Shown: positions 1 through 64,000 of the stretch, one piece after another
Layout: every line of letters starts with the position of its first letter
How positions within the stretch are numbered: the stretch's first letter is position 1
Source of the DNA: Paracoccus sp. IB05
GTDB taxonomy: Bacteria > Pseudomonadota > Alphaproteobacteria > Rhodobacterales > Rhodobacteraceae
Length of the DNA: 64,000 bases
Direction of reading: 5' to 3'
Assembly: GCF_016405985.1 (NCBI RefSeq)
Contig: NZ_JAEFCF010000003.1
Location: 1 to 64,000 of the forward strand
The notes under the pieces: generated by a model
Database searches by the model: none
What the model was told of the DNA's origin: nothing
What the model saw: only the letters and a program-made list of their open reading frames with translations
Translations under genes and position numbers: made by a program

Positions 1-49
1 CGGTCGGTGGGGTCCCTTTTGGACGCCGATCACCCCAGAAGCGGGGTCC

Positions 50-526
50 TTATTGCAAGCCGTTCAACACCTTGCTTTTGTAATCCTCCTTCGGGTCTGC
101 GCCGAACAACGCCCTGACTCCCGCAAAGAGCGAGGACGCATTTTCCCAGATCTGTGCGCCTTCCGGGTCAAGACGCAACACCCGAAGCTTCGGATCATCC
201 TGGCCGTCAAACCATGCGGCAACCATGCTGTTCCAGAGCCGGTCAATCGCCGCCGGATCCTGACTGATGCTGACCCGGCCATGGATCGTGGCGAAGAGAT
301 CATGGCCCTTCGAGACAAAGGCTGCCACAGCACGGCCACCACCAGCGGTCACAATTTCATTGTCGATGCTGGTGAAAAACCAGATCGGGCCCCGGTCCTC
401 GCCTTCGATAATTGCGGTCATGGGGCGGGTATGACCATCGTCTTTGCCCACAAGGCCCAGCATCATCACACGATCCGAGCGCAATGCGCTCCAGAGTTTG
501 CTCTCCAGTTCAGCTGCTGTCGACAT
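50..526 (-). CDS. PNPOx-family general stress protein (GS26-like)
   Basis: The 158-residue product matches the pyridoxamine 5'-phosphate oxidase-like fold of general stress protein 26. The central part has the TAII..EGEDRGPIWFFTS pattern of flavin- or F420-binding split-barrel proteins. The in-frame ORF extends 32 codons upstream, but I place the start at the internal ATG because it follows a strong GGAGGGTG ribosome site and because the longer form would begin inside the GGAAC promoter. An EcfG-type promoter lies 29 bases upstream, facing away from the operon that starts at 691. The true substrate is unknown; the family members bind flavin and respond to stress. Confidence is high for the gene and moderate for the role. 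Confidence 0.88.
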   Translation of the reverse strand: MSTAAELESKLWSALRSDRVMMLGLVGKDDGHTRPMTAIIEGEDRGPIWFFTSIDNEIVTAGGGRAVAAFVSKGHDLFATIHGRVSISQDPAAIDRLWNSMVAAWFDGQDDPKLRVLRLDPEGAQIWENASSLFAGVRALFGADPKEDYKSKVLNGLQ

Positions 527-554
527 ATCACCCTCCTGTTGCCGTTGAGGTGTG

Positions 555-579
555 AACAGGCGGCCCGAGATTCTGTTCC
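555..579 (-). promoter_or_regulatory. EcfG-type promoter (GGAAC-N16-TGTT)
   Basis: Read on the minus strand, the sequence has GGAAC as the -35 element and TGTT as the -10 element, 16 bases apart. This matches the general stress sigma factor consensus of Alphaproteobacteria. It points to the PNPOx-like gene and is divergent from the site at 612. Confidence 0.75.
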
Positions 580-611
580 CGCAGTGCCGGGCCGGTTGCG
601 GCAGGAATTGC

Positions 612-636
612 GGAACATTCACGTGATCGGCTGGTT
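612..636 (+). promoter_or_regulatory. EcfG-type promoter (GGAAC-N16-GGTT)
   Basis: GGAAC and GGTT are separated by 16 bases. The site lies 54 bases before the start of the 24-residue peptide gene and probably drives it together with the following membrane protein gene. Confidence 0.78.
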
Positions 637-690
637 GTGGCCAATCGGAAGCGCGGTGTCGCGCAGCCTGTTCAACACCGGAGGATCGTC

Positions 691-765
691 ATGCACAGCA
701 TCATCTATCTCGTTGGCCTCGTCGTGGTCGTTCTCGCGATCTTGTCGCTTCTCGGCCTGCGCTGA
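691..765 (+). CDS. 24-residue single-pass membrane peptide
   Basis: The ATG is preceded by a good GGAGG site, and the short frame encodes 24 residues: MHSII, then an uninterrupted hydrophobic run rich in L, V and I, ending LGLR. It is almost entirely one transmembrane helix. An EcfG-type promoter precedes it and the next gene begins 12 bases after its stop, so it is the first gene of a two-gene unit. Similar tiny hydrophobic proteins occur in stress loci of Alphaproteobacteria, but I cannot name a function. It is too short for usual gene-finding thresholds. Confidence 0.72.
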   Translation: MHSIIYLVGLVVVVLAILSLLGLR

Positions 766-777
766 GGAGAGATCGCA

Positions 778-1785
778 ATGGAACACAGCGAAACGCAGAT
801 CGCCCCCGTCGCAACCGCACCCGTTACAACAGGCCCCCTTGTTGACTGGGCCGCTGTGATCGCCGGTGCGGTCGTGGCCGCCGCGACTGCCGGTCTCTTC
901 ATGACCTTCGGAGCCGCACTCGGGCTTTCGACAATTTCAGCAGAACCCGGCGAGGGATCCTTTAGCCTCTGGATCATCGTAACGGGATTGTGGCTCGTGA
1001 TCACCCTGGTCGTCAGCTATCTGGCGGGCGGGTATATTGCCGGTCGCATGCGGCGCCGGGTCGAGACCCTCCCGGGCGACGAGACCGCCACGCGCGACGG
1101 GATCAACGGGCTGGTGGTCTGGGGCCTTGGCATGCTGGTGACGGCCTGGATGGCCGCAGGCGTCGTGACCACGGTTGCAACCACGGCGGGTGAGGTCGCC
1201 GGCAATGCGACACAGGCCGCAGCCACTGCGGTTGGCGGTGCGGCACAGGGCTTTGGCGCAGCACTGCCGCAAGATGCCGGCGCTGCCGCGCTTGGCCGGA
1301 TCGGCGACACCCTCAGCCGCCCCTTGCTTTCCGACACAGCACCTTCCGTCGCCGGAACGCCTGCCGCGCCGGGAACCGCCGCCCCTGTTGCACCCTCGGA
1401 AGACCCATCCGAACTGGCCCGTCAAAGCGCATCGATCCTTGCCGGTGTCGCCCTGAGCGGCGAGATCACCGAAGCCGACCGCGCCTGGCTGACCGGCGCG
1501 ACTGCAAGGCTGAGCGGCCTTGAGCAAAGTGTGGTCGAAGCCCGGGTAGAGGCCGCGATCAGCGCGGCGCAGGAACTGCGGGCGGAAGCTGTAAGAATGG
1601 CAGACGAGGCAGAGGCCGCCGCCCGCGATGCGGCAGAAACCGCCCGCATCAGCGCGATCCTGACGGCCTTCATCCTGACGGCGGCCGCGCTGGTCGCTGG
1701 CGCGGCCGCTCTTTCCGGTGCGGTTCGGGGCGGCAGGCATCGCGACGAGGGGCGCATCTTCGGCGGTCTCAGCTATCGGCTGTGA
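778..1785 (+). CDS. multi-pass membrane protein, 'PhnA-like' group
   Basis: The protein has 335 residues. Three hydrophobic segments occupy roughly residues 22-130 (AAVIAGAVVAAATAG, WIIVTGLWLVITLVV, VVWGLGMLVTAWMAAG). A soluble Ala/Pro-rich middle and a helical, charged stretch with many ARDAAE-type repeats follow, and a final transmembrane helix lies near residues 295-315. This layout resembles alphaproteobacterial proteins named 'PhnA-like', whose function is unknown. A clear GAGGAGA ribosome site precedes the ATG. It follows the 24-residue peptide gene and probably shares its GGAAC promoter, which suggests a role in envelope stress. I see no catalytic motif. Confidence 0.8.
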   Translation: MEHSETQIAPVATAPVTTGPLVDWAAVIAGAVVAAATAGLFMTFGAALGLSTISAEPGEGSFSLWIIVTGLWLVITLVVSYLAGGYIAGRMRRRVETLPGDETATRDGINGLVVWGLGMLVTAWMAAGVVTTVATTAGEVAGNATQAAATAVGGAAQGFGAALPQDAGAAALGRIGDTLSRPLLSDTAPSVAGTPAAPGTAAPVAPSEDPSELARQSASILAGVALSGEITEADRAWLTGATARLSGLEQSVVEARVEAAISAAQELRAEAVRMADEAEAAARDAAETARISAILTAFILTAAALVAGAAALSGAVRGGRHRDEGRIFGGLSYRL

Positions 1786-1850
1786 GGCCCGACATTCAGA
1801 GCGAACCGGGCGGCATCCCGCCTGGAAAGGCGAACAGGAGCTGCCCCACA

Positions 1851-1875
1851 GGAACTTTTCTCCTGCTGCCCGGTT
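1851..1875 (+). promoter_or_regulatory. EcfG-type promoter (GGAAC-N16-GGTT)
   Basis: GGAAC and GGTT are 16 bases apart, with the DUF883 start codon 28 bases after the -10 element. It lies in the gap between two co-oriented genes and gives the downstream gene its own promoter. Confidence 0.8.
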
Positions 1876-1903
1876 CTCTATTCACAGAACAAGGAGCTAC
1901 GAA

Positions 1904-2221
1904 ATGGCTGACGCTTTCGAAGACATCCGCACAAGCCTGGAAAAACAGATCGGGGATCTGAAGACCGAAATGGCGCGGATCAGCAAATCCCTTGCATCAC
2001 ATGCCTCAGATGCGGTGCAGGAGGCTGAAGACGCTTATGAAACCGGCAAAGGGCGGGCACGCGCTGTCGCAAGCCGGGTCCGTGACCAGGCGCATGTGGC
2101 GGCGGATGTCGCGCGGGAGAACCCGGTCACGACTTCCACAGTTCTGGTCGGCGTCGGTCTTCTTGGCATCGCCATGGGCTATTTGCTCAGCGGCAGCGCC
2201 GATGGCAATCGCCGCCGCTGA
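1904..2221 (+). CDS. DUF883 / ElaB-YqjD-like ribosome- and membrane-associated protein
   Basis: The 105-residue product has an N-terminal amphipathic, heavily charged helical part (EDIRTSLEKQIGDLKTEM) and a C-terminal hydrophobic segment near residues 80-97, followed by a short basic tail. This is the DUF883 layout of E. coli ElaB and YqjD, tail-anchored inner membrane proteins induced in stress or stationary phase, where YqjD binds ribosomes. The open frame extends about 60 codons upstream, but I take the ATG behind the AAGGAGCT site, which lies just after the EcfG-type promoter. A hairpin follows the gene. Confidence 0.88.
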   Translation: MADAFEDIRTSLEKQIGDLKTEMARISKSLASHASDAVQEAEDAYETGKGRARAVASRVRDQAHVAADVARENPVTTSTVLVGVGLLGIAMGYLLSGSADGNRRR

Positions 2222-2264
2222 AATATGATCCGGACGGGGTTTCCCTCCTCCTCCGGGTCATTGC

Positions 2265-2294
2265 GCGACCCGCACCGATGCTTGTGCGGGTCGC
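2265..2294 (+). terminator. hairpin downstream of the DUF883 gene
   Basis: A perfect 11-bp inverted repeat (GCGACCCGCAC and its complement) with an 8-base loop lies 43 bases after the stop. There is no T tract, so intrinsic termination is only probable. Confidence 0.55.
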
Positions 2295-2381
2295 AGCATG
2301 TCTCGGCCTGTCCGGACGGTTCAAAGCAGGTTCAGACCACGAGCATCTGCGCGCCCATGTTTTCTTCGCCAGAGGTTACGG

Positions 2382-3623
2382 ATGGCCACACGATCCCGAA
2401 GTCATGACGCCCAGACCCGCAAGGACGATCTGCGGATCGGCAAACCGATCTGGCTGACGACCCCGCATTCCACGGTGCCCGCTGCGAAGAAACTCCCGCG
2501 CGGGCGCTTCGACGTGATCGTGATCGGGGCCGGTATCTCCGGCGCATTGATGGCGGAGGCGCTGACCCGGGCCGGAAAGTCGGTGCTTATCCTTGATCGC
2601 CGCCCGGCGGTGCGCGGGTCCACCCCGGCCTCGACCGCAATGATCCAGCATGAGATTGACATTCCCCTGACACGGCTGAGCCGCAAGATCGGCCCGGATC
2701 ACGCCGGACGCGCCTGGGTGCGCTCGGTCGCGGCGGTGGCGGATCTGGTGGCGCTCTCTGCCCGGCTGGGGCTGGATTGTGGAATGGGCCCCAAGCCCGC
2801 GCTTTATCTCGCCGGAGATGAGATGGGCGCGCGGGCGCTGCGCAATGAGGCAGAGGCGCGCCACGGGGTCGGAATAAAAGCCGACTATCTGAAACGCGCA
2901 GACCTGATAGAGCGTTTTGGTATCGACCGCCCGGCGGCGATCCTGTCGCAGGATTCAGCCTCGGAGAACCCCGCGCAGGTGACGGCAGGGCTTTTGCGGG
3001 CCGTGCTGTCCAGAAAGGCGCAGCTCGTCTCGCCGGTTGAGATCACCGATATGGCGGAACTGCCCTCGGGAATCGCGCTCGCGACGCGGAACGGAGAGGT
3101 GCTGGTCGCCGAATATGCCTTTTTCTGCACCGGCTATGAATATCTGCCGCAGATGAAAACGGCATCGCATCATGTCACCTCGACCTGGGCGCTTGCCTCC
3201 CGGCCAATGCCACATCTGCCGGGCTGGATGCGGGACATGATCGTCTGGGAAGCCGCAGACCCCTATCTCTATTTCCGCAGTGATGAGGCAGGGCGCATCA
3301 TCGCAGGCGGCGAGGATGAAGAGGCCGCCGACAGCAATTCCGACCCGGAAAAGCTGGCGAAAAAGGCTGGCATCATCGCCCGGAAACTGCACGATCTGAC
3401 CGGGGTAAATATCGGCAAGCCAGCTTACACCTGGTCGGCGCCCTTCAGCGTGACAGATGACGGGCTGCCGATCATCGCCCGCGTGCCGGGCTATGTGCGA
3501 TGCTTCGCCGCGATGGGATATGGCGGCAATGGCATCACATTTTCGGTCATCGCAGCGCAGATCGTGGCCGCAGCCATCGCGGGCAGCGACGACCCGGATG
3601 CAGCGATTTTTCGCTACCGCTGA
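2382..3623 (+). CDS. FAD-dependent oxidoreductase, DadA/glycine oxidase-like
   Basis: The product (413 residues) opens with a short tail and then the dinucleotide-binding motif DVIVIGAGISGALMAEAL near residue 45. The acidic end of the second beta strand (ILDRR) and a DAO-type C-terminal part with GLPIIARVPG and GYGGNGITFSVI follow. These are hallmarks of the D-amino acid/glycine oxidase superfamily, which oxidises amines with FAD. The start is uncertain: the frame is open for 28 codons upstream, and the chosen ATG has only a weak AGAGG site. No EcfG-type promoter is visible before it. The substrate cannot be read from the sequence. Confidence 0.82.
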   Translation: MATRSRSHDAQTRKDDLRIGKPIWLTTPHSTVPAAKKLPRGRFDVIVIGAGISGALMAEALTRAGKSVLILDRRPAVRGSTPASTAMIQHEIDIPLTRLSRKIGPDHAGRAWVRSVAAVADLVALSARLGLDCGMGPKPALYLAGDEMGARALRNEAEARHGVGIKADYLKRADLIERFGIDRPAAILSQDSASENPAQVTAGLLRAVLSRKAQLVSPVEITDMAELPSGIALATRNGEVLVAEYAFFCTGYEYLPQMKTASHHVTSTWALASRPMPHLPGWMRDMIVWEAADPYLYFRSDEAGRIIAGGEDEEAADSNSDPEKLAKKAGIIARKLHDLTGVNIGKPAYTWSAPFSVTDDGLPIIARVPGYVRCFAAMGYGGNGITFSVIAAQIVAAAIAGSDDPDAAIFRYR

Positions 3624-3735
3624 CTGCGGCACCGCGCCCCTCCGAGAATTCTCTGCGGCCCGCCTGCCCTTGCCATAAGCGAAGATCCGCCCCCGTTGTT
3701 TGCAACTGCAGCAAACTCTGTCCAGGATTGCGGCC

Positions 3736-4605
3736 ATGACCACGGAAAACCGACAGGCTTCCCCCGCGGCTCAGAAGGTTCTGACACCGCTTCCCCCACA
3801 TCAGACGAGGCCCCCGACAGCCGGGGAGGGAAGAGAGAGGGACCCCGCCCTGCCCGATCTGGCTGGCACGGCGCTGTTCCTGGACCTCGATGGCACGCTG
3901 CTGGACCTGGCCGCGACCCCTGATGAGGTAGTGCCGGAACCTGGACTTGCCGAGCTGCTGGCGTGGCTTGAGGATCACGTCTCCGGGGCGCTTGCTCTGG
4001 TGACAGGGCGGCGGGTTGGCTTTGTCGACAGCCTTTTCCCGCAACATCGCTTTACTGTGGCCGGTCTGCATGGGGCGGAAATCCGTCCCGGTGCGGTGGT
4101 GATGGAGCGCCCTGCCACAACCGCACCGCAAGGCGATACCGCAGCCTTCCGGGCGGCCTTTGATTTTATGCGCGCCAAAGCGGCGGACCATCCCGGACTT
4201 CTGATCGAGGATAAAGGCGCGGCCTTTGCCCTGCATTACCGTCTGGCACCCGATCTTCGCGGCATTGTCGAAGGGATCATGGCCGAGGCCCTTGTGATTG
4301 CCGGACCGGCCTGGCGCTTGCGGGACGGAAAATGTGTCGTCGAGCTTGGCCCTGCCGGAGTTGACAAAGGCGCGGCGCTTCGGAACCTTATGGCCTCGCC
4401 CCCGTTTATTGGCCGCCTGCCGCTCGCGGCCGGCGACGATCTGACGGATGAGGCGATGTTTCAGGCGGTCAACAGCATGGGCGGCCTGTCGATCCGTATC
4501 GGCGACCAGGACAGCCCCAGTGCCGCCATTCAACGCATCACAACGCCGGGGGCCTTCCGGTCCTGGCTCCACCAACTGGCGGGACCGTCCCGTCCAGGAG
4601 ACTGA
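3736..4605 (+). CDS. otsB: trehalose-6-phosphate phosphatase
   Basis: This HAD-superfamily enzyme removes phosphate from trehalose 6-phosphate to give trehalose. The catalytic DLDGT motif lies near residue 50 and the GDDLTDE magnesium-binding motif near residue 235. About 40 Pro/Arg-rich residues precede the catalytic core, so the true start may lie further in; I took the ATG after the AGGA-containing leader. The length (289 residues) is close to the family norm plus this extension. A GH15 gene begins 4 bases later and otsA follows, so the three genes form one operon for trehalose turnover. Confidence 0.93.
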   Translation: MTTENRQASPAAQKVLTPLPPHQTRPPTAGEGRERDPALPDLAGTALFLDLDGTLLDLAATPDEVVPEPGLAELLAWLEDHVSGALALVTGRRVGFVDSLFPQHRFTVAGLHGAEIRPGAVVMERPATTAPQGDTAAFRAAFDFMRAKAADHPGLLIEDKGAAFALHYRLAPDLRGIVEGIMAEALVIAGPAWRLRDGKCVVELGPAGVDKGAALRNLMASPPFIGRLPLAAGDDLTDEAMFQAVNSMGGLSIRIGDQDSPSAAIQRITTPGAFRSWLHQLAGPSRPGD

Positions 4606-4609
4606 ATTC

Positions 4610-6430
4610 ATGACGAATACCCCCTGCCGCTCCCTGCCCGACCTTGATCGCGGCATCATCGGCAATGCAAGCCTTGCCGCCCTGATCGACCGGGATGGCA
4701 GGCTCGACTGGATGTGCGTGCCGCGCATGGATGGCGACCCGGTCTTCTGCGGCCTGCTCGGCGGAGGCCCGGAGGGCGGAGCGGATACAGGCGAAGGGGC
4801 CTGGTCCTTCCGGCTTGACCACCAGACCGGCAGCCACCAGCGCTATCTGCGCAATACCGCCATCCTTGAGACCATCCTCACCGATAAAGAGGGCAACGAG
4901 GCAAGGATCATCGACTTTGCGCCGCGCTTCCTGCGCAACGGGCGGATGTTTCGCGGCTATTCCGTGCAGCGCATCATCGAGCCGGTCAAGGGCACGCCCC
5001 GACTGACCGTCTCGCTGCGGCTCCGCTCGGACTATGGGGCCAACGCGCCCGGGATCACGCGCGGCACCAACCATCTGCGCTATATCCTTGGCCCCGAGGT
5101 GCTACGCCTGACCACCGATGCTCCGGTCGATTACATCCTGTCCGGGACGCCTTTCCTGCTGGAACGCCCGCAGGCCTTCATCCTTGGCCCCGATGAGAGC
5201 CTTTCGGATCATCCGATGGCCATTGCGCGCCATTTCCTGCGCGAGACGACCGATTACTGGCGCAACTGGGTGCGCAGCCTCGCCCTGCCCGCTGACTTCC
5301 AGGATGTGGTGATCCGCTCAGCCATCACGCTGAAGCTGTGTTCGAACGAGGAAACCGGCGCGATTGTCGCCGCGCTCACCACCTCGGTCCCGGAATTCGG
5401 CGCCAGCGGGCGGACCTGGGATTACCGCTTCTGCTGGCTCCGCGACAGCTATTTTACCGTCCAGGCGCTGAACAGCCTGAACGCGACGCGCACAATGGAA
5501 CATTACCTCACCTATGTCTCGAATATCGCGGCGGGGTCTGACAGCGGCTATATGCAGCCCCTTTTCGGCCTGGGGCTGGAGCGGGTTTTGGATGAGCATA
5601 TCGTGCCCGCTTTGCCCGGCTATCGCGGCTTTGGCCCGGTGCGGCGCGGCAATGCGGCTTTCAACCAGGTGCAGAATGACGGCTATGGATCGGTCATCCT
5701 GGCTGCGATCCAGTGTTTCTTTGACGAACGCCTGCCCGATATGGGCGATGAGGCCCTGTTCCGCAGGCTTGAGCGGCTGGGGGCCGAGGCCGAGGCCTGC
5801 TGGGATCAGCCCGATGCCGGTCTGTGGGAGTTCCGCACCCGTGAAGAGGTCCATACCCATTCCGCGCTGATGTGCTGGGCGGCCTGTGACCGGCTGGCGC
5901 GGATCGCGCGCAAGCTGGGCCTTGTGCCGGAAACCGAACGCTGGGTGGCCAGCGCCGCAAAGATCCGCGCGGCAATTTTTGAACGCGGCTGGAACGCCGA
6001 GCGCGGCTGCTTTGTGGCCTCTTTTGGCGGCGACGAAGTCGATGCAAGCCTGCTTCTGATGGCGCAGACCGGCTTTATCGCGCCGCAGGATCCGCGCTTT
6101 CTGGCCACCGTTGCAGCCTGCGAGGCGGATCTGCGTTTTGGAAACCACCTCTACCGCTACCGCCGCCCCGATGATTTCGGCGCGCCCGAGACCGCCTTCA
6201 CCGCCTGCACCTTTTGGCTGATCGACGCGCTGGTGCGCACCGGCCGCAAGGAGGAGGCCCGCGAGATCTTTGACGATGTGCTGTCGCGGCGAAACCCGCT
6301 GGGGCTCTTGTCAGAAGGCGTCCATGTCGAAAGCGGCGAGCTTTGGGGCAATTTCCCGCAGACCTATTCCATGGTCGGGCTGATAAATGCCGCCATGGCG
6401 CTGTCGTGCCCCTGGGAGGAAGTGTTGTGA
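4610..6430 (+). CDS. glycoside hydrolase family 15 protein (trehalase or glucoamylase-like)
   Basis: The 606-residue protein has the GH15 signature RTWDYRFCWLRDS near residues 267-280. The WEFR motif that carries the general acid glutamate lies near residue 405, and an LSEG...GNFPQ segment with the second acidic residue lies near residue 567. GH15 enzymes split terminal alpha-glucosidic bonds; the bacterial members next to ots genes include acid trehalases. The gene sits between otsB and otsA and overlaps the otsA start by GTGA, so a role in trehalose or alpha-glucan breakdown is most likely. Its ATG follows a CCAGGAG site, which excludes the longer upstream frame. Confidence 0.88.
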   Translation: MTNTPCRSLPDLDRGIIGNASLAALIDRDGRLDWMCVPRMDGDPVFCGLLGGGPEGGADTGEGAWSFRLDHQTGSHQRYLRNTAILETILTDKEGNEARIIDFAPRFLRNGRMFRGYSVQRIIEPVKGTPRLTVSLRLRSDYGANAPGITRGTNHLRYILGPEVLRLTTDAPVDYILSGTPFLLERPQAFILGPDESLSDHPMAIARHFLRETTDYWRNWVRSLALPADFQDVVIRSAITLKLCSNEETGAIVAALTTSVPEFGASGRTWDYRFCWLRDSYFTVQALNSLNATRTMEHYLTYVSNIAAGSDSGYMQPLFGLGLERVLDEHIVPALPGYRGFGPVRRGNAAFNQVQNDGYGSVILAAIQCFFDERLPDMGDEALFRRLERLGAEAEACWDQPDAGLWEFRTREEVHTHSALMCWAACDRLARIARKLGLVPETERWVASAAKIRAAIFERGWNAERGCFVASFGGDEVDASLLLMAQTGFIAPQDPRFLATVAACEADLRFGNHLYRYRRPDDFGAPETAFTACTFWLIDALVRTGRKEEAREIFDDVLSRRNPLGLLSEGVHVESGELWGNFPQTYSMVGLINAAMALSCPWEEVL

Positions 6431-7872
6431 GCCGCCTGATCGTCGTCTCAAACCGGGTGCCCGCGCCCGACCGGCCGCCCCAGGGCGGGCTTGCGGTGGC
6501 TGTGCGCGCCGCCCTGTCCGAGCGGGGCGGGATCTGGATGGGCTGGTCCGGAGGCTCCTCGGGCGCGGAAGAGCCCGGCCCCCTCTCGCTGCATGAAGAC
6601 GGCGCGATCACCTATGCGCTGAGCGATCTGTCAGAGCGGGATCTGTCGGAATATTACAACGGTTTCGCGAACAGCGTGCTCTGGCCGATCTGCCATTATC
6701 GCATCGATCTGACCGATTACAGCCGCCGCGATGCCGAAGGCTATTTCCGCGTGAACCGCTTTTTCGCGCAGCGGCTTGCGCCGCTGATCCGGCCCGATGA
6801 CCTGATCTGGATCCATGATTACCACCTGATCCCGCTGGCCGCCGAGCTGCGCCAGCTCGGGTTCCGGAACCGGATCGGCTTTTTCATGCATATCCCCTGG
6901 CCTGCGCCGGATGTCTTCCTGACGCTGCCGGGCGGCGAAACGCTTTTGCGCACGATGACCAGCTTTGATCTGCTGGGCTTCCAGACTGAACCGGATGCCA
7001 CGAATTTCGGCCTTTGCCTCAGCCGCAGCGGGCTTGCGCAGCCGGTGGCGGGCGAGCCCGGGGTTTATGCCGCGCAGGAGCGGCGCTTTCGGGTGGGGGC
7101 CTTCCCGATCAGCATCGACACCGGCGCTATCGGCCGCAGCGCGGGGAATGCGGTCCGCAATGTCGCCATGCGCAAATTCCGCGCCTCGCTGGAAGGGCGC
7201 AGCCTGATCATGGGCGTCGACCGGCTTGATTACACCAAGGGCCTGCCGCAGCGGATCCAGGCGTTTGGCCGTTTTCTGGAAACCAGCCCGGAATGGCTGG
7301 GGCGGGTGACCTATCTGCAGATCACACCGAACACCCGCGAAGGGGTCGCCGAATATGACGCGCTCCGCCAGGAGGTGGCCGGGCTTGCGGGCCAGATCAA
7401 TGGCAGGCACAGCCGCCTCGACTGGATGCCTGTGCGCTATGTGAACCGCGCCTTCAGCCAGCAGACGCTGGCCGGTCTTTACCGGATCGCGCGGGTCGGG
7501 CTGGTGACGCCGCTCCGCGACGGGATGAATCTGGTCGCCAAGGAATATGTCGCGGCGCAGGATCCGGAAGATCCCGGCACCCTCATCCTGTCACGTTTCG
7601 CAGGGGCCGCCGCCGAGCTGGGCGAAGGCGCGCTGCTCGTGAACCCCTATGACGAGGAAACCATCACGCGCGCGGTCGCGCAGGCGGTCGCCATGCCGCG
7701 CGAGGAACGCAAGGCGCGCCATGCCGCGATGGCGGCTGTGCTGGCGGATCATGACGTCTTCGGCTGGTGCCGGGACTTCCTCCGGCACCTTGACCAGTTT
7801 CAGCCCCGGCTGCCGCCGGAGCTGGCCCCCGGTGATCCCGGGGACGTCCTGCAGACCCGACTGGAGGTTTAG
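6427..7872 (+). CDS. otsA: trehalose-6-phosphate synthase
   Basis: This GT20 glycosyltransferase makes trehalose 6-phosphate from UDP-glucose and glucose 6-phosphate. Visible family motifs are the glycine-rich N-terminal loop (PQGGLAVAV), WIHDYHLIPLA near residue 137, GVDRLDYTKGLPQRI near residue 263 and LRDGMNLVAKEYV near residue 360. The start is the GTG of a four-base GTGA overlap with the GH15 stop, behind GGGAGGAAG; this gives 481 residues, normal for OtsA. Its stop overlaps the stop of the convergent small gene on the other strand. Confidence 0.94.
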   Translation: MSRLIVVSNRVPAPDRPPQGGLAVAVRAALSERGGIWMGWSGGSSGAEEPGPLSLHEDGAITYALSDLSERDLSEYYNGFANSVLWPICHYRIDLTDYSRRDAEGYFRVNRFFAQRLAPLIRPDDLIWIHDYHLIPLAAELRQLGFRNRIGFFMHIPWPAPDVFLTLPGGETLLRTMTSFDLLGFQTEPDATNFGLCLSRSGLAQPVAGEPGVYAAQERRFRVGAFPISIDTGAIGRSAGNAVRNVAMRKFRASLEGRSLIMGVDRLDYTKGLPQRIQAFGRFLETSPEWLGRVTYLQITPNTREGVAEYDALRQEVAGLAGQINGRHSRLDWMPVRYVNRAFSQQTLAGLYRIARVGLVTPLRDGMNLVAKEYVAAQDPEDPGTLILSRFAGAAAELGEGALLVNPYDEETITRAVAQAVAMPREERKARHAAMAAVLADHDVFGWCRDFLRHLDQFQPRLPPELAPGDPGDVLQTRLEV

Positions 7873-8135
7873 GCCTTACGCAATATAAACGCCTGTGCCT
7901 GGCGGCGGATATATTGCGCAATAGGCCAGGTCCATCCAATCTCGCGTGACCGCGTCGGGCGCAGCCAGATCCAGTTCAGCAGCCCTGCCGGGACGCCCAG
8001 CAGAACCCCTGCAAAGGCGGCGATGACAAAGGTCGCCGGGTCGTAATAGCCAAGGGCCAGACCTGCGATCACCACGGTTCCCGCGATACAGGCGGCCCAG
8101 AGATGGACGAGCATTACGCGAAGCCAGGGAAACAT
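7869..8135 (-). CDS. small two-helix membrane protein
   Basis: The 88-residue product has two hydrophobic segments (about residues 10-30 and 35-58) followed by a basic tail containing RPTRSREIGWTW. The start is secure because a near-perfect AAGGAGGAG site precedes the ATG. I recognise no domain family. It is the last gene of a minus-strand group that also contains the peptidoglycan-binding and proline-rich proteins, although a hairpin separates it from its upstream neighbour. Confidence 0.75.
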   Translation of the reverse strand: MFPWLRVMLVHLWAACIAGTVVIAGLALGYYDPATFVIAAFAGVLLGVPAGLLNWIWLRPTRSREIGWTWPIAQYIRRQAQAFILRKA

Positions 8136-8160
8136 CTTCTCCTCCTTTCATACCATGTCT

Positions 8161-8186
8161 CAGGTGCCCGAAGCCGCGGGCACCTG
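8161..8186 (-). terminator. hairpin between two minus-strand genes
   Basis: A 9-bp perfect inverted repeat (CAGGTGCCC and its complement) with an 8-base loop lies just downstream of the peptidoglycan-binding protein gene. There is no clear T run. It could end or reduce transcription into the small membrane protein gene. Confidence 0.5.
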
Positions 8187-8203
8187 ATCGGTCATGTGAT
8201 CGG

Positions 8204-8977
8204 TCATGGGCCGGTCTGGCGGCGCAATTCGCGCAGCTGGTCTGCGGTGATATAGCCACTCGCGCGCAAGCCTTCGTCCCGCTGCCAGGCGGCAATGGCG
8301 CGGCGGCTGTTCTGCCCCAGCACCCCGTCTGTGCCCCCCGTCCTGTAGCCAAGCGCCGTCAGACGGCGCTGAATGTCACGGCGCTCGGAGACGGTAAGCC
8401 CCAGAAGACGCTCCTCGCTCCGGTCATCCGTGGCAGTATCATCGACCGGAGGTGCCACCCCTCCTGCCTGCTCCCGGATCTGGCGGACCTGGCGTTCGGT
8501 CACATAGCCGCTGGCTGTCGCGCCATTGGCCGATTGCCAGCCTCTGATCGCCTCGCGGGTCTTGCGTCCCCAAAGACCATCCGCCACCCCGGCATCATAT
8601 CCCAGCGAGGTCAACTGGCTCTGGATCTGGCGACGCTGCTCGCGGCTGAGGGCCAGAGCCGCCTCGGTGGCACTTGCGCTGTCCGCCGGGGCAGGCGCAG
8701 GAGCGGGTTCGGTCGGACGCACCGAACCGCCCAGCCTTGCGATCTCGCGCTCGGCCTCGCTGCGGTGGGCACCGTTCGGAAATCTCGTCAGATAGGCACG
8801 CCAGCCGGTCAGCGTTCCGGCCCGCCGGGCTTCGGCTGCGGCCTGACGGTCGAGTTCCTGCACCAGCAGGCTCTGCGCGACACCCGAAACAATATCCTCC
8901 AGATTGCCCTGTGCCATGACCGGGGATTGCCCGCCGAGACAAAGGCACATCGCGATAGCGGAAACTGTCCTTCTCAT
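8204..8977 (-). CDS. secreted protein with two peptidoglycan-binding domains
   Basis: The 257-residue product starts with a cleavable signal peptide ending VMAQG. A helical region containing AYLTRFPNGAHRSEAE (as in SPOR/TPR-like envelope proteins) and a Pro/Ala linker follow. Two PG_binding_1 repeats lie at about residues 112-168 and 194-252, each with the RRQIQSQLTSLGYDAGVADG..GRKTREAI type pattern. No catalytic domain is attached, so it probably anchors to or senses the cell wall in the periplasm. AAGGAG precedes the ATG. It may be co-transcribed with the proline-rich gene 73 bases upstream, which has an EcfG-type promoter. Confidence 0.85.
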   Translation of the reverse strand: MRRTVSAIAMCLCLGGQSPVMAQGNLEDIVSGVAQSLLVQELDRQAAAEARRAGTLTGWRAYLTRFPNGAHRSEAEREIARLGGSVRPTEPAPAPAPADSASATEAALALSREQRRQIQSQLTSLGYDAGVADGLWGRKTREAIRGWQSANGATASGYVTERQVRQIREQAGGVAPPVDDTATDDRSEERLLGLTVSERRDIQRRLTALGYRTGGTDGVLGQNSRRAIAAWQRDEGLRASGYITADQLRELRRQTGP

Positions 8978-9050
8978 CTGCTTGCTCCTTTCTTCAGGGG
9001 TCTAGCATCCCATCAATGAACGGGCGGGCGCATAGCCCCACCCGCAGCTT

Positions 9051-9251
9051 TCAGGAGGATGCAACCGGATCCTCCGGCGCATCGGGCGAGGGGATCGGAT
9101 CTCCGACATCGGGAAGGTTCGGAATGTCAGGCCCCCGCCGCCCCGGAGCAGGATCCTGCAAGGGCGGATCGGGGGGATCTTGCGGCACGTCCGGCGCGGC
9201 GGGCGGAACCGGGATGACGGGCAGATCGGGGTCTTCGCCTCCATGTGGCAT
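9051..9251 (-). CDS. short proline/aspartate-rich protein
   Basis: The 66-residue product is built almost wholly of P, D, V and G, with runs such as PVIPVPPAAPDVPQ, and must be disordered. The start is well supported by GGAGGAAAAGTG before the ATG, so the 17-codon upstream extension is discarded. An EcfG-type promoter sits 54 bases upstream of this start. No signal peptide or known domain is present. The composition and promoter make it a likely stress-induced accessory protein of unknown role. Confidence 0.65.
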   Translation of the reverse strand: MPHGGEDPDLPVIPVPPAAPDVPQDPPDPPLQDPAPGRRGPDIPNLPDVGDPIPSPDAPEDPVASS

Positions 9252-9304
9252 CACTTTTCCTCCGGTTGGTTGGCTGGCCGGGAGATGGCCAGGCATGTGC
9301 AAAC

Positions 9305-9329
9305 AACTTCTGATCGCGGCTCATGTTCC
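9305..9329 (-). promoter_or_regulatory. EcfG-type promoter (GGAAC-N16-AGTT)
   Basis: On the minus strand GGAAC and AGTT are 16 bases apart. It faces the proline-rich protein gene and is divergent from the site at 9397. Confidence 0.7.
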
Positions 9330-9396
9330 CACGCAGACTGCGCTCCCGGCGTTTCTTTGCCCGGCCCGCACAAGATGTTCCTCGCGAGATCTCTGC

Positions 9397-9421
9397 GGAA
9401 CAAACCCCCGGCTCACATGTT
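9397..9421 (+). promoter_or_regulatory. EcfG-type promoter (GGAAC-N16-TGTT)
   Basis: GGAAC and TGTT are 16 bases apart, about 95 bases before the start of the YflT-like stress protein gene. Confidence 0.72.
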
Positions 9422-9516
9422 TCTTAATCCTGACTGCGAAGAACCGGCTCCGTTGGCGGGAAAACCGACAGGAAATTCATGTCCCTCAGCGGCACCGGGC
9501 GAATGGGAGGATTGCT

Positions 9517-10089
9517 ATGCCAGCCCCAAACATGGCCGTGACAACCCGGCTTTTCAAAGACTATGCCGATGCGATGCGCGCCGTTGAACATCTTGAGGCG
9601 CTTTCCCTCCCCTCGGTCGAGCCGTCGATCCTCGGCGACGGCTCGCTGCGTGACTATCGCGACATGCAAAAGGCCTATGATCCTGACACGGGGGAGGAGG
9701 TCCAGATCCCGGATCCTGCGGCGGCCACCGCAGCCGGGGGTGTGCTCGGCGCAGCAGTGGGCGGCAGCGCCGGTCTCCTGGCCGGGCTCGGGCTGATCGC
9801 GGTTCCAGGCCTTGGGCCGGTTGCCGCAGCGGGCTGGCTTGTAACCGCCCTGACGGGTGCAGCGGGCGGCGCGCTTGCCGGTGCCACTTTCGGAGCGCTG
9901 ATTGATCTCGGCATTCCTGAAGGCGATGCCGAGATCTACCGTGAGGGGTTCCGGCGCGGCAGCGTCGCCGTCTCGGTGCGTTTCCCGGAGGACTATCGTC
10001 AGGCGGTCGAAGAGGCCCTGTCCGCGACCGGTGCCCTTTCGCTTCCCGATCTGCGCAGACAGCTTCAGGCGGAGACCTGGCGCCATTGA
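9517..10089 (+). CDS. YflT/GSP17M-like general stress protein with glycine-zipper segment
   Basis: The 190-residue product has an N-terminal fold like the general stress protein 17M (YflT) domain (TRLFKDYADAMRAVEHL). A long Gly/Ala-rich zipper region (about residues 65-130) could insert in or associate with membranes, and a C-terminal part contains VRFPEDYRQAVEEAL. The paralogue at 35529-36122 has the same order of parts. GGGAGG precedes the chosen ATG; the much longer open frame upstream is not supported. An EcfG-type promoter lies upstream. The biochemical role is unknown. Confidence 0.83.
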   Translation: MPAPNMAVTTRLFKDYADAMRAVEHLEALSLPSVEPSILGDGSLRDYRDMQKAYDPDTGEEVQIPDPAAATAAGGVLGAAVGGSAGLLAGLGLIAVPGLGPVAAAGWLVTALTGAAGGALAGATFGALIDLGIPEGDAEIYREGFRRGSVAVSVRFPEDYRQAVEEALSATGALSLPDLRRQLQAETWRH

Positions 10090-10170
10090 GATGCACAGGG
10101 CCAGGATCTGCGATTTTCGCCGTTGTCTCACCCGACGGCGCCAGGACTTTGACGCATGGGAGAGAGTGTC

Positions 10171-10920
10171 ATGGATGAGACAGGCAGACCGGAAACAATC
10201 CCCTGGTGTGGGCCAGCACCAGACCCGGCTGCGATCCTCGGCAGCTGGAACTTTCATCCGCTGCTTGTTCTGGCGCTGATTGCGCTGCTGATCCCTGGAA
10301 TCGCACGGGCACAGAACCGCGTGATGTTCTGCGTGGCCTGGGCCGCGCTCGTCATCGCCTTTGTCTCACCGCTTTGCGCGCTGACCACGGCGCTTTTCAG
10401 CGCGCGGGCGCTGCATCATTTGCTGCTGGTCAGCTTTGCCGCGCCCCTGTTCGCGCTCGCCCTGCCGCTGCGCAGTATGCGCTTGTCCGGGGCGCTGGCG
10501 CCGGTATCGCTGCTGCTGACCGCTGGCGCATTGACACTCTGGCATCTGCCCGCCGTTTACAGCGCCGCCTGGGACAGCGCCCTGGTCTATTGGCTGATGC
10601 AGGCCGCGCTGCTGCTGCCCGCCTGGGCCTTCTGGTCGGCGGTATTCACCCCGGACCACCGTGACGCTGGCACGGTTCTGGTCAATGCAGCGCTAGTCGG
10701 CTCATTTGCCGGGGTGATGGGGCTGATCGGCGCGGTGCTGACCTTCTCGACCCGGCTGCTTTACACGCAGCATATGACCGGCCCGCTCGCCTGGGGGATC
10801 GAACCGCTGGCGGATCAGCAGACCGCCGGGCTGATCATGTGGGTTCCCGGCCTTGTGCCGCTGGCGCTGGTCGCGGGCGTCATGGCAAGGCGCGCCTGGC
10901 GGCTGGGAGAGGCCGCATGA
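10171..10920 (+). CDS. ctaG: cytochrome c oxidase assembly factor, caa3-type CtaG
   Basis: The protein (249 residues) has about seven transmembrane segments and the LTLWHLP..Y and LLYTQHMTG patterns of the caa3_CtaG family, which helps assemble the copper centre of heme-copper oxidases. Of two close ATGs I chose the second because GGGAGAGA precedes it. The next gene overlaps by ATGA. It starts a set of oxidase genes (CopD-like, DUF2231, subunit II, fused subunit I). No EcfG-type promoter is visible, so this set is probably driven by another factor. Confidence 0.86.
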   Translation: MDETGRPETIPWCGPAPDPAAILGSWNFHPLLVLALIALLIPGIARAQNRVMFCVAWAALVIAFVSPLCALTTALFSARALHHLLLVSFAAPLFALALPLRSMRLSGALAPVSLLLTAGALTLWHLPAVYSAAWDSALVYWLMQAALLLPAWAFWSAVFTPDHRDAGTVLVNAALVGSFAGVMGLIGAVLTFSTRLLYTQHMTGPLAWGIEPLADQQTAGLIMWVPGLVPLALVAGVMARRAWRLGEAA

Positions 10921-11393
10921 TCGCCGCGCTGAAATTCCTCCATGTCGCCGCGCTGGCCTGCTGGTGTGCGAGCCTGATCGCGCTGCCGCTTCTGATGCGC
11001 GCCCATGGCGGGGCGATGAGCCAGCGGCAATATGCGCGGTTCCGCCTGATCACCCATATCGGCTATATCGGCATCGCCACCCCGGCGGCGCTGGTGACGA
11101 TCATGGCGGGCACCGGGCTGATCTTTGCCGCGCAGGTCTTCGCGCCATGGCTGCTGGTCAAACTGGCTTTTGTCGCCGCGATGGTGATGGTCCATGTCTG
11201 GTTCGGCCATCTGATCCAGCGCTCGGGCGAAGAACGGCGCAGCCAGTGGCAGGGCGCGCCGCTGGCCGGGCTGCTGATCGTGCTGCCGCTGATGGCCGCC
11301 GTTCTCGCGCTGGTCCTGGCCAAACCCGACCTTGCGCCCTTCCGCGCGCTGATCCCCGATCAGTTCCTGTCCCCACGCGCGGGGTCATCATGA
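10917..11393 (+). CDS. CopD-like four-helix membrane protein
   Basis: The 158-residue protein has four hydrophobic segments and a conserved His early in the first helix (ALKFLHVAALACW). A second His-containing helix (MVHVWFGHLI) follows, as in CopD/HemJ-like membrane proteins that bind copper or heme. It starts at the ATG overlapping the ctaG stop and is therefore translationally coupled to it. A role in copper delivery or heme handling for the adjacent oxidase is inferred from context. Its last 34 bases overlap the convergent DUF2231 gene. Confidence 0.8.
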   Translation: MIAALKFLHVAALACWCASLIALPLLMRAHGGAMSQRQYARFRLITHIGYIGIATPAALVTIMAGTGLIFAAQVFAPWLLVKLAFVAAMVMVHVWFGHLIQRSGEERRSQWQGAPLAGLLIVLPLMAAVLALVLAKPDLAPFRALIPDQFLSPRAGSS

Positions 11394-11896
11394 TCGTTCT
11401 GGGTGCCGAGACCATAGTCAAACACCAGCTTGCCACCGTGCCAGCCGGTCATCGCGGTCATGCCAGCCGCCAGCAGCGAGGCGAGGAAGCCCCAGGGCAG
11501 CACCGCCCCCGCAGGATCCCCGATCCGCATCCCCCAATTGGCGCCCAGCACCGACAAAAGCATTACAGCGAGGATGAAATGCGTCCAGCTGGCGGCACGG
11601 ATGCGGATGCCCGGCACAAGCAGCAATTCAGCCGTCCCGGCAATCCCGGCGAGGATCCCCATCACAAATCCCACCCCCGCCGCCCAGAGCGCGGCGCGCG
11701 GCCAGAAGGGATCGCCCGTCCACCAGTAAAGCGCATCCGCGCCGAGTGTGCTGACACAAAGCGCGATGGGGAAGGCCACCAGCATGGCATGGATCGGGTG
11801 TCCTGCGACCGCGATTTTCGATTCCGTGCGGTGGAAGCTGCGATGCTCGTGGATCGGGTCGCGAAGCCTGCGGCGGGTTGGTCTGGCCTGTGCCAT
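11360..11896 (-). CDS. DUF2231 membrane protein
   Basis: The 178-residue protein carries the family signature HPIHAMLVAFPIALCVSTL after a basic N-terminal tail, and four hydrophobic helices. DUF2231 proteins commonly accompany cytochrome and heme-copper genes, but their function is unknown. The ATG follows AAGGACAG. Its start lies only 18 bases from the proposed start of the divergent subunit II gene, so their control regions must overlap each other or the coding sequences. Confidence 0.83.
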   Translation of the reverse strand: MAQARPTRRRLRDPIHEHRSFHRTESKIAVAGHPIHAMLVAFPIALCVSTLGADALYWWTGDPFWPRAALWAAGVGFVMGILAGIAGTAELLLVPGIRIRAASWTHFILAVMLLSVLGANWGMRIGDPAGAVLPWGFLASLLAAGMTAMTGWHGGKLVFDYGLGTQNDHDDPARGDRN

Positions 11897-11914
11897 CTGC
11901 GTCTGTCCTTCTCT

Positions 11915-12601
11915 GTGTCCTTCCCAAAACCAGCGGTGGCGCTGATGGTTCCGGCGCTTGCCGGCTGTGGCGGGCCTCTCTCGACCCTTGCGCCCCAGGG
12001 GCCGGCGGCGGCGGATATCGCCACGCTCTTGTGGGCGATGCTGGCAGGGGCGGCGCTGATCACGGTTTTGGTGCTGGGGCTGATCTGGCACGGCTTTGCC
12101 CGCAGGAACCCCCGCGCCCCGGGAGAAGCCTTCTGGATCAAGGGCATGGGCCTCGGTTTCAGCTTTGCTGTGTTATTCGCAGTTGTCGGTTCCGGGATCT
12201 GGGTGGGCGAGCGGATCCAGGCCCGCCCCGGCGCGGATGTGGTCCGCGTCGAGGCGGTTGCCCGGCAATGGAGCTGGCGTTTCGGCCAACCGGGGCCAGA
12301 GGACGAGATCGTCTGGACCGAAGGCAGGCTGCACATCCCCGCCGGAACGCCGGTCGATGTCGTGATCCGGTCGGAAGACGTGATCCACGCCTTCTGGGTG
12401 CCGCAGCTCGCGGGCAAGATGGACGCCCTGCCCGGCCGCGATAATATCCTGCGGATCGAGGCGTCAAAGCCCGGCCTCTACCACGGAACCTCGGCTGAAT
12501 TCTCCGGCACCGGCTATGCCGGGATGCGGTTCGAGGTGCTGGCCTATGATCCTGCCGCCCCGCCCGCCTTCTCCGATCTTACGACCCGCGAGGCCCCATG
12601 A
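11915..12601 (+). CDS. heme-copper oxidase subunit II lacking the CuA site (quinol-oxidase-like)
   Basis: The 228-residue product has a lipoprotein signal (ALAGC, Cys18), two transmembrane helices and a C-terminal cupredoxin domain with RQWSWRF and VIHAFWVP. In the usual CuA loop the two cysteines are Ser193 and Ser197 and the histidine is Tyr201, while His158 and Met204 remain. This matches CyoA-type quinol oxidases rather than cytochrome c oxidases. I place the start at GTG because it gives a proper lipoprotein signal; an ATG 30 bases later would give a signal too short. It overlaps the next gene by ATGA. Confidence 0.82.
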   Translation: MSFPKPAVALMVPALAGCGGPLSTLAPQGPAAADIATLLWAMLAGAALITVLVLGLIWHGFARRNPRAPGEAFWIKGMGLGFSFAVLFAVVGSGIWVGERIQARPGADVVRVEAVARQWSWRFGQPGPEDEIVWTEGRLHIPAGTPVDVVIRSEDVIHAFWVPQLAGKMDALPGRDNILRIEASKPGLYHGTSAEFSGTGYAGMRFEVLAYDPAAPPAFSDLTTREAP

Positions 12602-15054
12602 TCACGCCCAATCCGCCCCAACGCGCCCTGCGCCTGCACCGCGAGCTTGACCGGGTCTGGGGCCGTCCCGCCGGATGGCGCGGCATCCTCACCTCGGTCA
12701 ATCACAGCGAGCTTGGCCTGCGCTTCATGGTCACGGCTTTCGTGTTCTTCGCCATTGCGGGCTGCCTTGCCATGCTGATCCGCGCCCAGCTGGCGACACC
12801 CGGCGGGGCCTTTCTGGACACCGCGCTTTATAACCAGTTCTTCACCATGCATGGCAGCCTGATGATGTTCCTCTTCGCCATACCGATGCTGGAAGGGCTG
12901 GGGATGTATCTGCTTCCCAAGATGCTCGGGTCGCGCGATCTGGCATTTCCCCGACTCTCGGCGCTTGGCTGGTGGTGCTATCTCTTCGGAGGGCTGATCA
13001 TTTTGTCGGCGCTGGTCGCCGGTGTCGCCCCGGATGGCGGCTGGTTCATGTATACGCCTTTGTCGTCAAAGACCTACAGCCCGGGGATCAATGCCGATGT
13101 CTGGCTTCTGGGCGTCACCTTTGTCGAGATTTCCGCGCTGGCGGCTGCAGTCGAGATCACGGTGACGATCCTCAGGATGCGCGCGCCGAGGATGAAGCTC
13201 ACGGAAATGCCCCTCTTCGCCTGGTATATGCTCGGGACCAGCGCGATGATGCTGGTGGGCTTTCCGCCGCTGATCCTCGCGTCAATGCTGCTCGAGATCG
13301 AACGCGCCTTTGACTGGCCGTTTTTCGACGTGACGCGCGGCGGTGATCCGCTTTTGTGGCAGCACCTCTTCTGGCTGTTTGGTCACCCGGAGGTCTATAT
13401 CATCTTCCTGCCCGCCGCCGGCGCGATCTCCACCATCCTGCCGGTGATGTGCCGCACAAAGATCATGGGCTACGGCGCGATTGTCGCGGCCGTTCTGGGG
13501 CTGGTGTTTTTGTCCTTCGGCCTCTGGGTGCATCACATGTTCACCGTGGGCATCCCGCATATGGCGCTGGCCTTCTTTTCGGCGGCCTCGGCGCTGGTGG
13601 CGGTGCCGACTGCGGTGCAGATCTTCGCCTGGATCGGCACGATCTGGCAGGGGCGGCCCGAGATGCGGCTGCCGATGCTGCATCTGATGGGGTTCTTCTC
13701 GACCTTCGTGATGGGCGGTCTGACCGGTGTCATGCTGGCCATCGTGCCCTTCAACTGGCAGGCGCATGACACGGCCTTCGTCACCGCGCATCTGCATTAT
13801 GTGCTGATCGGCGGCTTTGTCTTTCCGATGATGGCGGCGGCGGTCTACTGGATGCCGCTGTTTACCGGGCGGGCGGCGGTGCGTGGCCTTGGGCCAACGG
13901 CCTTCTGGCTGATCCTGATCGGCTTTCACGGCACCTTTTTCATTATGCATCTGACCGGCCTTCTGGGAATGCCGCGCCGGATTGATGTCTATCCTGACAA
14001 CTCGGAATGGATATGGACCAATCTTGTAAGTTCCTTCTTCGGCTTTGTCATGGCGGCGGGTTTCGCGCTCTTCGCGCTGGATCTGCTGTTGCAGATCCTG
14101 TTCGGGGAAAGGACGCGGCGGGATCCGTGGCAGGCGGACACGCTGGAATGGGCGATGCCGATGCCCGCCCCCAGTTACAACATCGCCTCCCTGCCTTTTC
14201 CCGGCCAAAGCGCACTACAGCTTGCCCGGGGAGAGGGTCTTTTGCCCGGCGCCCCTCGCGGGCGGCGCGAGACGCTGGTGGTCGATGCGATCAGCGGCGC
14301 GCCGCGTCATATCGCGGTCCTGCCCGGTAACTCGGCCCTGCCAATTGTCACCGCCGCCGTGATCGGAGGCTTTGTGCTCCTGATGTTGTTCGGGTTCTAT
14401 CCGCTGGCCCCCTTCGGCCTCGCGGCCATCGGGGTGACGGTGTGGCAATGGCATAAGTTCATGGGCAGCCAGAGTGACGAGCCGCCCATCGAGGCCGCAC
14501 CGGGGGTAAGCCTGCCCGTAAACCACAGTGTTCCTGACGGTCTGGCGCGCACCGGACTAACCTGCCTTCTGATCGCGAATGGCACCTTCTTTACCTGTTA
14601 CCTGTTCGCGGTTGGCTTCCTGTCGGTGATCGCGCCGGGCTGGCCTGCGCCGGAGAGCACTATCGGCACCCTGCCTGCGGGCACTCTGGCAGCCGTTCTG
14701 ATCCTGATCCTGATTGCCGCCTCCGGGCTTGCGCGCTTTCCACTGGCCACCGGTTCAACGGTCGCCCTGCCCCTGCTGCTGCTCGGCCTCGGGGTGACCG
14801 GCGGGCTGGCCATGCTGCTCGATGATCCGACACGGCACGCGCGCGATGCGCTCCGGGCGGCGGGGCTGGGCTATGTCGCGCTGCATTGCGCAATTGCGGC
14901 GCTCTTTGCCCTGCTCTGTCTGGTGCAACGCCGGGACGGCAGACTGGCCGAGGGCCGTGTCGCCGCCTGGCCGATCTGGCGGGCCTGGCAGGATTTCACG
15001 CTCGCGACTACCCTGATCCTTGTCCTGCTAATCGCGGCACAGGAGATTTTGTGA
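12598..15054 (+). CDS. heme-copper oxidase subunit I fused to a subunit III-like region
   Basis: The 818-residue membrane protein has subunit I over about residues 1-530. Heme a ligands are His85 and His400, copper B ligands are His263, His312 and His313, the cross-linked tyrosine Tyr267 sits in GHPEVY, and His398 is the high-spin heme ligand. The E of GHPEVY marks the A1-type proton channel. About 290 further residues add roughly six to seven hydrophobic helices resembling subunit III. Translation is coupled to subunit II by ATGA and to the next small gene by TGATG. It reduces oxygen at the cytoplasmic membrane. Confidence 0.9.
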   Translation: MITPNPPQRALRLHRELDRVWGRPAGWRGILTSVNHSELGLRFMVTAFVFFAIAGCLAMLIRAQLATPGGAFLDTALYNQFFTMHGSLMMFLFAIPMLEGLGMYLLPKMLGSRDLAFPRLSALGWWCYLFGGLIILSALVAGVAPDGGWFMYTPLSSKTYSPGINADVWLLGVTFVEISALAAAVEITVTILRMRAPRMKLTEMPLFAWYMLGTSAMMLVGFPPLILASMLLEIERAFDWPFFDVTRGGDPLLWQHLFWLFGHPEVYIIFLPAAGAISTILPVMCRTKIMGYGAIVAAVLGLVFLSFGLWVHHMFTVGIPHMALAFFSAASALVAVPTAVQIFAWIGTIWQGRPEMRLPMLHLMGFFSTFVMGGLTGVMLAIVPFNWQAHDTAFVTAHLHYVLIGGFVFPMMAAAVYWMPLFTGRAAVRGLGPTAFWLILIGFHGTFFIMHLTGLLGMPRRIDVYPDNSEWIWTNLVSSFFGFVMAAGFALFALDLLLQILFGERTRRDPWQADTLEWAMPMPAPSYNIASLPFPGQSALQLARGEGLLPGAPRGRRETLVVDAISGAPRHIAVLPGNSALPIVTAAVIGGFVLLMLFGFYPLAPFGLAAIGVTVWQWHKFMGSQSDEPPIEAAPGVSLPVNHSVPDGLARTGLTCLLIANGTFFTCYLFAVGFLSVIAPGWPAPESTIGTLPAGTLAAVLILILIAASGLARFPLATGSTVALPLLLLGLGVTGGLAMLLDDPTRHARDALRAAGLGYVALHCAIAALFALLCLVQRRDGRLAEGRVAAWPIWRAWQDFTLATTLILVLLIAAQEIL

Positions 15055-15371
15055 TGAGCTGGCCACTGCGCGCCCTTCTCGGCCCCACCCTCTGGGCCGT
15101 GGCTTTCGCGGTGATCTATGCCGCCCATGGTATCGGCTGCGCCCGGGGCTGGCCCGCCTATCAAGCCCCCGTCGGTGACCTGCATCACTTCACGATGATC
15201 CTGCTTTGGTTGCTGGCGGTCGGGGCGGCGAGCGCGATCCTGTGGCGCGCGCCACGCGGCAATGACACAAGCGACAGGATTATCCGGGCCGGAGGCTGGA
15301 TCGGGCTCGCAGCCACGATCCTGACCCTCTTCCCGGTTCTGGGTCTGACCTCCTGTGGCGCGACCGGTTAA
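15054..15371 (+). CDS. small three-helix membrane protein of the oxidase operon
   Basis: The 105-residue product has three hydrophobic segments and a short Cys/Gly tail. Its ATG shares one base with the subunit I stop and is preceded by AGGAG, so it is co-translated with the oxidase. It could be a subunit IV-like or assembly protein; I recognise no named family. Its final bases overlap the stop of the convergent PRC-barrel gene. Confidence 0.75.
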   Translation: MSWPLRALLGPTLWAVAFAVIYAAHGIGCARGWPAYQAPVGDLHHFTMILLWLLAVGAASAILWRAPRGNDTSDRIIRAGGWIGLAATILTLFPVLGLTSCGATG

Positions 15372-15652
15372 AGCCGCACGGCTGGCAGCATTTCCAGCTG
15401 ATGCACCGTAAGCGCGGTTCCCAGCATGATCGCGCCATTCTCTTCGCGCCCGATCTCCATATCCCCGGCGACCAGTTCGATGGTCCTGCCATCGAGACAG
15501 AGGATGCCGCCCAGATCCACGAAGATGGTCGCGGATGAACCGCTGCCATGGACATCGCTCACGCAGCCGACAGGCTCATTGTTCGACGCAAAAACATGTT
15601 TGCCGACCAGCAGCGCGCGCGTGATCTCAGCCGGTTGCAAAGGCGTCATCAT
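15368..15652 (-). CDS. PRC-barrel domain protein (first copy)
   Basis: The 94-residue protein contains the PRC-barrel pattern GKHVFASNNEPVGCVSDVHGSG and a C-terminal LTVHQLEMLP. PRC-barrel proteins bind RNA or photosynthetic or ribosomal partners, and the short alphaproteobacterial forms are typical of stress regulons. The start overlaps the stop of the DUF3008 gene by ATGA, which shows coupling. A paralogue with the same SDVHGSG/ISHVHGSG core lies at 16797-17093. Confidence 0.82.
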   Translation of the reverse strand: MMTPLQPAEITRALLVGKHVFASNNEPVGCVSDVHGSGSSATIFVDLGGILCLDGRTIELVAGDMEIGREENGAIMLGTALTVHQLEMLPAVRL

Positions 15653-15840
15653 TCCTCATCCTCCACCCGGTCCGGCAATCCGTCATGAGGGGTGGAGGCG
15701 AGATCTTCCAGCTCTGCCTCGGTCATGCTGTCGAACATCTCTTTCGAGGCCCCGACCAGATCCTTGCGCGCCGTTTCACCCCGCTTTGCCGACAGGGCCG
15801 CACCTGCCGCTTTTTGCTGGGCCTTTGATTTAGCAGGCAT
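15649..15840 (-). CDS. DUF3008 family small basic protein
   Basis: The 63-residue product begins MPAKSKAQQKAAGAALSAKRG, the hallmark of DUF3008, and ends in an acidic tail. The N-terminal half is strongly basic and could bind nucleic acid. AAAAGGAGAG precedes the ATG. It lies between the MgtC-like gene (17 bases upstream) and the PRC-barrel gene (4-base overlap), so the three probably share the EcfG-type promoter at 16453. Confidence 0.85.
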   Translation of the reverse strand: MPAKSKAQQKAAGAALSAKRGETARKDLVGASKEMFDSMTEAELEDLASTPHDGLPDRVEDEE

Positions 15841-15857
15841 AGCTCTCTCCTTTTATG

Positions 15858-16382
15858 TCAGTTTTGCTGATCCGGCGTAGCGCCCTCGCCGTTTTTCGCG
15901 ATGCGCTGCGACACCCGCCGCAACAGCCAGAGCACAAGGATCGCAAGCACCGTCGCCATGATGGCAAGCGGCAGCAACCCGCTGCCACTTGCCAGCCCGA
16001 TGGCCCCCGCCATCCACATGCCCGCCCCGGTCGTCAGCCCCTTCACCCTGCCGCCCGAGGTGATGATCGACCCGGCGGCAAGGAACGCCACGCCTGCGGT
16101 CACCGCCTCGATCAGGCGCAAGGGATCGGTCTGGATCTGGCTCACCTCCCGGAACTCCTGCGCCATGATCTCGGCCGCAATGATGGTGAAAAGGCAGGCG
16201 GCCATTGAAACGATCATATGGGTGCGCAGACCCGCCGCAGAGGCATGCAGCTCGCGCTCGAACCCGATTGCCGCGCCAAGGATGGCGGCGAACATCAGAC
16301 GCAGCAGCGCCGCCTCTGCACTGACCGCCAGAAAGGGATTGCGGAATTCGGCGCTCAGGAGGGTGGCAAAGCTCTCGATCAT
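15858..16382 (-). CDS. MgtC/SapB family membrane protein
   Basis: The 174-residue protein has the MgtC/SapB core: a helix with LRLMFAAILGAAIGFERE, then GLRTHMIVSMAACLFTI and AFLAAGSIITSGGRVKGLTTGAGMW. The family acts in the inner membrane in magnesium limitation, acid or intracellular survival, in part by regulating the F-ATPase. The Glu-Arg-Glu after the second helix is conserved. GAGGACAT precedes the ATG, and an EcfG-type promoter lies 71 bases upstream. Confidence 0.9.
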   Translation of the reverse strand: MIESFATLLSAEFRNPFLAVSAEAALLRLMFAAILGAAIGFERELHASAAGLRTHMIVSMAACLFTIIAAEIMAQEFREVSQIQTDPLRLIEAVTAGVAFLAAGSIITSGGRVKGLTTGAGMWMAGAIGLASGSGLLPLAIMATVLAILVLWLLRRVSQRIAKNGEGATPDQQN

Positions 16383-16452
16383 ATATGTCCTCGTCTGTGA
16401 TGCGCGCCGCTCTGCACCTCTGACAAGCCGCAGGTGACAGGCAATGAAGCAG

Positions 16453-16477
16453 AACCATTCGCAACTCCGGGAGTTCC
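16453..16477 (-). promoter_or_regulatory. EcfG-type promoter (GGAAC-N16-GGTT)
   Basis: On the minus strand GGAAC and GGTT are 16 bases apart. It faces the MgtC-like gene and the DUF3008/PRC-barrel genes behind it. The 414-base gap that holds it shows no gene. Confidence 0.75.
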
Positions 16478-16578
16478 CGCCCGCAAACTTTCGCCGCGAG
16501 AACCCGCCGTCCCTTTCGCCCCCTTGCGGCAGGGAGCCGCCGAAAAAGGGCTGAACAGGAGCCCCCCACGACTGCCGG

Positions 16579-16603
16579 GGAACAAGCCAGGGGGCGGGAG
16601 GTT
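16579..16603 (+). promoter_or_regulatory. EcfG-type promoter (GGAAC-N16-GGTT)
   Basis: GGAAC and GGTT are 16 bases apart. The next gene is the PRC-barrel protein about 190 bases downstream, which implies a long leader or a missed short gene. I found no supported reading frame in that leader. Confidence 0.65.
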
Positions 16604-16796
16604 TATCCCCGGGAAGATGCCGTTTCGCATGTCAACCGGGCGCAAGGGTAAGAAGAATGCGATGGTTTTCCCGGTTTCCCATCGCAGCCAACGCATTGGC
16701 AGACGAGCTTCTGTCCCCTTTGCAGCGGCATCTTCACCGCATTTCCGTGCGGGAAACCGCCGCACGGACAACCCGCGATATCCAGAGGAGAAACTC

Positions 16797-17093
16797 ATGG
16801 ACCACAGCAGACACACGCCCCTGACCCATTCGGAACTGACCGAAGCCGTCCTGACCAGCGCCCCGATCTATGGGGTTGATGATCGCAAGGTCGGGACCAT
16901 CTCGCATGTGCATGGCAGCGGGGCGGCAACCCAGGTTGTTGTTGATGTCGGCGGATTTCTGGGGATCGGGTCTAAGCCGGTGCTTCTCAGTGTCGATCAG
17001 CTGAACCTGATGCGCGATGAGAATGGCGAGGTTCATGGCAAAACCGCCTGGACCAAAGAGCAGCTGAAAGAGCTGCCTGAACATCAGCACTGA
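16797..17093 (+). CDS. PRC-barrel domain protein (second copy)
   Basis: The 98-residue product carries APIYGVDDRKVGTISHVHG, a PRC-barrel core, and the VDQLNLMRDENGEVHG hairpin, ending in a short acidic/His tail. The frame is open far upstream, but the ATG behind AGAGGAG is the credible start and gives normal PRC length. It is a paralogue of the protein encoded at 15368-15652. An EcfG-type promoter lies upstream and a good terminator follows. Confidence 0.85.
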   Translation: MDHSRHTPLTHSELTEAVLTSAPIYGVDDRKVGTISHVHGSGAATQVVVDVGGFLGIGSKPVLLSVDQLNLMRDENGEVHGKTAWTKEQLKELPEHQH

Positions 17094-17106
17094 TACCCCG
17101 CCAGCG

Positions 17107-17141
17107 GGGCGCCCGGATCCGGTTCGGGCGCCCTGTTTGTT
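17107..17141 (+). terminator. rho-independent terminator after the PRC-barrel gene
   Basis: A 9-bp GC stem (GGGCGCCCG with its complement) and 9-base loop are followed by TGTTTGTT. It lies 14 bases after the stop codon. Confidence 0.72.
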
Positions 17142-17199
17142 CGTGTGCCCTGTTTGTCGGGGGGGCTTTTGCAGACAGGACATGCCGAAGTCTTACCGC

Positions 17200-17790
17200 T
17201 CACAGCATCGCCCCGCCGATCCAGCGCGCCATCCAGATCAAAGCGCCAAGACAGAGAGCAGCCAGTAGCAGCAAGGCGCCATCCCTCGTCAGCACAGCCG
17301 CCGCCACAAGCGCAATGAACCCCGATGCGACCGTTCCTGTGCCCGGGATCAGCTCCATGAAAGGCATCACAAGCGTGAGCGTGAGAATCAGAAAAAGCCA
17401 CAGGTAAAGGAAGGGCTTCTCGGTCAGGAAGCTGAGCCTTGGTCGCAGGACATGATCAATTGCAGCGATCGGTCTGCGCAGCCAAGACACTGCGGAACGC
17501 AGGCGCGCGCCCGCGATTTCACGTTCAGATACCATATCTGGCAGCCAGACATGGCGTCTGCCGGCAATCATCTGCGCCACCAACAGGAATTCCAGCACCG
17601 CAACCAGACTTGTCACACCCGGCACAATGCTGGCCGGAGACACGGCAATCAGCGCGAAAATCAGCATGAGCGTCGCGAAGGAGCGTGTCCCGCTGGCCTC
17701 AACAATCGCGCCAACACTGACAGTCTCGGCCTCGCCCACTTCATTAAGCTGATCCAGCACCGCACAGAGCACATCAGTGTTTTCAGGCAT
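17200..17790 (-). CDS. exoD: ExoD family membrane protein
   Basis: The 196-residue protein has the ExoD signature GARSFATLMLIFALIAVSP-like segment near residues 30-50 and SASIVPGVTSLVAVLEFLL, followed by further helices. ExoD of rhizobia affects exopolysaccharide synthesis and alkaline tolerance. The start is the ATG after the promoter; the long upstream extension would run through both divergent promoters and is rejected. An EcfG-type promoter lies 36 bases upstream. Confidence 0.85.
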   Translation of the reverse strand: MPENTDVLCAVLDQLNEVGEAETVSVGAIVEASGTRSFATLMLIFALIAVSPASIVPGVTSLVAVLEFLLVAQMIAGRRHVWLPDMVSEREIAGARLRSAVSWLRRPIAAIDHVLRPRLSFLTEKPFLYLWLFLILTLTLVMPFMELIPGTGTVASGFIALVAAAVLTRDGALLLLAALCLGALIWMARWIGGAML

Positions 17791-17826
17791 ATCCTGACCA
17801 GCCTCATTGATCCTACGGCATGGTGA

Positions 17827-17851
17827 AACTCCTGTACGGCGGGACTGTTCC
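17827..17851 (-). promoter_or_regulatory. EcfG-type promoter (GGAAC-N16-AGTT)
   Basis: On the minus strand GGAAC and AGTT are 16 bases apart. Only nine bases separate its -35 element from that of the divergent promoter at 17861, so the two share one compact control region. Confidence 0.75.
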
Positions 17852-17860
17852 GGATTCGCA

Positions 17861-17885
17861 GGAACAATCTGAGCCTGCGCCGGTT
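17861..17885 (+). promoter_or_regulatory. EcfG-type promoter (GGAAC-N16-GGTT)
   Basis: GGAAC and GGTT are 16 bases apart. It lies 60 bases before the start of the dehydrogenase operon and fixes that start downstream of it. Confidence 0.78.
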
Positions 17886-17945
17886 CAGGTTTCCCAGAGC
17901 ATCCCGGATGCCGCTTCCAGCCCCGTTCACAGCCAGGGAAACGAC

Positions 17946-18668
17946 ATGACCGCCCCACCACAGAACCCCAAGCCGCATTTCCCCCTCAGCCACCCGGGTC
18001 GCCGGCAATTCCTCAGGGTATCCGCTGCCAGCTTTGCTGCGGCCGGTCTTTGGCCGTCCACCGTAGCTGCGCAGGATATGCCGCCTCTCAAAGACTATCC
18101 CCGCGCCTGGCTGACGGAAAACGAATGGGTGTTTGTCCTTGCTGCGGTCGCGCGCCTGATCCCGTCCGACGGTGAGGGTCCGGGTGCCATCGAGGCGCGG
18201 GTGCCGGTGTTTATCGACCGCGAGCTGGCGGGCGATTTTGGTGCGGCGACGGACTGGTATATGGAAGGCCCGCATCAGCCCGATGCACCACCGGAACTGG
18301 GCTGGCAATCCCCGCTTTCGCCCGCAGACATCTACCGCGCGGCTATTCCGCTTTTCGATGAATGGTGCGTCTCCCGCCATGGCACGGCTTTTGCCGATCT
18401 GGACGCGGCGATGCAGGACGAGGCGCTGACGGCACTTGAAGGCGGCGATGTCCCATTGCCGCCAGAGCTGCGCGATTTCTTTGACATCCTGCTCACCAAT
18501 ACCAAAGAGGGCTATTTTTCGGACCCGATCCATGGCGGCAATCACGGCATGGCCGCCTGGGTCCATATCGGCTTTCCCGGCGCGCGGGCGCATTACAGGG
18601 AATGGGTGGGGCGGCACAATATCCCCTACCCGCTCGGTCCGGTATCGATCTCGGGCGAGAGGGCCTGA
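17946..18668 (+). CDS. gluconate 2-dehydrogenase subunit 3 family protein (Tat-exported small subunit)
   Basis: The 240-residue protein has a twin-arginine signal (GRRQFLRVSAASFAAAG) ending in VAAQ. A body follows with ENEWVFVLAAVARLIPSD and YFSDPIHGGNHGMAAW, typical of the small subunit of membrane-bound gluconate/glucose/sorbitol dehydrogenases. It escorts the flavin subunit through the Tat pathway to the periplasm. The frame is open for 42 codons upstream, but the promoter lies there, so the internal ATG is used. The large subunit gene follows after 3 bases. Confidence 0.88.
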   Translation: MTAPPQNPKPHFPLSHPGRRQFLRVSAASFAAAGLWPSTVAAQDMPPLKDYPRAWLTENEWVFVLAAVARLIPSDGEGPGAIEARVPVFIDRELAGDFGAATDWYMEGPHQPDAPPELGWQSPLSPADIYRAAIPLFDEWCVSRHGTAFADLDAAMQDEALTALEGGDVPLPPELRDFFDILLTNTKEGYFSDPIHGGNHGMAAWVHIGFPGARAHYREWVGRHNIPYPLGPVSISGERA

Positions 18669-18671
18669 GCC

Positions 18672-20441
18672 ATGGCGAGACAGGATCCGAAGAAAGAAGT
18701 GGTGATCGTGGGCCTTGGCTGGACCGGCGCGATCATGGGGATGGAACTGGCCGAAGAAGGGCTGGAAATTCTCGCGCTGGAGCGCGGCCCCGACCGGCGC
18801 ACCGTGCCGGAGATGAAATATCCTGAGATGATCGACGAGTTGTCGCAGGGCGAGCGGCACAAGATGATGCAGCGTCCCTCGCAGTCGACCATCACCATCC
18901 GGCGTGATCTGCATGAAACCGCGCTGCCGATGCGCAAATGGGGCTCGTTCCTGCTGGGGAATGGTGTCGGCGGTTCCGGCGTGCATTGGAACGGTCAGAA
19001 CTGGCGGCCGCAGCCGGTGGAAATGGGACTGCGCAGTTATGTCACTGACCGCTGGGGTGCCGCGATCATCCCCGAAGACATGACCATCGGCGACTACCCC
19101 GTCACCTATGATAACCTGGAGCCGTTTTTCGACCGTTTTGAATATGTGGCCGGGATTTCCGGCATCGCGGGAAATCTCAACGGCGAGATCCGCGAAGGCG
19201 GCAATCCGTTCGAGGGCTGGCGGTCGCGCGATTACCCGATGCCCGCGCTGCCCGTCACATATAACGGCGCGAAATTCGCCGAGGCCGCGCGGGCCATGGG
19301 CTATCACCCTTTTCCGCGCCCGGGCGGCAATGCCTCGACCTCTTATGTCAATGAATACGGCATGCAGATGGGGGCCTGCAATTTCTGCGGCTTTTGCGAG
19401 CGCTATGGCTGTTATCAGTATTCGAAATCATCCCCCCAGACGACGATCCTTGCGGCGCTCTTTCGTAAGCCGAATTTCAGCTACCGCACCGGGGCCGAAG
19501 TCCTGCGCGTCGAGATGGCAGCGGACGGCCTGACCGCGACCGGCGTGACATATTTCGACGAAGATACCGGCGAAGAGGTGTTCCAGCCCGCCGATATCGT
19601 CATCCTCGCCGCCTATCAGATCGAGAATGTTCGGCTGATGCTGATCTCTGGCATCGGCCAGCCCTATGATCCGGCCACCGGCAAAGGTGTAACGGGGAAG
19701 AATTACGGCTATCAGATCACCGGCTCGACCTCGATGTTCTTCAGGGATGAGCATTTCAATCCCTTTGTGGGGTCCGGAATCAATGGCGTCTGCATTGATG
19801 ATTTCGGCATGAATGCGATTGATTTCGGGGCCGAGGGGTTCATTGGCGGCGCCTATATCTCTTCAGCCCAGACCAATGGTCAGCCGATCCGCTCGATGCC
19901 TTTGCCCGAGAATACACCGGAGTGGGGCGCCGGCTGGAAATCGGCGATTGCCGAATGGTATGGCCATGAGATGAGCATCTCGCATCATGCCTCGGTCATG
20001 TCTTACCGGGGCCATTACTGCGATCTGGATCCGACCTACCGCGACCGCCATGGCCGCCCCCTGATGCGGATCACCTTTGACTGGCATCCCAATGAGCTGC
20101 GGCTGAACGCCTTTCTGCAGGAAAAGATCGAGGCTCTGGCGCGCACGATGCAGCCCGATCTGATGAAATCCAGCTATAAGGATTTCGACAGCCGCTATGA
20201 TGTGCGGCCCTATCAGACCACCCATAACACTGGCGGCGCGATCATGTCACAGACGCCGGAGGGCGGCCCGCTGAACCGCTATCTCCAGGCCTGGGACAAG
20301 CACAATGTCTTTGTGACCGGCGCGGGGGCCTTTGTGCAGAACACGCAGTATAACCCGACCGGCCTCGTGGGCGGCCTCGCCTATTGGGCGGCAGATGCGA
20401 TCCGGCGCCAATATCTGCGCAATCCCGGCCCGCTGGTCTGA
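18672..20441 (+). CDS. GMC-family FAD dehydrogenase large subunit (gluconate/sugar type)
   Basis: The 589-residue flavoprotein starts with the FAD-binding motif VVIVGLGWTGAIMGMEL and has NGVGGSGVHWNG. A four-cysteine stretch (GACNFCGFCERYGC, about residues 235-250) resembles the 3Fe-4S ligands of FAD-dependent glucose dehydrogenase. The C-terminal THNTGG and NTQYNPTG motifs hold the catalytic His/Asn. It oxidises a sugar or sugar acid in the periplasm and passes electrons to the triheme cytochrome encoded next. It has no signal of its own and relies on the Tat signal of the small subunit. Confidence 0.9.
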   Translation: MARQDPKKEVVIVGLGWTGAIMGMELAEEGLEILALERGPDRRTVPEMKYPEMIDELSQGERHKMMQRPSQSTITIRRDLHETALPMRKWGSFLLGNGVGGSGVHWNGQNWRPQPVEMGLRSYVTDRWGAAIIPEDMTIGDYPVTYDNLEPFFDRFEYVAGISGIAGNLNGEIREGGNPFEGWRSRDYPMPALPVTYNGAKFAEAARAMGYHPFPRPGGNASTSYVNEYGMQMGACNFCGFCERYGCYQYSKSSPQTTILAALFRKPNFSYRTGAEVLRVEMAADGLTATGVTYFDEDTGEEVFQPADIVILAAYQIENVRLMLISGIGQPYDPATGKGVTGKNYGYQITGSTSMFFRDEHFNPFVGSGINGVCIDDFGMNAIDFGAEGFIGGAYISSAQTNGQPIRSMPLPENTPEWGAGWKSAIAEWYGHEMSISHHASVMSYRGHYCDLDPTYRDRHGRPLMRITFDWHPNELRLNAFLQEKIEALARTMQPDLMKSSYKDFDSRYDVRPYQTTHNTGGAIMSQTPEGGPLNRYLQAWDKHNVFVTGAGAFVQNTQYNPTGLVGGLAYWAADAIRRQYLRNPGPLV

Positions 20442-20453
20442 GGGGGGTATGAG

Positions 20454-21839
20454 ATGAAAACCGTCCTTCGCCTCTTCACGGCCCTTGCCCTGGTCGCGGT
20501 CCTGTTCATCGCGGGCCTGATCTGGATCCCGGTCAGCCGCACCCCCGCCTCCGAGGCCTTGCCCGCTGATTGGGCACCTGAACCCGGCGCGGGTGAATAT
20601 GCCATGCGGGCGGGCGATTGCATGGCCTGCCATACCGCCGAGGGTGGCGCGGATTTCGCAGGCGGGCGGGCGATCCACAGCCCGCTCGGCACGATCTATA
20701 CCGCGAACATCACCCCAGACCCGGAAACCGGCATCGGCGGCTGGACCCTTGATCAATTTCGCGCAGCCCTGGTCGACGGGCTCAGTGCCGATGGCAGCCA
20801 TCTTTATCCGGCCATGCCCTATGAGAATTACCGCCTGCTGACCGAAGGCGACATCCGCGCGCTTCACACCTATTTCATGGAAGAGGTGCAGCCGGTCCGC
20901 ATTGATGTGCCCGAACCCGATCTGCCCTTCCCCTTCAACCAGCGTTGGGGCATCCGCGCGCTGAACTGGCTAATCCTTACCCATGACAGCGGGTTCAACG
21001 GGATCATGGGCGACAAGGTGCTGGATCGCGGCCAGTATCTGGTCGAAGGACCGGGCCATTGCGCCGCCTGCCACAGCCCGCGCACCGCCTATATGGGCCA
21101 GGACGGGATCACGGCGGATCAGCCCGCCTTCCTGACCGGCGGTTACATCGACGGCCAGCAAGCGCCCGCCCTGCGGGGGCCGGGAAGCGTGATCCGCGAC
21201 TGGCCTACCCCGGAGCTGACCGCCTTCCTTGCCACCGGGCGCAACTTCGCCGCGACTGCCAATGGCGAGATGGGCCTCGTGGTCGAGCATTCACTGCAAT
21301 ATCTGACCGATGCGGATATCATCGCCATGGCGCGTTTTCTGAAGGCGCTTGACGGCCAGCCCCATGACCCGCCGGAAATGACCGTGCCCCGGGGGCCCCT
21401 CGCCCGCCCTGCCGCTCAGGCGGATGCGCGGGGCGAGGCCACGGCCCGGATGCTGACCGAGTCCTCCCCGGACATGCCTTTAGGGGCAAGGGTCTTCATG
21501 GACAATTGCGCGCAATGCCATTTCGTCACCGGCCGCGGCTCGCCTGAGATCTTCCCGGCCTTGCAGGACAATAGCCTAGTTCTCTCCGATGAGATCACGC
21601 CGCTGGTGTCGATCATCCTCTGGGGTGCCACGGTCGAGGGCACGGCGCAGCGACCGATGCCGCTGGTGATGCAGGGCTATGAGGCGCGTCTCAGTGACGA
21701 CGACATTGCCGCCCTGACCAGTTTTCTGCGCGAGGCCTGGGGCAATGACGCAGCCCCCGTCTCTCCGGAAGCGGTCCGCGACATCCGCGATGATGGCCCG
21801 CCGGAGGCGCGACAGGACGATGGCGCGCTCATGGACTGA
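20454..21839 (+). CDS. membrane-anchored triheme cytochrome c subunit
   Basis: The 461-residue protein has an N-terminal signal/anchor helix and three heme c sites: CMACH (Cys56-His60), CAACH (Cys203-His207) and CAQCH (Cys352-His356). This is the standard cytochrome subunit of three-component gluconate, sorbitol and glucose dehydrogenases. It carries electrons from the flavoprotein to the quinone pool. It lies 12 bases after the large subunit gene. Confidence 0.92.
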   Translation: MKTVLRLFTALALVAVLFIAGLIWIPVSRTPASEALPADWAPEPGAGEYAMRAGDCMACHTAEGGADFAGGRAIHSPLGTIYTANITPDPETGIGGWTLDQFRAALVDGLSADGSHLYPAMPYENYRLLTEGDIRALHTYFMEEVQPVRIDVPEPDLPFPFNQRWGIRALNWLILTHDSGFNGIMGDKVLDRGQYLVEGPGHCAACHSPRTAYMGQDGITADQPAFLTGGYIDGQQAPALRGPGSVIRDWPTPELTAFLATGRNFAATANGEMGLVVEHSLQYLTDADIIAMARFLKALDGQPHDPPEMTVPRGPLARPAAQADARGEATARMLTESSPDMPLGARVFMDNCAQCHFVTGRGSPEIFPALQDNSLVLSDEITPLVSIILWGATVEGTAQRPMPLVMQGYEARLSDDDIAALTSFLREAWGNDAAPVSPEAVRDIRDDGPPEARQDDGALMD

Positions 21840-21888
21840 CCGCTCTGGAACAATCCGGGTTTCTACACCCATATCAAAGGATCAACCG

Positions 21889-22404
21889 ATGAAACCGCTA
21901 ACCATTGGCCTCTTTTGCGCAGCGCTTGCCCTGCCCTCCACCGCTTTTGCCCAAGAGGCCCAGACGAGCTTTGTCAGCCTCGACGGGGTCGAGACCGGCA
22001 CCGCCACCCTGACCGAAACCCGGGGCGGCGTGCTGATTGACCTGGAGCTGGGTGGCCTTCCAGCCAATGCCTGGCTTGGGTTCCACATCCATGAGACCGG
22101 CAGCTGCGACCCCCATAGCGGACACGACTCCGCCGGTGGCCATTTCAACCCCGGCAATGTGGAACATGGCGTGCTGTCGGAAACCGGCCCCCATGCCGGG
22201 GACATGCCGAACATCCACAGCGATGCGGATGGCTTTGCCCGGGTGCAGGTACTGAACCCGAACGTGACCCTCGGCGAAGGCAATAATTCCATCCGGGGTC
22301 GCGCCCTGATGGTCCATGCCGGGGCGGATGATCACCGCAGTCAGCCGACCGGAAATGCAGGGGACCGCCTGGCCTGCGCCGTCATCGACCAGGCCGCACC
22401 CTGA
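21889..22404 (+). CDS. sodC: periplasmic Cu/Zn superoxide dismutase
   Basis: The 171-residue product has a signal peptide ending AFAQ and the metal ligands of SodC: HIHETG, GGHFNP, HSDADG and a C-terminal MVHAGADDH. Two cysteines (GSCDP and LACAV) form the usual disulfide. It removes superoxide in the periplasm, where the preceding dehydrogenase might generate it. AAAGGA precedes the ATG. GGAAC occurs 38 bases upstream but without a matching -10 element, so it is probably read from the dehydrogenase operon. Confidence 0.93.
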   Translation: MKPLTIGLFCAALALPSTAFAQEAQTSFVSLDGVETGTATLTETRGGVLIDLELGGLPANAWLGFHIHETGSCDPHSGHDSAGGHFNPGNVEHGVLSETGPHAGDMPNIHSDADGFARVQVLNPNVTLGEGNNSIRGRALMVHAGADDHRSQPTGNAGDRLACAVIDQAAP

Positions 22405-22407
22405 ACA

Positions 22408-22433
22408 GGAACAAAGTCCAGGACCCCGCGGTT
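22408..22433 (+). promoter_or_regulatory. EcfG-type promoter (GGAAC-N17-GGTT)
   Basis: GGAAC and GGTT are 17 bases apart, within the accepted 16-17 range. It begins 4 bases after the sodC stop and lies 46 bases before the BON gene. Confidence 0.68.
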
Positions 22434-22478
22434 CATCAGAGACCGGCGCAGAGCCGGGCAACCGAGGAGGAGAGACCA

Positions 22479-23309
22479 ATGGCAAATCGGCGCTATGATG
22501 AGAGCCAGGACGCACAGCGGGACCGCGCCCGTTTCGAGAGAGATGGGGGTGGCCGGGACGAACATACGACCGCCTGGCGCCCGCGCGCCTATGACCAGCC
22601 GCGCTCCCGCGAAGACGAGGCCGAAACCCGTTTCCGGACTGGATCAGAATGGGACCGGGACCGGCGGGACAGTGAGCGCGCGCCGGGACGGGCGCATGAC
22701 GATTATGGCCGCCAGGACTATGGGCGCGGCGAATATGAGCGGCAGGATTACGGTCGGCCGGATCGGGGCCAACAGGACAGCGGCCATGCCTATGGCTTTG
22801 CCCGCCATGAACGCCGCTACGATGAAGAGGGCCGGAACCGCAGCGAAGACGCAGGCTGGACTCGCGAAAGCCAGGGTGGGTTTCGCGAAAGCGCAGGGTC
22901 GCCGCCCTATGTCGCGGGTTTCCCGCCCCGCAGCTATGATGCCGGCATGTATGCCGCCTTCCAGGGTCAGGGCCGGGATGAGCCGCGGGGATTTCGCGGC
23001 CATGGACCGAAAGACTACAAGCGCAGCGACGAACGGATGCGGGAAGATGTCTGTGACCGGCTGGCCGATGCCGATGCTGTAGACGCCCGGGGAATCTCGG
23101 TCGAGGTGGCGAATGGAGAGGTCACACTCAGCGGGCATGTCTCGTCCCGCCAGGCCAAGCGCGCCGCCGAGGATGCGGTCGAGAACTGCTCGGGCATCGT
23201 GCATGTCCAGAACAATCTGCGGATCCGCGACCGGCAGGACGAGGCCTCGCCAGCCGCGATCCCCGCCATGGCTGCTGAAACCGGGAAGCCCGGTTCCAAA
23301 CCAGGCTGA
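22479..23309 (+). CDS. BON-domain protein with charged repeat region (first copy)
   Basis: The 276-residue product has a long, highly charged N-terminal part (about residues 1-185) rich in D, R, Y and G. It contains short repeats such as RQDYGR and is presumably disordered. A BON domain follows (residues about 187-255: EDVCDRLADADAVDARGISVEV..GEVTLSGHVSSRQAKRAAEDA). BON domains bind membranes or periplasmic partners and are typical of osmotic-shock proteins such as OsmY. There is no signal peptide. A GAGGAGGAG site and an EcfG-type promoter precede it, and a paralogue lies at 34360-34806. Confidence 0.85.
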   Translation: MANRRYDESQDAQRDRARFERDGGGRDEHTTAWRPRAYDQPRSREDEAETRFRTGSEWDRDRRDSERAPGRAHDDYGRQDYGRGEYERQDYGRPDRGQQDSGHAYGFARHERRYDEEGRNRSEDAGWTRESQGGFRESAGSPPYVAGFPPRSYDAGMYAAFQGQGRDEPRGFRGHGPKDYKRSDERMREDVCDRLADADAVDARGISVEVANGEVTLSGHVSSRQAKRAAEDAVENCSGIVHVQNNLRIRDRQDEASPAAIPAMAAETGKPGSKPG

Positions 23310-23336
23310 TCCCCGGCAGGACTGCTGAACCCGCCG

Positions 23337-23364
23337 CTGCGGCCCGCGAAAAAGCGGGCCGCAG
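23337..23364 (+). terminator. terminator hairpin after the BON gene
   Basis: A perfect 11-bp stem (CTGCGGCCCGC and its complement) with a GAAAAA loop lies 27 bases after the stop. It is followed by TTGC rather than a full T run. Confidence 0.62.
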
Positions 23365-23569
23365 TTGCATGAGAAGCCTCCGCTTTCGAAGAGGGATCGA
23401 CGGCGGAAAAAGCGTCATTCAGGACAACGCGATGTTCCCGGACTCCCTAATCCAGCGGCAATGCCCGAGGTGCGATGACTTGCTGCCCCGGCACTGTCAG
23501 GTGCCAGGGCCGCTGATCTTTGGCCCGCTAGGTCGCGAGCCGAGTCAGATTTTGAGATGTGACCGCCCG

Positions 23570-23884
23570 TTACTCTGTCGGCTGGCCTTCGGGCGCATTG
23601 GGGTCAGGCGGGCTTTCACGCGTTGTCGGCTCGCTCGCCGGGCTGTTGGTTGTGCCGGACTGGGCATCCGGCTCGACGACCTCGGCAGGGATGGTCGAGG
23701 TGGCCGGCTCGTTGACGGTTCCGGCATCAAGGCCCGCCGGGGGCTGCGGGTCGGCGTCGGAGACCTCTTCTCCCAACCAGTAAACGATGATCCCCACCCC
23801 GAACAGGGCGGCCAAAGCGATGCCGAGCAGCGGGGCCCAGTGGCGCCTTGTTTGCTTTTCCAGATTGGTTTGTGGCGCGGACAT
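23570..23884 (-). CDS. single-pass membrane protein with acidic/proline-rich tail
   Basis: The 104-residue protein has a short basic N terminus, one transmembrane helix (about residues 18-38, PLLGIALAALFGVGIIVYW), then an extracytoplasmic low-complexity tail of P, E, T and S. A good AAAGGAGT site precedes the ATG. A degenerate GGAAC-N17-GATT element lies upstream. No domain is recognised. The long plus-strand frame antisense to it is a shadow. Confidence 0.72.
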   Translation of the reverse strand: MSAPQTNLEKQTRRHWAPLLGIALAALFGVGIIVYWLGEEVSDADPQPPAGLDAGTVNEPATSTIPAEVVEPDAQSGTTNSPASEPTTRESPPDPNAPEGQPTE

Positions 23885-23920
23885 GGCGAACTCCTTTCAG
23901 GGTCTGTCTGACAGGGTTTC

Positions 23921-23946
23921 AATCCGGGACGCGCCAATAATGTTCC
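23921..23946 (-). promoter_or_regulatory. possible weak EcfG-type promoter (GGAAC-N17-GATT)
   Basis: On the minus strand GGAAC is followed after 17 bases by GATT, which differs from the nGTT seen at the other sites. It is correctly placed for the single-pass membrane protein gene but is only suggestive. Confidence 0.35.
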
Positions 23947-24007
23947 CGGCGGCATGCGGGCCGGGGGGCGACCCTCCGCCGCCGCACAAAGAGGATCGCG
24001 GCGGCCC

Positions 24008-24032
24008 GGAACAATCTGCGCCCCTGCCGGTT
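24008..24032 (+). promoter_or_regulatory. EcfG-type promoter (GGAAC-N16-GGTT)
   Basis: GGAAC and GGTT are 16 bases apart, 40 bases before the DUF892 start codon. Confidence 0.78.
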
Positions 24033-24072
24033 CGAGCAACTGAACCCTACCAACCCGCACAGGAGCGAAGCC

Positions 24073-24570
24073 ATGAAAGCGAAGACCCTTGATGATCTGT
24101 TTCTCGACCTGCTGAAAGACGTCTATTACGCCGAGCGAAAAATCCTGAAAGCCTTGCCGAAAATGGCCCGCGCCGCGCAGTCGGCAGAGCTGGGCACGGC
24201 CTTTGAGAAACACCATGACGAAACCCAGGTGCATGTCGAACGGCTCCAGCAGGTGTTCGAAATTCTGGGGAAACCCGCGCGCGGCAAGACCTGCCCGGCG
24301 ATTGAAGGCATCCTTGACGAAGGCGAAGAGGTGATCGACGGCTTCAAAGGCTCACCCGCGCTGGATGCCGGTCTAATCGCCTCTGCCCAGGCGGTCGAGC
24401 ACTATGAAATGGCACGCTACGGCACGCTCAGAAACTGGGCAAAGCTGATGGGTCAGCCCGAGATCGCAAAGATCCTGCAAAGCACGCTTGCCGAAGAAGA
24501 GGCGACCGACAGCACGCTGTCGAAGCTTGCCGAGGGATCCGTCAACCAGGCCGCGCTCGCCGCCGCCTGA
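24073..24570 (+). CDS. DUF892 ferritin-like protein (YciE/YciF family)
   Basis: The 165-residue product shows the DUF892 pattern: LDDLFLDLLKDVYYAERKILKALPKMARAA, then ETQVHVERLQQVFEILG and AVEHYEMARYGTL. The family folds as a ferritin-like four-helix bundle with acidic and histidine metal ligands on paired helices, and is induced by osmotic and general stress. AGGAG precedes the ATG. A close EcfG-type promoter and a strong terminator make it a single-gene unit. Confidence 0.92.
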   Translation: MKAKTLDDLFLDLLKDVYYAERKILKALPKMARAAQSAELGTAFEKHHDETQVHVERLQQVFEILGKPARGKTCPAIEGILDEGEEVIDGFKGSPALDAGLIASAQAVEHYEMARYGTLRNWAKLMGQPEIAKILQSTLAEEEATDSTLSKLAEGSVNQAALAAA

Positions 24571-24609
24571 GGCCGCGACCGCCGCCCGCTCCCGGTGGCG
24601 GTCGCGGCA

Positions 24610-24647
24610 GGGCTGGCTCTGACACGATCAGAGCCAGCCCCCCTTTT
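24610..24647 (+). terminator. strong rho-independent terminator
   Basis: A perfect 13-bp stem (GGGCTGGCTCTGA and its complement) with a 5-base loop is followed by CCCCTTTT. It separates the DUF892 gene from the epimerase-like gene. Confidence 0.85.
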
Positions 24648-24662
24648 GAGAGGTAACCAGCC

Positions 24663-25841
24663 ATGACCTGTGTCCTTGTCACATCCGTCTGCAGCCATCA
24701 TGGGCGCCATCTCGTGCGGGCGCTGCGGGAACGGGGCCATGAGGTCATCGGTCTTGATGGCCGACTGCATGGCCATTCCGACAGCAGCCCCGGCGCCGCC
24801 ACTCTGACAATTCCTGCGGATCTCGACCTGATCATGTCCTGGCCCGCCGACCAGGACAGTCTTGCTTTGGCGCTCACGCGGGCCGATGCCATTATCCATC
24901 TGATCCCCCCGGTGCATCCAATGGACCTAGATCTGTTGAAGCGGCCGCCCGCATCCCCCTCGGCCGCCCTGACAGAGATGATCGCGCTTTTGCGGGCTGC
25001 AGCTACAGCGGGCATCAGGCGATTTGTCCTGCAATCAAGCCTGATGGTCTATGGTGAGGGCCACTATATCGACGAAGATGGTCAGCCCCAGCCTGCCCGC
25101 CGCATGGTTGAAGACCTGCAAGCGGGGATCTGGCAGGCCAAAGGATTGCGGGGCCAGCCCATCGCCGCGATGCCGACCCCGGAAGATGCGCCGACCTCTC
25201 CCCTGAACGAGGCGGCAAAGCTCTGCCTGCTCCGCGAGCGGATGGTCAGGATCTGGGCACGTGCCACCGGGGCGGATGTCGCCGTTTTGCGCATGGGGCG
25301 TCTTTACGGCACCCCGATGGCTGGCGACATAACGGTCGGCGGTGAGATCGGCCTTATGGCGGCGGCTGTTCTTCGCGGAGAGCCGCCCGTGCTTTTGGAA
25401 GATGGCGGGCAGACGGATGACTGGCTGCATGTCGGGGACGCCGCTCACGCGATGTGCCTGGCCCTTACCGCTTGTAACCGAGACCTCCCTTCGCTCAACA
25501 TTACATCGGGTATCGGACACACTGCGACCGAGGTGGCCGAGCTGATCGCCCGGGAAGCTTTCGGACAGGCCGGACAGGTCAGGCCGCTTGAGATGGCTTG
25601 CATAGGGACCGGCCGCCATCTCATCGGAGCGCCGGGGGCCGCCGAAAACCTGATCGGTTTTCTGCCGCAGCATTCATTTGTCGCCGGCCTCAGCGATCTG
25701 ATCCACTGGACAAGGCAGGCTGTAATCCCTGAACAGGCCCTCGATCTGATGCAACACTTACAGGATGCCGCCGATCTGATCGGGCCAGGAAAACGCAGTC
25801 CGACGGGTGCTTTCAGCGAAATGCGCGGCCACCTTCATTGA
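24663..25841 (+). CDS. NAD-dependent epimerase/dehydratase-like protein with degenerate motifs
   Basis: The 392-residue product follows the extended SDR fold: a first strand CVLVTSV, a conserved SSLMVYGEG, a C-terminal substrate-side part with RMGRLYG, and GGQTDDWLHVGDAAHAM. The usual GxxGxxG is reduced to SVCSHHG, and the YxxxK motif appears as NEAAK, so the catalytic tyrosine is missing. It may bind nucleotide or sugar without classical dehydrogenase chemistry. GAGAGG precedes the ATG. It lies directly after a strong terminator, so it should have its own promoter, which I could not identify. Confidence 0.78.
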   Translation: MTCVLVTSVCSHHGRHLVRALRERGHEVIGLDGRLHGHSDSSPGAATLTIPADLDLIMSWPADQDSLALALTRADAIIHLIPPVHPMDLDLLKRPPASPSAALTEMIALLRAAATAGIRRFVLQSSLMVYGEGHYIDEDGQPQPARRMVEDLQAGIWQAKGLRGQPIAAMPTPEDAPTSPLNEAAKLCLLRERMVRIWARATGADVAVLRMGRLYGTPMAGDITVGGEIGLMAAAVLRGEPPVLLEDGGQTDDWLHVGDAAHAMCLALTACNRDLPSLNITSGIGHTATEVAELIAREAFGQAGQVRPLEMACIGTGRHLIGAPGAAENLIGFLPQHSFVAGLSDLIHWTRQAVIPEQALDLMQHLQDAADLIGPGKRSPTGAFSEMRGHLH

Positions 25842-26043
25842 GGGTATGACGTTCAGCTTACACGCGGCCGGTCCGGATGCCCCGCTTCGGACCTTGAGAT
25901 ATCCCTTTCCCCCCGTCTGATCCGGGAGCCGCTCATCCCCCCCGGCGGCCCGAAAAAATATTCTTGATCGGGGTTTTGAAAAATACAAACATCCCGGCTC
26001 ATGCACATCTGTCTAACGTGACTAAAAGAGCGGGCTTATCATC

Positions 26044-27141
26044 GTGGAAACCGGACATGATCGGGTGATTGGTGATCAGGTGCGTCGGTTCGACTGGGGA
26101 CGGACCCCGCTCGGCCCGCGTGACGCATGGCCAGTTGCGCTGAAGATCACTGCCGATCTGATCCTGCGCTCCGATTTCCCCAAATGCCTGTGCTGGGGGC
26201 CGGAGATGATCACCATCTACAATGACGCCTTCGTGCCGATCCTCGGTCAGAAAGCCCCCTGCCTTGGCCAGCCCTTCAGCGTGATCTGGGCCGAGGCCTG
26301 GCATGAAATCGGACCGATCGCGGATCGCGCCCTCTCCGGGCAATCAACCTTCATCCGGCATTATGAGCTGCAGATCGAGCGCGGCAACGGGCCGGAGACC
26401 GGCTGGTTCACTTTCTGCTACAGCCCGGTCGCGGATGAGACCGGCAGGATCTGCGGCTTTATGAACACCGTGATCGAGACCACGGGCGAGGTTCTGACCG
26501 CCCGCCGCAGCCGCATTCTGAACGGCGAATTGCGGCACAGGATCAAGAATGCCTATGCGAAGGCGGTGGCGATCCTGCGCCTGACCTTCCGACATGCCGC
26601 ATCGCCCGAGGCTGCGCTGGATGCCGCGATCCGCCGCCTGAGCCAGCTGGATCAGGCGCAGCGCGCGCTGTTGGAGGATATTGACGGGACGCTGGATATT
26701 CGCGCGCTGATCGCGGGCGCGCTTGCCGGCACCCTGCCGGAAAACCGGCTCGTCACGCGCGGCCCGCCGGTGATGATCGAGGCGGACCAGGTCTTCGCAC
26801 TGAGCCTCGCGCTTGGCGAGCTGGCCACCAATGCGCAGAAATACGGGGCCTGGTCGGATGGCAATGGCCGGGTCACCATCGAATGGACCCAGCGACGCGG
26901 CCAGTTCGCGCTGTTCTGGCGCGAGGAAGGCGGCCCGCCGGTGCAGGAACCAGCGGTAAGCGGCTTCGGGCGCGAGCTGATCGAGGCCGCGCTGCGCCAC
27001 GAATTTCACGGAGATGCCGTCCTGGCCTTTGAGCCACAGGGCGTTGTGTTCTCGCTGCGCTCCCCTTCCGCCACCGAACCGCGCGAGGATCAGATCAACG
27101 GCTTGCCGCCGGTCACCGCCACTGTCGCCCCCGAGATATAG
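26044..27141 (+). CDS. PAS-HWE family sensor histidine kinase
   Basis: The 365-residue soluble kinase has a PAS-like sensor at about residues 15-150 (GWFTFCYSPVADETGRICGFMNTVIE). The HWE dimerisation helix with the phospho-acceptor histidine follows (ELRHRIKNAYAKAV, about residue 163), then an ATP-binding part with ALGELATNAQKYG and GFGRELIEAAL. HWE kinases often feed the general stress phospho-relay. The start is GTG, with only a weak ribosome site; no GGAAC promoter precedes it. Its 3' end overlaps the convergent SDR gene by 52 bases. Location near the receivers, NepR and EcfG suggests it belongs to that relay. Confidence 0.87.
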   Translation: METGHDRVIGDQVRRFDWGRTPLGPRDAWPVALKITADLILRSDFPKCLCWGPEMITIYNDAFVPILGQKAPCLGQPFSVIWAEAWHEIGPIADRALSGQSTFIRHYELQIERGNGPETGWFTFCYSPVADETGRICGFMNTVIETTGEVLTARRSRILNGELRHRIKNAYAKAVAILRLTFRHAASPEAALDAAIRRLSQLDQAQRALLEDIDGTLDIRALIAGALAGTLPENRLVTRGPPVMIEADQVFALSLALGELATNAQKYGAWSDGNGRVTIEWTQRRGQFALFWREEGGPPVQEPAVSGFGRELIEAALRHEFHGDAVLAFEPQGVVFSLRSPSATEPREDQINGLPPVTATVAPEI

Positions 27142-28040
27142 CTCGACATCGGTTCAGCCAGCATCACATAGGCCGAGGCCAGCTCGACCGGCTGCGCCGG
27201 GCGTTTCATCGGGTAATTCTCGCCGAACTTCGCTACCTTATCGGCGGACATGCTGGCCGGGATAAGCGGGGTCCAGACCGGGCCGGGCGCCACACAATTC
27301 ACCCTGATGCCTTTCTCCGCCAGCATCTGCGCCAACCCGCCGGTGAAATTCTGGATCGCCCCCTTTGTGGTGGCATAGGCCAGCAGCGCCGGGTTCGGCA
27401 TGTCCGCATTGATTGAGGCGGTGTTGATGATCGCGCTGCCCGGTCGCATATGCGGCACCGCAGCCTTGCACAGCCAGAAGACCGCATGGATATTCACGGC
27501 AAAGGTATGCGCCCATTCCTCGTCGGAAATGGCATCCAGATCGTCAAACGTGTCCTGATGCGCGGCATTGTTCACGAGGATGTCAATCCGGCCAAATTCT
27601 GCGACTGCCTTGCCGATAAGGGCGCGGCACTGCGCCGGATCCGCGATGTCTGCCGCCAGAGGCAGGCACCGCCTGCCGGCTTGTTCGATCAACCGCGCGG
27701 TATCCGCCGCGTCTGCGGTCTCATTCAGATAGGCAAGCACAATATCAGCGCCCTCGCGCGCGTAGGCAATTGCCACCGCACGCCCGATTCCGCTGTCAGC
27801 CCCGGTGATCACCGCGATCATCCCGTCGAGCCGCCCCGCGCCGCGCCAGCTTTCCTCGCCATGATCCGGGCGGGGCTGCATCATCTGAAAACTTCCGGGC
27901 AAACCTTGGGTCTGCCCGCGGAAGGGCGGCTTGGGATAGTCGCGGTAAAACGGCGAGTCTCCGGTCTTTTCCTGCCCCTTATGGCCCGGGGCGGTGGCGA
28001 TGATCACAGGAGGGGTGTTTTCATCTTCGAAAGCTGACAT
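27090..28040 (-). CDS. SDR oxidoreductase, YghA/GSP39-like
   Basis: The 316-residue protein has an N-terminal extension of about 70 residues rich in P and G (HKGQEKTGDSPFY..PKPPFRGQ). A classical SDR domain follows with TGADSGIGRA, NNAAH and YATTK. This extension is typical of the YghA/general stress protein 39 group, NAD(P)-linked dehydrogenases induced by stress. I use the second ATG, with GGAGATG upstream, because the first lies in the -10 region of the promoter. The EcfG-type promoter at 28071 lies 30 bases before it. Confidence 0.88.
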   Translation of the reverse strand: MSAFEDENTPPVIIATAPGHKGQEKTGDSPFYRDYPKPPFRGQTQGLPGSFQMMQPRPDHGEESWRGAGRLDGMIAVITGADSGIGRAVAIAYAREGADIVLAYLNETADAADTARLIEQAGRRCLPLAADIADPAQCRALIGKAVAEFGRIDILVNNAAHQDTFDDLDAISDEEWAHTFAVNIHAVFWLCKAAVPHMRPGSAIINTASINADMPNPALLAYATTKGAIQNFTGGLAQMLAEKGIRVNCVAPGPVWTPLIPASMSADKVAKFGENYPMKRPAQPVELASAYVMLAEPMSSYISGATVAVTGGKPLI

Positions 28041-28070
28041 AGCCGCATCTCCGCTTTTGTATCCCCTGTG

Positions 28071-28095
28071 AACCGGCATCTGCCGCGCATGTTCC
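28071..28095 (-). promoter_or_regulatory. EcfG-type promoter (GGAAC-N16-GGTT)
   Basis: On the minus strand GGAAC and GGTT are 16 bases apart. Its -35 element is only 13 bases from that of the divergent promoter at 28109. Confidence 0.78.
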
Positions 28096-28108
28096 CTGTC
28101 CCTATGCG

Positions 28109-28133
28109 GGAACTTTGCTTAGCTGCCCCTGTT
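28109..28133 (+). promoter_or_regulatory. EcfG-type promoter (GGAAC-N16-TGTT)
   Basis: GGAAC and TGTT are 16 bases apart. It drives the single-domain receiver gene and probably makes that regulator part of the stress regulon itself. Confidence 0.75.
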
Positions 28134-28201
28134 CATACTCCATGTTCCGCGGAATGATGCAGCATCAGCACAGGGTCGTGCCCCCGGAAAGGAGGTAAAG
28201 C

Positions 28202-28555
28202 ATGACAGAACGAAAACTGGCCGCCTTCCTGCCGGACCTTGGCGGAAAACGGGTGATGATCGTCGAGGATGAATATCTTCTGGCGGCCGATCTGGCGCGT
28301 TTCCTCGATCAGGCCGGGGCGCTGGTCATTGGTCCTTTCCCAACCGTTCACGAGGCGCTGGATCACCTTTCCCTCGACCCGACGCCCGATTTCGCGATGC
28401 TGGATGTGAACTTGCGCGGCGATATGGTTTTTGCGGTCGCTGATTTTCTGATTGCCGCCGGAATACCGTTCCTGTTCATTACCGGATATGACACCGGCGT
28501 ATTGCCGCCAGCATATGCCGCTATGCCCAGGCTGGAAAAGCCGATTGACCTCTGA
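28202..28555 (+). CDS. single-domain response regulator (receiver only)
   Basis: The 117-residue product is a complete receiver domain and nothing else. The acidic pocket is VEDE (22-24), the phospho-acceptor is Asp68 (AMLDVNLRG), the switch threonine is Thr94 in FITGYD, and the lysine is Lys113 in EKP. The FxxTGY and KP motifs resemble the FAT-GUY receivers that work in alphaproteobacterial general stress relays, such as SdrG. A near-perfect AAAGGAGG site precedes it. With no output domain it probably passes or drains phosphate between the nearby HWE kinases and other regulators. Confidence 0.9.
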   Translation: MTERKLAAFLPDLGGKRVMIVEDEYLLAADLARFLDQAGALVIGPFPTVHEALDHLSLDPTPDFAMLDVNLRGDMVFAVADFLIAAGIPFLFITGYDTGVLPPAYAAMPRLEKPIDL

Positions 28556-28770
28556 ACGGCTGAATTGGCCCAATCCCCGGCAAAGACCAGGCGGTTATCC
28601 GCAGATTCGCAGATCGGAAAAATCAACCCGTTGAAATAATGTCATTTTGCACAATGATCACCCAGGTTGCGTCATTCTGATCTTCGTTCATAGTGAAAGA
28701 GTGCAAAACCCGAACCGCGCCGGGTCAGCTGCCTCAATGATGACCGACCTCGACGCGAGACGGAAACAAG

Positions 28771-29340
28771 ATGCAGACCCTGACTGGCCAGAACATTATG
28801 ATCGTCGAAGACGATTATTTCGTCGCGAATGAACTCGCCGATCATTTTCGTGCCGCAAAGGCCCGGGTCCTGGGCCCTTTTCCTACAGTCAACGACGCCG
28901 CTGATTTCGTGGGTGATGCAGATCTGGCGGTTCTTGACCTGAACCTGCGCGACCAGAAAGTCTATCCGCTTGCTGATCGCCTGATGGAAGCCGCCATCCC
29001 TTTCGTGTTCTATTCGGGCCAGAGCATCGCCGGTATTCCAGGGCGCTTCGCTCATATAACCCATCTGCCAAAACCCTGCCTGGCTGGCGAAGCCGTGGCC
29101 CTTCTGGAACGCGCAGCCCGGAGCCATACGCGTGACCTCGTGTCCCTGCTGCCAAGGCTGCGGCTTTCAGCGCGGCTGATCCTGACCGATCCGATTGCCG
29201 CCGACCGGCTGGTCGAGGCCACTTTTGAGCTGGCCTTGCAGGAACAATCGGCGCTGACCGCTGTTCCTCCGCTGGAACAATGGCTGCAACAGCTGATGGA
29301 GCGCGCGCTGGCTGAACGGGGACGCGATCTGTTGAACTGA
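28771..29340 (+). CDS. response regulator with receiver and C-terminal ECF sigma2-like domain
   Basis: The 189-residue product has a receiver at residues 8-115 with VEDD (12-15), Asp56 as phospho-acceptor, Ser82 and Lys101. Residues 121-185 align without gaps to region 2 of the EcfG protein encoded at 33330-33905; shared marks are LPRLR..AR, a D..LV..T block and L..WL...M. By eye about 18 of 63 positions are identical. PhyR has the opposite order, a sigma-like domain with regions 2 and 4 before the receiver. This protein could therefore be a NepR-binding anti-anti-sigma factor of unusual build. The ribosome site is weak, and no GGAAC promoter is seen. Confidence 0.8.
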   Translation: MQTLTGQNIMIVEDDYFVANELADHFRAAKARVLGPFPTVNDAADFVGDADLAVLDLNLRDQKVYPLADRLMEAAIPFVFYSGQSIAGIPGRFAHITHLPKPCLAGEAVALLERAARSHTRDLVSLLPRLRLSARLILTDPIAADRLVEATFELALQEQSALTAVPPLEQWLQQLMERALAERGRDLLN

Positions 29341-29410
29341 ACCCGCTGTCGCTGAACCGCGCATCGGGCTAAGGTCACAGGCGCCTTCGTGATCCGCGCC
29401 AGGACCTTGC

Positions 29411-32400
29411 ATGATCAAGTCACTCGAGAATGGCCCGGCACAGGGGTCCGAGAACCTTCCCGATGAGATCGCCGCCATCATCGGTATCGGCGTGGCGACG
29501 GAGTCGCTTGCCTCGCTGACCGGCATCTTCGCTGCCATCGAGCCGGGGCTCGGCGGCGCCTATCTGGTCGTTGTCGGCGGGATGGATCCGCCCTCACTGG
29601 CGAGCGTGGTGGATCAGTTGGCCGCCGCCTCGGCCCTGACGGTACTCGCTGTGGATGACGGCACGCCACTGCATCCCGAACACGTCTATATCGCCGATTC
29701 CAACCATCTGCTGACCCTGGAGTCCGGTCTGCTCTCCCTGCGCGAGCGGCAATCCGACAAGACTGCCGGGGCTGTCGATACCATGTTGGAATCCGTCGCG
29801 CGCCATGCGGGACGGTGCTCGGTCGCGGTGATCCTGAACGGGCTGCATGATGAGGGCGCGGTCGGGCTGCGCGCCACCAAGGAATGCGGCGGGCTTTCCA
29901 TCGGGGAATGGGATCCCGGCGATGCCGATGGGTCCGAGACCGCCGGGCCTTCGGGTGTTCTCGACCTCCGTGGCACCCCGAGCCGGATCGCCGCCGAGAT
30001 AGACCTTTATATCGGCAATATAGCGGTTCTGCCGGAGGCCAGCATCCGCCTGACCGCCGAGGCGGTTGAGGCGCAGATCGCGGATATCGTCGCAGCCCTG
30101 CGTCGGGTCACCGGCAATGATTTTCACGGCTACAAGCGCGGCACCTTTATCCGCCGCGTGCAACGCCGTCTGCAGGTGCTGCAACTGCCCGACATTGCCG
30201 CCTATGTCGCACTTTTGCGCGAGAACCGCGAAGAGGTGCAGCGCCTGTTCCAGGATCTGCTGATCGGTGTGACGCAGTTCTTCCGCGACGCACAGGAATT
30301 CGACCTTCTGGAACGCGAGATCCCCGCGCTGTTTCGCGATAAACGGCCCGAGGATACCATCCGCATCTGGGTTTTGGGCTGTGCGACCGGCGAAGAGGCC
30401 TATTCCATCGCCATGCTGCTGAAGGAACATGCGGCCACGCTGGAATTCCCGCCGCGCATCCAGATCTTCGCCACCGACCTCGATGCCCGCGCGCTCGGCC
30501 TCGCCCGGGCGGCCCGCTATGCGCCGACGATTGCCGATCACATCCGCCCCGACCGGCTGGAGCGTTGGTTCACGCGTGAGGGCGACACTTACAGCGTGGT
30601 GAAAGAGCTGCGCGAGATCTGCATTTTCTCGCCGCATAACCTGGTCAAGGACGCGCCCTTTTCGCGCATTGACCTGCTGTCCTGCCGTAACCTGCTGATC
30701 TATCTGAATATCGAGGTTCAGGACCGCGCCATTCCGCTGTTCCACTTTGCCCTGCGCAGTGGCGGGCTTCTGATGCTGGGCTCATCGGAAAATGTCACGC
30801 GTCACCAGACGCTGTTCACCCCCATTGACCGCAAGAGCCGCCTCTTCCGCCGGCTGGAAACCGCGACCAGGGTGATCCCTGACTTCCCGCCCTCGGTCCG
30901 GAAACAGGCCAGCCGCGGCGCGGCGCCGGCGTCAGATCCGCTGCCGCTGTCGCGCCTGTCGGATACTGTCAGCCGCCAGGCCGATGCCGTCGCCGAGCGC
31001 TTTGCCCCCGGCTATGTCGTCGTCGATACCCAGTTCGAGGTGCTGCATTTCTCGGGCCGGATCGGCCGGTTTCTGGAACCCCTTACCGGAACCGCCTCGC
31101 TCAATCTGATCAACCTTGTTCACCGTGACCTGCGGGTCGAGCTGCGCTCGGCGCTGTATCGCGCGGTCACCGAAGGCGTCCGGGTCGACCTGCCCCGCCA
31201 GCTGCTGCGCCAGGACGATCAGGCGGTCTGCGTGAATATCGTGATTGAGCCGCTCAGCCGCGACCATATCACCTCGCTTGTGGTGGTGTTCCAGCATGTC
31301 GGCATCGCAAAAGAAGATACCGAGCCCGCCGTTCCGGCCGAATCCGATGATCACGTGCAAAGGCTGGAAAACGAGTTGCGGGTCACCCGCGAGCGCCTTC
31401 AGGCCACGATTGAGGAGCTGGAATCCACCAATGAAGAGCTGCGGTCCTCGAATGAGGAATACCAGTCGGTCAATGAAGAACTGCAATCCACCAATGAGGA
31501 GCTGGAAACCTCAAAGGAAGAACTGCAATCGGTGAATGAAGAGCTGCAGACCGTCAATCTCGAACTTGGCCACCAGATCCACGAACTGGCGCGCAGCAAT
31601 TCCGATATCAAGAACCTGCTGGAAGCCAGCCAGATTGCCACGATCTTTCTGGACAATGACCTGCGGTTGCGCAGCTTCACCGCCTCGGCCACCGAAGTTT
31701 TCCACCTGCTCGACACCGATATCGGGCGGCCGCTGGATCATGTGGTGACCCGGATCAGCTATCCGGAAATCCAGGACGATGTGAAAGCGGTGCTGCAAAG
31801 CCTGATGCCGGTCGAACGGCTGGTGGCGGATCCGGCGCGGGACCGGCATTACGCGGTGCGCGTTCTGCCCTATCGCAGCATCGACAATTTCATCGGCGGC
31901 ACGGTGCTGACCTTTACCGACCTGACTGCCACCCGCAACGCCGAGCGCGCTTTGCGCGACAGCGAAGAGCGGCTCCACCGCCTGCTCGACGGTCTGCCGC
32001 AGCTGATCTGGCGGGCAGGCCAGCCTGGCATCTGGACCTGGGCCAGCCCGCAATGGACGGCCTATACCGGCCAATCCTCCGAAGAAGCGCTTGGCTCCGG
32101 CTGGCTCGACGCGGTTCACCCGGATGACCGCGACAACGCCCGGGCGGCCTGGGCCGCAGCCGAGGCGGAAGGTTTCGAGGTCGAATTCCGGCTGAAATCA
32201 GATGCAGACGGTCTCTGGCGCTGGTTCAAGACCCGCGCCACGCCGGTGCGCGACAGCGCGGGGCGAATCATCGAATGGCTGGGCACCTCGACCGATATCG
32301 ACGAATTGCACAGCCTTCAGGAACGCCAGCGGGTGCTGGTCGCCGAGCTGCAACACCGCACCCGCAACCTCTTATCAGTGGTGCGCCAGGTCGCGCAGCG

Positions 32401-32911
32401 CACCTTGCAATCGGCAAAGGATCTCGCGGATTTCGGGCCGCGCTTCCGCGACCGGCTTGAGATGCTGGCGCGGGTGCAGGGGCTTTTGTCCAGCCTTGAT
32501 GAGAATGACAGGCTCAGCTTTGACGAGCTGGTGAAAAGCGCGCTTTCGGCAGTGGGGACCGACCCCGGCAATCGCGTCCGACTCGATGGCCCCTCCGATG
32601 TGCCACTGCGCCCGCTTGCGGTGCAGATGCTTGCCATGGCCCTGCATGAGCTTGCCACCAATGCGGTCAAACATGGTGCGCTTGGGCAGGCCGGGGGTAA
32701 GCTGCTGATCGCCTGGCGGATTGAGGCGGCGGAGCGCCCCCTTCTCCAGATCGAATGGCGCGAAACGGGAGTAACGCTGCCGGATACCGCGCCACGCCTT
32801 GGTCAGGGGCGCGAACTGATCGAAAAGGCCCTTCCCTATCAGCTGGATGCGGTAACGACATTCAGCCTCGACGCGGACGGGGCGCGCTGCACCATCGCTT
32901 TGCCGCTCTGA
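29411..32911 (+). CDS. CheB-like/CheR/PAS/HWE hybrid sensor kinase
   Basis: The 1166-residue soluble protein has several parts in order. Residues 15-195 are a CheB-like domain whose catalytic residues are lost. Residues 200-470 are an intact CheR methyltransferase domain with the SAM-binding motif GCATGEEAYSIAM and CRNLLIY. A coiled coil of repeated S/TNEEL units spans about 647-735. Two PAS domains follow, and then an HWE kinase with LQHRTRN (about residue 981) and LHELATNAVKHG. CheB/CheR/HWE hybrids occur near general stress genes in Alphaproteobacteria. It begins 70 bases after the receiver-sigma2 gene and probably phosphorylates it or the single-domain receiver. Confidence 0.9.
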   Translation: MIKSLENGPAQGSENLPDEIAAIIGIGVATESLASLTGIFAAIEPGLGGAYLVVVGGMDPPSLASVVDQLAAASALTVLAVDDGTPLHPEHVYIADSNHLLTLESGLLSLRERQSDKTAGAVDTMLESVARHAGRCSVAVILNGLHDEGAVGLRATKECGGLSIGEWDPGDADGSETAGPSGVLDLRGTPSRIAAEIDLYIGNIAVLPEASIRLTAEAVEAQIADIVAALRRVTGNDFHGYKRGTFIRRVQRRLQVLQLPDIAAYVALLRENREEVQRLFQDLLIGVTQFFRDAQEFDLLEREIPALFRDKRPEDTIRIWVLGCATGEEAYSIAMLLKEHAATLEFPPRIQIFATDLDARALGLARAARYAPTIADHIRPDRLERWFTREGDTYSVVKELREICIFSPHNLVKDAPFSRIDLLSCRNLLIYLNIEVQDRAIPLFHFALRSGGLLMLGSSENVTRHQTLFTPIDRKSRLFRRLETATRVIPDFPPSVRKQASRGAAPASDPLPLSRLSDTVSRQADAVAERFAPGYVVVDTQFEVLHFSGRIGRFLEPLTGTASLNLINLVHRDLRVELRSALYRAVTEGVRVDLPRQLLRQDDQAVCVNIVIEPLSRDHITSLVVVFQHVGIAKEDTEPAVPAESDDHVQRLENELRVTRERLQATIEELESTNEELRSSNEEYQSVNEELQSTNEELETSKEELQSVNEELQTVNLELGHQIHELARSNSDIKNLLEASQIATIFLDNDLRLRSFTASATEVFHLLDTDIGRPLDHVVTRISYPEIQDDVKAVLQSLMPVERLVADPARDRHYAVRVLPYRSIDNFIGGTVLTFTDLTATRNAERALRDSEERLHRLLDGLPQLIWRAGQPGIWTWASPQWTAYTGQSSEEALGSGWLDAVHPDDRDNARAAWAAAEAEGFEVEFRLKSDADGLWRWFKTRATPVRDSAGRIIEWLGTSTDIDELHSLQERQRVLVAELQHRTRNLLSVVRQVAQRTLQSAKDLADFGPRFRDRLEMLARVQGLLSSLDENDRLSFDELVKSALSAVGTDPGNRVRLDGPSDVPLRPLAVQMLAMALHELATNAVKHGALGQAGGKLLIAWRIEAAERPLLQIEWRETGVTLPDTAPRLGQGRELIEKALPYQLDAVTTFSLDADGARCTIALPL

Positions 32912-32937
32912 TTCTGCATCCCATTGCGCCGCACCAG

Positions 32938-32962
32938 GGAACATCGGCCCGGCTTGCCGATT
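32938..32962 (+). promoter_or_regulatory. possible EcfG-type promoter (GGAAC-N16-GATT)
   Basis: GGAAC is followed after 16 bases by GATT, one mismatch from the nGTT of the other sites. It is placed 32 bases before the acidic small protein gene. Confidence 0.45.
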
Positions 32963-32994
32963 GAAGGGATATGCAAAGCTCGGAGGGACGTCTG

Positions 32995-33261
32995 ATGAGG
33001 AAAGCGACAGGAAAGCCGACAGCTGGCGATGCTGGAGCTGATACTGTGCCCGCCGAGAACCCCGTCCCCGAAGTGCCGGTTTTCGACCGCGCCACCGACG
33101 ATCTGCCCTGGCCGCAGGATGAAACGCTGCCCGCAGATGACGAGGGCAACATCCTGCCGGGCAATGATCCATTGGACGAAGACCCGAATGACAATGGTGA
33201 TGAGGAGCAGTTCGACCCCGAAGATCGGCACCAGCGCCGGAACCCTGAAGCGGGGATCTGA
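32995..33261 (+). CDS. small acidic protein of unknown function
   Basis: The 88-residue product has a basic first 15 residues and then a very acidic, Asp/Glu/Pro/Asn-rich body (DLPWPQDETLPADDEG, NDPLDEDPNDN), probably disordered. I use the second ATG because GGAGGGACG precedes it. It lies between the hybrid kinase gene and the convergent sigma factor gene, with a weak EcfG-like element upstream. No domain is recognised. Confidence 0.65.
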   Translation: MRKATGKPTAGDAGADTVPAENPVPEVPVFDRATDDLPWPQDETLPADDEGNILPGNDPLDEDPNDNGDEEQFDPEDRHQRRNPEAGI

Positions 33262-33329
33262 GGACACCGTATCGCGCGGCTGCGCCCGACGCGGCTGAGG
33301 TCAGCACTGCGCCGGGCCTTACCCTATGA

Positions 33330-33905
33330 TCAGAAATTCACGGCAATAAGATCGCTGAGGCGCTTCACGCCCAGTTCCTCCAGCAGCATCTGGCGGCCAC
33401 GGCTTACCCGGCTTTTCACCGTCCCGATGGCGCAGTCACAGATCCGGGCAACATCCTGATAGCTCTCGCCCACCACAAAGACGAGGATCAGCGCCTCGCG
33501 AAACTGCGGCGGGAGGCGGTCAATTGCCTGGAACACACGATTGCCGGTGATCTGCGTATCATGTCGCGGAAAGCAGATGACATTGCCAGACACGCAATCC
33601 GCCTGGCCCACAGGTTCGCGGGCCCGTTTGTTGACGCGGGTGAGAAACGAATTACGCATGATGGTAAAAAGCCAGGCACGGAGGTTGGTTCCTGGCTGAA
33701 AGCGCGCCACATTCGCGATCGCTTTCATCAGCGTTTCCTGGACCAGATCATCAACCTCGTCCCCGCCCCGCGTCAGATTGCGCGCGTAAATCCGAAGCCT
33801 GGGGATCAGCGCGATCAGCTCGTCCGAAGTCGTCCTGGTCTGGTTGCCCACATTGTCTGGGCTACGGGTATTGCTCTGGCTGTCGGTGTGGTCCGGCGTC
33901 AACAT
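33330..33905 (-). CDS. ecfG: EcfG-type general stress sigma factor
   Basis: The 191-residue protein has sigma region 2 (LIALIPRLRIYARNL, DDLVQETLMKAI, NLRAWLFTIMRN; about residues 28-90). Region 4 lies at about residues 125-180 (IDRLPPQFREALILVFVVGESYQDVARICDC, GTVKSRVSRGR). This matches the ECF15/EcfG class. GGGAGAG precedes the ATG, and an EcfG-type promoter sits 33 bases upstream, indicating positive autoregulation. NepR is encoded 95 bases upstream on the same strand. It is the most likely reader of the GGAAC sites across the first 37 kb of the window. Confidence 0.9.
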   Translation of the reverse strand: MLTPDHTDSQSNTRSPDNVGNQTRTTSDELIALIPRLRIYARNLTRGGDEVDDLVQETLMKAIANVARFQPGTNLRAWLFTIMRNSFLTRVNKRAREPVGQADCVSGNVICFPRHDTQITGNRVFQAIDRLPPQFREALILVFVVGESYQDVARICDCAIGTVKSRVSRGRQMLLEELGVKRLSDLIAVNF

Positions 33906-33938
33906 GGCGTCTCTCCCTCATCCTCTGCACGGGAAGAC

Positions 33939-33963
33939 AACCAGACGGAGAGCCTTGGGTTCC
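33939..33963 (-). promoter_or_regulatory. EcfG-type promoter for ecfG itself (GGAAC-N16-GGTT)
   Basis: On the minus strand GGAAC and GGTT are 16 bases apart. The site lies between nepR and ecfG, so the sigma factor can raise its own level independently of its anti-sigma factor. Confidence 0.78.
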
Positions 33964-34000
33964 GCTGCCCGATCAGGGCCAGCGGTATTCCGCCAAAGGG

Positions 34001-34219
34001 TCAGAGCGTCCGGTCGGTCTCATCACCCGGCGCAGAGAATTCGCTGCGCCGCAGATCCAGTGCCCTGCCCAGCTCTGCCGCGAGGACCTGCAACCTGTCA
34101 GGGACAGGCTGCGCCGTAACCGCCTGCAACAGATCCTGCGCTGCGGCCCGAGCAAATTTGTCTTCCTCTGAGGACGTCTGCGCGCCCTGCCCGGGGAAGG
34201 GAATAACCGAATTCACCAT
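34001..34219 (-). CDS. nepR: NepR-type anti-sigma factor
   Basis: The 72-residue product carries the NepR core AAQDLLQAVTAQPVPDRLQVLAAEL (shown here as its parts DLLQAV, QPVPDR and LQVLAAEL), which forms the two helices that clamp the sigma factor. NepR holds EcfG inactive until a phosphorylated PhyR-type protein captures it. The N and C termini are unstructured, as usual. A GGAT-type ribosome site precedes the ATG. No EcfG-type promoter is visible upstream, so the basal promoter is of another kind. Confidence 0.85.
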   Translation of the reverse strand: MVNSVIPFPGQGAQTSSEEDKFARAAAQDLLQAVTAQPVPDRLQVLAAELGRALDLRRSEFSAPGDETDRTL

Positions 34220-34359
34220 CGATCAGATCCAGCCTGTGTTATCCGCGATCTTAGTCTACTCAAAAAAATCCAGCCAGAATACAGGTCTTTGCATCCGGCC
34301 GGGTAAATCTCTCGTGCCCCCTCTTTTGACCTGACGCGGGGCATCGGCTGTCACATCCC

Positions 34360-34806
34360 TCAAGAACCGGCGCCGGCCTGCACTCTCAGGTTGTTCTGAA
34401 CGTAATTCACGCCCCGGCATCTCTCGGCAATATCCTCGGCAAGACGTTTTGCCTGGCGCGATGGCACCGTGCCCGCCAGCGTGATCTCGCCCTGCGATAC
34501 CGTGACCGAGATGCCCGCGGCATCCAGCGCGTCATCCTCGGTCAGCCCCTCGCAGACATCCTCAAGAACGCGTGTTTCAGACCGGGAATAGCCTTTCGGC
34601 CCAAGCCCCGTGAATCCGCAAGCAGCCCTGGGCGGAAGATCAGCCTTCGGTGAGCTGAGGCCGGAGCCAGGCCCGCGTTCGTGATCGAGCCCGCCATAAT
34701 TGCCGGGGTCCCACTCCCGCCGAGACGGGCGTCTTTCCGCGCCATAGAACGCAACTGAACGCCGCTCTTCAGTCGCCTGATCCCTGTCCTTCCAGTCACC
34801 TGTCAT
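34360..34806 (-). CDS. BON-domain protein (second copy)
   Basis: The 148-residue product has a charged N-terminal part (DRDQATEERRSVAFYGAERR) and a BON domain from about residue 78 (GPKGYSRSETRVLEDVCEGL, GEITLAGTVPSRQAKRLAEDI, VQNNLRV). It is a shorter paralogue of the protein encoded at 22479-23309. The second ATG is used because GGAGGAGAG precedes it. An EcfG-type promoter lies 50 bases upstream. Confidence 0.86.
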   Translation of the reverse strand: MTGDWKDRDQATEERRSVAFYGAERRPSRREWDPGNYGGLDHERGPGSGLSSPKADLPPRAACGFTGLGPKGYSRSETRVLEDVCEGLTEDDALDAAGISVTVSQGEITLAGTVPSRQAKRLAEDIAERCRGVNYVQNNLRVQAGAGS

Positions 34807-34856
34807 AACGATATCTCTCCTCCACGGGCGGCACAGACATGCCGGGATCACGCTTC

Positions 34857-34881
34857 AACCAATGGCCTCGCCAGATGTTCC
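34857..34881 (-). promoter_or_regulatory. EcfG-type promoter (GGAAC-N16-GGTT)
   Basis: On the minus strand GGAAC and GGTT are 16 bases apart. It faces the BON gene and is divergent from the site at 34917. Confidence 0.78.
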
Positions 34882-34916
34882 GCACACGCACTGCAATGGC
34901 TCAGAACGTGGTGACG

Positions 34917-34941
34917 GGAACAATTCGCCCATCGGTCGGTT
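34917..34941 (+). promoter_or_regulatory. EcfG-type promoter (GGAAC-N16-GGTT)
   Basis: GGAAC and GGTT are 16 bases apart, 47 bases before the EF-hand protein gene. It probably also serves the YflT-like gene behind it. Confidence 0.78.
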
Positions 34942-34988
34942 CTGGACTGCACCCGGCGACACATACGCCGCTCATCCAGGAGGACAAG

Positions 34989-35516
34989 ATGACACACCAT
35001 GGCTTTGCATTCGTGCTGATCGCAGCCCTGGCGGCACCGTCAATGACGCTGGCGCAGGAAGCAACCGATCCGCCTGCCGAAGACGGCACTGTCGCCGTTC
35101 CGGAAGCCGCCGACACAATGGGCAAAGTGGATTGCGACAGCGATTTCAGCGCGCTCGATGTGGATGGCGATGGCTATATCAGCCAGACCGAATCTGCCCG
35201 TGATACCGCCCGGGCCACGATTGATGGCGTTACACCCGCGACCGAGGGGCTGAGCCGTGACCAGTTCCTCGCCATCTGCGGATCGGAGACCTGGTCCCAG
35301 ACCACGCCTGAAGCCGGAGCCCCCTTCGAGGGAGCGAACAGTTTCACCGAGGAACAGGCCCGTGATCGTGCTGTTGCGTGGAATGTCACCGATGTCTCGG
35401 CACTGGTGAAAGACGACCAGGGCATCTGGCGCGGCACCGGCAAGGTCGGCGCCGAGGCCGTAGCCATCGCCATCGACTATAAGGGCAATGTCGTCACCAC
35501 ACCTGCTGTACAATAA
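34989..35516 (+). CDS. secreted EF-hand-like protein
   Basis: The 175-residue product has a signal peptide ending TLAQ, an acidic linker, and one EF-hand-like calcium loop (DVDGDGYISQTE, about residues 56-67). A C-terminal half with DRAVAWNVTDVSALVKDD and a PepSY-like final strand AVAIAIDYKGNVV follows. It should act in the periplasm. CAGGAGG precedes the ATG; longer upstream readings cross the promoter. The YflT-like gene follows after 12 bases. Confidence 0.8.
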   Translation: MTHHGFAFVLIAALAAPSMTLAQEATDPPAEDGTVAVPEAADTMGKVDCDSDFSALDVDGDGYISQTESARDTARATIDGVTPATEGLSRDQFLAICGSETWSQTTPEAGAPFEGANSFTEEQARDRAVAWNVTDVSALVKDDQGIWRGTGKVGAEAVAIAIDYKGNVVTTPAVQ

Positions 35517-35528
35517 GGGGGCTATGAA

Positions 35529-36122
35529 ATGTCAGTTTTAACCAGAGTTTACGACGACTTCGCCACGGCGGAACGGGCGCGTGAATCTGTCCGGGCGCTT
35601 GGTCACACCGATGTGGAGGTTTCGGTTCTGGGCAACGAAACCCTGCGCGGGCACTACCGCGATACGGATACGGTGCCAGATGATGCGACCGGCGCCGCGA
35701 CCGGTGCCGGGGTCGGCGCTGTGGCGGGCGGGGGTGCGGGGCTTCTCGCCGGGCTCGGCATTATCGCCATTCCCGGGATCGGGCCGCTGGTCGCCGCGGG
35801 CTGGCTTGCGGCAACAGCAGTCGGCGCCGTCGGAGGCGCGGTTCTCGGCGGTGCCGTCGGCGCGCTTGCCGATCTCGGGATCAGTGATACCGATGCTCCG
35901 ATCTTCCACGAGGCGATGCGGCGCGGCAATGTCGCCCTGACCGTTCGTTTCCCGGAAGAGCGGCGCGCCGATGTGACTGCGGCTCTTGACCAGGTGCCGG
36001 CGACTGGCTTTCGTGACCTCAGATCACGCTTCGAGGCCGATGGCTGGCTTTACGATACCGCTGAGGCTGAGCGTCAGGAACGGCTTCGCAACCCGGACAC
36101 CACGCGCTTTCCACCGCTCTGA
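35529..36122 (+). CDS. YflT/GSP17M-like general stress protein (second copy)
   Basis: The 197-residue protein repeats the order of its paralogue at 9517-10089. An N-terminal YflT-type domain (LTRVYDDFATAERARESV) is followed by a Gly/Ala zipper segment with GLLAGLGIIAIPGIGPLVAAGW, then a C-terminal VRFPEERRADVTAAL part. A charged tail follows. It starts 12 bases after the EF-hand gene and probably shares its EcfG-type promoter. Confidence 0.83.
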   Translation: MSVLTRVYDDFATAERARESVRALGHTDVEVSVLGNETLRGHYRDTDTVPDDATGAATGAGVGAVAGGGAGLLAGLGIIAIPGIGPLVAAGWLAATAVGAVGGAVLGGAVGALADLGISDTDAPIFHEAMRRGNVALTVRFPEERRADVTAALDQVPATGFRDLRSRFEADGWLYDTAEAERQERLRNPDTTRFPPL

Positions 36123-36218
36123 GTGATACGCGCGCCCCGCGCCCTCTCACGGGCGTGGGGACCATCCTAGGACTCCGCAGCTCTTCACGATCAGAAATCG
36201 ACGGTATCGGGAGGGGAG

Positions 36219-36253
36219 CCCTCTGGCGCGACCTGAGGAATCCCGCCAGAGGG
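36219..36253 (+). terminator. hairpin downstream of the stress operon
   Basis: A 10-bp perfect inverted repeat (CCCTCTGGCG and its complement) with a 15-base loop lies 96 bases after the stop. It lacks a T tract, so the call is tentative. Confidence 0.45.
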
Positions 36254-36649
36254 TGCCCTGTGTTTCAGGCTTGTAACTAACTGGGGAACAAGGATCCAAC
36301 GCAGGCTGATCTTCGGTGAAGACTGAGCTTTGTCGCGAATTTCGGTCCATTACAGTCCTGTCGCCCCGCACCTGAATGGCAGGGCCCGAGGCAGCCGACC
36401 CGCCCGCCCCCGTGGCCCTCCCCTGTGGCGGGTTAACTACGTGCGACCGGCGCGCGTCCAGTCGTGACTAGGTCGCCTGGGTTTTACTTTGCTGGCCGTC
36501 AGCCTGATGATCTATTGGACCTCGCACCCGGCGTGCGGGGTTGAAGGCAGCTTCAGGCTTAGCTTCATCGGCGACAGGTGGCCATGGCACCCAGGGCCCG
36601 GTTTTTTGATCAGGTTCGCTTTGTGGCAAGATTGTTCCTCCGGAACAAA
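36254..36649. other. intergenic stretch without a supported gene
   Basis: I see no reading frame with a credible ribosome site on either strand. A short palindrome (TTGTTCC/GGAACAA) lies near 36632-36648; it contains the GGAAC pattern on both strands, but neither copy has an nGTT at the right distance. Confidence 0.5.
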
Positions 36650-36676
36650 CGGCGGCGAGGATCATCCCCGCCGCCG
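36650..36676 (-). terminator. rho-independent terminator of the 53-residue protein gene
   Basis: An 8-bp stem (CGGCGGCG with its complement) and 11-base loop are followed on the minus strand by TTTGTT. It lies 20 bases after the stop. Confidence 0.65.
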
Positions 36677-36695
36677 ATGCAAAAGTCAGGACTTG

Positions 36696-36857
36696 TCAGC
36701 GTTGCTGCGGTTGACGCGGCTTGTCATGGTCAGGCTGTTTCTGCCCGGGGTTCTGCTGTTCCTGCTGTTTGCCCGGCTTGCGATCATCCTCGCGTGCCGG
36801 ATCAGTCGTCTGCGGATTTGCAGGTTTGGTCGGGTTCGGATTGTTCGGATTGGCCAT
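36696..36857 (-). CDS. 53-residue Asn/Pro/Gln-rich disordered protein
   Basis: This frame has a strong ribosome site (GGGAGGAACTACG), an EcfG-type promoter 58 bases upstream and a terminator downstream, so it is a complete transcription unit. The product opens MANPNNPNPTKPANPQ, continues with charged DPAREDDRKPGKQQEQQ and ends QPQQR. It has no hydrophobic core and must be disordered. It resembles small hydrophilic stress proteins only in composition. Longer frames in other phases over the same DNA lack any such signals. Confidence 0.72.
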   Translation of the reverse strand: MANPNNPNPTKPANPQTTDPAREDDRKPGKQQEQQNPGQKQPDHDKPRQPQQR

Positions 36858-36914
36858 CGTAGTTCCTCCCAGAGATTGATGGATAAGGCCGGGCAGTTTG
36901 TCCGGCTGTCATTC

Positions 36915-36939
36915 AACTGCCCTGCGCACCGGATGTTCC
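36915..36939 (-). promoter_or_regulatory. EcfG-type promoter (GGAAC-N16-AGTT)
   Basis: On the minus strand GGAAC and AGTT are 16 bases apart. It drives the 53-residue protein gene and is the last such site found in the window. Confidence 0.75.
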
Positions 36940-37241
36940 CGCCGGATCGAGAACTGCATTCCAAACTGGGCCTACCATCGTCCTCAGACCGATCAGAGGC
37001 TCACAAGCATGTGATGCTGTTCGCCCGCACGATACGATGAGCAACGTGTTCGCTGCGCCGCGCACTTCGGTGCGATTTTGGGGACTCTCTGCGGGTTCAG
37101 TGCCGTACCATACACAGACGGCTTTCCGCCCGTTTGGTCGATCTGGCCCGAAGCGGGGCTCTTTCCGTCGCAACATTAGCGAAGGACGCCTTTGTACCGC
37201 ATAGCTACCGACCTGGCAGGATGTTTGCTGCGAAGCAAGAT

Positions 37242-37386
37242 GAACGGCAGCTTGCACGAATGCGGCAAAGCAGCATAAGTCGAGGCCGACCGGCGGCTAT
37301 GGGCCGGTCTCGCCTGTCGTGGGGAGAGGCACGCCCGACCGCGCCAAACCTGCCTATTGCTGTGTCGCGGCATGTTGCTCGGAGCC
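37242..37386 (+). repeat. dispersed intergenic repeat, copy 1
   Basis: This roughly 145-base element begins GAACGGCAGCTT, contains GAATGCGGCAAAGCAGCAT and ends GCATGTTGCTCGGAGCC. Related copies lie at 39345 and 51175 in the same orientation, with conserved ends and a diverged middle. The gap around it (36940-37499) holds no supported gene. It may be a remnant of a mobile or repeated non-coding element. Confidence 0.65.
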
Positions 37387-37499
37387 TTTTACCGACATTC
37401 TCGTATTGGCGTATTTCCCTAGTAAATTGGCGTAATGTGCCAATGATGTGGCGGAAGACGCGAAGTAAGTTGTCATCATTGCAAACGCACAGGTGCAAC

Positions 37500-38327
37500 A
37501 TGAACAGCAACATCCAACCAACCGCCCTCGTCACCGGAGCTTCTTCGGGCATGGGCAAGAGCATTGCCAAGCGACTGATTGCCGATGGCTATCTGGTCTA
37601 TGTGGCGGCGCGCAGCGTCGACAAGATGGCTGATCTGGCGGCACTAGGTGCGGTGCCACTGGCGATGGACATCTCGAAGGATGCCGAGATCGTCGCGACG
37701 GTCGCCACTATCACCGAACGCTCGGGCGGGGTCGATGTGCTGGTGAACAACGCGGGCTATGGCCTTTATGGTCCGGTCGAGGAAATCGAGCTGGACGACG
37801 CCCGCTATCAGTTCGAGGTCAATGTCTTTGGTCCGGCCCGGCTGACCCAGCTATTGCTGCCCGCGATGCGGGCAAACGGCAAGGGCACCATCGTCAACAT
37901 CACCTCGATGGGCGGCAAGATCTATACTGTTCTGGGTGCCTGGTATCATGCGACCAAACATGCGCTGGAAGGCTGGTCCGACAGCCTGCGGCTGGAGCTC
38001 GAGCCCTTCGGCATCCGCGTGGTTGTGATCGAACCGGGCCTGATCGAGACCGGCTTTGGCGCCGCAGCCTCGCGGGGGGTTCTGGATCGTTCGGCCAATG
38101 GTGCCTATGCCAAAGTGGCGCAAAGCGTGGCCGGTTCGATAGAGCGCAGCTATGGCCATGGTCAGGGCACCGATCCCAGCGTGATCGCCGATGTGGTGGG
38201 CGATGCCGTGAAATCCGTCCGCCCAAAAACCCGCTATGCCGCCGGAAAATATGCCAAGATGATGATCTGGGTGCGCAAATGGCTGGGCGACCGCGCCTTT
38301 GACCGGCTGATCAAGAGCCAGATGTAG
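37500..38327 (+). CDS. short-chain dehydrogenase/reductase
   Basis: The 275-residue protein is a classical SDR with TGASSGMGKSIAKRL, NNAGYGLYG, NITSMGG and YHATKHALEG; the catalytic Tyr and Lys are in the last motif. The substrate is unknown. The open frame extends 122 codons upstream through the repeat element, but the ATG used here starts exactly at the SDR fold. An AraC-type regulator follows after 9 bases, so the two form a pair. Confidence 0.87.
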   Translation: MNSNIQPTALVTGASSGMGKSIAKRLIADGYLVYVAARSVDKMADLAALGAVPLAMDISKDAEIVATVATITERSGGVDVLVNNAGYGLYGPVEEIELDDARYQFEVNVFGPARLTQLLLPAMRANGKGTIVNITSMGGKIYTVLGAWYHATKHALEGWSDSLRLELEPFGIRVVVIEPGLIETGFGAAASRGVLDRSANGAYAKVAQSVAGSIERSYGHGQGTDPSVIADVVGDAVKSVRPKTRYAAGKYAKMMIWVRKWLGDRAFDRLIKSQM

Positions 38328-38336
38328 GGGGTTGCG

Positions 38337-39338
38337 ATGAACAGGGATACCAGCGACCGCTGCCGTTTGCCGCAGGCCTTCTGGCGGGCGGCAGAGCGGT
38401 TCGGCCTTCCGGCACCCGCCCTCTTGCGGCAGGCGCAACTGCCAGCGGCGCTGCATGTCACACCGGATGCCTGGCTGACCACGGCGCAGTATTTTGCGCT
38501 GTGGCACGCGGTCGAGGCTCTGTCGAATGATCCCGCCATCGGGCTACGGATGACGGTCGAGACCGATACCTCGGTTCATCCGCCCGCCACCATGTCGGCC
38601 TTTTTTGCGCGCGACTACCGCGACGGGCTGGGCAGGCTGGCCCGGTTCAAGCGCCTCTGCACGCCCGAGGAACTGACGCTGGCGGATAGCAGCGCTGAAT
38701 GCAGGATCGCCTTGCGCTGGCTGTTCAGTTCCGAGGGCGAGCCGGATGCGGCGGCGGATGTGACTTTTGCCGCCATTCTGGAGCTTGGTCGGCGCGGTAC
38801 AGGGCGACAGATCCGGCCCTTGCGGGTTGAAATGACCAGATCCAGCCCACCCAGCCCGATGCATCACAGCTATTTTGACGCGCCGATCCGCACGGGTTGC
38901 GCCGGGAATGCGCTGGTCCTGCGCAGCTCCGATCTGGACCTGCTGTTCGCGGGGCACAACCCGGATCTGCTGGCCATCCTAGACCCCTCGCTGACCGCTT
39001 CACTGGGCGAGATCGAGGCGCAATCCTCGCTGCCCGAACAGGTCAAGATCCTGATCAAGCGCCGCATCGCCAGCGGCAAGCCGGAAATCGGCGACGTGGC
39101 GCGCGAGCTGGGGATGAGCGAGCGGACCCTGCAACGCCGCATCACCCAGCACGGGGCCAGCTATCGCAGCCTTCTGGACGAAGCCCGGCGGGAGTTGGGT
39201 CGCGTGCTTCTGGCAGACGGGCAGAACGGTATCGATGAGGTGGCTTTCCTGCTGGGATTTCAGGACACCAGCTCATTCTACCGTGCTTTCCGGGGCTGGG
39301 AGGGCGTCACCCCCGCAGCCTGGCGCAACATGAACTGA
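38337..39338 (+). CDS. AraC-family regulator with N-terminal ligand-binding domain
   Basis: The 333-residue protein has an N-terminal AraC-like arabinose-binding_2 type domain (DAWLTTAQYFALWHAVEAL) and a C-terminal double helix-turn-helix (GDVARELGMSERTLQRRI, IDEVAFLLGFQDTSSFYRAFRGWEGVTP). This is the OruR/VirF-like group, which often controls an adjacent dehydrogenase. A GGGGG-rich ribosome site precedes the ATG. It probably regulates the SDR gene before it. Confidence 0.88.
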   Translation: MNRDTSDRCRLPQAFWRAAERFGLPAPALLRQAQLPAALHVTPDAWLTTAQYFALWHAVEALSNDPAIGLRMTVETDTSVHPPATMSAFFARDYRDGLGRLARFKRLCTPEELTLADSSAECRIALRWLFSSEGEPDAAADVTFAAILELGRRGTGRQIRPLRVEMTRSSPPSPMHHSYFDAPIRTGCAGNALVLRSSDLDLLFAGHNPDLLAILDPSLTASLGEIEAQSSLPEQVKILIKRRIASGKPEIGDVARELGMSERTLQRRITQHGASYRSLLDEARRELGRVLLADGQNGIDEVAFLLGFQDTSSFYRAFRGWEGVTPAAWRNMN

Positions 39339-39344
39339 AAGAGC

Positions 39345-39488
39345 GAACGGCAGCTTCCGGGAATGCGGCAAAGCCGCATTTGACTGGGTAGAACGGCTGT
39401 TAAGGGCCGCGCTCGCCTGCCGGGGGCGGCGGGACCGCTGATGGCGCCGAACCTGAAAGTTGCTGTGTAGCAGCATGTTGCTCGGAGC
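39345..39488 (+). repeat. dispersed intergenic repeat, copy 2
   Basis: It begins GAACGGCAGCTTCC, contains GAATGCGGCAAAGCCGCAT and ends GCATGTTGCTCGGAGCT. It matches copy 1 at both ends and lies in the same orientation, so the SDR-AraC pair is flanked by direct repeats. It starts 6 bases after the AraC stop. Confidence 0.65.
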
Positions 39489-39623
39489 TCCATTGCGGGC
39501 ACTCCGAGTTGACACTGCGAAATGTTGGAGTATGCCAGCCTGGTAATGCGGGCGTGCAGAATTCTCGGAGTTTGACGCTGGGCAAATGAGTAACCTGCTC
39601 AGAAGCCATTCAGGAAATGGATT

Positions 39624-39653
39624 GCGGCCCGGAAGCCTGAGGCTTCGGGCCGC
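39624..39653 (-). terminator. hairpin downstream of the DUF4394 gene
   Basis: A 13-bp stem with one bulge (GCGGCCCGAAGCC on one arm) and a 3-base loop lies 36 bases after the minus-strand stop. Confidence 0.55.
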
Positions 39654-39689
39654 GTCACTCGTCCAGAACTGAACTATAGCACTGGTTAC

Positions 39690-40451
39690 TTACATCGCGG
39701 GAAGGATGGCGATGTCGCGGACATTCGCGCCTTCGATCCTGCCGACCTCCGTGGTTGCTCCGGTCTCGAGGTTGACGGAATGGAAGCCACCCTCGACCAC
39801 CAGCCAGGCCGCATTGCCGCCTTTGCCGTCCGAGGCGATGTCGAACCCGGCCTCGGCCGGTTTCACACCGATCTCGCCCACCGGGTTCAGCTTGCCATCA
39901 TTCGGCGGATCCTGGAGGACCAGCCAGCCGGCAGCACCGTCGATGTTGAAAAGCTGGGTCTTTTCAGTGCCCTTGTAGGAATTGGTATAGGCCCCTGCGA
40001 TGATGTTCGGGGCGGTGCCATCCTCGTAGGAGTGGCTGCCATCGGTCACCACTTCACCCGTCTCAACCGTCACCCGCAGGCTGGTGCCATCGCTGCCCAT
40101 CACACGCAACTTGTCGGCAACCGGGTTGAAATCTACCGTGGCGGAAACGCCATCGGCCAGCTTGGTGGCAAGCGTGCTGACCTTGGTCGCCACACCGGTC
40201 ATCGGGTCGATGCTCGCAAGCGTGCCATCGGCAAAGACGCCATAAAGCAGGCCATCGGCCGGGCGCACGTCGATACCGAGGAGACGCCCTTCAACGCCGG
40301 TTACATTCACGCCGCCGGTGCGGGTCCAGGTCTCGGTATCAAGCCAGTGCAGCTCATTCTCGCCCGAGAGACCCACAACAGTCGCGGCCATGGCCGGTGC
40401 AGCAAGTGCCGAGAGGAGGAGTCCTGCAGTAACCGATTTGATCGCATTCAT
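39690..40451 (-). CDS. DUF4394 secreted beta-propeller-like protein
   Basis: The 253-residue protein has a signal peptide ending PAMA and then the DUF4394 pattern VVGLSGENELHWLDTET, with repeated blocks such as GRLLGIDVRPADGLLYGVFADG and VDFNPVADKLRVMGSDG. These suggest a beta-propeller. Its function is unknown. It lies 126 bases downstream of a fasciclin gene on the same strand and may share its control by the nearby ECF sigma/RskA pair. Confidence 0.87.
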   Translation of the reverse strand: MNAIKSVTAGLLLSALAAPAMAATVVGLSGENELHWLDTETWTRTGGVNVTGVEGRLLGIDVRPADGLLYGVFADGTLASIDPMTGVATKVSTLATKLADGVSATVDFNPVADKLRVMGSDGTSLRVTVETGEVVTDGSHSYEDGTAPNIIAGAYTNSYKGTEKTQLFNIDGAAGWLVLQDPPNDGKLNPVGEIGVKPAEAGFDIASDGKGGNAAWLVVEGGFHSVNLETGATTEVGRIEGANVRDIAILPAM

Positions 40452-40577
40452 GGGAAATTTCCTTCTTTGGTTTGGGTTTGCCGGGTAGCCCGGCGATAAC
40501 GGGCCATATCCGTGCGGGAGGGAGAGACCGCGCGAGACCTGGCCCGGGCCGTGACAGCCCTGATCTGGCCGGAGGGA

Positions 40578-41135
40578 TCAGCCCGCCGGCAGCAGAACCT
40601 TGTCGATGACATGGATGACGCCGTTCGACTGCACGACATCGGCGATGGTGACGGTTGCGACGCCGCCGGTCTCATCGGTCAGGGTAACCATGCCGTCTTT
40701 GGCCTCGGCGGTGATCTTGCAGCCGCCCAGCGTCTCGATCACATGCTTGCCGCCATCATCTGCGACCATCTTCTGCACATCGGCGGCCATAGCCTTGGCA
40801 CCGACAACGTGGCAGGTCAGGATCTTGACCATCGTTTCTTTGTTTTCGGGTTTCAGCAGGGTCTCGACCGTGCCTGCGGGCAGCGCTTCAAAGGCCGCAT
40901 TGGTGGGCGCGAAAACCGTGAACGGCCCTTCGCCCTGCAGGGTTTCGGCCAGACCGGCGGCCTGGACTGCGGCCACCAGGGTGGTGTGATCGGCCGAGTT
41001 CATCGCGTTTTCGACGATGTTCTTATCGGCGAACATTGCAGCGCCGCCGACCATGGGATTGTCCTGCGCCAGTGCTGCCCCTGCGGTGGTCAGCGCAAAA
41101 CAGCCTGCGAAGAGAGCTTTGGTAAAGGTCTTCAT
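40578..41135 (-). CDS. secreted fasciclin (FAS1) domain protein
   Basis: The 185-residue product has a signal peptide ending ALAQ and one FAS1 domain, with GPFTVFAPTNAAFEALP and DVVQSNGVIHVIDKVLLP. Such proteins act in adhesion or at the cell surface. The ATG after GGGAGGAAG is used, removing 18 upstream codons. It is encoded just downstream of an RskA-type anti-sigma gene, the same partnership known for SigK and the fasciclin proteins of mycobacteria. Confidence 0.92.
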   Translation of the reverse strand: MKTFTKALFAGCFALTTAGAALAQDNPMVGGAAMFADKNIVENAMNSADHTTLVAAVQAAGLAETLQGEGPFTVFAPTNAAFEALPAGTVETLLKPENKETMVKILTCHVVGAKAMAADVQKMVADDGGKHVIETLGGCKITAEAKDGMVTLTDETGGVATVTIADVVQSNGVIHVIDKVLLPAG

Positions 41136-41166
41136 GTGACTTCCTCCCGGAAATGTCTGCCCCGTT

Positions 41167-41195
41167 GATCGGGGGACAGGAGAAGACACGGATGG
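41167..41195 (-). promoter_or_regulatory. possible SigK-type promoter (CCATCC-N17-CCGATC)
   Basis: On the minus strand CCATCC is followed after 17 bases by CCGATC, 32 bases before the fasciclin start. It resembles the mycobacterial SigK consensus as I recall it (CCATCC, then CCGAAT). No second copy was found, so this is a suggestion. Confidence 0.35.
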
Positions 41196-41211
41196 TGGTT
41201 TCAGAAAGTTT

Positions 41212-41244
41212 CAGGCCCCTGCGATTTTTTTTCGCAGGGGCCTG
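41212..41244 (-). terminator. long hairpin after the anti-sigma gene
   Basis: A 13-bp stem (CAGGCCCCTGCGA and its complement) encloses a loop made only of T on the plus strand, and T6 follows on the plus strand. On the minus strand it would end the anti-sigma transcript before the fasciclin gene, but the T tract sits on the other strand, so it may act in both directions. Confidence 0.5.
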
Positions 41245-41270
41245 TTTTTTCCCGGGCGTCAGACCCGGCA

Positions 41271-41972
41271 TCAGATGTCGAGCAGATCGCCCACCGCCAG
41301 AACCGGCCCTGTCGGCAGGCCGGTGGGCGAGCCACCGGGCGGCTCCAGGCTGATCGCCATATGGGCGGCGGTGGTCATCAGCGCGCGGATCTGATCGCTG
41401 GTGACAGGAACCCGGGTCGAGACGCCGGCCGGGATCACCCCAAGCGAAACGGGAGCCTCGGCGCCGCGCGCGATCCAGAGCTGGAAGTCGTGCCCCTCGA
41501 CCGGATCGCCGCTCATATGCGCAAGGCTGACGCTGCCGGTGGCACTGTCGTAGAGGACCAGATAGGTGACGCTGCTGCCCTCGGCAGTCAGCGATGCTGC
41601 GAGGCGGTCTGTCGGCACCGCAGGCTTCAGACCGTGCAAGGCCATGGCCAGCACAAAGGCCAGGGTGGCCGCGCCTGCAAGCCCCCGCCAGAGCGCGAGG
41701 CTTGACCAGAAACCGGGCCGCGCCTGAGCGGCCCCGAAAAGCCGCAGATCCAGCGCGCGTTTGACCGCAGGCGGCAGATCAGCCGGCAGGAAGCCCTCGG
41801 ACAGCGGGGCAAGGCGGTCCTCCCATTCCCCCACAAGCCTGGCGAAGGCCGCATCGGTTTCAACCCGGCGGGCCAGGGCATCCTGTTCATCGTCCGACAA
41901 AACTCCAAGCGCGAATTCCGCTGCGAGGATGTCATCGCCGTCAGGCACATGATCCATATCGGTGTCGCTCAT
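41271..41972 (-). CDS. RskA-type anti-sigma factor
   Basis: The 233-residue protein has an N-terminal ASD-like cytoplasmic part (DDILAAEFALGVLSDDEQDALARRVETD), one transmembrane helix near residues 95-112, and the RskA C-terminal domain (GHDFQLWIARGAEAPVSLGVIPAG). It should hold the sigma factor encoded just before it at the membrane. The start overlaps the sigma stop by ATGA; the alternative GTG 12 bases earlier is less likely. Confidence 0.9.
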   Translation of the reverse strand: MSDTDMDHVPDGDDILAAEFALGVLSDDEQDALARRVETDAAFARLVGEWEDRLAPLSEGFLPADLPPAVKRALDLRLFGAAQARPGFWSSLALWRGLAGAATLAFVLAMALHGLKPAVPTDRLAASLTAEGSSVTYLVLYDSATGSVSLAHMSGDPVEGHDFQLWIARGAEAPVSLGVIPAGVSTRVPVTSDQIRALMTTAAHMAISLEPPGGSPTGLPTGPVLAVGDLLDI

Positions 41973-42523
41973 CTTTGCAGACACTCCTTCAACCGCATCA
42001 GGCTACGCCTGAGCCAGGTTCGCATCGTATTCAGCGGCACAGCATGGCGGACCGCAAGATCGGCATAGCTGTCGCCATCCAGATAAGCCGCGCGCACCGC
42101 AGCGGCGCGACCGGCGTCCAGTTCACCAAGGCAGCCCTCAAGCGCGCGGCGCTCTCCAGCGGCAACCGCCTGAGATTCGGGTCCGGGCGCAGAGTCGCGG
42201 ACCTCCATGGCGTCATCGTCCAGCGCCGAGAGTACTCCGCGCCGCATCCGCAGCCGGTCGATCGCCCGGTTGCGGGCAATCGCGATCAGCCAGGACATCG
42301 GGCTTTGCCCGGTCAGCGCAAAGCGGTCCGCCTTCAGCCAGATCCCGATGAACACCTCTTGCACCACGTCCTCAGCCTCCGCTCTGTCTTTCAAGACACG
42401 CAGACAGGTGCCGAAAAGTTTCGCCGACGTGGCCGCATAGAGCCGATCAAAGGCTACACGGTCCCGAAGGGCAACCCTGAGGATGAGATCGGTGATCTCT
42501 GGCCGAACAGCATCCGGTGTCAT
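41969..42523 (-). CDS. ECF sigma factor, SigK-like
   Basis: The 184-residue protein has region 2 (DRLYAATSAKLFGTCLRVLKD, AEDVVQEVFIGIW, SPMSWLIAIARNRAIDRLR) and region 4 (RAAYLDGDSYADLAVRHAVPLNTMRTWLRRSL). The pairing with an RskA anti-sigma factor and a fasciclin gene fits the SigK group. GGGAGGG precedes the ATG. It overlaps both neighbours by four bases and so lies in the same operon as the TspO-like gene upstream. Confidence 0.9.
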   Translation of the reverse strand: MTPDAVRPEITDLILRVALRDRVAFDRLYAATSAKLFGTCLRVLKDRAEAEDVVQEVFIGIWLKADRFALTGQSPMSWLIAIARNRAIDRLRMRRGVLSALDDDAMEVRDSAPGPESQAVAAGERRALEGCLGELDAGRAAAVRAAYLDGDSYADLAVRHAVPLNTMRTWLRRSLMRLKECLQR

Positions 42524-43221
42524 CTGACCCTCCCATATGACGCGGGCGACTGGCGCAGTGCCAGCACCGAGACCAGCAGCACCCCTGCACCACAGATGCC
42601 GGTCACCACCGGATTGAGCGGATCGACGTTCGCCGCGATCACCCCGATCAGCGCCCAGATGAGCGCAGGTGCAAAGGTCCAGTCGCTCTGCGGGCGCGTA
42701 AGGATCACGACCGCAACCGCCAGAACTGCCAACAGCATCAGAACTGCAGCCGTCCTGGCGGGCAGGAGGCCGTAACCGGTCAACGCCGCCGAAAAGGCCA
42801 CCCCGGTGGCCGCCGTCAGCCATCCCGCATAGAGGCCAAGCGGCAGGTGCTGCCAGATCGCGGGCCCACTGCGCAGCCAGGCCAGAATGGCAAAGCCCGC
42901 CATGACCATGATCATCGCGGTCGCCAGCAGTGGCACATGATTGGCTGCCGCGATCCAGAACACGCCAACCGACAGACTAATGCCAAGCGGTCCTGCCGCC
43001 TGCGTCCAGTCCGGGCCACCACGTAAGACACCAATCACAGCGGCAACGATCAGCGCGAGATAGATCAGACCCCAGATCGAGAACGCCCATCCCGCTGGTT
43101 GCGCGGGCCAGGCATCGGTGACGGGAAACTGCTCCGGCCTGAAGCCCCCGGAAAGCAGCGGCGCGGCGGCAAAGGCCAGCGCCAGCAGCAGAACCAGGAT
43201 CGAAAGCGTTTTTTGTGGCAT
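42520..43221 (-). CDS. TspO/MBR-like tryptophan-rich membrane protein
   Basis: The 233-residue membrane protein has about seven hydrophobic segments and Trp/Pro motifs of the TspO-related family (FPVTDAWPAQPAGWAFSIWGLIYLAL). TspO proteins bind porphyrins, and in Rhodobacter they regulate photosynthesis and stress genes; this longer form may act differently. The start after AAGGGTGATC removes 39 weak upstream codons. It overlaps the ECF sigma gene by ATGA and lies 29 bases after the photolyase gene. Confidence 0.8.
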   Translation of the reverse strand: MPQKTLSILVLLLALAFAAAPLLSGGFRPEQFPVTDAWPAQPAGWAFSIWGLIYLALIVAAVIGVLRGGPDWTQAAGPLGISLSVGVFWIAAANHVPLLATAMIMVMAGFAILAWLRSGPAIWQHLPLGLYAGWLTAATGVAFSAALTGYGLLPARTAAVLMLLAVLAVAVVILTRPQSDWTFAPALIWALIGVIAANVDPLNPVVTGICGAGVLLVSVLALRQSPASYGRVR

Positions 43222-43250
43222 CGGATCACCCTTTCTTCGCGCAGAGCCTG

Positions 43251-44654
43251 TCAATTGTCGTGGTTGAACCGCTCCAGCGCGGCAAGGGCGCGGCTGCGGC
43301 CATTGGCCAGCAGGGGCGCAGTGTCTGCGCTTCTCCATCTGGCGGGACTGTTCCAGGACGCGGGCAAGGTGGCAGCATAGGCCCGCGCGCCCTCGCCTTG
43401 CAGCCAGTGGTCGCGGTAGCGGCTTTCGGGGTCAAAGGTTGCGGCCTGCTTTTCCGGATTAAAGATGCGGAAAAACGGCGAGGCATCCGGGCCACAGCCG
43501 GCCACCCATTGCCAGTTCATCGCATTGGCCGCAGGGTCCCAGTCAGTCAGACTGTCCGCGAAATGGTGCAGCCCGATGCGCCAGTCGGTCATGAGATGCT
43601 TGGTGAGCCAGCTTGCCGCCACCATCCGCACGCGGTTGTGCATCCGCCCGGTCACCCGCATTTCGCGCAGACCTGCATCGACCAGTGCGATGCCCGTCTC
43701 TGCCCGGGCCCAGGCGGTGGCGGCAGGGCTTTCGCCTGCCCAGGGGAAGGCCGCCCATTCGGGACGCCAGGGCGCCTCCGGCATCTGCGGGAACGCCAGC
43801 AGCAGATGCCAGGCAAACTCGCGCCACAAAACCTCAGAAAGGAATTTCTCGCTGCCTGTGGCCAGGGATGGCTCGACCTCACCCCGCAGACTTGCCGTGG
43901 CCCAGATGCGGCGCGGGCTGATCTCCCCCAAAGCGAGATGCTCGGAAAGCCCCGAGGTTGCTTCGATATCGGGGCGGTCGCGATGGGTGGGGTAGTCCCT
44001 GGCGCGGTCAAAGAAATCATCCAGCCGCCCGAATGCAGCAGCCTCGCCTGCGGGCAGCGCTTGTTCTGCCAGCACGGCCGCGCCGCGATACATATCCGGC
44101 GCGAGGTTCAGGGTCTCCGCGCGCAGTTCCCCGATGGCTGGGAGTGCTGTCAGATGCCCGGGCGCCGCCAGCGGGCGATCCGGCCCGGCCTGCCGCACGG
44201 CACGGGCGAAGGGAGTATAGACCTTGTAACTGCCGCCCGCGCCGGTGCGGATCCGGGAGGGGTGGATCAGGAGGTGCCCAGAATGCAGGTGAAGCCGAAC
44301 CGGCCCACTGCCGAGCGCATCACGCAAAGCCGCCTGCACCCTTTGCTGCGCAGGCGCGGGCCAGTCATTCTGATGAATGCCCGTCGCGCCGAGGCGGGCA
44401 GCGAGGGCGGGCAGCAGCGCTGCCGCCTCACCCTCCAACACGGTGATATGCTCGCCGGTCCGCGCCGCCCAGGCGGCATCAAAGGCGGCAAGCGCCCGCC
44501 CCAGCCGCCAGCGGCTGGCCGAACCTTGCGCCCGTGTCGCCGCATCCAGAATGAAGACCGGCAGGACAGGGCCGTCAGCGCAGGCCGCCGACAGTGCCGC
44601 GTTGTCATCAAAGCGGAAGTCGCGGCTCAGCCAGAGGATTGCAGGCATCGTCAT
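43251..44654 (-). CDS. phrB: deoxyribodipyrimidine photolyase
   Basis: The 467-residue protein has the N-terminal antenna domain (ILWLSRDFRFDDNAAL) and a C-terminal FAD domain with GEISPRRIW, EFAWHLLLAFP, RMHNRVRMVAASWLTKHLMTDWRIG and the WDPAANAMNWQWVAGCG signature. It repairs UV-induced cyclobutane dimers with blue light. It overlaps the CFA-like methylase gene by ATGA. In Rhodobacter a photolyase gene (phrA) belongs to the RpoE singlet-oxygen regulon, which fits this operon. Confidence 0.95.
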   Translation of the reverse strand: MTMPAILWLSRDFRFDDNAALSAACADGPVLPVFILDAATRAQGSASRWRLGRALAAFDAAWAARTGEHITVLEGEAAALLPALAARLGATGIHQNDWPAPAQQRVQAALRDALGSGPVRLHLHSGHLLIHPSRIRTGAGGSYKVYTPFARAVRQAGPDRPLAAPGHLTALPAIGELRAETLNLAPDMYRGAAVLAEQALPAGEAAAFGRLDDFFDRARDYPTHRDRPDIEATSGLSEHLALGEISPRRIWATASLRGEVEPSLATGSEKFLSEVLWREFAWHLLLAFPQMPEAPWRPEWAAFPWAGESPAATAWARAETGIALVDAGLREMRVTGRMHNRVRMVAASWLTKHLMTDWRIGLHHFADSLTDWDPAANAMNWQWVAGCGPDASPFFRIFNPEKQAATFDPESRYRDHWLQGEGARAYAATLPASWNSPARWRSADTAPLLANGRSRALAALERFNHDN

Positions 44655-45811
44655 GCCGCCATCGCCATATCATCGGCATGGCTGTATTCCACCTGCACCA
44701 CATCCGTCCGCCCCGTCGCGAAAGTCGCGGCGCAGCCCTCGAGGTAATAGCGCCAGCCGCGCAGGAAGGCCGCATCATAGCCAAAACGGTGGATGCGCGG
44801 CGCGGCCTCGGCCATGCGGGCGGCCCAGATCCGGCAGGTGCGGGCATAGTCCTGCCCAAAGGAGAAACTGTGGCGCAGCGCCAGCCCGGCCATTGCGCCC
44901 TGATGCGAAAGGATCGCGGGACTGGGCAACATGCCGCCGGGGAAGATATGCTGGCGGATGAAGTCGGACCTTTTACGATAGACCGAGAATTCCGCGTCCG
45001 AGACGGTGATCGCCTGCAGGACCGCCCGGCCTCCGGGCGCGAGGCGGGCTTTCAGCGTGGCGAAATAGGCGGGCCAGTAGCGTTCGCCCACCGCCTCGAT
45101 CATCTCGACCGAGACGATATTGTCGTATTGCCCGCTGGCATGACGATAGTCCTGCAGCCGGATCTCGGCGCGCCCGTCCAGCCGCGCATCGGCATAGCCC
45201 TTTTGCGAAGGGGACAGCGTCAGCCCGGTGACATGGCGGCCGGTATTGGCAGCAGCCTCGGCAAAACCACCCCAGCCGCAGCCGATTTCGAGGATCCGCT
45301 CGCCGGGCGCAAGGCGCGACAGGATACGGTCATTCTTGCGGGCCTGCGCGGTCTCCAGATCATCCGTGCCGTCAAACAACGCCGAGGAATAGCTCATGCC
45401 GGGGTCGAGCCAGAGCTGGTAGAACTCATTCCCGACATCGTAATGCGCGCGAATGTTGCGCGACGAGCCGGTCAGCGAATTCGCGCGCAGCCGGTCGGTC
45501 AGGCGAAAGCGCAGACCGGAAAGCAGCCCCTGCCGGGCCTGCCCGCCAAGGTGGTCAAGGTTGCGGATCGCGAGCACCAGGAGCGCCTCGAGATCCGGGC
45601 TGTCCCAATGACCGGCGATATGGCTCTCGCCAAATCCGACATCGCCGCGCTGCGCCAGCGCGGACAGCATGGCCCAGTCGGTGATATGGATCGCGGCTTC
45701 GGGGCCATCGGATCCAAACTGGTGGCGGTGGCCTTCGGGGGTGGTCAGGGCAAGACGCCCGTGGCGGATGCCCTCAAGCGAGGCGAGAAAGCGGTTTCTA
45801 AGCAGGCTCAT
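44651..45811 (-). CDS. cyclopropane-fatty-acid synthase-like methyltransferase
   Basis: The 386-residue enzyme has SSRNIRAHYDVGNEFYQLWLDPGMSYSSA, the SAM-binding motif ILEIGCGWGGFAE and VEMIEAVGERYW, all typical of Cfa-type lipid methylases. It transfers a methyl or methylene group from SAM to unsaturated acyl chains in membrane phospholipids. It is coupled to DUF1365 by a one-base TGATG overlap. With the FAD and DUF1365 genes it resembles the Rhodobacter furan-fatty-acid set, where the methylase is called UfaM; that assignment is inferred from context. Confidence 0.93.
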   Translation of the reverse strand: MSLLRNRFLASLEGIRHGRLALTTPEGHRHQFGSDGPEAAIHITDWAMLSALAQRGDVGFGESHIAGHWDSPDLEALLVLAIRNLDHLGGQARQGLLSGLRFRLTDRLRANSLTGSSRNIRAHYDVGNEFYQLWLDPGMSYSSALFDGTDDLETAQARKNDRILSRLAPGERILEIGCGWGGFAEAAANTGRHVTGLTLSPSQKGYADARLDGRAEIRLQDYRHASGQYDNIVSVEMIEAVGERYWPAYFATLKARLAPGGRAVLQAITVSDAEFSVYRKRSDFIRQHIFPGGMLPSPAILSHQGAMAGLALRHSFSFGQDYARTCRIWAARMAEAAPRIHRFGYDAAFLRGWRYYLEGCAATFATGRTDVVQVEYSHADDMAMAA

Positions 45812-46590
45812 CAGCTGATTTCCTCATCCGGGGGCACGGGCAGGCGGCGATAGGTGGCGCCCTTCAGTCGCAGGCGCAGGGCCTGCCAGTAGATCAGAAC
45901 GACGATCCGCAGCGCCCCTCCCGGACGGCGCAAGGCGGCGCCAAGCAGCGCGGGCTGGCGCAGGGGGCGGGGTATCGCTTGCAGGGTTGCGAGCAGACCC
46001 TCCGCGCCGTTGATCTGCCGGATCAAAATCGCAAACCTGTCGTTGGTCACTGTGAAGCGGAACTCGTATCCGCCCGCAACATCCTGAAAAGGCGAGACAT
46101 GGAACAGCTTTGCAGTGCTCAGCCGGTCTTCGGGGCGGATCGGAGCGAAATCTTCCAGGTGGCACAGATAGGAATGACGCTGGCCGAAGGTATTGTTGAC
46201 CTCGGCAATGACGGCCAGCAGATCCGGGCCGCGCAGGACCATCCAGAAGCTGACCGGATTGAACCAGAAGCCGAGAAAACGTGGCTGCGCCATCAGCGCG
46301 AGGGTCATTGTGCCATCGCGTGTCAGCGCAGCCTGTTCCAGCGCCGCCCATGCCCAGGCCGCCCCGGCGCCCGCCTTGCGCCTGCCGCCATGGTCGGGCT
46401 GATGAAAGCTGAATAGCCCCAGTCGGCCCAGCCGGAACAGGCCCTGCGGGCGGACAGCCTCGGGCGAGAGCAGCAGATAATCCACGCGGTAGCGGAAGGC
46501 GTGGCGCAGCGCACCACGTCTGGCATGGCTGACATCTGCCGTCAGGTGCAGCACCTCTCCCCCCCTGAGGGTGGATGCGAGATCACCCAT
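45811..46590 (-). CDS. DUF1365 protein (furan fatty acid type)
   Basis: The 259-residue protein opens with the DUF1365 signature (VSHARRGALRHAFRYRVDYLLLS) and has QPRFLGFWFNPVSFWMVL and EVNNTFGQRHSY. The family always travels with a flavin amine-oxidase-like protein and a Cfa-type methylase. In Rhodobacter sphaeroides the homologue is thought to be UfaO, needed for furan fatty acid formation; I infer the same role. Three bases separate it from the FAD gene upstream. Confidence 0.9.
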   Translation of the reverse strand: MGDLASTLRGGEVLHLTADVSHARRGALRHAFRYRVDYLLLSPEAVRPQGLFRLGRLGLFSFHQPDHGGRRKAGAGAAWAWAALEQAALTRDGTMTLALMAQPRFLGFWFNPVSFWMVLRGPDLLAVIAEVNNTFGQRHSYLCHLEDFAPIRPEDRLSTAKLFHVSPFQDVAGGYEFRFTVTNDRFAILIRQINGAEGLLATLQAIPRPLRQPALLGAALRRPGGALRIVVLIYWQALRLRLKGATYRRLPVPPDEEIS

Positions 46591-46593
46591 CCC

Positions 46594-47874
46594 TCAAACC
46601 CTCGCGGGCGAAAGCTGGTGGGCGATCCGCATGGCGCTGGCAAATCCATCCTCGTGGAAGCCATTGCGCAGCCAGGCACCGGCAAACCAGGTCTGCCGCT
46701 GGCCCTGCATCCCCCGCAAAGCGGTCTGGGCATTCAGCGCGGCATGGTCGAAAACCGGATGGCGATAGACCGTCTCTTCATAGATCAGCGCCGGGTCGAT
46801 GGTCGTGCCGGGGTTGAGGGAGACGAAAAGCGGATCCTCCTCGGGCAGCGATTGCAGCCGGTTCATCCAATAGGTGACGCCAACAGCCTTGCCCGCAGCC
46901 GGGTCGTCATCGCGGTAGATCCACGAGCTCCAGCATTTGCGGCAGGTTGGCATCACTTGCGGATCGGCATGCAGCACGGAGCGGTTGTCCTGGAACCGCA
47001 CCGCGCCCAGGGCGGCAGTCTCAGCCCCCGACGGGTCACTCAACAAGGCCAGCGCCTGATCGGCATGGCAGGCCATAACCACGTGGTCGAAGCTCTCTGC
47101 CGTGCCGTCGGTCTGAACGACCACCCCGGTATCGCTGCGCGTGATCGCACGGACCGGGGTCGCTGGCCGCAGGCTGACCCCTGCCGCCGCCAGCCGATCC
47201 CTGAGCAGGGTCACATAGCTGATGCTGCCTCCCGAAACCGTCCACCACTGATGCTGACCGCCACGCGACATCAGCGCATGATTGGACATGAAGCGCAAAA
47301 GTGCTTCTGCCGGGAAGGCACCGATCTGGCGCGCAGGTGTCGACCAGATCGCGCCGCAGATCGGATAAAGATACTGGTCGCGAAACCGCGCGCCGAGGCC
47401 CAAGTCCCGGATCAACTGGTCAATGGTCAGTTCGGGGCGGCCCCGCGCGGACGCCTCGGCCTGCGCGTTGAAGCGCAGGATGTCACGGATCATCCGGTGA
47501 AAGCGGGGGCGCAACAGGTTCCGGCGCTGCGCGAAAACCGCATCCAGCGAGCGCAGCGCATATTCCAGGCGGCCATGATCCAGCGAAACACCAAAGCTCA
47601 TGTCGCTGCGCTGCACCGGCACATCCAGATCGCGAAACATCGCCGTCAGATGCGGGTAATTGGCGTAATTGAAGACGATAAAGCCGGTATCGACCGCCAC
47701 ATCGCCACGCCGCCCGGCCATCACGGTACGGGCATGGCCGCCCAAGCGCGGGGCCGCCTCATAGAGCGTGACTTGATGGTGGCGCGACAGCAGCCAGGCC
47801 GAAGACAGGCCGGAAATGCCGCCGCCGATAATGGCGATCTTCTGCGGTGCGCCGCGGGATGCGTCAAAGGGCAA
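46594..47874 (-). CDS. NAD(P)/FAD-dependent amine-oxidase-like flavoprotein (COG2907)
   Basis: The 426-residue flavoprotein has the FAD-binding motif KIAIIGGGISGLSSAWLL with the acidic TLYEA, GGHARTV, a QWWTVSGGSISYV block and a C-terminal WFAGAWLRNGFHEDG. It belongs to the group beside DUF1365 and Cfa-type enzymes; the R. sphaeroides homologue (UfaD, as I recall) desaturates methylated acyl chains. The start is TTG, 7 bases after AAGGAG, and no ATG competes. An RpoE-type promoter lies 32 bases upstream, divergent from rpoE. Confidence 0.9.
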   Translation of the reverse strand: MPFDASRGAPQKIAIIGGGISGLSSAWLLSRHHQVTLYEAAPRLGGHARTVMAGRRGDVAVDTGFIVFNYANYPHLTAMFRDLDVPVQRSDMSFGVSLDHGRLEYALRSLDAVFAQRRNLLRPRFHRMIRDILRFNAQAEASARGRPELTIDQLIRDLGLGARFRDQYLYPICGAIWSTPARQIGAFPAEALLRFMSNHALMSRGGQHQWWTVSGGSISYVTLLRDRLAAAGVSLRPATPVRAITRSDTGVVVQTDGTAESFDHVVMACHADQALALLSDPSGAETAALGAVRFQDNRSVLHADPQVMPTCRKCWSSWIYRDDDPAAGKAVGVTYWMNRLQSLPEEDPLFVSLNPGTTIDPALIYEETVYRHPVFDHAALNAQTALRGMQGQRQTWFAGAWLRNGFHEDGFASAMRIAHQLSPARV

Positions 47875-47905
47875 GGCGGTCTCCTTCGGTCCTGTCCGAG
47901 AGGAA

Positions 47906-47931
47906 TACGCAACCCCCAGGGTAACAGATCA
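47906..47931 (-). promoter_or_regulatory. RpoE (ECF11) type promoter of the lipid/photolyase operon
   Basis: On the minus strand TGATC and GTATTCC are separated by 18 bases (TGATCT-N15-GCGTATTCC). The -35 TGATC matches the Rhodobacter RpoE consensus. It lies 32 bases before the FAD gene. Confidence 0.75.
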
Positions 47932-47977
47932 TCACCCGACGTAAAAATCTCCTGCACCGGCAAATTCTGTGACGCGG

Positions 47978-48003
47978 TGATCTGATCCGTGAGCTGCAGC
48001 GTA
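47978..48003 (+). promoter_or_regulatory. RpoE type promoter of rpoE-chrR
   Basis: TGATCT-N15-GCGTATTCC on the plus strand is identical in its fixed bases to the divergent promoter at 47906. It implies autoregulation of rpoE, and it means that rpoE translation cannot start at the first ATG of the frame, which overlaps the promoter. Confidence 0.77.
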
Positions 48004-48117
48004 TTCCATTCCATGATGCAAGATGACCGCAGCAGCCAGAATGTGATAGCGCCGCCCGAGAGCAGGGGCGCAATGCATCATGGCGATGCGCGACCGGCAT
48101 CCGAGGAGAACGGCTTT

Positions 48118-48681
48118 TTGTCCAATGACAAGACCAGCCCGACGCAGCCAACCCTATGGCTGCTTGCCGTGCGCGACCGCCGCGACCGCACGGCCTTTTT
48201 GCAGCTTTTCGACCATTTCGGCCCAAGGCTGAAGGCCATGCTGATCCGGGGCGGATTACGTGACGGCAGCGCCGAGGATGTTGTCCAGGATGTCATGCTG
48301 ACGGTCTGGCACAAGGCCGCGCAGTTCGATGCGCACCGCGCCGAAGCCAGCGCCTGGATCTACCGCATCGCCCGCAATCGCCGCATCGATCTTGCCCGCC
48401 GCAAGCCGCCGCCCGAACCCGATCCGCTGGCAGAACCCGAAGGATCGGAGCCCGATGCGCCGCAGATCCTGGCGCTCGGGCAAGAGGCATCGATGCTGCG
48501 CCGCGCGCTGGAAGCACTGTCGCCCGATCAGGCGAAGGTACTGGAACAGGCCTATTTCGAGGATCTGCCGCACAGCCGCATCAGCGAGATGACCGGCCTT
48601 CCGCTGGGCACGATCAAATCCCGGATCCGCCTGGGGCTGGAACGACTGCGGCGCGACCTGAAAGATCTGAGGCAGCCATGA
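48118..48681 (+). CDS. rpoE: ECF sigma factor RpoE (singlet-oxygen response)
   Basis: The 187-residue protein has region 2 (LQLFDHFGPRLKAMLIRGG, AEDVVQDVMLTVWHKA, ASAWIYRIARNRRIDLARR) and region 4 (LEQAYFEDLPHSRISEMTGLPLGTIKSRIRLGLERLR). The pairing with a ChrR-type anti-sigma factor makes it ECF11 RpoE, which responds to singlet oxygen in Rhodobacter. I place the start at TTG because GAGGAG lies at the right distance and the RpoE-type promoter rules out the first ATG. It overlaps chrR by ATGA. Confidence 0.9.
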   Translation: MSNDKTSPTQPTLWLLAVRDRRDRTAFLQLFDHFGPRLKAMLIRGGLRDGSAEDVVQDVMLTVWHKAAQFDAHRAEASAWIYRIARNRRIDLARRKPPPEPDPLAEPEGSEPDAPQILALGQEASMLRRALEALSPDQAKVLEQAYFEDLPHSRISEMTGLPLGTIKSRIRLGLERLRRDLKDLRQP

Positions 48682-49313
48682 CCGAGATCACGCATCACAT
48701 TTCTGACCACCTGCTGGACGCCTATGTCACCGGCAATCTGCCGCATGCGTTTTCGGTTGTCGTCGCGGCGCATCTGTCGCTTTGCGACGCTTGCCGGGCA
48801 CGTGCCGAGGCGGCCGAGATACTGGGTGGCGCGCTACTCGACCGCGTAGCACCGAGCGCCATGAGCTCCGGCGCGAAGGAACGGCTGCTTGCCGCGCTGG
48901 AGGATACGTCTCCGCCAAGCGCACCGATTGCACGCTCGGGCATCTTTCCTGCACCGGTGATGCAGGCGCTGGGCGGCCAGCCACCGAAATGGCGGATGCT
49001 GGGCGGCGGCATCCGCCAGCAGATCCTTTCGGCGGATCGGGAGGGGTCGTTGCGCCTCCTTTACATCCCGGCAGGCCGGGCTGTGCCCGAGCACAGTCAT
49101 GGCGGGCTGGAGTTGACGCTGGTGCTGCAGGGCAGTTTCTCGGACAGCGAGGGGCGCTTTGGCGTGGGTGATGTTGAGACCGCTGGCGATGAGATCGACC
49201 ATCAGCCCATGGCCGGGATGGAAGGCCCCTGCATCTGTCTGGCCGCAACCGATGCGCCTTTGCGGTTCCGCGCGATGATCCCGCGCCTGCTGCAACCGCT
49301 GTTCCGGATCTGA
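48678..49313 (+). CDS. chrR: zinc-binding ChrR-type anti-sigma factor
   Basis: The 211-residue protein has an N-terminal zinc-binding anti-sigma domain with His6, His32, Cys36 and Cys39 (HLSLCDAC). A C-terminal cupin domain follows (VPEHSHGGLELTLVLQG). In Rhodobacter the first domain inhibits RpoE, and the cupin domain is needed to sense singlet oxygen. Translation is coupled to rpoE by a four-base overlap. Confidence 0.93.
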   Translation: MTEITHHISDHLLDAYVTGNLPHAFSVVVAAHLSLCDACRARAEAAEILGGALLDRVAPSAMSSGAKERLLAALEDTSPPSAPIARSGIFPAPVMQALGGQPPKWRMLGGGIRQQILSADREGSLRLLYIPAGRAVPEHSHGGLELTLVLQGSFSDSEGRFGVGDVETAGDEIDHQPMAGMEGPCICLAATDAPLRFRAMIPRLLQPLFRI

Positions 49314-49317
49314 GCCG

Positions 49318-50067
49318 ATGGGGCTCAGCGGCAAAACCGTCTGGATCATCGGGGCGAGCGAGGGGATCGGCGCGGCCCTCGCCCGCGCCTTTACACAAGA
49401 GGGCGCGACGCTGATCCTGTCGGCGCGCAACGCGATCGCGCTTGAAGCACTCGCTGCAGGCTGTGGCGGGGCACAGGTTCTGCCTCTCGACCTTGCGACG
49501 CCGGGCGCGCTTGATGTGGCCTGTGCCGGCATCACGCCGGGCAGTCTCGATGCGGTGATCTGCACTGCGGCGCTTTACGATCCCGGCCTGATTGCCGACC
49601 TCGACCCCGAGGCGACTGCGCGGCTGGTGACGGTGAACCTCCTCGGCAGCCTTGATGTCGCCCGCCTGACCCCGCCGCTGATCTGTGATGGGGGCCAGCT
49701 GGTTCTGTTCGGATCTGTCGCGGGCTATCTGGGATTGCCGGCAGGCCAGCCCTACAGCGCAACCAAGGCGGCGGTGAACAACCTCGCTGAAAGCCTCCGG
49801 GTCGAGTTGGCCCCGCGCGTCGATGTACGGCTGGTCTGTCCGGGTTTCGTCAGCACAAGGCTGACCGACAAGAACGCATTCAACATGCCCGCCATTGTCA
49901 CGCCCCAGGAAGCGGCGCAGGCCGTAATCCGGGGGCTGCAGACCCGCGCGTTCGAACTACATTTCCCGAAGCGCTTTACGCTTGCGATGAAGTTGCTGAG
50001 ATTGCTGCCCTATGCGCTGTCGCTGCGTCTGACCGCGCGCCTTGCGGTCAGGAAACCCGACCGCTAA
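49318..50067 (+). CDS. short-chain dehydrogenase of the rpoE-chrR operon
   Basis: The 249-residue SDR has IGASEGIGAALARAF, a substitute CTAAL in place of NNAG, and YSATKAAVNNLAE with the catalytic Tyr and Lys. The substrate is unknown; an SDR is part of the Rhodobacter RpoE regulon. It starts 4 bases after chrR and has only a weak ribosome site, consistent with coupling. Its end overlaps the convergent DUF2177 gene by 20 bases. Confidence 0.87.
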   Translation: MGLSGKTVWIIGASEGIGAALARAFTQEGATLILSARNAIALEALAAGCGGAQVLPLDLATPGALDVACAGITPGSLDAVICTAALYDPGLIADLDPEATARLVTVNLLGSLDVARLTPPLICDGGQLVLFGSVAGYLGLPAGQPYSATKAAVNNLAESLRVELAPRVDVRLVCPGFVSTRLTDKNAFNMPAIVTPQEAAQAVIRGLQTRAFELHFPKRFTLAMKLLRLLPYALSLRLTARLAVRKPDR

Positions 50068-50452
50068 GCGCTGCCACCCCCGCCCAGGCGGCAAATCCGG
50101 TCAGGGATGTGCCCCAAAGCCCGTCCACTACAACCTGCTTCCAGGACCAGTCAGCCAGGGTGGCATAATTCGTCATCTCATAGGTGCCATAGCACATCGC
50201 GCCAAGGAGCGCCCCATACCAAAGCGCCTGCATTGGCGCCCCTGCCTTCAACGCGGGCCAGGAGACGAACAGCAAAAGCCCGGCGACATAGAACAGGTAG
50301 AACACCGCCGCCGGTCCCAGCCGCAAGGGCGAGGCGAACAGATGTCCGACATGCGGCTCGAACACCGGGCGCACGATGTAGCGGATGCCCAGCATGTCGA
50401 GCCCCAGGAAGACTGTCGCCGTCACCGTGTAGAGCAAAATCACATTCAGCAT
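50048..50452 (-). CDS. DUF2177 membrane protein
   Basis: The 134-residue protein has four helices with the DUF2177 pattern (VFLGLDMLGIRYIVRPVF, WYGALLGAMCYGTYEMTNYATLADWSWKQVVVDG). Its function is unknown. A DUF2177 gene is found beside rpoE-regulated genes in Rhodobacter. An AAAGG site precedes the ATG, and a TGATC-type promoter lies upstream, so it likely belongs to the RpoE regulon. Confidence 0.9.
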   Translation of the reverse strand: MLNVILLYTVTATVFLGLDMLGIRYIVRPVFEPHVGHLFASPLRLGPAAVFYLFYVAGLLLFVSWPALKAGAPMQALWYGALLGAMCYGTYEMTNYATLADWSWKQVVVDGLWGTSLTGFAAWAGVAALSGRVS

Positions 50453-50565
50453 GGGGAACCTTTCATGTTGCGGCTCAGTAGCGCGTGGCAGGGTGAAGGT
50501 GCTCGGCTTCGCGCTGGCGGGCTCTGGGTGTTTCTGCGCGTCGGATTCTTATCTTGGTTATCTTA

Positions 50566-50591
50566 TACGCCTGAACCCGCGCGCCGGATCA
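50566..50591 (-). promoter_or_regulatory. RpoE type promoter of the DUF2177 gene
   Basis: On the minus strand TGATC is followed after 18 bases by GTATAAG. The spacing equals that of the two promoters between rpoE and the FAD gene. The leader to the start codon is about 105 bases. Confidence 0.65.
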
Positions 50592-50659
50592 GTCTGGCGT
50601 GAACAAACTCTGGCAAGGTCATAGGATGTGCTACCTCGCGGCACCTTCACCTGTCACAA

Positions 50660-50797
50660 TCACTGCGGCAAGGTGATCAGAAGCAGCAGAACGCCGGTCA
50701 CCAGGACCGACAAGGAAAGCGGCCTGCCGAACAGAAGCAGAAACACCGTTGGTGCGCGATCCACAACTTGGCCCAATACTGTTGCCTCCTCCGTCGC
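50660..50797 (-). pseudogene. possible fragment of a membrane transporter C terminus
   Basis: This 45-codon open stretch has a long hydrophobic end (FLLLFGRPLSLSVLV, LLLLITLP) that resembles the C terminus of TctA-type transporters. It has no start, and no upstream part of the gene is present. The match is by eye and weak. Confidence 0.3.
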
Positions 50798-50910
50798 CAG
50801 CCTGCGACCGGGCGACTGGAGGAATGGTCGCTTGCCCGCCCTATCAACATGCCTGGCACGGCCGTTGCCAGCACCATAGAACCCCTGATCGTCATGGTAG
50901 CGGCCGATCA

Positions 50911-51108
50911 GGGTTAGCCTGCCTTCCTGTTTTTGCAGTGCGCGAACAAATGGATCGAGAATGTGTGGTCGCTATCCTCGAGGGCGCGGCATCAGGCAGC
51001 GTCGAGTCCAAGGCGATCTGGCCGTCCAGCTGCAACCTGTCACCGAAAGCCCGCATATGTGTTGATTTCATCGCCTCTCAACTGGTGATCGCACCTGCTG
51101 GAGAGTGA
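50911..51108 (+). pseudogene. C-terminal fragment of a LysR-type regulator
   Basis: The open frame here reads GLACLPVFAVREQMDREC, then AIWPSSCNLSPKARICVDFIASQL and a stop, which is the usual end of LysR effector domains (GIALLP...YPSRRHLSPKVRAFVDFL). Nothing before it resembles the helix-turn-helix or the rest of the effector domain. It is a remnant, next to other decayed sequence. Confidence 0.65.
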
Positions 51109-51174
51109 CCAGATCAACGGCAGAAGTGTTCCACAGACCTGCGATCTTGGCCGCGATTTCGCTGCGGTGCTAGT

Positions 51175-51299
51175 CGAATGTCGGCTTCCAGAAATGCGGC
51201 CATGCAGCATCGGCAGGGGCCGAGCTTGCCAAACTCTGGCCGCCCCCTGCGTCCAGTGATCCCTGCTGGTCGCTGCAGTGCAGCATGTTTCTCCGGGCC
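51175..51299 (+). repeat. dispersed intergenic repeat, copy 3 (diverged)
   Basis: It contains GTCGGCTTCCAGAAATGCGG, GCAGCAT, and at its end GCAGCATGTTTCTCCGGGCC, matching the ends of copies 1 and 2 with several changes. Orientation is the same. The following 250 bases up to 51549 hold no supported gene. Confidence 0.5.
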
Positions 51300-51549
51300 A
51301 TAGCTGACGGTCGTAGGTTTGTGCGACGCGTTGATCCAGAATATCCGTTCCATGAGCCGTAACTTCAGCTCTTTCTTCAGCCCGGTATCGTCGAAAAAGT
51401 TCGGGGCGTTCAACGCCCTTCCGCAGCTCATCCAGTATTTCCTTGGAGATCGTCCACCATGCTTATTTTCGATGAAGCATAGACCGGATCAGCCATACAC
51501 AAAGACCGAACACTCTCACTGAATACGTTGAGCCGCGCCCTAACAGCAG

Positions 51550-51766
51550 TCAGATACTCTCGAACAAGCGTCCGAGGACGATGACAACAATCAGCAGGCC
51601 GACAGACAAGAGGGCGCAACAGAAACCAAAGCGGTTCAGCCTCTCTTCCACCGATGCGGCCCCACCGAGCTTCCTGAGCTTTTTGCTACGGAGAATGGCC
51701 AGGGCGGCGGCGGCCCATTCCCATAAAGCTGACTGCCGAAGCGAGGAGAGTTGCCAGTAGTGCCAT
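51550..51766 (-). pseudogene. frameshifted small two-helix membrane protein
   Basis: An ATG behind GAGGAG starts a frame (MALLATLLASAVSFMG) that stops after 26 codons. A shift of one base at the A after GGA continues into WAAAALAILRSKKLRKLGG and then a clean second helix (CCALLSVGLLIVVIVLG) to a natural stop. The total of 217 bases is one more than a multiple of three. Either the gene carries a single-base insertion or the sequence has an error. I do not recognise the family. Confidence 0.5.
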
Positions 51767-52034
51767 AGCTTCTCCTCTATATTTCAGGTCAACCGGCACG
51801 GCGAGCATAATGCGGCATCCGGTCAAGGCCATGCGCAGATTACCCCCTTCACGACCAGCTTAGCCCCATCAGATAGGCTATCTTGAAGCTCAATGACCGC
51901 TTCGCCCCGCATCGCTGCGATCGAGGCCGTCTTCTCCGTGAGCACATCCCCGATGCCTGTGGAGGTGCAGCTTCTGGCAACAGCGCCTCAGCGGACCTCG
52001 TCCTGAAAGCCCGCCTCCCGTCGCTGCCTTTTCG

Positions 52035-52670
52035 TCAAGCGGCGCATCTCTGCAGCCAGACCAGGTTGTCCCAAAGCTCAGCTGATGTGCCATCCGGGCC
52101 TTTTCCGAAGCGCGAGACCTTCTCGGCCTTCCGAATGACCCAATCCTCTGGCGCATCAGCGATTACCTCCAATTCCTCTTCCACCGTTGGGAAGGGGTCG
52201 GCCTTCGCCAGCATCTCTGCACTCGCCCAGGGTGGCGGCGCGGCATGTGATACGATCAGAAGATAGCCGCCAGGCGCGACGCGTCCGGCTGCCTCCCGCA
52301 GCACCCGAGCGCGCGGCAGATCGACATGGCTTTGAAAATAAAGCGCAGTGATCAAATCGAAGGAGCCGTCCGGCAGGCCCTGCCCCAGATCCCGCGCCTC
52401 GAACCGGGCGTGGCCCTGCAGCTCAAGCGAGGCCGCGCGGGCCGTTGCGCGGTCGCAGGCGACGCCCGAGATGTCGACCCCGAGCGCCTGCCAGCCCTGC
52501 GTCGCAAGCCAGACGACATCGTCGCCATTCGACGAGCCGAGATCGAGAGATCGCCCCGGGGTCAGCCCCTCCGTAATCTGCACCAGCAGCTTGCTCGGCT
52601 GTCCCGACGACGTGCTGCGCTTCGTGCAGTAGATCTCATCCCAATGCGCGCGGGGATCGGCGTCGGTCAT
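52035..52670 (-). CDS. class I SAM-dependent methyltransferase
   Basis: The 211-residue protein has motif I (SLDLGSSNGDDVVWLA), the acidic end of strand 2 (GVDISG), FDLITALYFQSHVDLPRARVL and VAPGGYLLIVSHA. It resembles small-molecule methylases of the tellurite-resistance/TPMT type. The substrate is unknown. AAGGAGG precedes the ATG. It is the last gene of a three-gene unit with a thioredoxin-reductase-like flavoprotein and an Rrf2 regulator, a common grouping. Confidence 0.88.
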   Translation of the reverse strand: MTDADPRAHWDEIYCTKRSTSSGQPSKLLVQITEGLTPGRSLDLGSSNGDDVVWLATQGWQALGVDISGVACDRATARAASLELQGHARFEARDLGQGLPDGSFDLITALYFQSHVDLPRARVLREAAGRVAPGGYLLIVSHAAPPPWASAEMLAKADPFPTVEEELEVIADAPEDWVIRKAEKVSRFGKGPDGTSAELWDNLVWLQRCAA

Positions 52671-52710
52671 GGTAGCCTCCTTGAATATCGAACCTGCGAA
52701 ATCACAGCGA

Positions 52711-53598
52711 TCAGCCTTCCGGCCAGACGAACGAGCGGTGGAGCTGCGCGCCCGCCCAGGCGCCATCGCCCACCGCCAGCGACACCGAATGCGGCACTCG
52801 GGCCGCATCGCCGCAGGCGAAGACGCCGGCCAGATCGGTCTCCTTCGCCTCTCCGGTCGCGATCTGCAGGCCCATCGGTGTCTCGATCAGCCTGAAGCCC
52901 ATCTTTGCCGCCAGATCGCTGGCCGGCGCGCAGCGTGGCGCGGTGAACAGACCCGCGAAGTTCAGGCGGCGCCCGTCGGTCAGCACCACCTCTGCCTCCG
53001 CTTCGATCCCGGTGATCGGCTGCCGCTCGACTGTGACTCCGCGACGGCCCAGATCCGCTTCCGCCCCGGCATCAAGGGGTGTGACGCCGTTGGTGAACAG
53101 GGTCGTCTCACCCCATTCCGGCAGCAGTTGCGCCTGGTGGACCGACATCGGTCCCGTGCCGATGACTCCGATGCGGCCCTGGTTCAGCTCGTAGCCATGG
53201 CAATAGGGACAATGATACACAGACCGCCCCCAGCGATCCGCCAGCCCCGGGATCGCGGGTAGCTCATCCCGCACCCCGGTCGCGAACAGCAGGCGGCGCC
53301 CGCGATGCTGGCTCCCCCCAGCCGTCTCCACCATGAAATCGTCCTTCCGGCCCGAGGCGGCGATTACCCTGCCCTCCATCCATTCCAGCGTCGCATAGGC
53401 CGTCAGCTGATTGCGGGCATTCGCATGGATGACCGCCGGATCGACCCCGTCCTGCCCCAGAAAACCATGTGAATGGCTGGCAAACCGGTTGCGCCGCTCG
53501 CCGGCGTCGATGATCAGCACTTTGCGCCGGGCACGCAGAAGCTGCAGGGCGGCTGCCATTCCGGCGTAGCTGCCCCCGATCACGATCACGTCCTGCAT
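52711..53598 (-). CDS. thioredoxin-reductase-like NAD(P)/FAD oxidoreductase
   Basis: The 295-residue flavoprotein has the FAD motif DVIVIGGSYAGMAAALQLL, a redox-active CPYC within YHCPYCHGYE, a second dinucleotide motif (IGVIGTGPMSVHQA) and the C-terminal GVFACGDAARVPHS. The length and motifs fit the TrxR-like family found beside Rrf2 regulators. The long frame upstream is out of phase with the Rrf2 gene and is discarded; AAGGATT precedes the ATG. It starts 5 bases after the Rrf2 stop. Confidence 0.9.
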   Translation of the reverse strand: MQDVIVIGGSYAGMAAALQLLRARRKVLIIDAGERRNRFASHSHGFLGQDGVDPAVIHANARNQLTAYATLEWMEGRVIAASGRKDDFMVETAGGSQHRGRRLLFATGVRDELPAIPGLADRWGRSVYHCPYCHGYELNQGRIGVIGTGPMSVHQAQLLPEWGETTLFTNGVTPLDAGAEADLGRRGVTVERQPITGIEAEAEVVLTDGRRLNFAGLFTAPRCAPASDLAAKMGFRLIETPMGLQIATGEAKETDLAGVFACGDAARVPHSVSLAVGDGAWAGAQLHRSFVWPEG

Positions 53599-53603
53599 CT
53601 GGT

Positions 53604-54047
53604 CTAATCCTTGCTTGCGCGCCTTTCCGCATGCCGCCGCGCGAAATCGGCGGCCAGATCGGCGAGGGTTACATCGGCGAAGCGGTCGAGCAGCAGCGCC
53701 TCCGCCTCGAGGAAGGCCTTGTCGAGCGCGGCATTCACCGCCTGCTCCACAAGGCATTCCGGGGTTTCGTTGCGGTTGCCGATCGCGAAGATCGCGGGCT
53801 CGCCCAGTGCCGCATGCAACTGGCGCAAGTTGACGGTCTTCAGATCGGCGCTGATGCGCCAGCCACCCGCATGCCCCCGCTCGGCCGAGACCAGCCCCGC
53901 CTCGCGCAAGAGCCCCATCGTACGGCGCACGACGACGGGATTGGCCCCGAGGCACTTCCCCAGGGCCTCAGAAGTCATCGGCCCCTCATGCTCTGCCATA
54001 TGCAGCAAAGCATGGAGGACGGAGGAGAGACGGCTGTCACGCTTCAT
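53604..54047 (-). CDS. Rrf2-family transcription regulator
   Basis: The 147-residue protein has the Rrf2 winged helix (SRLSSVLHALLHMAEHEGPMTSEALGKCLGANPVVVRRTM, here cited as its parts LHALLHMAEH and NPVVVRRTM) and an LRQLHAALGE core. Only one cysteine follows (ECLVEQ), so an Fe-S cluster like that of IscR is unlikely; a single-cysteine switch is possible. The start directly follows an inverted repeat, so the repressor may bind over its own start region. It heads the flavoprotein-methylase operon. Confidence 0.88.
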   Translation of the reverse strand: MKRDSRLSSVLHALLHMAEHEGPMTSEALGKCLGANPVVVRRTMGLLREAGLVSAERGHAGGWRISADLKTVNLRQLHAALGEPAIFAIGNRNETPECLVEQAVNAALDKAFLEAEALLLDRFADVTLADLAADFARRHAERRASKD

Positions 54048-54064
54048 GTAACTATACATGTTAC
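54048..54064 (-). promoter_or_regulatory. inverted repeat, probable Rrf2 operator
   Basis: GTAAC and GTTAC frame a 7-base AT-rich spacer, directly before the Rrf2 start codon. A symmetrical site in this position would fit autorepression. It also leaves almost no space for a ribosome site, so the transcript may be leaderless or start at one of the upstream ATGs. Confidence 0.5.
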
Positions 54065-54207
54065 GATTCGGGACGAAGGTCAAGCCTGAGGCCGAAGCTT
54101 TGCTGCACCAACCTCCGGTGCTGACTTGCGGAACAAGGCTTTATGTCCACCAGGTCGCAGAGCCGCTCCAGCTCTCGTCACTCTGTGTCGCCCGGCACTT
54201 GCTACCG

Positions 54208-55092
54208 TCAGCCTGTGGTTCCCAGAGCCTGCTCAAGCGCCGCACGCCCACTTCCCGCGAGCCAGGAACGCAGGCTGAGCAGTTCCGGGTTGATCTCGCG
54301 CATGGCATCAAGGTCAACCCCTTCTGAAAGTGGGCCGTCTTCCAGGCTCTTCGCCATATGCGCGAGGTCCGCGTTTGCGGAGAGAACATCATCTTGGAAG
54401 CGCTCATAGGTGATCTGACGACCCGCAGCCTCAGAGAACGCCAGTTCCAGTTCGCGTCCTGTCACGCGGTCGCTGGCGATCTTCATGGTCTTACCGCCGA
54501 AACGAGCCCTGTCGGCAAACACGGCGGCAGCAAATTTGCCGATATCTTCCACCGCGGTCAGGTGGATCGCCTGATCCCGCCGGATCAGCGACACCAGCCG
54601 GCCCTGATCCAGTCCGAAGCCCGGCCGCACCAGCATCTCCATGAAGATCATCGGCCGGATGATGGTGACCGTGATGGGAAGGGCGCGGACATGCGCCTCG
54701 ATGCGGGGCTTGGCGTCGAAGCGCGGCACGCCCGTCAGCACATCTCCCGCGCTGGCTCCCGAGGAGTAGAGGAGATGCTCGATGCCGGTTTCGGCTGCGA
54801 TATCCGCAATCGCGATCCCATAGCGAACTTCGTCTTCAGCGGCCAGGTTCCCCGGCAATACGCTGAAGACACCATAGGCATCTTTCATGGCAGAGCGGAT
54901 GACATCCTTGTCCTCGAATGAGCCCTGGATAAGATCAACGCCTGCATCCCGCAGCGTCAGAGATGCGGTACCCGTGGCGTCCAGGACAAGCGCTCGAACA
55001 GGCCGCCCTGCCCTCAGCAATGCCCTGGCGGCGGATCCTCCCTGCCGCCCGGTGGCGCCGAAAACCAGAATGGGTCTTTTATCATTGGTCAT
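54208..55092 (-). CDS. NmrA-family NAD(P)-binding protein
   Basis: The 294-residue protein has the Rossmann motif ILVFGATGRQGGSAARALL, the strand-2 end ALVLDATG and the NmrA-type LYSSGAS and IIRPMIFMEMLV segments. The family includes redox sensors and quinone oxidoreductases. I use the ATG after GAGGG. An HxlR-type regulator gene lies divergently upstream and probably controls it. Confidence 0.88.
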   Translation of the reverse strand: MTNDKRPILVFGATGRQGGSAARALLRAGRPVRALVLDATGTASLTLRDAGVDLIQGSFEDKDVIRSAMKDAYGVFSVLPGNLAAEDEVRYGIAIADIAAETGIEHLLYSSGASAGDVLTGVPRFDAKPRIEAHVRALPITVTIIRPMIFMEMLVRPGFGLDQGRLVSLIRRDQAIHLTAVEDIGKFAAAVFADRARFGGKTMKIASDRVTGRELELAFSEAAGRQITYERFQDDVLSANADLAHMAKSLEDGPLSEGVDLDAMREINPELLSLRSWLAGSGRAALEQALGTTG

Positions 55093-55181
55093 GGGATACC
55101 CTCGCATGGAACAAGGGCTATCCATATATACCGACGTAAACCCGCCGGAAGACGGCACATTTTACTGCATCAGGCACAAGA

Positions 55182-55595
55182 ATGATACCCTTGGACGAAC
55201 AGATTCATGCCGACGCGCCGCGAGGGTCCGGGGATAGCCGGGTGTTTCGACCCGTTGCATCAAACGGGGTCTGTGCGCTGCTGAGTGACAAGTGGACTGT
55301 TCCGGTGCTCTGGCGGCTTTCACTCGCAGAGGGACATCGGCTCCGCTTCTCAACGCTGAAGAAGGAAGTCGCTGGCGTGACGCAGCGTATGCTGACACTC
55401 ACGCTGCGCAACCTTGAGCGCGATGGGCTGGTTGCCCGGTATTATTTCCCGGAAGTACCGCCACGCGTCGAATATGAACTGACCGACATGGGTATCGGCG
55501 CCTTGCGCGCCCTTGAGGGGTTCAACTTCTGGGTCCGTGACAACCTGCAGACCATAAGGGAACACCGCCGCGCTTACGACGAAGTGGGTTCGTAA
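55182..55595 (+). CDS. HxlR-family transcription regulator
   Basis: The 137-residue winged-helix protein has the HxlR pattern: a Cys (NGVCALLSDKWTVPVLWRLSL), LRFSTLKKEVAGVTQRMLTLTLRNLERDGLV and VEYELTDMG. The Cys near residue 31 is placed as in the redox- or aldehyde-sensing members (YodB, HxlR). It faces away from the NmrA gene across an 89-base gap and probably represses it. Confidence 0.9.
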   Translation: MIPLDEQIHADAPRGSGDSRVFRPVASNGVCALLSDKWTVPVLWRLSLAEGHRLRFSTLKKEVAGVTQRMLTLTLRNLERDGLVARYYFPEVPPRVEYELTDMGIGALRALEGFNFWVRDNLQTIREHRRAYDEVGS

Positions 55596-55733
55596 GCCTT
55601 TATCATTCAAACCCTTTACGAGAAACTACGCCCCCTCGCCGCGCTTGAGCAAACGACCACTTCAAAGAACGACGCTATGCGGCATCAATGGCTCTCGACC
55701 GGGCTCTTGAGGCCGAGCAGGACGCGTCCTTCC

Positions 55734-56660
55734 TCAGACCGGCACATCCTCGGGCACCAACCGAGAGACCGACATCGCATATTGTCCCGGCGGCTGACCG
55801 ACCTCGCGGGCAAAAGCCGTGTTGAATGCGCTGGCCGAGCCATAACCCAGGGCCGCGCCGATCTCCGCCAGACTGCCGTCCCCTCGCCGCAGCCGGTCCT
55901 TGGCGAGGCTCATCCGCCAGCCGGTCAAATAGGCCATCGGGGCAAGCCCGAGCTCGCGCTCGAACCGAGTAAAGAAGGCGGAACGTGACAGGCCCGCAGA
56001 GCGGGCCAGTTCCGCCACCGTCCAGGATCGCGCCGGATCGGAGTGCATGGCGCGCAAGGCGGTGGACAGATGCGGATCACCAAGCCCCCGCAACAGGCCT
56101 GGCGGGGCCGTGATGCCTCTGGATGCGCGGAAAGCCTCGATCAGCAGAACTTCCAGCAGCCGTTCCAGCACCACCTCGCGGCCCGGCCGCACCGCCCGCG
56201 CCTCATCGGCAACCAAGCGGATCAGCATCGCGAGCCGCGCCTCGCCACGGATCACAACCAGATCGGGGAGCAGCGTCAGCAGCAGCGCGGCATCCCGCGC
56301 GCCAAAGGTGCAGTGGCCGACAAGCTGCTGCGTCGTGACAGGCAGATCAGGATCACCGATGCGCACCTGCCCGGGCGCAAGCAGCACAGGCACGGAGAAC
56401 TGCCCCTTCGGCAGGACGGGATCAGGGCTTGAGATCGTGAAGCGCTTGGCGGCCGGGATCAGCGCAAAGTCGCCCTCCTCAAGAAGGATCGGCGGGCGCC
56501 CGTCCACTTCAAGCAGCGCCCGCCCCGCAAGGGTCAGGTTGTAGAAGACGATGCTGTCCTCATCCCGGCGCACCCGCCAGGCACCAGAAGCGCTGGCGAT
56601 CTTGGCATAGGGCGCGCCGGGACGCAGCAAGGTCACGATCTGGGTCAGCGGATCGGTCAT
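55734..56660 (-). CDS. AraC-family regulator with cupin sensor
   Basis: The 308-residue protein has an N-terminal cupin_6 domain (DPLTQIVTLLRPGAPYAKIASASGAW, cited as DPLTQIVTLLRP and YAKIASASGAW) and a C-terminal AraC DNA-binding domain (TVAELARSAGLSRSAFFTRFEREL, AEIGAALGYGSASAFNTAFAREVGQPPGQY; pieces given for recognition). It is divergent from an SDR gene 105 bases away, which it probably regulates. Confidence 0.9.
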   Translation of the reverse strand: MTDPLTQIVTLLRPGAPYAKIASASGAWRVRRDEDSIVFYNLTLAGRALLEVDGRPPILLEEGDFALIPAAKRFTISSPDPVLPKGQFSVPVLLAPGQVRIGDPDLPVTTQQLVGHCTFGARDAALLLTLLPDLVVIRGEARLAMLIRLVADEARAVRPGREVVLERLLEVLLIEAFRASRGITAPPGLLRGLGDPHLSTALRAMHSDPARSWTVAELARSAGLSRSAFFTRFERELGLAPMAYLTGWRMSLAKDRLRRGDGSLAEIGAALGYGSASAFNTAFAREVGQPPGQYAMSVSRLVPEDVPV

Positions 56661-56765
56661 GGCGAGCTCAGTGTGGACTTTCGATAAATCATCCAGGACT
56701 TCGGATTATAGGTCGTCGACTACGGGATGGCTAGATCGGGAGGGCAACAGAGAAAGGACTTCCCC

Positions 56766-57518
56766 ATGCCCACCATTCTGATCACCGGCTGCTCCTCGGG
56801 CTTCGGCCTGGAAACCGCTCGGCACTTCCTGACAGAAGGCTGGAAAGTCATCGCCACGATGCGGACGCCGAATGCTGATCTTCTTCCTGCCTCCGACCGG
56901 CTGACGATCCTGCCACTGGACGTCACCGACGCCGCAAGCATCGCCTCAGCGGTGGCAGCCGCAGGCGAGATCGACGTGCTGGTGAACAATGCCGGTATCG
57001 GCTGGCTGAACGCGGTTGAAGGCACACCGATCCACGTCGTGCGCGACATCTTTGAGACCAACACCTTCAGCACCATCGCCATGATCCAGGCCGTGTTGCC
57101 GCAGTTCCGCACACGCCGCGCGGGGGTGATCATCAACGTGACCTCCAGCGTGACGCTGAAGAATTACGACCTGCTGTCGGTCTATACCGCCAGCAAGGCG
57201 GCCGTGAATGCGCTGACCGCGGTGATGGCGCTGGAGCTCGCTCCGTTCGGGATCCGCGCCCATGTCGTGTTGCCGGGCCAGGCGCCGGGCACCGCCTTTG
57301 GCGCCAATGCCCGCGAACGCCTGACGCAGGCTGGCGGCTTCCCGGAACCCTATGCCGAGATGGTTCAGGCGGTCTTTGCGCGGCTGGCCGGCGGGTCAGA
57401 AGATGAGCTGACCAGAGCGGAAGATGTGGCTGCGGCGATCTGGCGCGTCGCGACCGACCCGACCGCACCCATGCGCGTACCCGCAGGCGCCGATGCCGTG
57501 GCCTTGTTCAAAGGCTGA
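56766..57518 (+). CDS. short-chain dehydrogenase/reductase
   Basis: The 250-residue protein is a classical SDR with TGCSSGFGLETARHF, NNAGIGW, NVTSSV and YTASKAAVNAL. AAGGA precedes the second ATG, which is used. It ends RVPAGADAVALFKG; a second, diverged copy of exactly this tail appears at 59144-59209. It is probably controlled by the divergent cupin-AraC gene. The substrate is unknown. Confidence 0.88.
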   Translation: MPTILITGCSSGFGLETARHFLTEGWKVIATMRTPNADLLPASDRLTILPLDVTDAASIASAVAAAGEIDVLVNNAGIGWLNAVEGTPIHVVRDIFETNTFSTIAMIQAVLPQFRTRRAGVIINVTSSVTLKNYDLLSVYTASKAAVNALTAVMALELAPFGIRAHVVLPGQAPGTAFGANARERLTQAGGFPEPYAEMVQAVFARLAGGSEDELTRAEDVAAAIWRVATDPTAPMRVPAGADAVALFKG

Positions 57519-57544
57519 GGCCGGACAGGGCGCGCGCTTAAGTC

Positions 57545-58042
57545 TTAACGCGGCACGGCGTCGAAGTTACTTCCGGAGCGGCGCAGATGCAGAATCTGCG
57601 CCGTCAACCCGACGACGAGCAGGACGAGCAGCGTGCCGAGCGCGCCCAACAGGATCGGCGATTCCGGTCCCTTCGCGATGGGATTGCCATTTGGCACCCG
57701 GGTCAGGGTCTCGTTGACCGACGGCACCAGCAACAGGAAGACTGTCAAACTCAGAAAGATGGTCTCAAGGTAGCGAGCGGCGCGGCCAAGTGCCGATACG
57801 TGCCCGACCGTATAGCCTGCGACAAGCAGCACCAGGGTCACGATGCCAACCCCGATGCTGACCGGCTGTTTTGCGATCAGAAAGACCGTCAGCCCGCCGA
57901 TCGCCATGAAGATGAACCAGGCCACACCCGCACCGGATCGGGGCACGATCCTCCCGTGGCGGGCAAGCATCCAAATCGCAAGCGGAATGGCCGGCAGGCT
58001 GCCAAGCGTGTGCAGCCAGCCCAGGGGAGAGATACCGAACAT
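57545..58042 (-). CDS. four-helix membrane protein
   Basis: The 165-residue protein has four hydrophobic segments (about residues 7-25, 42-60, 62-80 and 90-108) plus a C-terminal helix near 131-150. It contains a conserved-looking SVNETLTRVPNGNPIA loop. This resembles small uncharacterised inner membrane proteins found in many proteobacteria; no named domain was recognised. AGGAAA precedes the ATG. It is convergent with the SDR gene and lies downstream of ohr on the same strand. Confidence 0.75.
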   Translation of the reverse strand: MFGISPLGWLHTLGSLPAIPLAIWMLARHGRIVPRSGAGVAWFIFMAIGGLTVFLIAKQPVSIGVGIVTLVLLVAGYTVGHVSALGRAARYLETIFLSLTVFLLLVPSVNETLTRVPNGNPIAKGPESPILLGALGTLLVLLVVGLTAQILHLRRSGSNFDAVPR

Positions 58043-58144
58043 GGTGTTTTCCTGAGATGATGTTGGTTGAAGGCCACCGCCGATGTCTGGCGGGCGAGGC
58101 GACAGCCGGGCTGCGGCTGTCGCGGATACGTCGGGGACTTCTGC

Positions 58145-58570
58145 TCAGACCAGGGTCAGACCGACCTCGACATTGTTGCGGGTGGCGTTGGAATAGGGAC
58201 AGGTCTGATGCGCGGCCTCGACCAGCTTTTGCGCTTCTTCGCGCGCAATGCCCGGCAGGCTGACCTCCAGATCCGCCGTGATGCCGAACCCGCCTTCGCT
58301 GCGCGGCCCGATCCCGACACTGGCCGTGATCGCTGCGCCAGCGGGAAGCTTCACCTTGTGCTGCCCCGCCACGACTTTCAGTGCGCCGAGGAAGCAGGCG
58401 GCATAGCCTGCTGCGAAGAGTTGTTCGGGATTGGTGCCCGGGCCGCCGGCACCGCCGAGTTCCTTCGGCGTCGACAGCACAACCTCGAGCCTGCCGTCTT
58501 CACTGCGGGCCTGCCCCTCACGGCCGCCGGTTGCGGTGGCTTTGGTGCGATAGAGAACCTGGACTGACAT
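58145..58570 (-). CDS. ohr: organic hydroperoxide resistance peroxidase
   Basis: The 141-residue OsmC/Ohr enzyme has both active cysteines ([12 protein letters not shown] and [13 protein letters not shown]) plus the conserved Glu in PEQLF. It reduces organic hydroperoxides using lipoyl-dependent electrons. It is divergent from its likely repressor ohrR. Confidence 0.95.
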
Positions 58571-58588
58571 GGTCGCCCTTCTTTCTAT

Positions 58589-58617
58589 TTCTCGATAATA
58601 TTTATTGTGATAATATT
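58589..58617. promoter_or_regulatory. AT-rich repeated control region between ohr and ohrR
   Basis: Two copies of GATAATATT separated by six bases (TATTGT) lie in a very AT-rich 118-base gap; a further GATAA pair lies at 58661-58680. The position fits OhrR operators and the divergent promoters, but the sequence is not the classical OhrR box. Confidence 0.5.
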
Positions 58618-58688
58618 CACTAGGTCACGCGCCCGACCCTGTCCAGCTTTTTGTTGTCGCGATAACGAATTTCGTGATAATCAGCCTC

Positions 58689-59132
58689 ATGGCCCATGAT
58701 CTGACCCTCGAAGACCAGCTCTGTTTCTCGCTCTATGCGACCTCCATGGCGATCAACCGGCTCTACAAGCCGCTGCTCGACCAGCTGCGGATCACCTATC
58801 CGCAATATCTGGTGCTGAGCGTGCTTTGGGAGGAGGACGGCCGCGGCGTCGGCGCGATTGCGGCGCGACTGGATCTGGAGCCGAGCACGATCACGCCGCT
58901 GGTCAAGCGGCTGGAGGCAGCCGGTCTGGTCACCCGCACCCGCCGCCCGGATGACGAGCGCAGTGTCTCGGTCGCGCTGACCCCGCGCGGGGCAGCGTTG
59001 AAGAGCGAGAGCCGTTGCCTTGGTGAAGCCCTGTTTACAAAGGCGGGCATGGCCGCAGAAGAGATGATCGCGCTCAACCGCAAGGTTCGGGATTTGCACG
59101 ACGCCCTGACGGGCAGAACCAGCAAAATATAA
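58689..59132 (+). CDS. ohrR: MarR-family organic hydroperoxide sensor repressor
   Basis: The 147-residue protein has the redox-sensing cysteine in LEDQLCFSLYA (about residue 12), the usual OhrR position. The winged helix is YLVLSVLWEEDG, GAIAARLDLEPSTITPLVKRLEAAGLVTR and DERSVSVALT. Oxidation of that cysteine by peroxides releases the operator and induces ohr. The ATG is preferred over a GTG 15 bases earlier because it matches the family start. Confidence 0.93.
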   Translation: MAHDLTLEDQLCFSLYATSMAINRLYKPLLDQLRITYPQYLVLSVLWEEDGRGVGAIAARLDLEPSTITPLVKRLEAAGLVTRTRRPDDERSVSVALTPRGAALKSESRCLGEALFTKAGMAAEEMIALNRKVRDLHDALTGRTSKI

Positions 59133-59143
59133 GCTCTCCGAGG

Positions 59144-59209
59144 GCGACCGATCCCTCCGCGCTGACACGTGTGCCCGCAGGCGCTGAGGCTATAGCCCTG
59201 TTCAAAGGT
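59144..59209 (+). pseudogene. C-terminal SDR fragment, diverged copy of the 56766-57518 tail
   Basis: The translation ATDPSALTRVPAGAEAIALFKG (pieces: ATDPSA, RVPAGAEAIALFKG) matches the end of the SDR encoded at 56766-57518 at most positions. It has no start or upstream body. It appears to be what remains of a second SDR gene. Confidence 0.65.
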
Positions 59210-59645
59210 TGTGCTCGGCCTCCGGGCGCAGAAGACATCGTCGTCCTACGCCCCTCATCCTCCTCTTTCCTTGCGGGCACCCGCTCTCATGCTCCTATCG
59301 ACGCACGTCGCGGACGAAGACTCGTCATCCTTTAGTCAGATTCCAATCTAACTCAGGGTCGAGAACTGCGCTGCATCCCGCCAGACCACGAAATTCTGCG
59401 ATCAAAGCATGAACATGAATTGCACACGATAGAGATCAACATACTGATTTAAAAAAGAAAAACATCCAATCCATCATAGGGGCGACAGATAGCCGGTGAC
59501 TGCCGTAAACGCCTGATTTATCGATAATTTTTGGCATTTTTTCAGTCATACGCATCTTCTCATTTTTTGCCTGCTCAGGCCTGTTTTTGCCCATTTCGGA
59601 ATGCTGCATGACACGGAGTCATACGGAAAACGCCTGGTGTCCTGC
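59210..59645. other. AT-rich intergenic stretch before the integrase remnant
   Basis: The base composition drops well below that of the surroundings from about 59400 (TTTAAAAAAGAAAAAC and similar). I see no gene with a ribosome site, no tRNA and no clear attachment repeat. Confidence 0.5.
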
Positions 59646-60236
59646 ATGGTGACGATTGTGGGACGCCCCAGGAAGGACGTTACAACTGCGTATGTAGCGC
59701 AGATCACAAGGCGGGGCCACGGCGTCCAGGAAACGCGCTCTTTCGACCGGAGGATAACCGCGAAAGCCCTGGCGAAGAAAACCGAAGTCGAAATTGACGA
59801 TGTGATCGCCGAAGGTCTTAAGCTGAAGACCACGCGGATACAGCGGAAGACTCTCGGGGATGCCATAGCCAGGTATGTCGAGCAATCCGTGAAGGTTATC
59901 GGGAAGACAAAGACCCAGGTTCTGCGCACGATCCGCAAAGACTGCCACATCGCAGATAAGCGGCGCGATCAGATCGACTCCGTCGAAATCGTCTGGTTCG
60001 CGCAGGAACTCCGCAACAGGCCCGGGCTGGCTTCACCCGTAAGCGTATTGAACTATCTCTCACATCTCCCGGCCGCATTCACCCGCGCCCCGGCGCTGTG
60101 GGGGTTCGATCCGGACCCACGCGAGATGGAGAAGGCAATGGTCCGGAACACGGGCGATCTGTGCAAAAGAGCGCAATTACAGGGGCACTGGCAGCAAGGA
60201 TATTTGCGCCCTTGGCGCGCGCCCAAAGCAATCTGA
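59646..60236 (+). pseudogene. tyrosine recombinase (integrase) lacking its catalytic domain
   Basis: The 196-residue frame begins VTIVGRPRKDVTTAYVAQI and RSFDRRITAKALAKK, the N-terminal arm of phage-type integrases. A core-binding domain follows (IGKTKTQVLRTIRKDCHIADKRRDQI, SVLNYLSHLPAAFTRAPALWGFD; parts cited). It ends shortly afterwards with unrelated QLQGHWQQGYLRPWRAP and a stop, so the Arg-His-Arg-Tyr catalytic domain is absent. Full-length relatives are 330-400 residues. It marks a decayed genomic island next to the kinase operon. Confidence 0.75.
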
Positions 60237-60416
60237 CATTTTTCAGTTGTGACTTGACAAAAATCAGCAGGCACGAAAAAACAGGCTCAGGACGGGGCCG
60301 GCAGCTTTGCAGCCCGCCGTCCGGAGGAGACCAGCTCAGTCCGAAATCCGGCCGGACCGCGCAGCCTGCGCGGGGCAAGGAGACGGCCTGGCTGCGAACG
60401 GAAAACGGGATCAGAT

Positions 60417-62147
60417 ATGCAACGCTTCCTCAACAACCCCGACGATATCGTCGATGAAACCGTCGCGGGATTTGTCCGTGCACATCGCGATCTTGTGCGG
60501 CTTGATCCCGACAATCCGCGTGTGGTCGTCTCGACGGCGGCACCGCAGCCGGGCCGTGTCGGCATCGTGACCGGCGGCGGATCGGGGCATGAGCCGGCCT
60601 TTATCGGCTATACCGGCCGCAATCTGGTCGATGCGGTGGCGGTGGGAGAGCTCTTCTCCTCGCCGACCGCCAAAAGCTTTGCCGACGCGATCCGCGCAGC
60701 CGATGGCGGCGCCGGGGTCGCGGTGCTCTACGGCAATTATGCCGGCGACAATATGAATGTGCGCATGGCGAAAGAGATGGTGACCCCGGACGGGATCGAG
60801 GTCGCCACGGTCGTTGCCAATGACGATGTTTGCTCGGCACCGCTGGCCGAGCGTGAGCGCCGGCGCGGCGTCGCGGGCGAGATCTTCATGTGGAAGATCG
60901 GCGGCGCGAAAGCGGCGAAAGGCGGCTCGCTTTCCGAGGTGATCCAGGCCGCACAAAAGGCAATCGATGCCTGCCGCTCGGTTGGTGTCGGCCTTGGACC
61001 CTGCACCCTGCCCGCTGTCGGCCATCCGAATTTCAAAATCGAGCCCGGCACGATGGAGGTCGGGATCGGCCATCACGGCGAGCCCGGCGTCCGGGTCGAG
61101 GCGCTGAAAACCGCCGATGCGGTGGCCGATGACATGCTGGAGATCGTGCTGGGCGATCACGGGCTGCAGGAGGGCGCCGAGGTCTCGGTGCTGCTTTCGG
61201 GCCTTGGCGCGACGCCGATCAATGAGCTTTACGTGCTCTATGACCGGATCGAGAGCCAATTGGATGCCAAGGGCATCCATGTTCACAAGGCTTTCGTCGG
61301 CAATTACTTCACCTCGCTTGAGATGGTCGGGGCGACGCTGACGGTGATGGCGCTGGATGGTGAACTGAAAGAGCTCCTCGATCTCGCAGCAGATGCGCCC
61401 GGCATGGCCACCGGTGCGGTGGCCGCGCCGAAAAACGCAGGGGTGGCCCATGGTCGCCATGCGGCCAGTGCCACGACCACCACCGCCACGGTCGCAAAGA
61501 ATGTCACCCTCACCGGCGCATCCGTGCCGGTGGCGGGCAGCGCCGGGATCGTCCGCGAGATCGCCGCGGTGATCGTCGCCAACAAAGCGCATCTGTCGGA
61601 GATCGACGGGCTGATCGGCGATGGCGACCATGGGATCAATATGGCCAAGGGCTTTGGCCGCGCCGCAGACCGGATCCCGGAGGATGCCAGCTTTGATCAG
61701 GCGCTGCGGATCCTTTCGGATGTGCTGATGAGCGAGATCGGCGGCTCGATGGGCCCGCTTTATGGCTTCATGTTCCAGGGGATGGCCGATGAGGTTGCGG
61801 GCCGCCCGGGTCTTGATGCCGATGGCTTTGCGGATGTGCTGAATGCCGCCCTTGCGGGGGTGCGCCGGACCGGTTCGGCCCAGGTCGGTGACAAGACCCT
61901 GATCGATTGCCTTGTGCCCGCAGTCGAAGCCTTTGACGCGGCGAAAGCTCAGGGCCTTGCCCCCGCACTTTCCGCCATGTCTGACGCTGCGATCAAAGGC
62001 CGCGATTCCACCGTCGATCTGGTGGCAAAGATCGGCCGCGCCAGCCGGCTGGGCGAACGGTCTCGCGGGGTGCCGGATGCCGGCGCGACCTCTTGCTGCC
62101 TGATCCTGACCACGCTGGCGGATGCCGCGCTGAAACGCCTGGCCTGA
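60417..62147 (+). CDS. dihydroxyacetone-kinase-type DhaK-DhaL fusion
   Basis: The 576-residue protein has a DhaK domain (residues 1-330: VGIVTGGGSGHEPAFIGY, LYGNYAGDNMNVRMA, and the substrate-binding His in GIGHHGEPG). A linker and a DhaL domain from about 365 follow (LIGDGDHGINMAKGF, GSMGPLYG, VGDKTLIDCLVPA). Such fusions phosphorylate dihydroxyacetone or tetruloses with ATP. The partner DhaL gene starts one base after the stop. It heads an operon ending in a SorC-type regulator with another DhaK domain. Confidence 0.9.
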   Translation: MQRFLNNPDDIVDETVAGFVRAHRDLVRLDPDNPRVVVSTAAPQPGRVGIVTGGGSGHEPAFIGYTGRNLVDAVAVGELFSSPTAKSFADAIRAADGGAGVAVLYGNYAGDNMNVRMAKEMVTPDGIEVATVVANDDVCSAPLAERERRRGVAGEIFMWKIGGAKAAKGGSLSEVIQAAQKAIDACRSVGVGLGPCTLPAVGHPNFKIEPGTMEVGIGHHGEPGVRVEALKTADAVADDMLEIVLGDHGLQEGAEVSVLLSGLGATPINELYVLYDRIESQLDAKGIHVHKAFVGNYFTSLEMVGATLTVMALDGELKELLDLAADAPGMATGAVAAPKNAGVAHGRHAASATTTTATVAKNVTLTGASVPVAGSAGIVREIAAVIVANKAHLSEIDGLIGDGDHGINMAKGFGRAADRIPEDASFDQALRILSDVLMSEIGGSMGPLYGFMFQGMADEVAGRPGLDADGFADVLNAALAGVRRTGSAQVGDKTLIDCLVPAVEAFDAAKAQGLAPALSAMSDAAIKGRDSTVDLVAKIGRASRLGERSRGVPDAGATSCCLILTTLADAALKRLA

Positions 62148-62148
62148 A

Positions 62149-62802
62149 ATGACCGATCTGAGCGCCGCAGATGTGACCGACCTGTTCCGCACCGTCTCGC
62201 TGCGGATCGGCGAGGCACGCGCGGCGCTTGGAGCACTTGATGGCGCCATCGGCGATGGCGACCACGGCAATTCCATGGCCGAAGGCTTTGCCGCCCTGAC
62301 CCGGGCGCTCGTCTCCGCAACCCGCGAGGGCAAGGGCGCGGGCGAGCTGTTCCCCATCGCCGCCGAGAGCTTTCTCGACGCGGTGGGCGCCACCACCGGG
62401 CCGCTTTACGCCTCGGCCTTCCTGAGCGCCGGGCAGCTTTTCAGCGGCATGGACAGCATTCCCGCCGCCCGCATCCCCGAACTGGTCACCGCCTTCCATG
62501 ACGGAATCGCACGGCGCGGCAAGGCGGGCGTCGGCGACAAGACCATGCTCGACGCCTGGCGGCCTGCTGCGCGTGCAGTTGCCGCCGCCGGCCCCGACCC
62601 GCTGGCCGCCCTTGCCGCCGCCGAAGCCGCAGCAAGCGAGGGCCGTGATGCCACCCGCGCCATGGTTGCAGCCCTTGGCCGTGCCGCGCGGCTTGGCAGC
62701 CGGACACTGGGCCATATCGACCCCGGCGCGGCCTCGGCCGTGATCATCCTCCAGGGCCTGCGCGAAGGCCTCACCGCTCGCCTGGCACGGGGGGCAAGCT
62801 GA
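62149..62802 (+). CDS. DhaL-type nucleotide-binding kinase subunit
   Basis: The 217-residue protein is a separate DhaL with AIGDGDHGNSMAEGF (metal-binding aspartates), TTGPLYASAF and GVGDKTMLDAWRPA. The preceding protein already has a DhaL domain, so this second one probably serves the additional DhaK domain encoded downstream. Its stop overlaps the next start by TGATG. Confidence 0.9.
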   Translation: MTDLSAADVTDLFRTVSLRIGEARAALGALDGAIGDGDHGNSMAEGFAALTRALVSATREGKGAGELFPIAAESFLDAVGATTGPLYASAFLSAGQLFSGMDSIPAARIPELVTAFHDGIARRGKAGVGDKTMLDAWRPAARAVAAAGPDPLAALAAAEAAASEGRDATRAMVAALGRAARLGSRTLGHIDPGAASAVIILQGLREGLTARLARGAS

Positions 62803-64000
62803 TGGCGGTCAAACCCGAAAGCGGCGTGCTGGCGGAAATGCCGATGCGCTTTGGCGACGATGCGCTCCTCTGGGCCGCCTGGCTTTATTACGAGGACGGG
62901 CTGACCCAGAGCGATATCGCGCAGAAGATGGGCCTGTCGCGCGCCTCGGTGAACACCTGGCTGGCCGATGCCCGCGCGCGCGGTCTCGTCAATATCGAGA
63001 TCCAGCCCGAGCACTTTCGGGCGGTCTCTGTTGCGCGCGGTCTGAAGGACCATTTCGGCCTGCATGACTGCCTTGTGATCCCGTCGGAAGGCGACGGAAA
63101 GCCGCTGATCGAACGGCTTGGGCAGGCCGGTGCAATGGTGCTGAAACGGCTGGTGCGGTCGGGCGACACGCTGGCGGTGACCTGGGGGCGGTCGGTGCTG
63201 GCGCTGGCTTCGGCGCTGGATCATCCCGGGCTTGCCGATATCCGCGTGGTTCAGGCCACCGGCTCGACCACGGCACGCATCGCCTGGACGCCCGAAGCCT
63301 GCGCCTCGCGCCTTGCCTCGGCGCTTGGTGCGCGCTGGATCCCGCTGGCAGTGCCCGCGATCGTCTCATCACCCGCGATGCGCGCCATGCTGATGGAAGA
63401 GCCGGTGCTGGCGGAACAGCTTCAGGTTCTCTCCGAGGCCAATCGCATCATCATGGGCATCTCGTCGATGCGACCCGAAAGCACGATCCACAGCTCGGGG
63501 TTCCTCGAAGGCGTCGACCGTCACGCCCATTACCAGGACGCGGTCGGCAGCCTGTTGGGCCGGTTCATCTCGGCCAGGGGCGAGCTGGTCTCGGGGCCGG
63601 TCAATGACCGTACCATCGGGCTGGATCTCGACGGGCTGCGCCGCGTGCCGCAAAAGATCGCGGTGGCGGGCGGTATCGACAAGGTGGCCGCAATCCTTGC
63701 GGCATTGCGCGGCGGGCTGATCGATGTGCTGGTGACCGATGCCGCCACCGCCCGCGGCGTGCTGACCGCCGATGGCTGGCAGGAAAGCAGCCGCCGTCCG
63801 GCCCCTGCTGCGACTGTCCCCACAGCCACCCGCAGCCACGGCAAAAAACTGATAAATGAGGCGCGGAACGCCGTTGATGAAAGCCTCGCCGGCGCGCTGA
63901 TGGCGCATGAGGCGCTGATCAGCCTTGTCCCCGGCACCAGCCGCGCCGTGATGGCGAAGCACGGCCCGCGCCCGGGCAAAGTCGGCATCGTGATCGGCGG
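62802..64000 (+). CDS. SorC-family regulator fused to a DhaK domain (cut by the window end)
   Basis: Residues 1-60 form a helix-turn-helix (LTQSDIAQKMGLSRASVNTWLADARARGLVNI; pieces). Residues 65-320 form the SorC sugar-binding domain (GDTLAVTWGRSVLALA, GISSMRPESTI, GGIDKVAAILAALRGGLIDVLVTD; pieces). After a Pro/Ala linker the frame runs on without a stop into a new DhaK start (KLINEARNAVDESLAGAL, GKVGIVIGG). The fusion of regulator and kinase subunit is thus direct in the sequence. The C-terminal part lies outside the window. Confidence 0.85.
   Translation, partial: MAVKPESGVLAEMPMRFGDDALLWAAWLYYEDGLTQSDIAQKMGLSRASVNTWLADARARGLVNIEIQPEHFRAVSVARGLKDHFGLHDCLVIPSEGDGKPLIERLGQAGAMVLKRLVRSGDTLAVTWGRSVLALASALDHPGLADIRVVQATGSTTARIAWTPEACASRLASALGARWIPLAVPAIVSSPAMRAMLMEEPVLAEQLQVLSEANRIIMGISSMRPESTIHSSGFLEGVDRHAHYQDAVGSLLGRFISARGELVSGPVNDRTIGLDLDGLRRVPQKIAVAGGIDKVAAILAALRGGLIDVLVTDAATARGVLTADGWQESSRRPAPAATVPTATRSHGKKLINEARNAVDESLAGALMAHEALISLVPGTSRAVMAKHGPRPGKVGIVIG

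Follow-up and report, generated by a model that had tools for sequence, protein, structure and literature searches.

A receiver-first protein with a sigma2-like tail in an accessory stress island of Paracoccus sp. IB05, a candidate half-size counterpart of PhyR

The REC-sigma2 gene and its neighbourhood

We analysed a 64,000-nucleotide (64-kb) stretch of DNA from Paracoccus sp. IB05 (hereafter the window), in which a gene that we call REC-sigma2 occupies positions 28771–29340 of the forward strand, from an ATG at 28771 to a stop codon ending at 29340. Its 189-residue product consists of an SdrG-type receiver domain (residues 1–116; 28771–29118, + strand) with phospho-acceptor Asp56 (codon 28936–28938) and a PFVFYSGQ loop, followed by a C-terminal sigma-region-2-like domain of three helices (residues 117–189; 29119–29337, + strand) in which the RN motif and the positions strictest in EcfG region 2.2 have been replaced. 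The initial annotation had read the receiver as carrying an intact Asp56, and this holds: the open reading frame (ORF) is in place, and none of the 21 aligned sequences, that of this protein included, departs from Asp56 or Lys101. Within the same 21-row alignment Glu13/Asp14 are close to invariant, and every sequence has a loop of the form P[FVLM][VIL]F-x-[TSA]-[GAS]. One homologue, in genome G030 (L060, 9429–10013, − strand), has Ala in place of the receiver Thr/Ser, and its acidic pocket is changed (VDGDD), so that its phosphorylation is doubtful.

The receiver is barely detected by the general Pfam receiver model (E = 0.08 for residues 1–116) and is matched by the NCBIfam PRK13435 response-regulator models (1.3e-7). 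It shares 43% identity over 102 residues with the adjoining single-domain regulator, its closest relative in the genome, as against 25% over 55 residues with the receiver of the PhyR encoded in the same genome; when the whole REC-sigma2 protein was searched against its own genome, the neighbouring regulator ranked second and PhyR was absent from the matches at E ≤ 10. We rest the kinship of the receiver on this search and these pairwise identities, which are free of the locus-choice bias in the receiver profile scores (median 111 bits for the short ORFs, 31 for PhyR), most loci having been picked for likeness to the REC-sigma2 receiver. A full-length AlphaFold model built with 13 aligned sequences places the receiver before three helices (mean pLDDT 84.5, pTM 0.60), and the SdrG structure 5ieb is among its best matches (36% identity). 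REC-sigma2 resembles the SdrG/MrrA FATGUY regulators in its receiver family, in a PFxF-x-[TS]-G type loop and in its HWE kinase neighbourhood; it differs from them in that their loop reads PFxFATG[G/Y] where REC-sigma2 has PFVFYSGQ, and in that they are described as receiver-only (PMC5964349), whereas REC-sigma2 carries a sigma2 domain. The FATGUY motif is also described in the hybrid kinase CckA (PMC9981736).

The neighbours named in the initial annotation are all present: a single-domain receiver protein of the SdrG kind (28202–28555, + strand), a CheB-CheR-PAS-HWE histidine kinase that is a candidate upstream kinase (29411–32911, + strand) and an accessory EcfG-like ECF sigma factor with both sigma2 and sigma4 (33330–33905, − strand). 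A PAS-HWE histidine kinase at 26044–27141 (+ strand) is a second candidate kinase. The nearby nepR that had also been claimed is only partly borne out: a small ORF does lie at 34001–34219 (− strand; PVPDRLQVLAAELGRAL), upstream of ecfG, in line with it and 4.7 kb from REC-sigma2, but its product is a divergent NepR-like protein for which a scan with the Pfam NepR model (PF18557) returned no match. CheR-type proteins also adjoin REC-sigma2 in Roseivivax, Ketogulonicigenium, Martelella and Paracoccus liaowanqingii.

Using the EcfG promoter consensus given in PMC12148442, we counted 14 exact GGAAC-N16/17-SGTT motifs in the window, spanning positions 210–34941, against 1.18 expected and a maximum of 5 in 100 shuffles. 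Several stand just upstream of stress genes. One (33939–33963, − strand) is ~33 bp upstream of ecfG, another (28071–28095, − strand) is at the start of the SDR gene at 27090–28079, and a further one precedes the DUF892 gene at 24073 by ~40 bp; no exact motif in the window lies directly upstream of REC-sigma2 itself. With genes for Cu/Zn superoxide dismutase, BON, DUF892 and SDR proteins around REC-sigma2, these surroundings are an accessory general-stress island.

The sigma2-like tail and its relation to PhyR

That the C-terminal domain is sigma2-like had been claimed from an identity to region 2 of the local EcfG of about 18 in 63 residues, judged by eye; our single-sequence comparison agrees (27% over 66 residues, E = 0.1), and profile searches support the claim. 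A profile of 13 tails searched against PDB sequences finds the EcfG-type sigma factor 5uxx best (1.5e-7), with SigR (1h3l) at 5e-5 and the PhyRs 9by5, 9cb6, 2lfw and 4g97, each aligned at its region 2, at 3e-4, 2e-3, 4e-3 and 0.14, respectively. The Pfam PhyR_sigma2 model (PF22029) matches the whole protein at E = 7e-4 and the isolated domain at E = 1.4e-4 (22 bits), both under its curated cut-off of 27 bits; the same model gives the window's EcfG 52 bits and so lacks specificity for PhyR. Conversely, the tail profile gives 51 bits for the local EcfG and 27 for the canonical one of the genome, a similar profile gives other EcfGs of the class up to ~55 bits, and the family profile detects EcfG-like region 2 in the fetched loci at 1e-13 to 1e-5. 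A single-sequence phmmer search of PDB with the tail alone returned no matches. At the level of sequence comparison, then, the sigma2 homology is real for profiles and weak for single sequences.

Structure prediction is in keeping with this assignment. Modelled alone, the tail is predicted to form three helices as in sigma2 (pLDDT 82.5, pTM 0.71), and ECF sigma factors take each of the first twelve places among the Foldseek matches of the isolated tail, with the Bartonella RpoE-NepR complex 5uxx among them (TM-score by query 0.74–0.81; E weak, 0.07 at best). A Pfam scan of the REC-sigma2 protein found no sigma4 domain. In four pairs of relatives dN is lower than dS in the tail (ratio 0.19 to 0.54), receiver dS being saturated in three of the four.

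Core sigma2 positions and a DRLVE stretch are kept across the family, and it is at the positions strictest in EcfG that the tails depart. The second Asp of the EcfG DDLVQ motif (72 of 75 EcfG rows) is Arg in 26 of 32 REC-sigma2 rows, the Gln (73 of 75) is Glu in 29 of 32, and the Asn of the RN motif (72 of 75) occurs in none of the 32, the REC-sigma2 rows including near copies such as L068/L084, L033/L073 and L080/L088. We take the DDLVQ and RN positions to be contact sites for RNA polymerase and the −10 element. REC-sigma2 proteins also stop short of the basic stretch that follows in EcfG. The same EcfG-strict positions are lost in PhyR (24 rows), where other residues replace them, and PhyR is described as degenerate in its regions of contact with the promoter and core RNA polymerase (PMC8103513). 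Compared with EcfG (ECF15), REC-sigma2 thus shares the fold and core residues of region 2 in its tail and differs in having no sigma4, in DRLVE for DDLVQ and in the loss of the RN motif; judged by these residues, the tail is a decayed sigma2 with its core kept and its EcfG-strict residues replaced.

The initial annotation regarded the gene as a candidate permuted PhyR, a reading that we discard on the kinship of the receiver to SdrG-type regulators and the missing sigma4. The PhyR model NF006623 gives REC-sigma2 25 bits, under its cut-off of 240. In a tree of 63 sigma2 columns, for which the bootstrap had not settled, 32 of 33 REC-sigma2 rows fall on one side of a branch (99/97) and the 24 PhyR rows on another (100/100), and the two groups are not sisters, although a forced union of them was not rejected (p = 0.27). 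The remaining row (L031), on a long branch, falls outside the REC-sigma2 clade, and constraining it inside was likewise not rejected (p = 0.43). On these sequence comparisons, fusion (an SdrG-type receiver joined to an EcfG-type sigma2) is favoured over permutation, and an independent origin of the sigma2 part appears likely.

What REC-sigma2 and PhyR have in common is a receiver joined to a sigma-like domain whose polymerase- and promoter-contact positions have decayed, and linkage to genes of the NepR type (NepR-like rather than canonical NepR for REC-sigma2), the EcfG type and HWE kinases. The differences lie in the order and number of the parts, PhyR having sigma2, then sigma4 and a C-terminal receiver where REC-sigma2 has the receiver first, sigma2 last and no detected sigma4, as well as in the SdrG-like receiver and the divergent NepR-like neighbour. 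REC-sigma2 looks like a smaller, differently built counterpart of PhyR.

Distribution of the family and linkage to a NepR-like protein

REC-sigma2 was found in at least 7 of 100 genomes searched, its own included, the other carriers being G007 (two copies, ~70%), G012 (72%), G030, G001 (two copies), and G074 and G091, in which it was found in pieces. In an even sample of the class, with up to 40 candidates scored per genome, it occurs in at least 3 of 144 genomes, again counting its own, and the tail is present in 12 of the 80 loci kept from a GTDB scan. Genome G114 was rejected as a carrier, its 63-bit match being an ordinary EcfG. Among plasmid records, 21 cover at least 80% of the query in one place, from Mesorhizobium, Martelella, Shinella, Rhizobium, Paracoccus, Roseivivax, Ketogulonicigenium, Ensifer, Sinorhizobium and Tistrella; 14 of these loci were inspected, 13 of which hold receiver and tail in a single ORF. 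The fourteenth, in Rhizobium sp. ACO-34A (L075), has them as two annotated ORFs sharing one base (5001–5390 and 5390–5590), so that either the gene is split or its frame has shifted. Members with this architecture come from Rhodobacterales, Hyphomicrobiales and Tistrella, and the family is rare, scattered and often plasmid-borne. Two more copies of the tail in G074 end long ORFs that have no receiver match (L065, 6462–8105, − strand; L066, 7952–9463, + strand) and are probably remnants; that in L065 retains a stretch resembling the end of a receiver. We found no description of a receiver-first sigma2 protein in the passages of open-licence PMC papers that our searches covered.

To place the NepR-like neighbour, we built a profile from 11 seeds (10 from nine REC-sigma2 loci and the canonical NepR of contig C15 of the same genome) and ran it over all ORFs of the fetched loci, with the 68 loci of L089–L160 that lack the tail serving as controls under the same scan; two loci (L086, L087) were dropped from the neighbour counts as copies of L069 and L061, and the split gene of L075 was not counted. 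Of the 31 REC-sigma2 loci, 23 have a NepR-like ORF no more than 5 kb away; none of the 68 control loci does. Restricting the count to non-seed loci leaves 14 of 22 (Fisher 3.5e-11 against the controls, with loci treated as independent, although several are near kin of seeds: L083/L084 of L068, L080/L088/L100 of L072/L078, and L057–L059 of the window). The gap between the open frames is at most 130 bp in 16 of the 23 REC-sigma2/NepR-like pairs. For EcfG-like ORFs the count at the same distance is 17 of 31 loci against 5 of 68 controls, and 24 of the 31 loci have one or both kinds of ORF within 5 kb. The REC-sigma2/NepR-like pair persists where no EcfG-like ORF is nearby, for example in L072, L076, L078 and L100, and this retention points to REC-sigma2 and the NepR-like protein as direct partners. 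Eight of the 31 loci have no NepR-like ORF within 5 kb (L061, L070, L077, L081, L082, L085, L122, L147); in L082 such an ORF stands somewhat further off, at 5.5 kb, and L061 gives a weak match (E 0.35). In L081, from Pseudotabrizicola alkalilacus, a weak NepR-like ORF (7228–7452, − strand; canonical-profile E 0.32) lies ~0.7 kb from REC-sigma2.

Compared alignment against alignment, the NepR-like proteins match canonical NepR over 33 columns with a probability of 95% (E = 7e-8 for a one-against-one comparison). Single copies are matched unevenly by the canonical NepR profile (E of 0.011 for L074, 0.16 for L071 and 9.5 for the copy in the window), and the Pfam NepR model matches the L071 copy at 3.8e-4, under cut-off. 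Several NepR-like relatives show clear conservation only in P-x-R-L-x-x-L-A-x-x-L-x-x-A-L. The protein encoded at 34001–34219 resembles NepR in that its PDRL..LA..L stretch fits the second part of the NepR core and in standing in line with ecfG; the first part of the core, on the other hand, is poorly conserved or missing in several of its relatives. A further NepR-like ORF in G074 (L247, 1225–1653, − strand; E 8e-6) has a first part closer in look to canonical NepR. In Methylobacterium extorquens, three putative NepR homologues are reported to lack an EcfG partner in two-hybrid tests (PMC4814048).

Promoter density follows the same division of loci. EcfG-type motifs occur at 3.25 per 10 kb in 31 REC-sigma2 loci (a set that includes L075 and leaves out the window) against 0.60 in the 68 controls, and at least one is found in 28 of 31 loci against 27 of 68, the controls including some Xanthomonas, which probably lack EcfG and may lower the control rate.

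A canonical PhyR is encoded elsewhere in the same genome (C15:61371–62138, − strand; 346 bits with NF006623, cut-off 240), adjoined by NepR (PF18557 E = 7e-17) and EcfG. The initial annotation had held that a normal PhyR elsewhere, if it fully accounted for EcfG release, would refute sigma mimicry by the present gene; the canonical PhyR on C15 leaves that reading undecided, because REC-sigma2 has NepR-like and EcfG-like neighbours of its own. Five of the seven carriers have PhyR and NepR over cut-off, and PhyR is also present in all four further carriers (L081, L083, L088, L128). The other two of the seven, G074 (99% complete) and G091 (100%), have neither over cut-off, their best NF006623 match reaching 45 bits, and both have REC-sigma2 with an adjacent NepR-like ORF and an EcfG-like sigma. 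The five PF22029 matches inspected there (L227, L228, L230, L231, L233) were rejected as PhyR, being ECF sigma factors. REC-sigma2 can thus occur without detectable PhyR. Replacement of PhyR by REC-sigma2 is a weaker proposition, because G204, a congener of G091, has neither PhyR over cut-off nor REC-sigma2 at the sample threshold, and because absence of PhyR is common in the sample (34 of 60 genomes have none at E ≤ 1e-50, and for the better assemblies the figure is 26 of 50).

Proposed mechanism and alternatives

We consider it likely that REC-sigma2 is a half-size, phosphorylation-controlled anti-anti-sigma factor that acts on a dedicated NepR-like protein in an accessory stress branch. In this scheme, stress would lead an HWE kinase to phosphorylate Asp56, perhaps with phosphotransfer via the neighbouring single-domain receiver; the kinase is probably the CheB/CheR/PAS/HWE protein of the next gene downstream. 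Phosphorylation would expose the sigma2-like domain, which would then displace the accessory EcfG-like sigma by binding the divergent NepR-like anti-sigma protein itself, and the freed sigma would transcribe local stress genes from GGAAC-N16/17-SGTT promoters. We infer phosphorylation by these kinases, NepR-like binding, its dependence on phosphorylation and sigma release, and we favour the half-size mimic because of the identity of the domains, the recurrence of the architecture, the loss of EcfG-strict residues, the NepR-like and EcfG-like linkage and the promoter-rich islands. The suggestion that a mimic of region 2 alone could suffice, made in the initial annotation, is plausible. The main difficulty is the absence of sigma4, since the PhyR-NepR complex is described as superimposing on a complex whose anti-sigma factor wraps around both sigma2 and sigma4 (PMC4598750). 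A mimic of one domain might be well matched by a NepR reduced to a single conserved helix. Further points against the half-size mimic are the eight loci lacking a nearby NepR-like ORF, the 4.7-kb distance and the faint canonical-profile match (E 9.5) of the NepR-like gene in the window, the canonical PhyR-NepR-EcfG set on C15 and the weak Foldseek E-values of the tail.

Among the alternatives, the one that survives best, though we hold it unlikely, is that REC-sigma2 is a phosphate hub or sink like SdrG/MrrA, with a tail that only docks to kinases or stabilises the protein and with no NepR partner. Its receiver does group with SdrG-type regulators, a second of which adjoins, and these are described as promiscuous hubs of the general stress response (PMC5964349); against a merely docking tail, however, stand the conservation of the sigma2 core and DRLVE across the family and the genetic tie to NepR-like ORFs that are lacking in all 68 controls. 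That same tie provides a partner without giving the sign of the effect, and the tail might instead hold or strengthen the NepR-like protein on EcfG, or bind it only when unphosphorylated, so that phosphorylation would turn the branch off. Both Rubellimicrobium PhyRs are reported to bind NepR unphosphorylated, and for one of them NepR binding excludes a phosphate analogue (PMC12148442); by analogy with PhyR, however, a mimic competing with sigma would be expected to free it, and we judge negative regulation distinctly improbable. We give very little credence to a working sigma fragment, in which the receiver would control binding of the sigma2 domain to RNA polymerase or the −10 element: the fold seen in profile and model would allow it, and the split pair SigO/RsoA is a precedent for split sigma factors (PMC8103513), but nearly every member has altered EcfG-strict DDLVQ and RN residues, and the basic stretch of EcfG lies beyond the end of these proteins. 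Finally, a REC-ANTAR type RNA-binding regulator misread as sigma2 is largely refuted, for although ANTAR is also a small helical output domain and the full-length model ranks Rv1626 and EutV, which we take to be ANTAR proteins, near the top, those matches have rmsd of 9 to 13 Å over the whole chain, the isolated tail finds ECF sigma2 first and neither of the two in Foldseek, and a Pfam scan gave no ANTAR match.

Beyond the half-size mimic itself, we put forward more tentatively, as a possibility that we would not yet back, that the family represents a second origin of response-regulator sigma mimicry, in which an SdrG-type receiver and an EcfG-type region 2 came to work with a reduced NepR conserved mainly in a single helix; such a half-size switch would be carried by plasmids and islands and, at least in some genomes where PhyR was not detected (G074, G091), would be independent of canonical PhyR-NepR. 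The lack of both PhyR and REC-sigma2 in a congener of G091, and the frequent absence of PhyR in the sample, weigh against this possibility. A mobile half-size switch is a concrete kind of partner to seek, and it raises the question of how one sigma domain suffices to strip an anti-sigma factor. It would also allow an accessory stress branch to be kept apart from its chromosomal counterpart.
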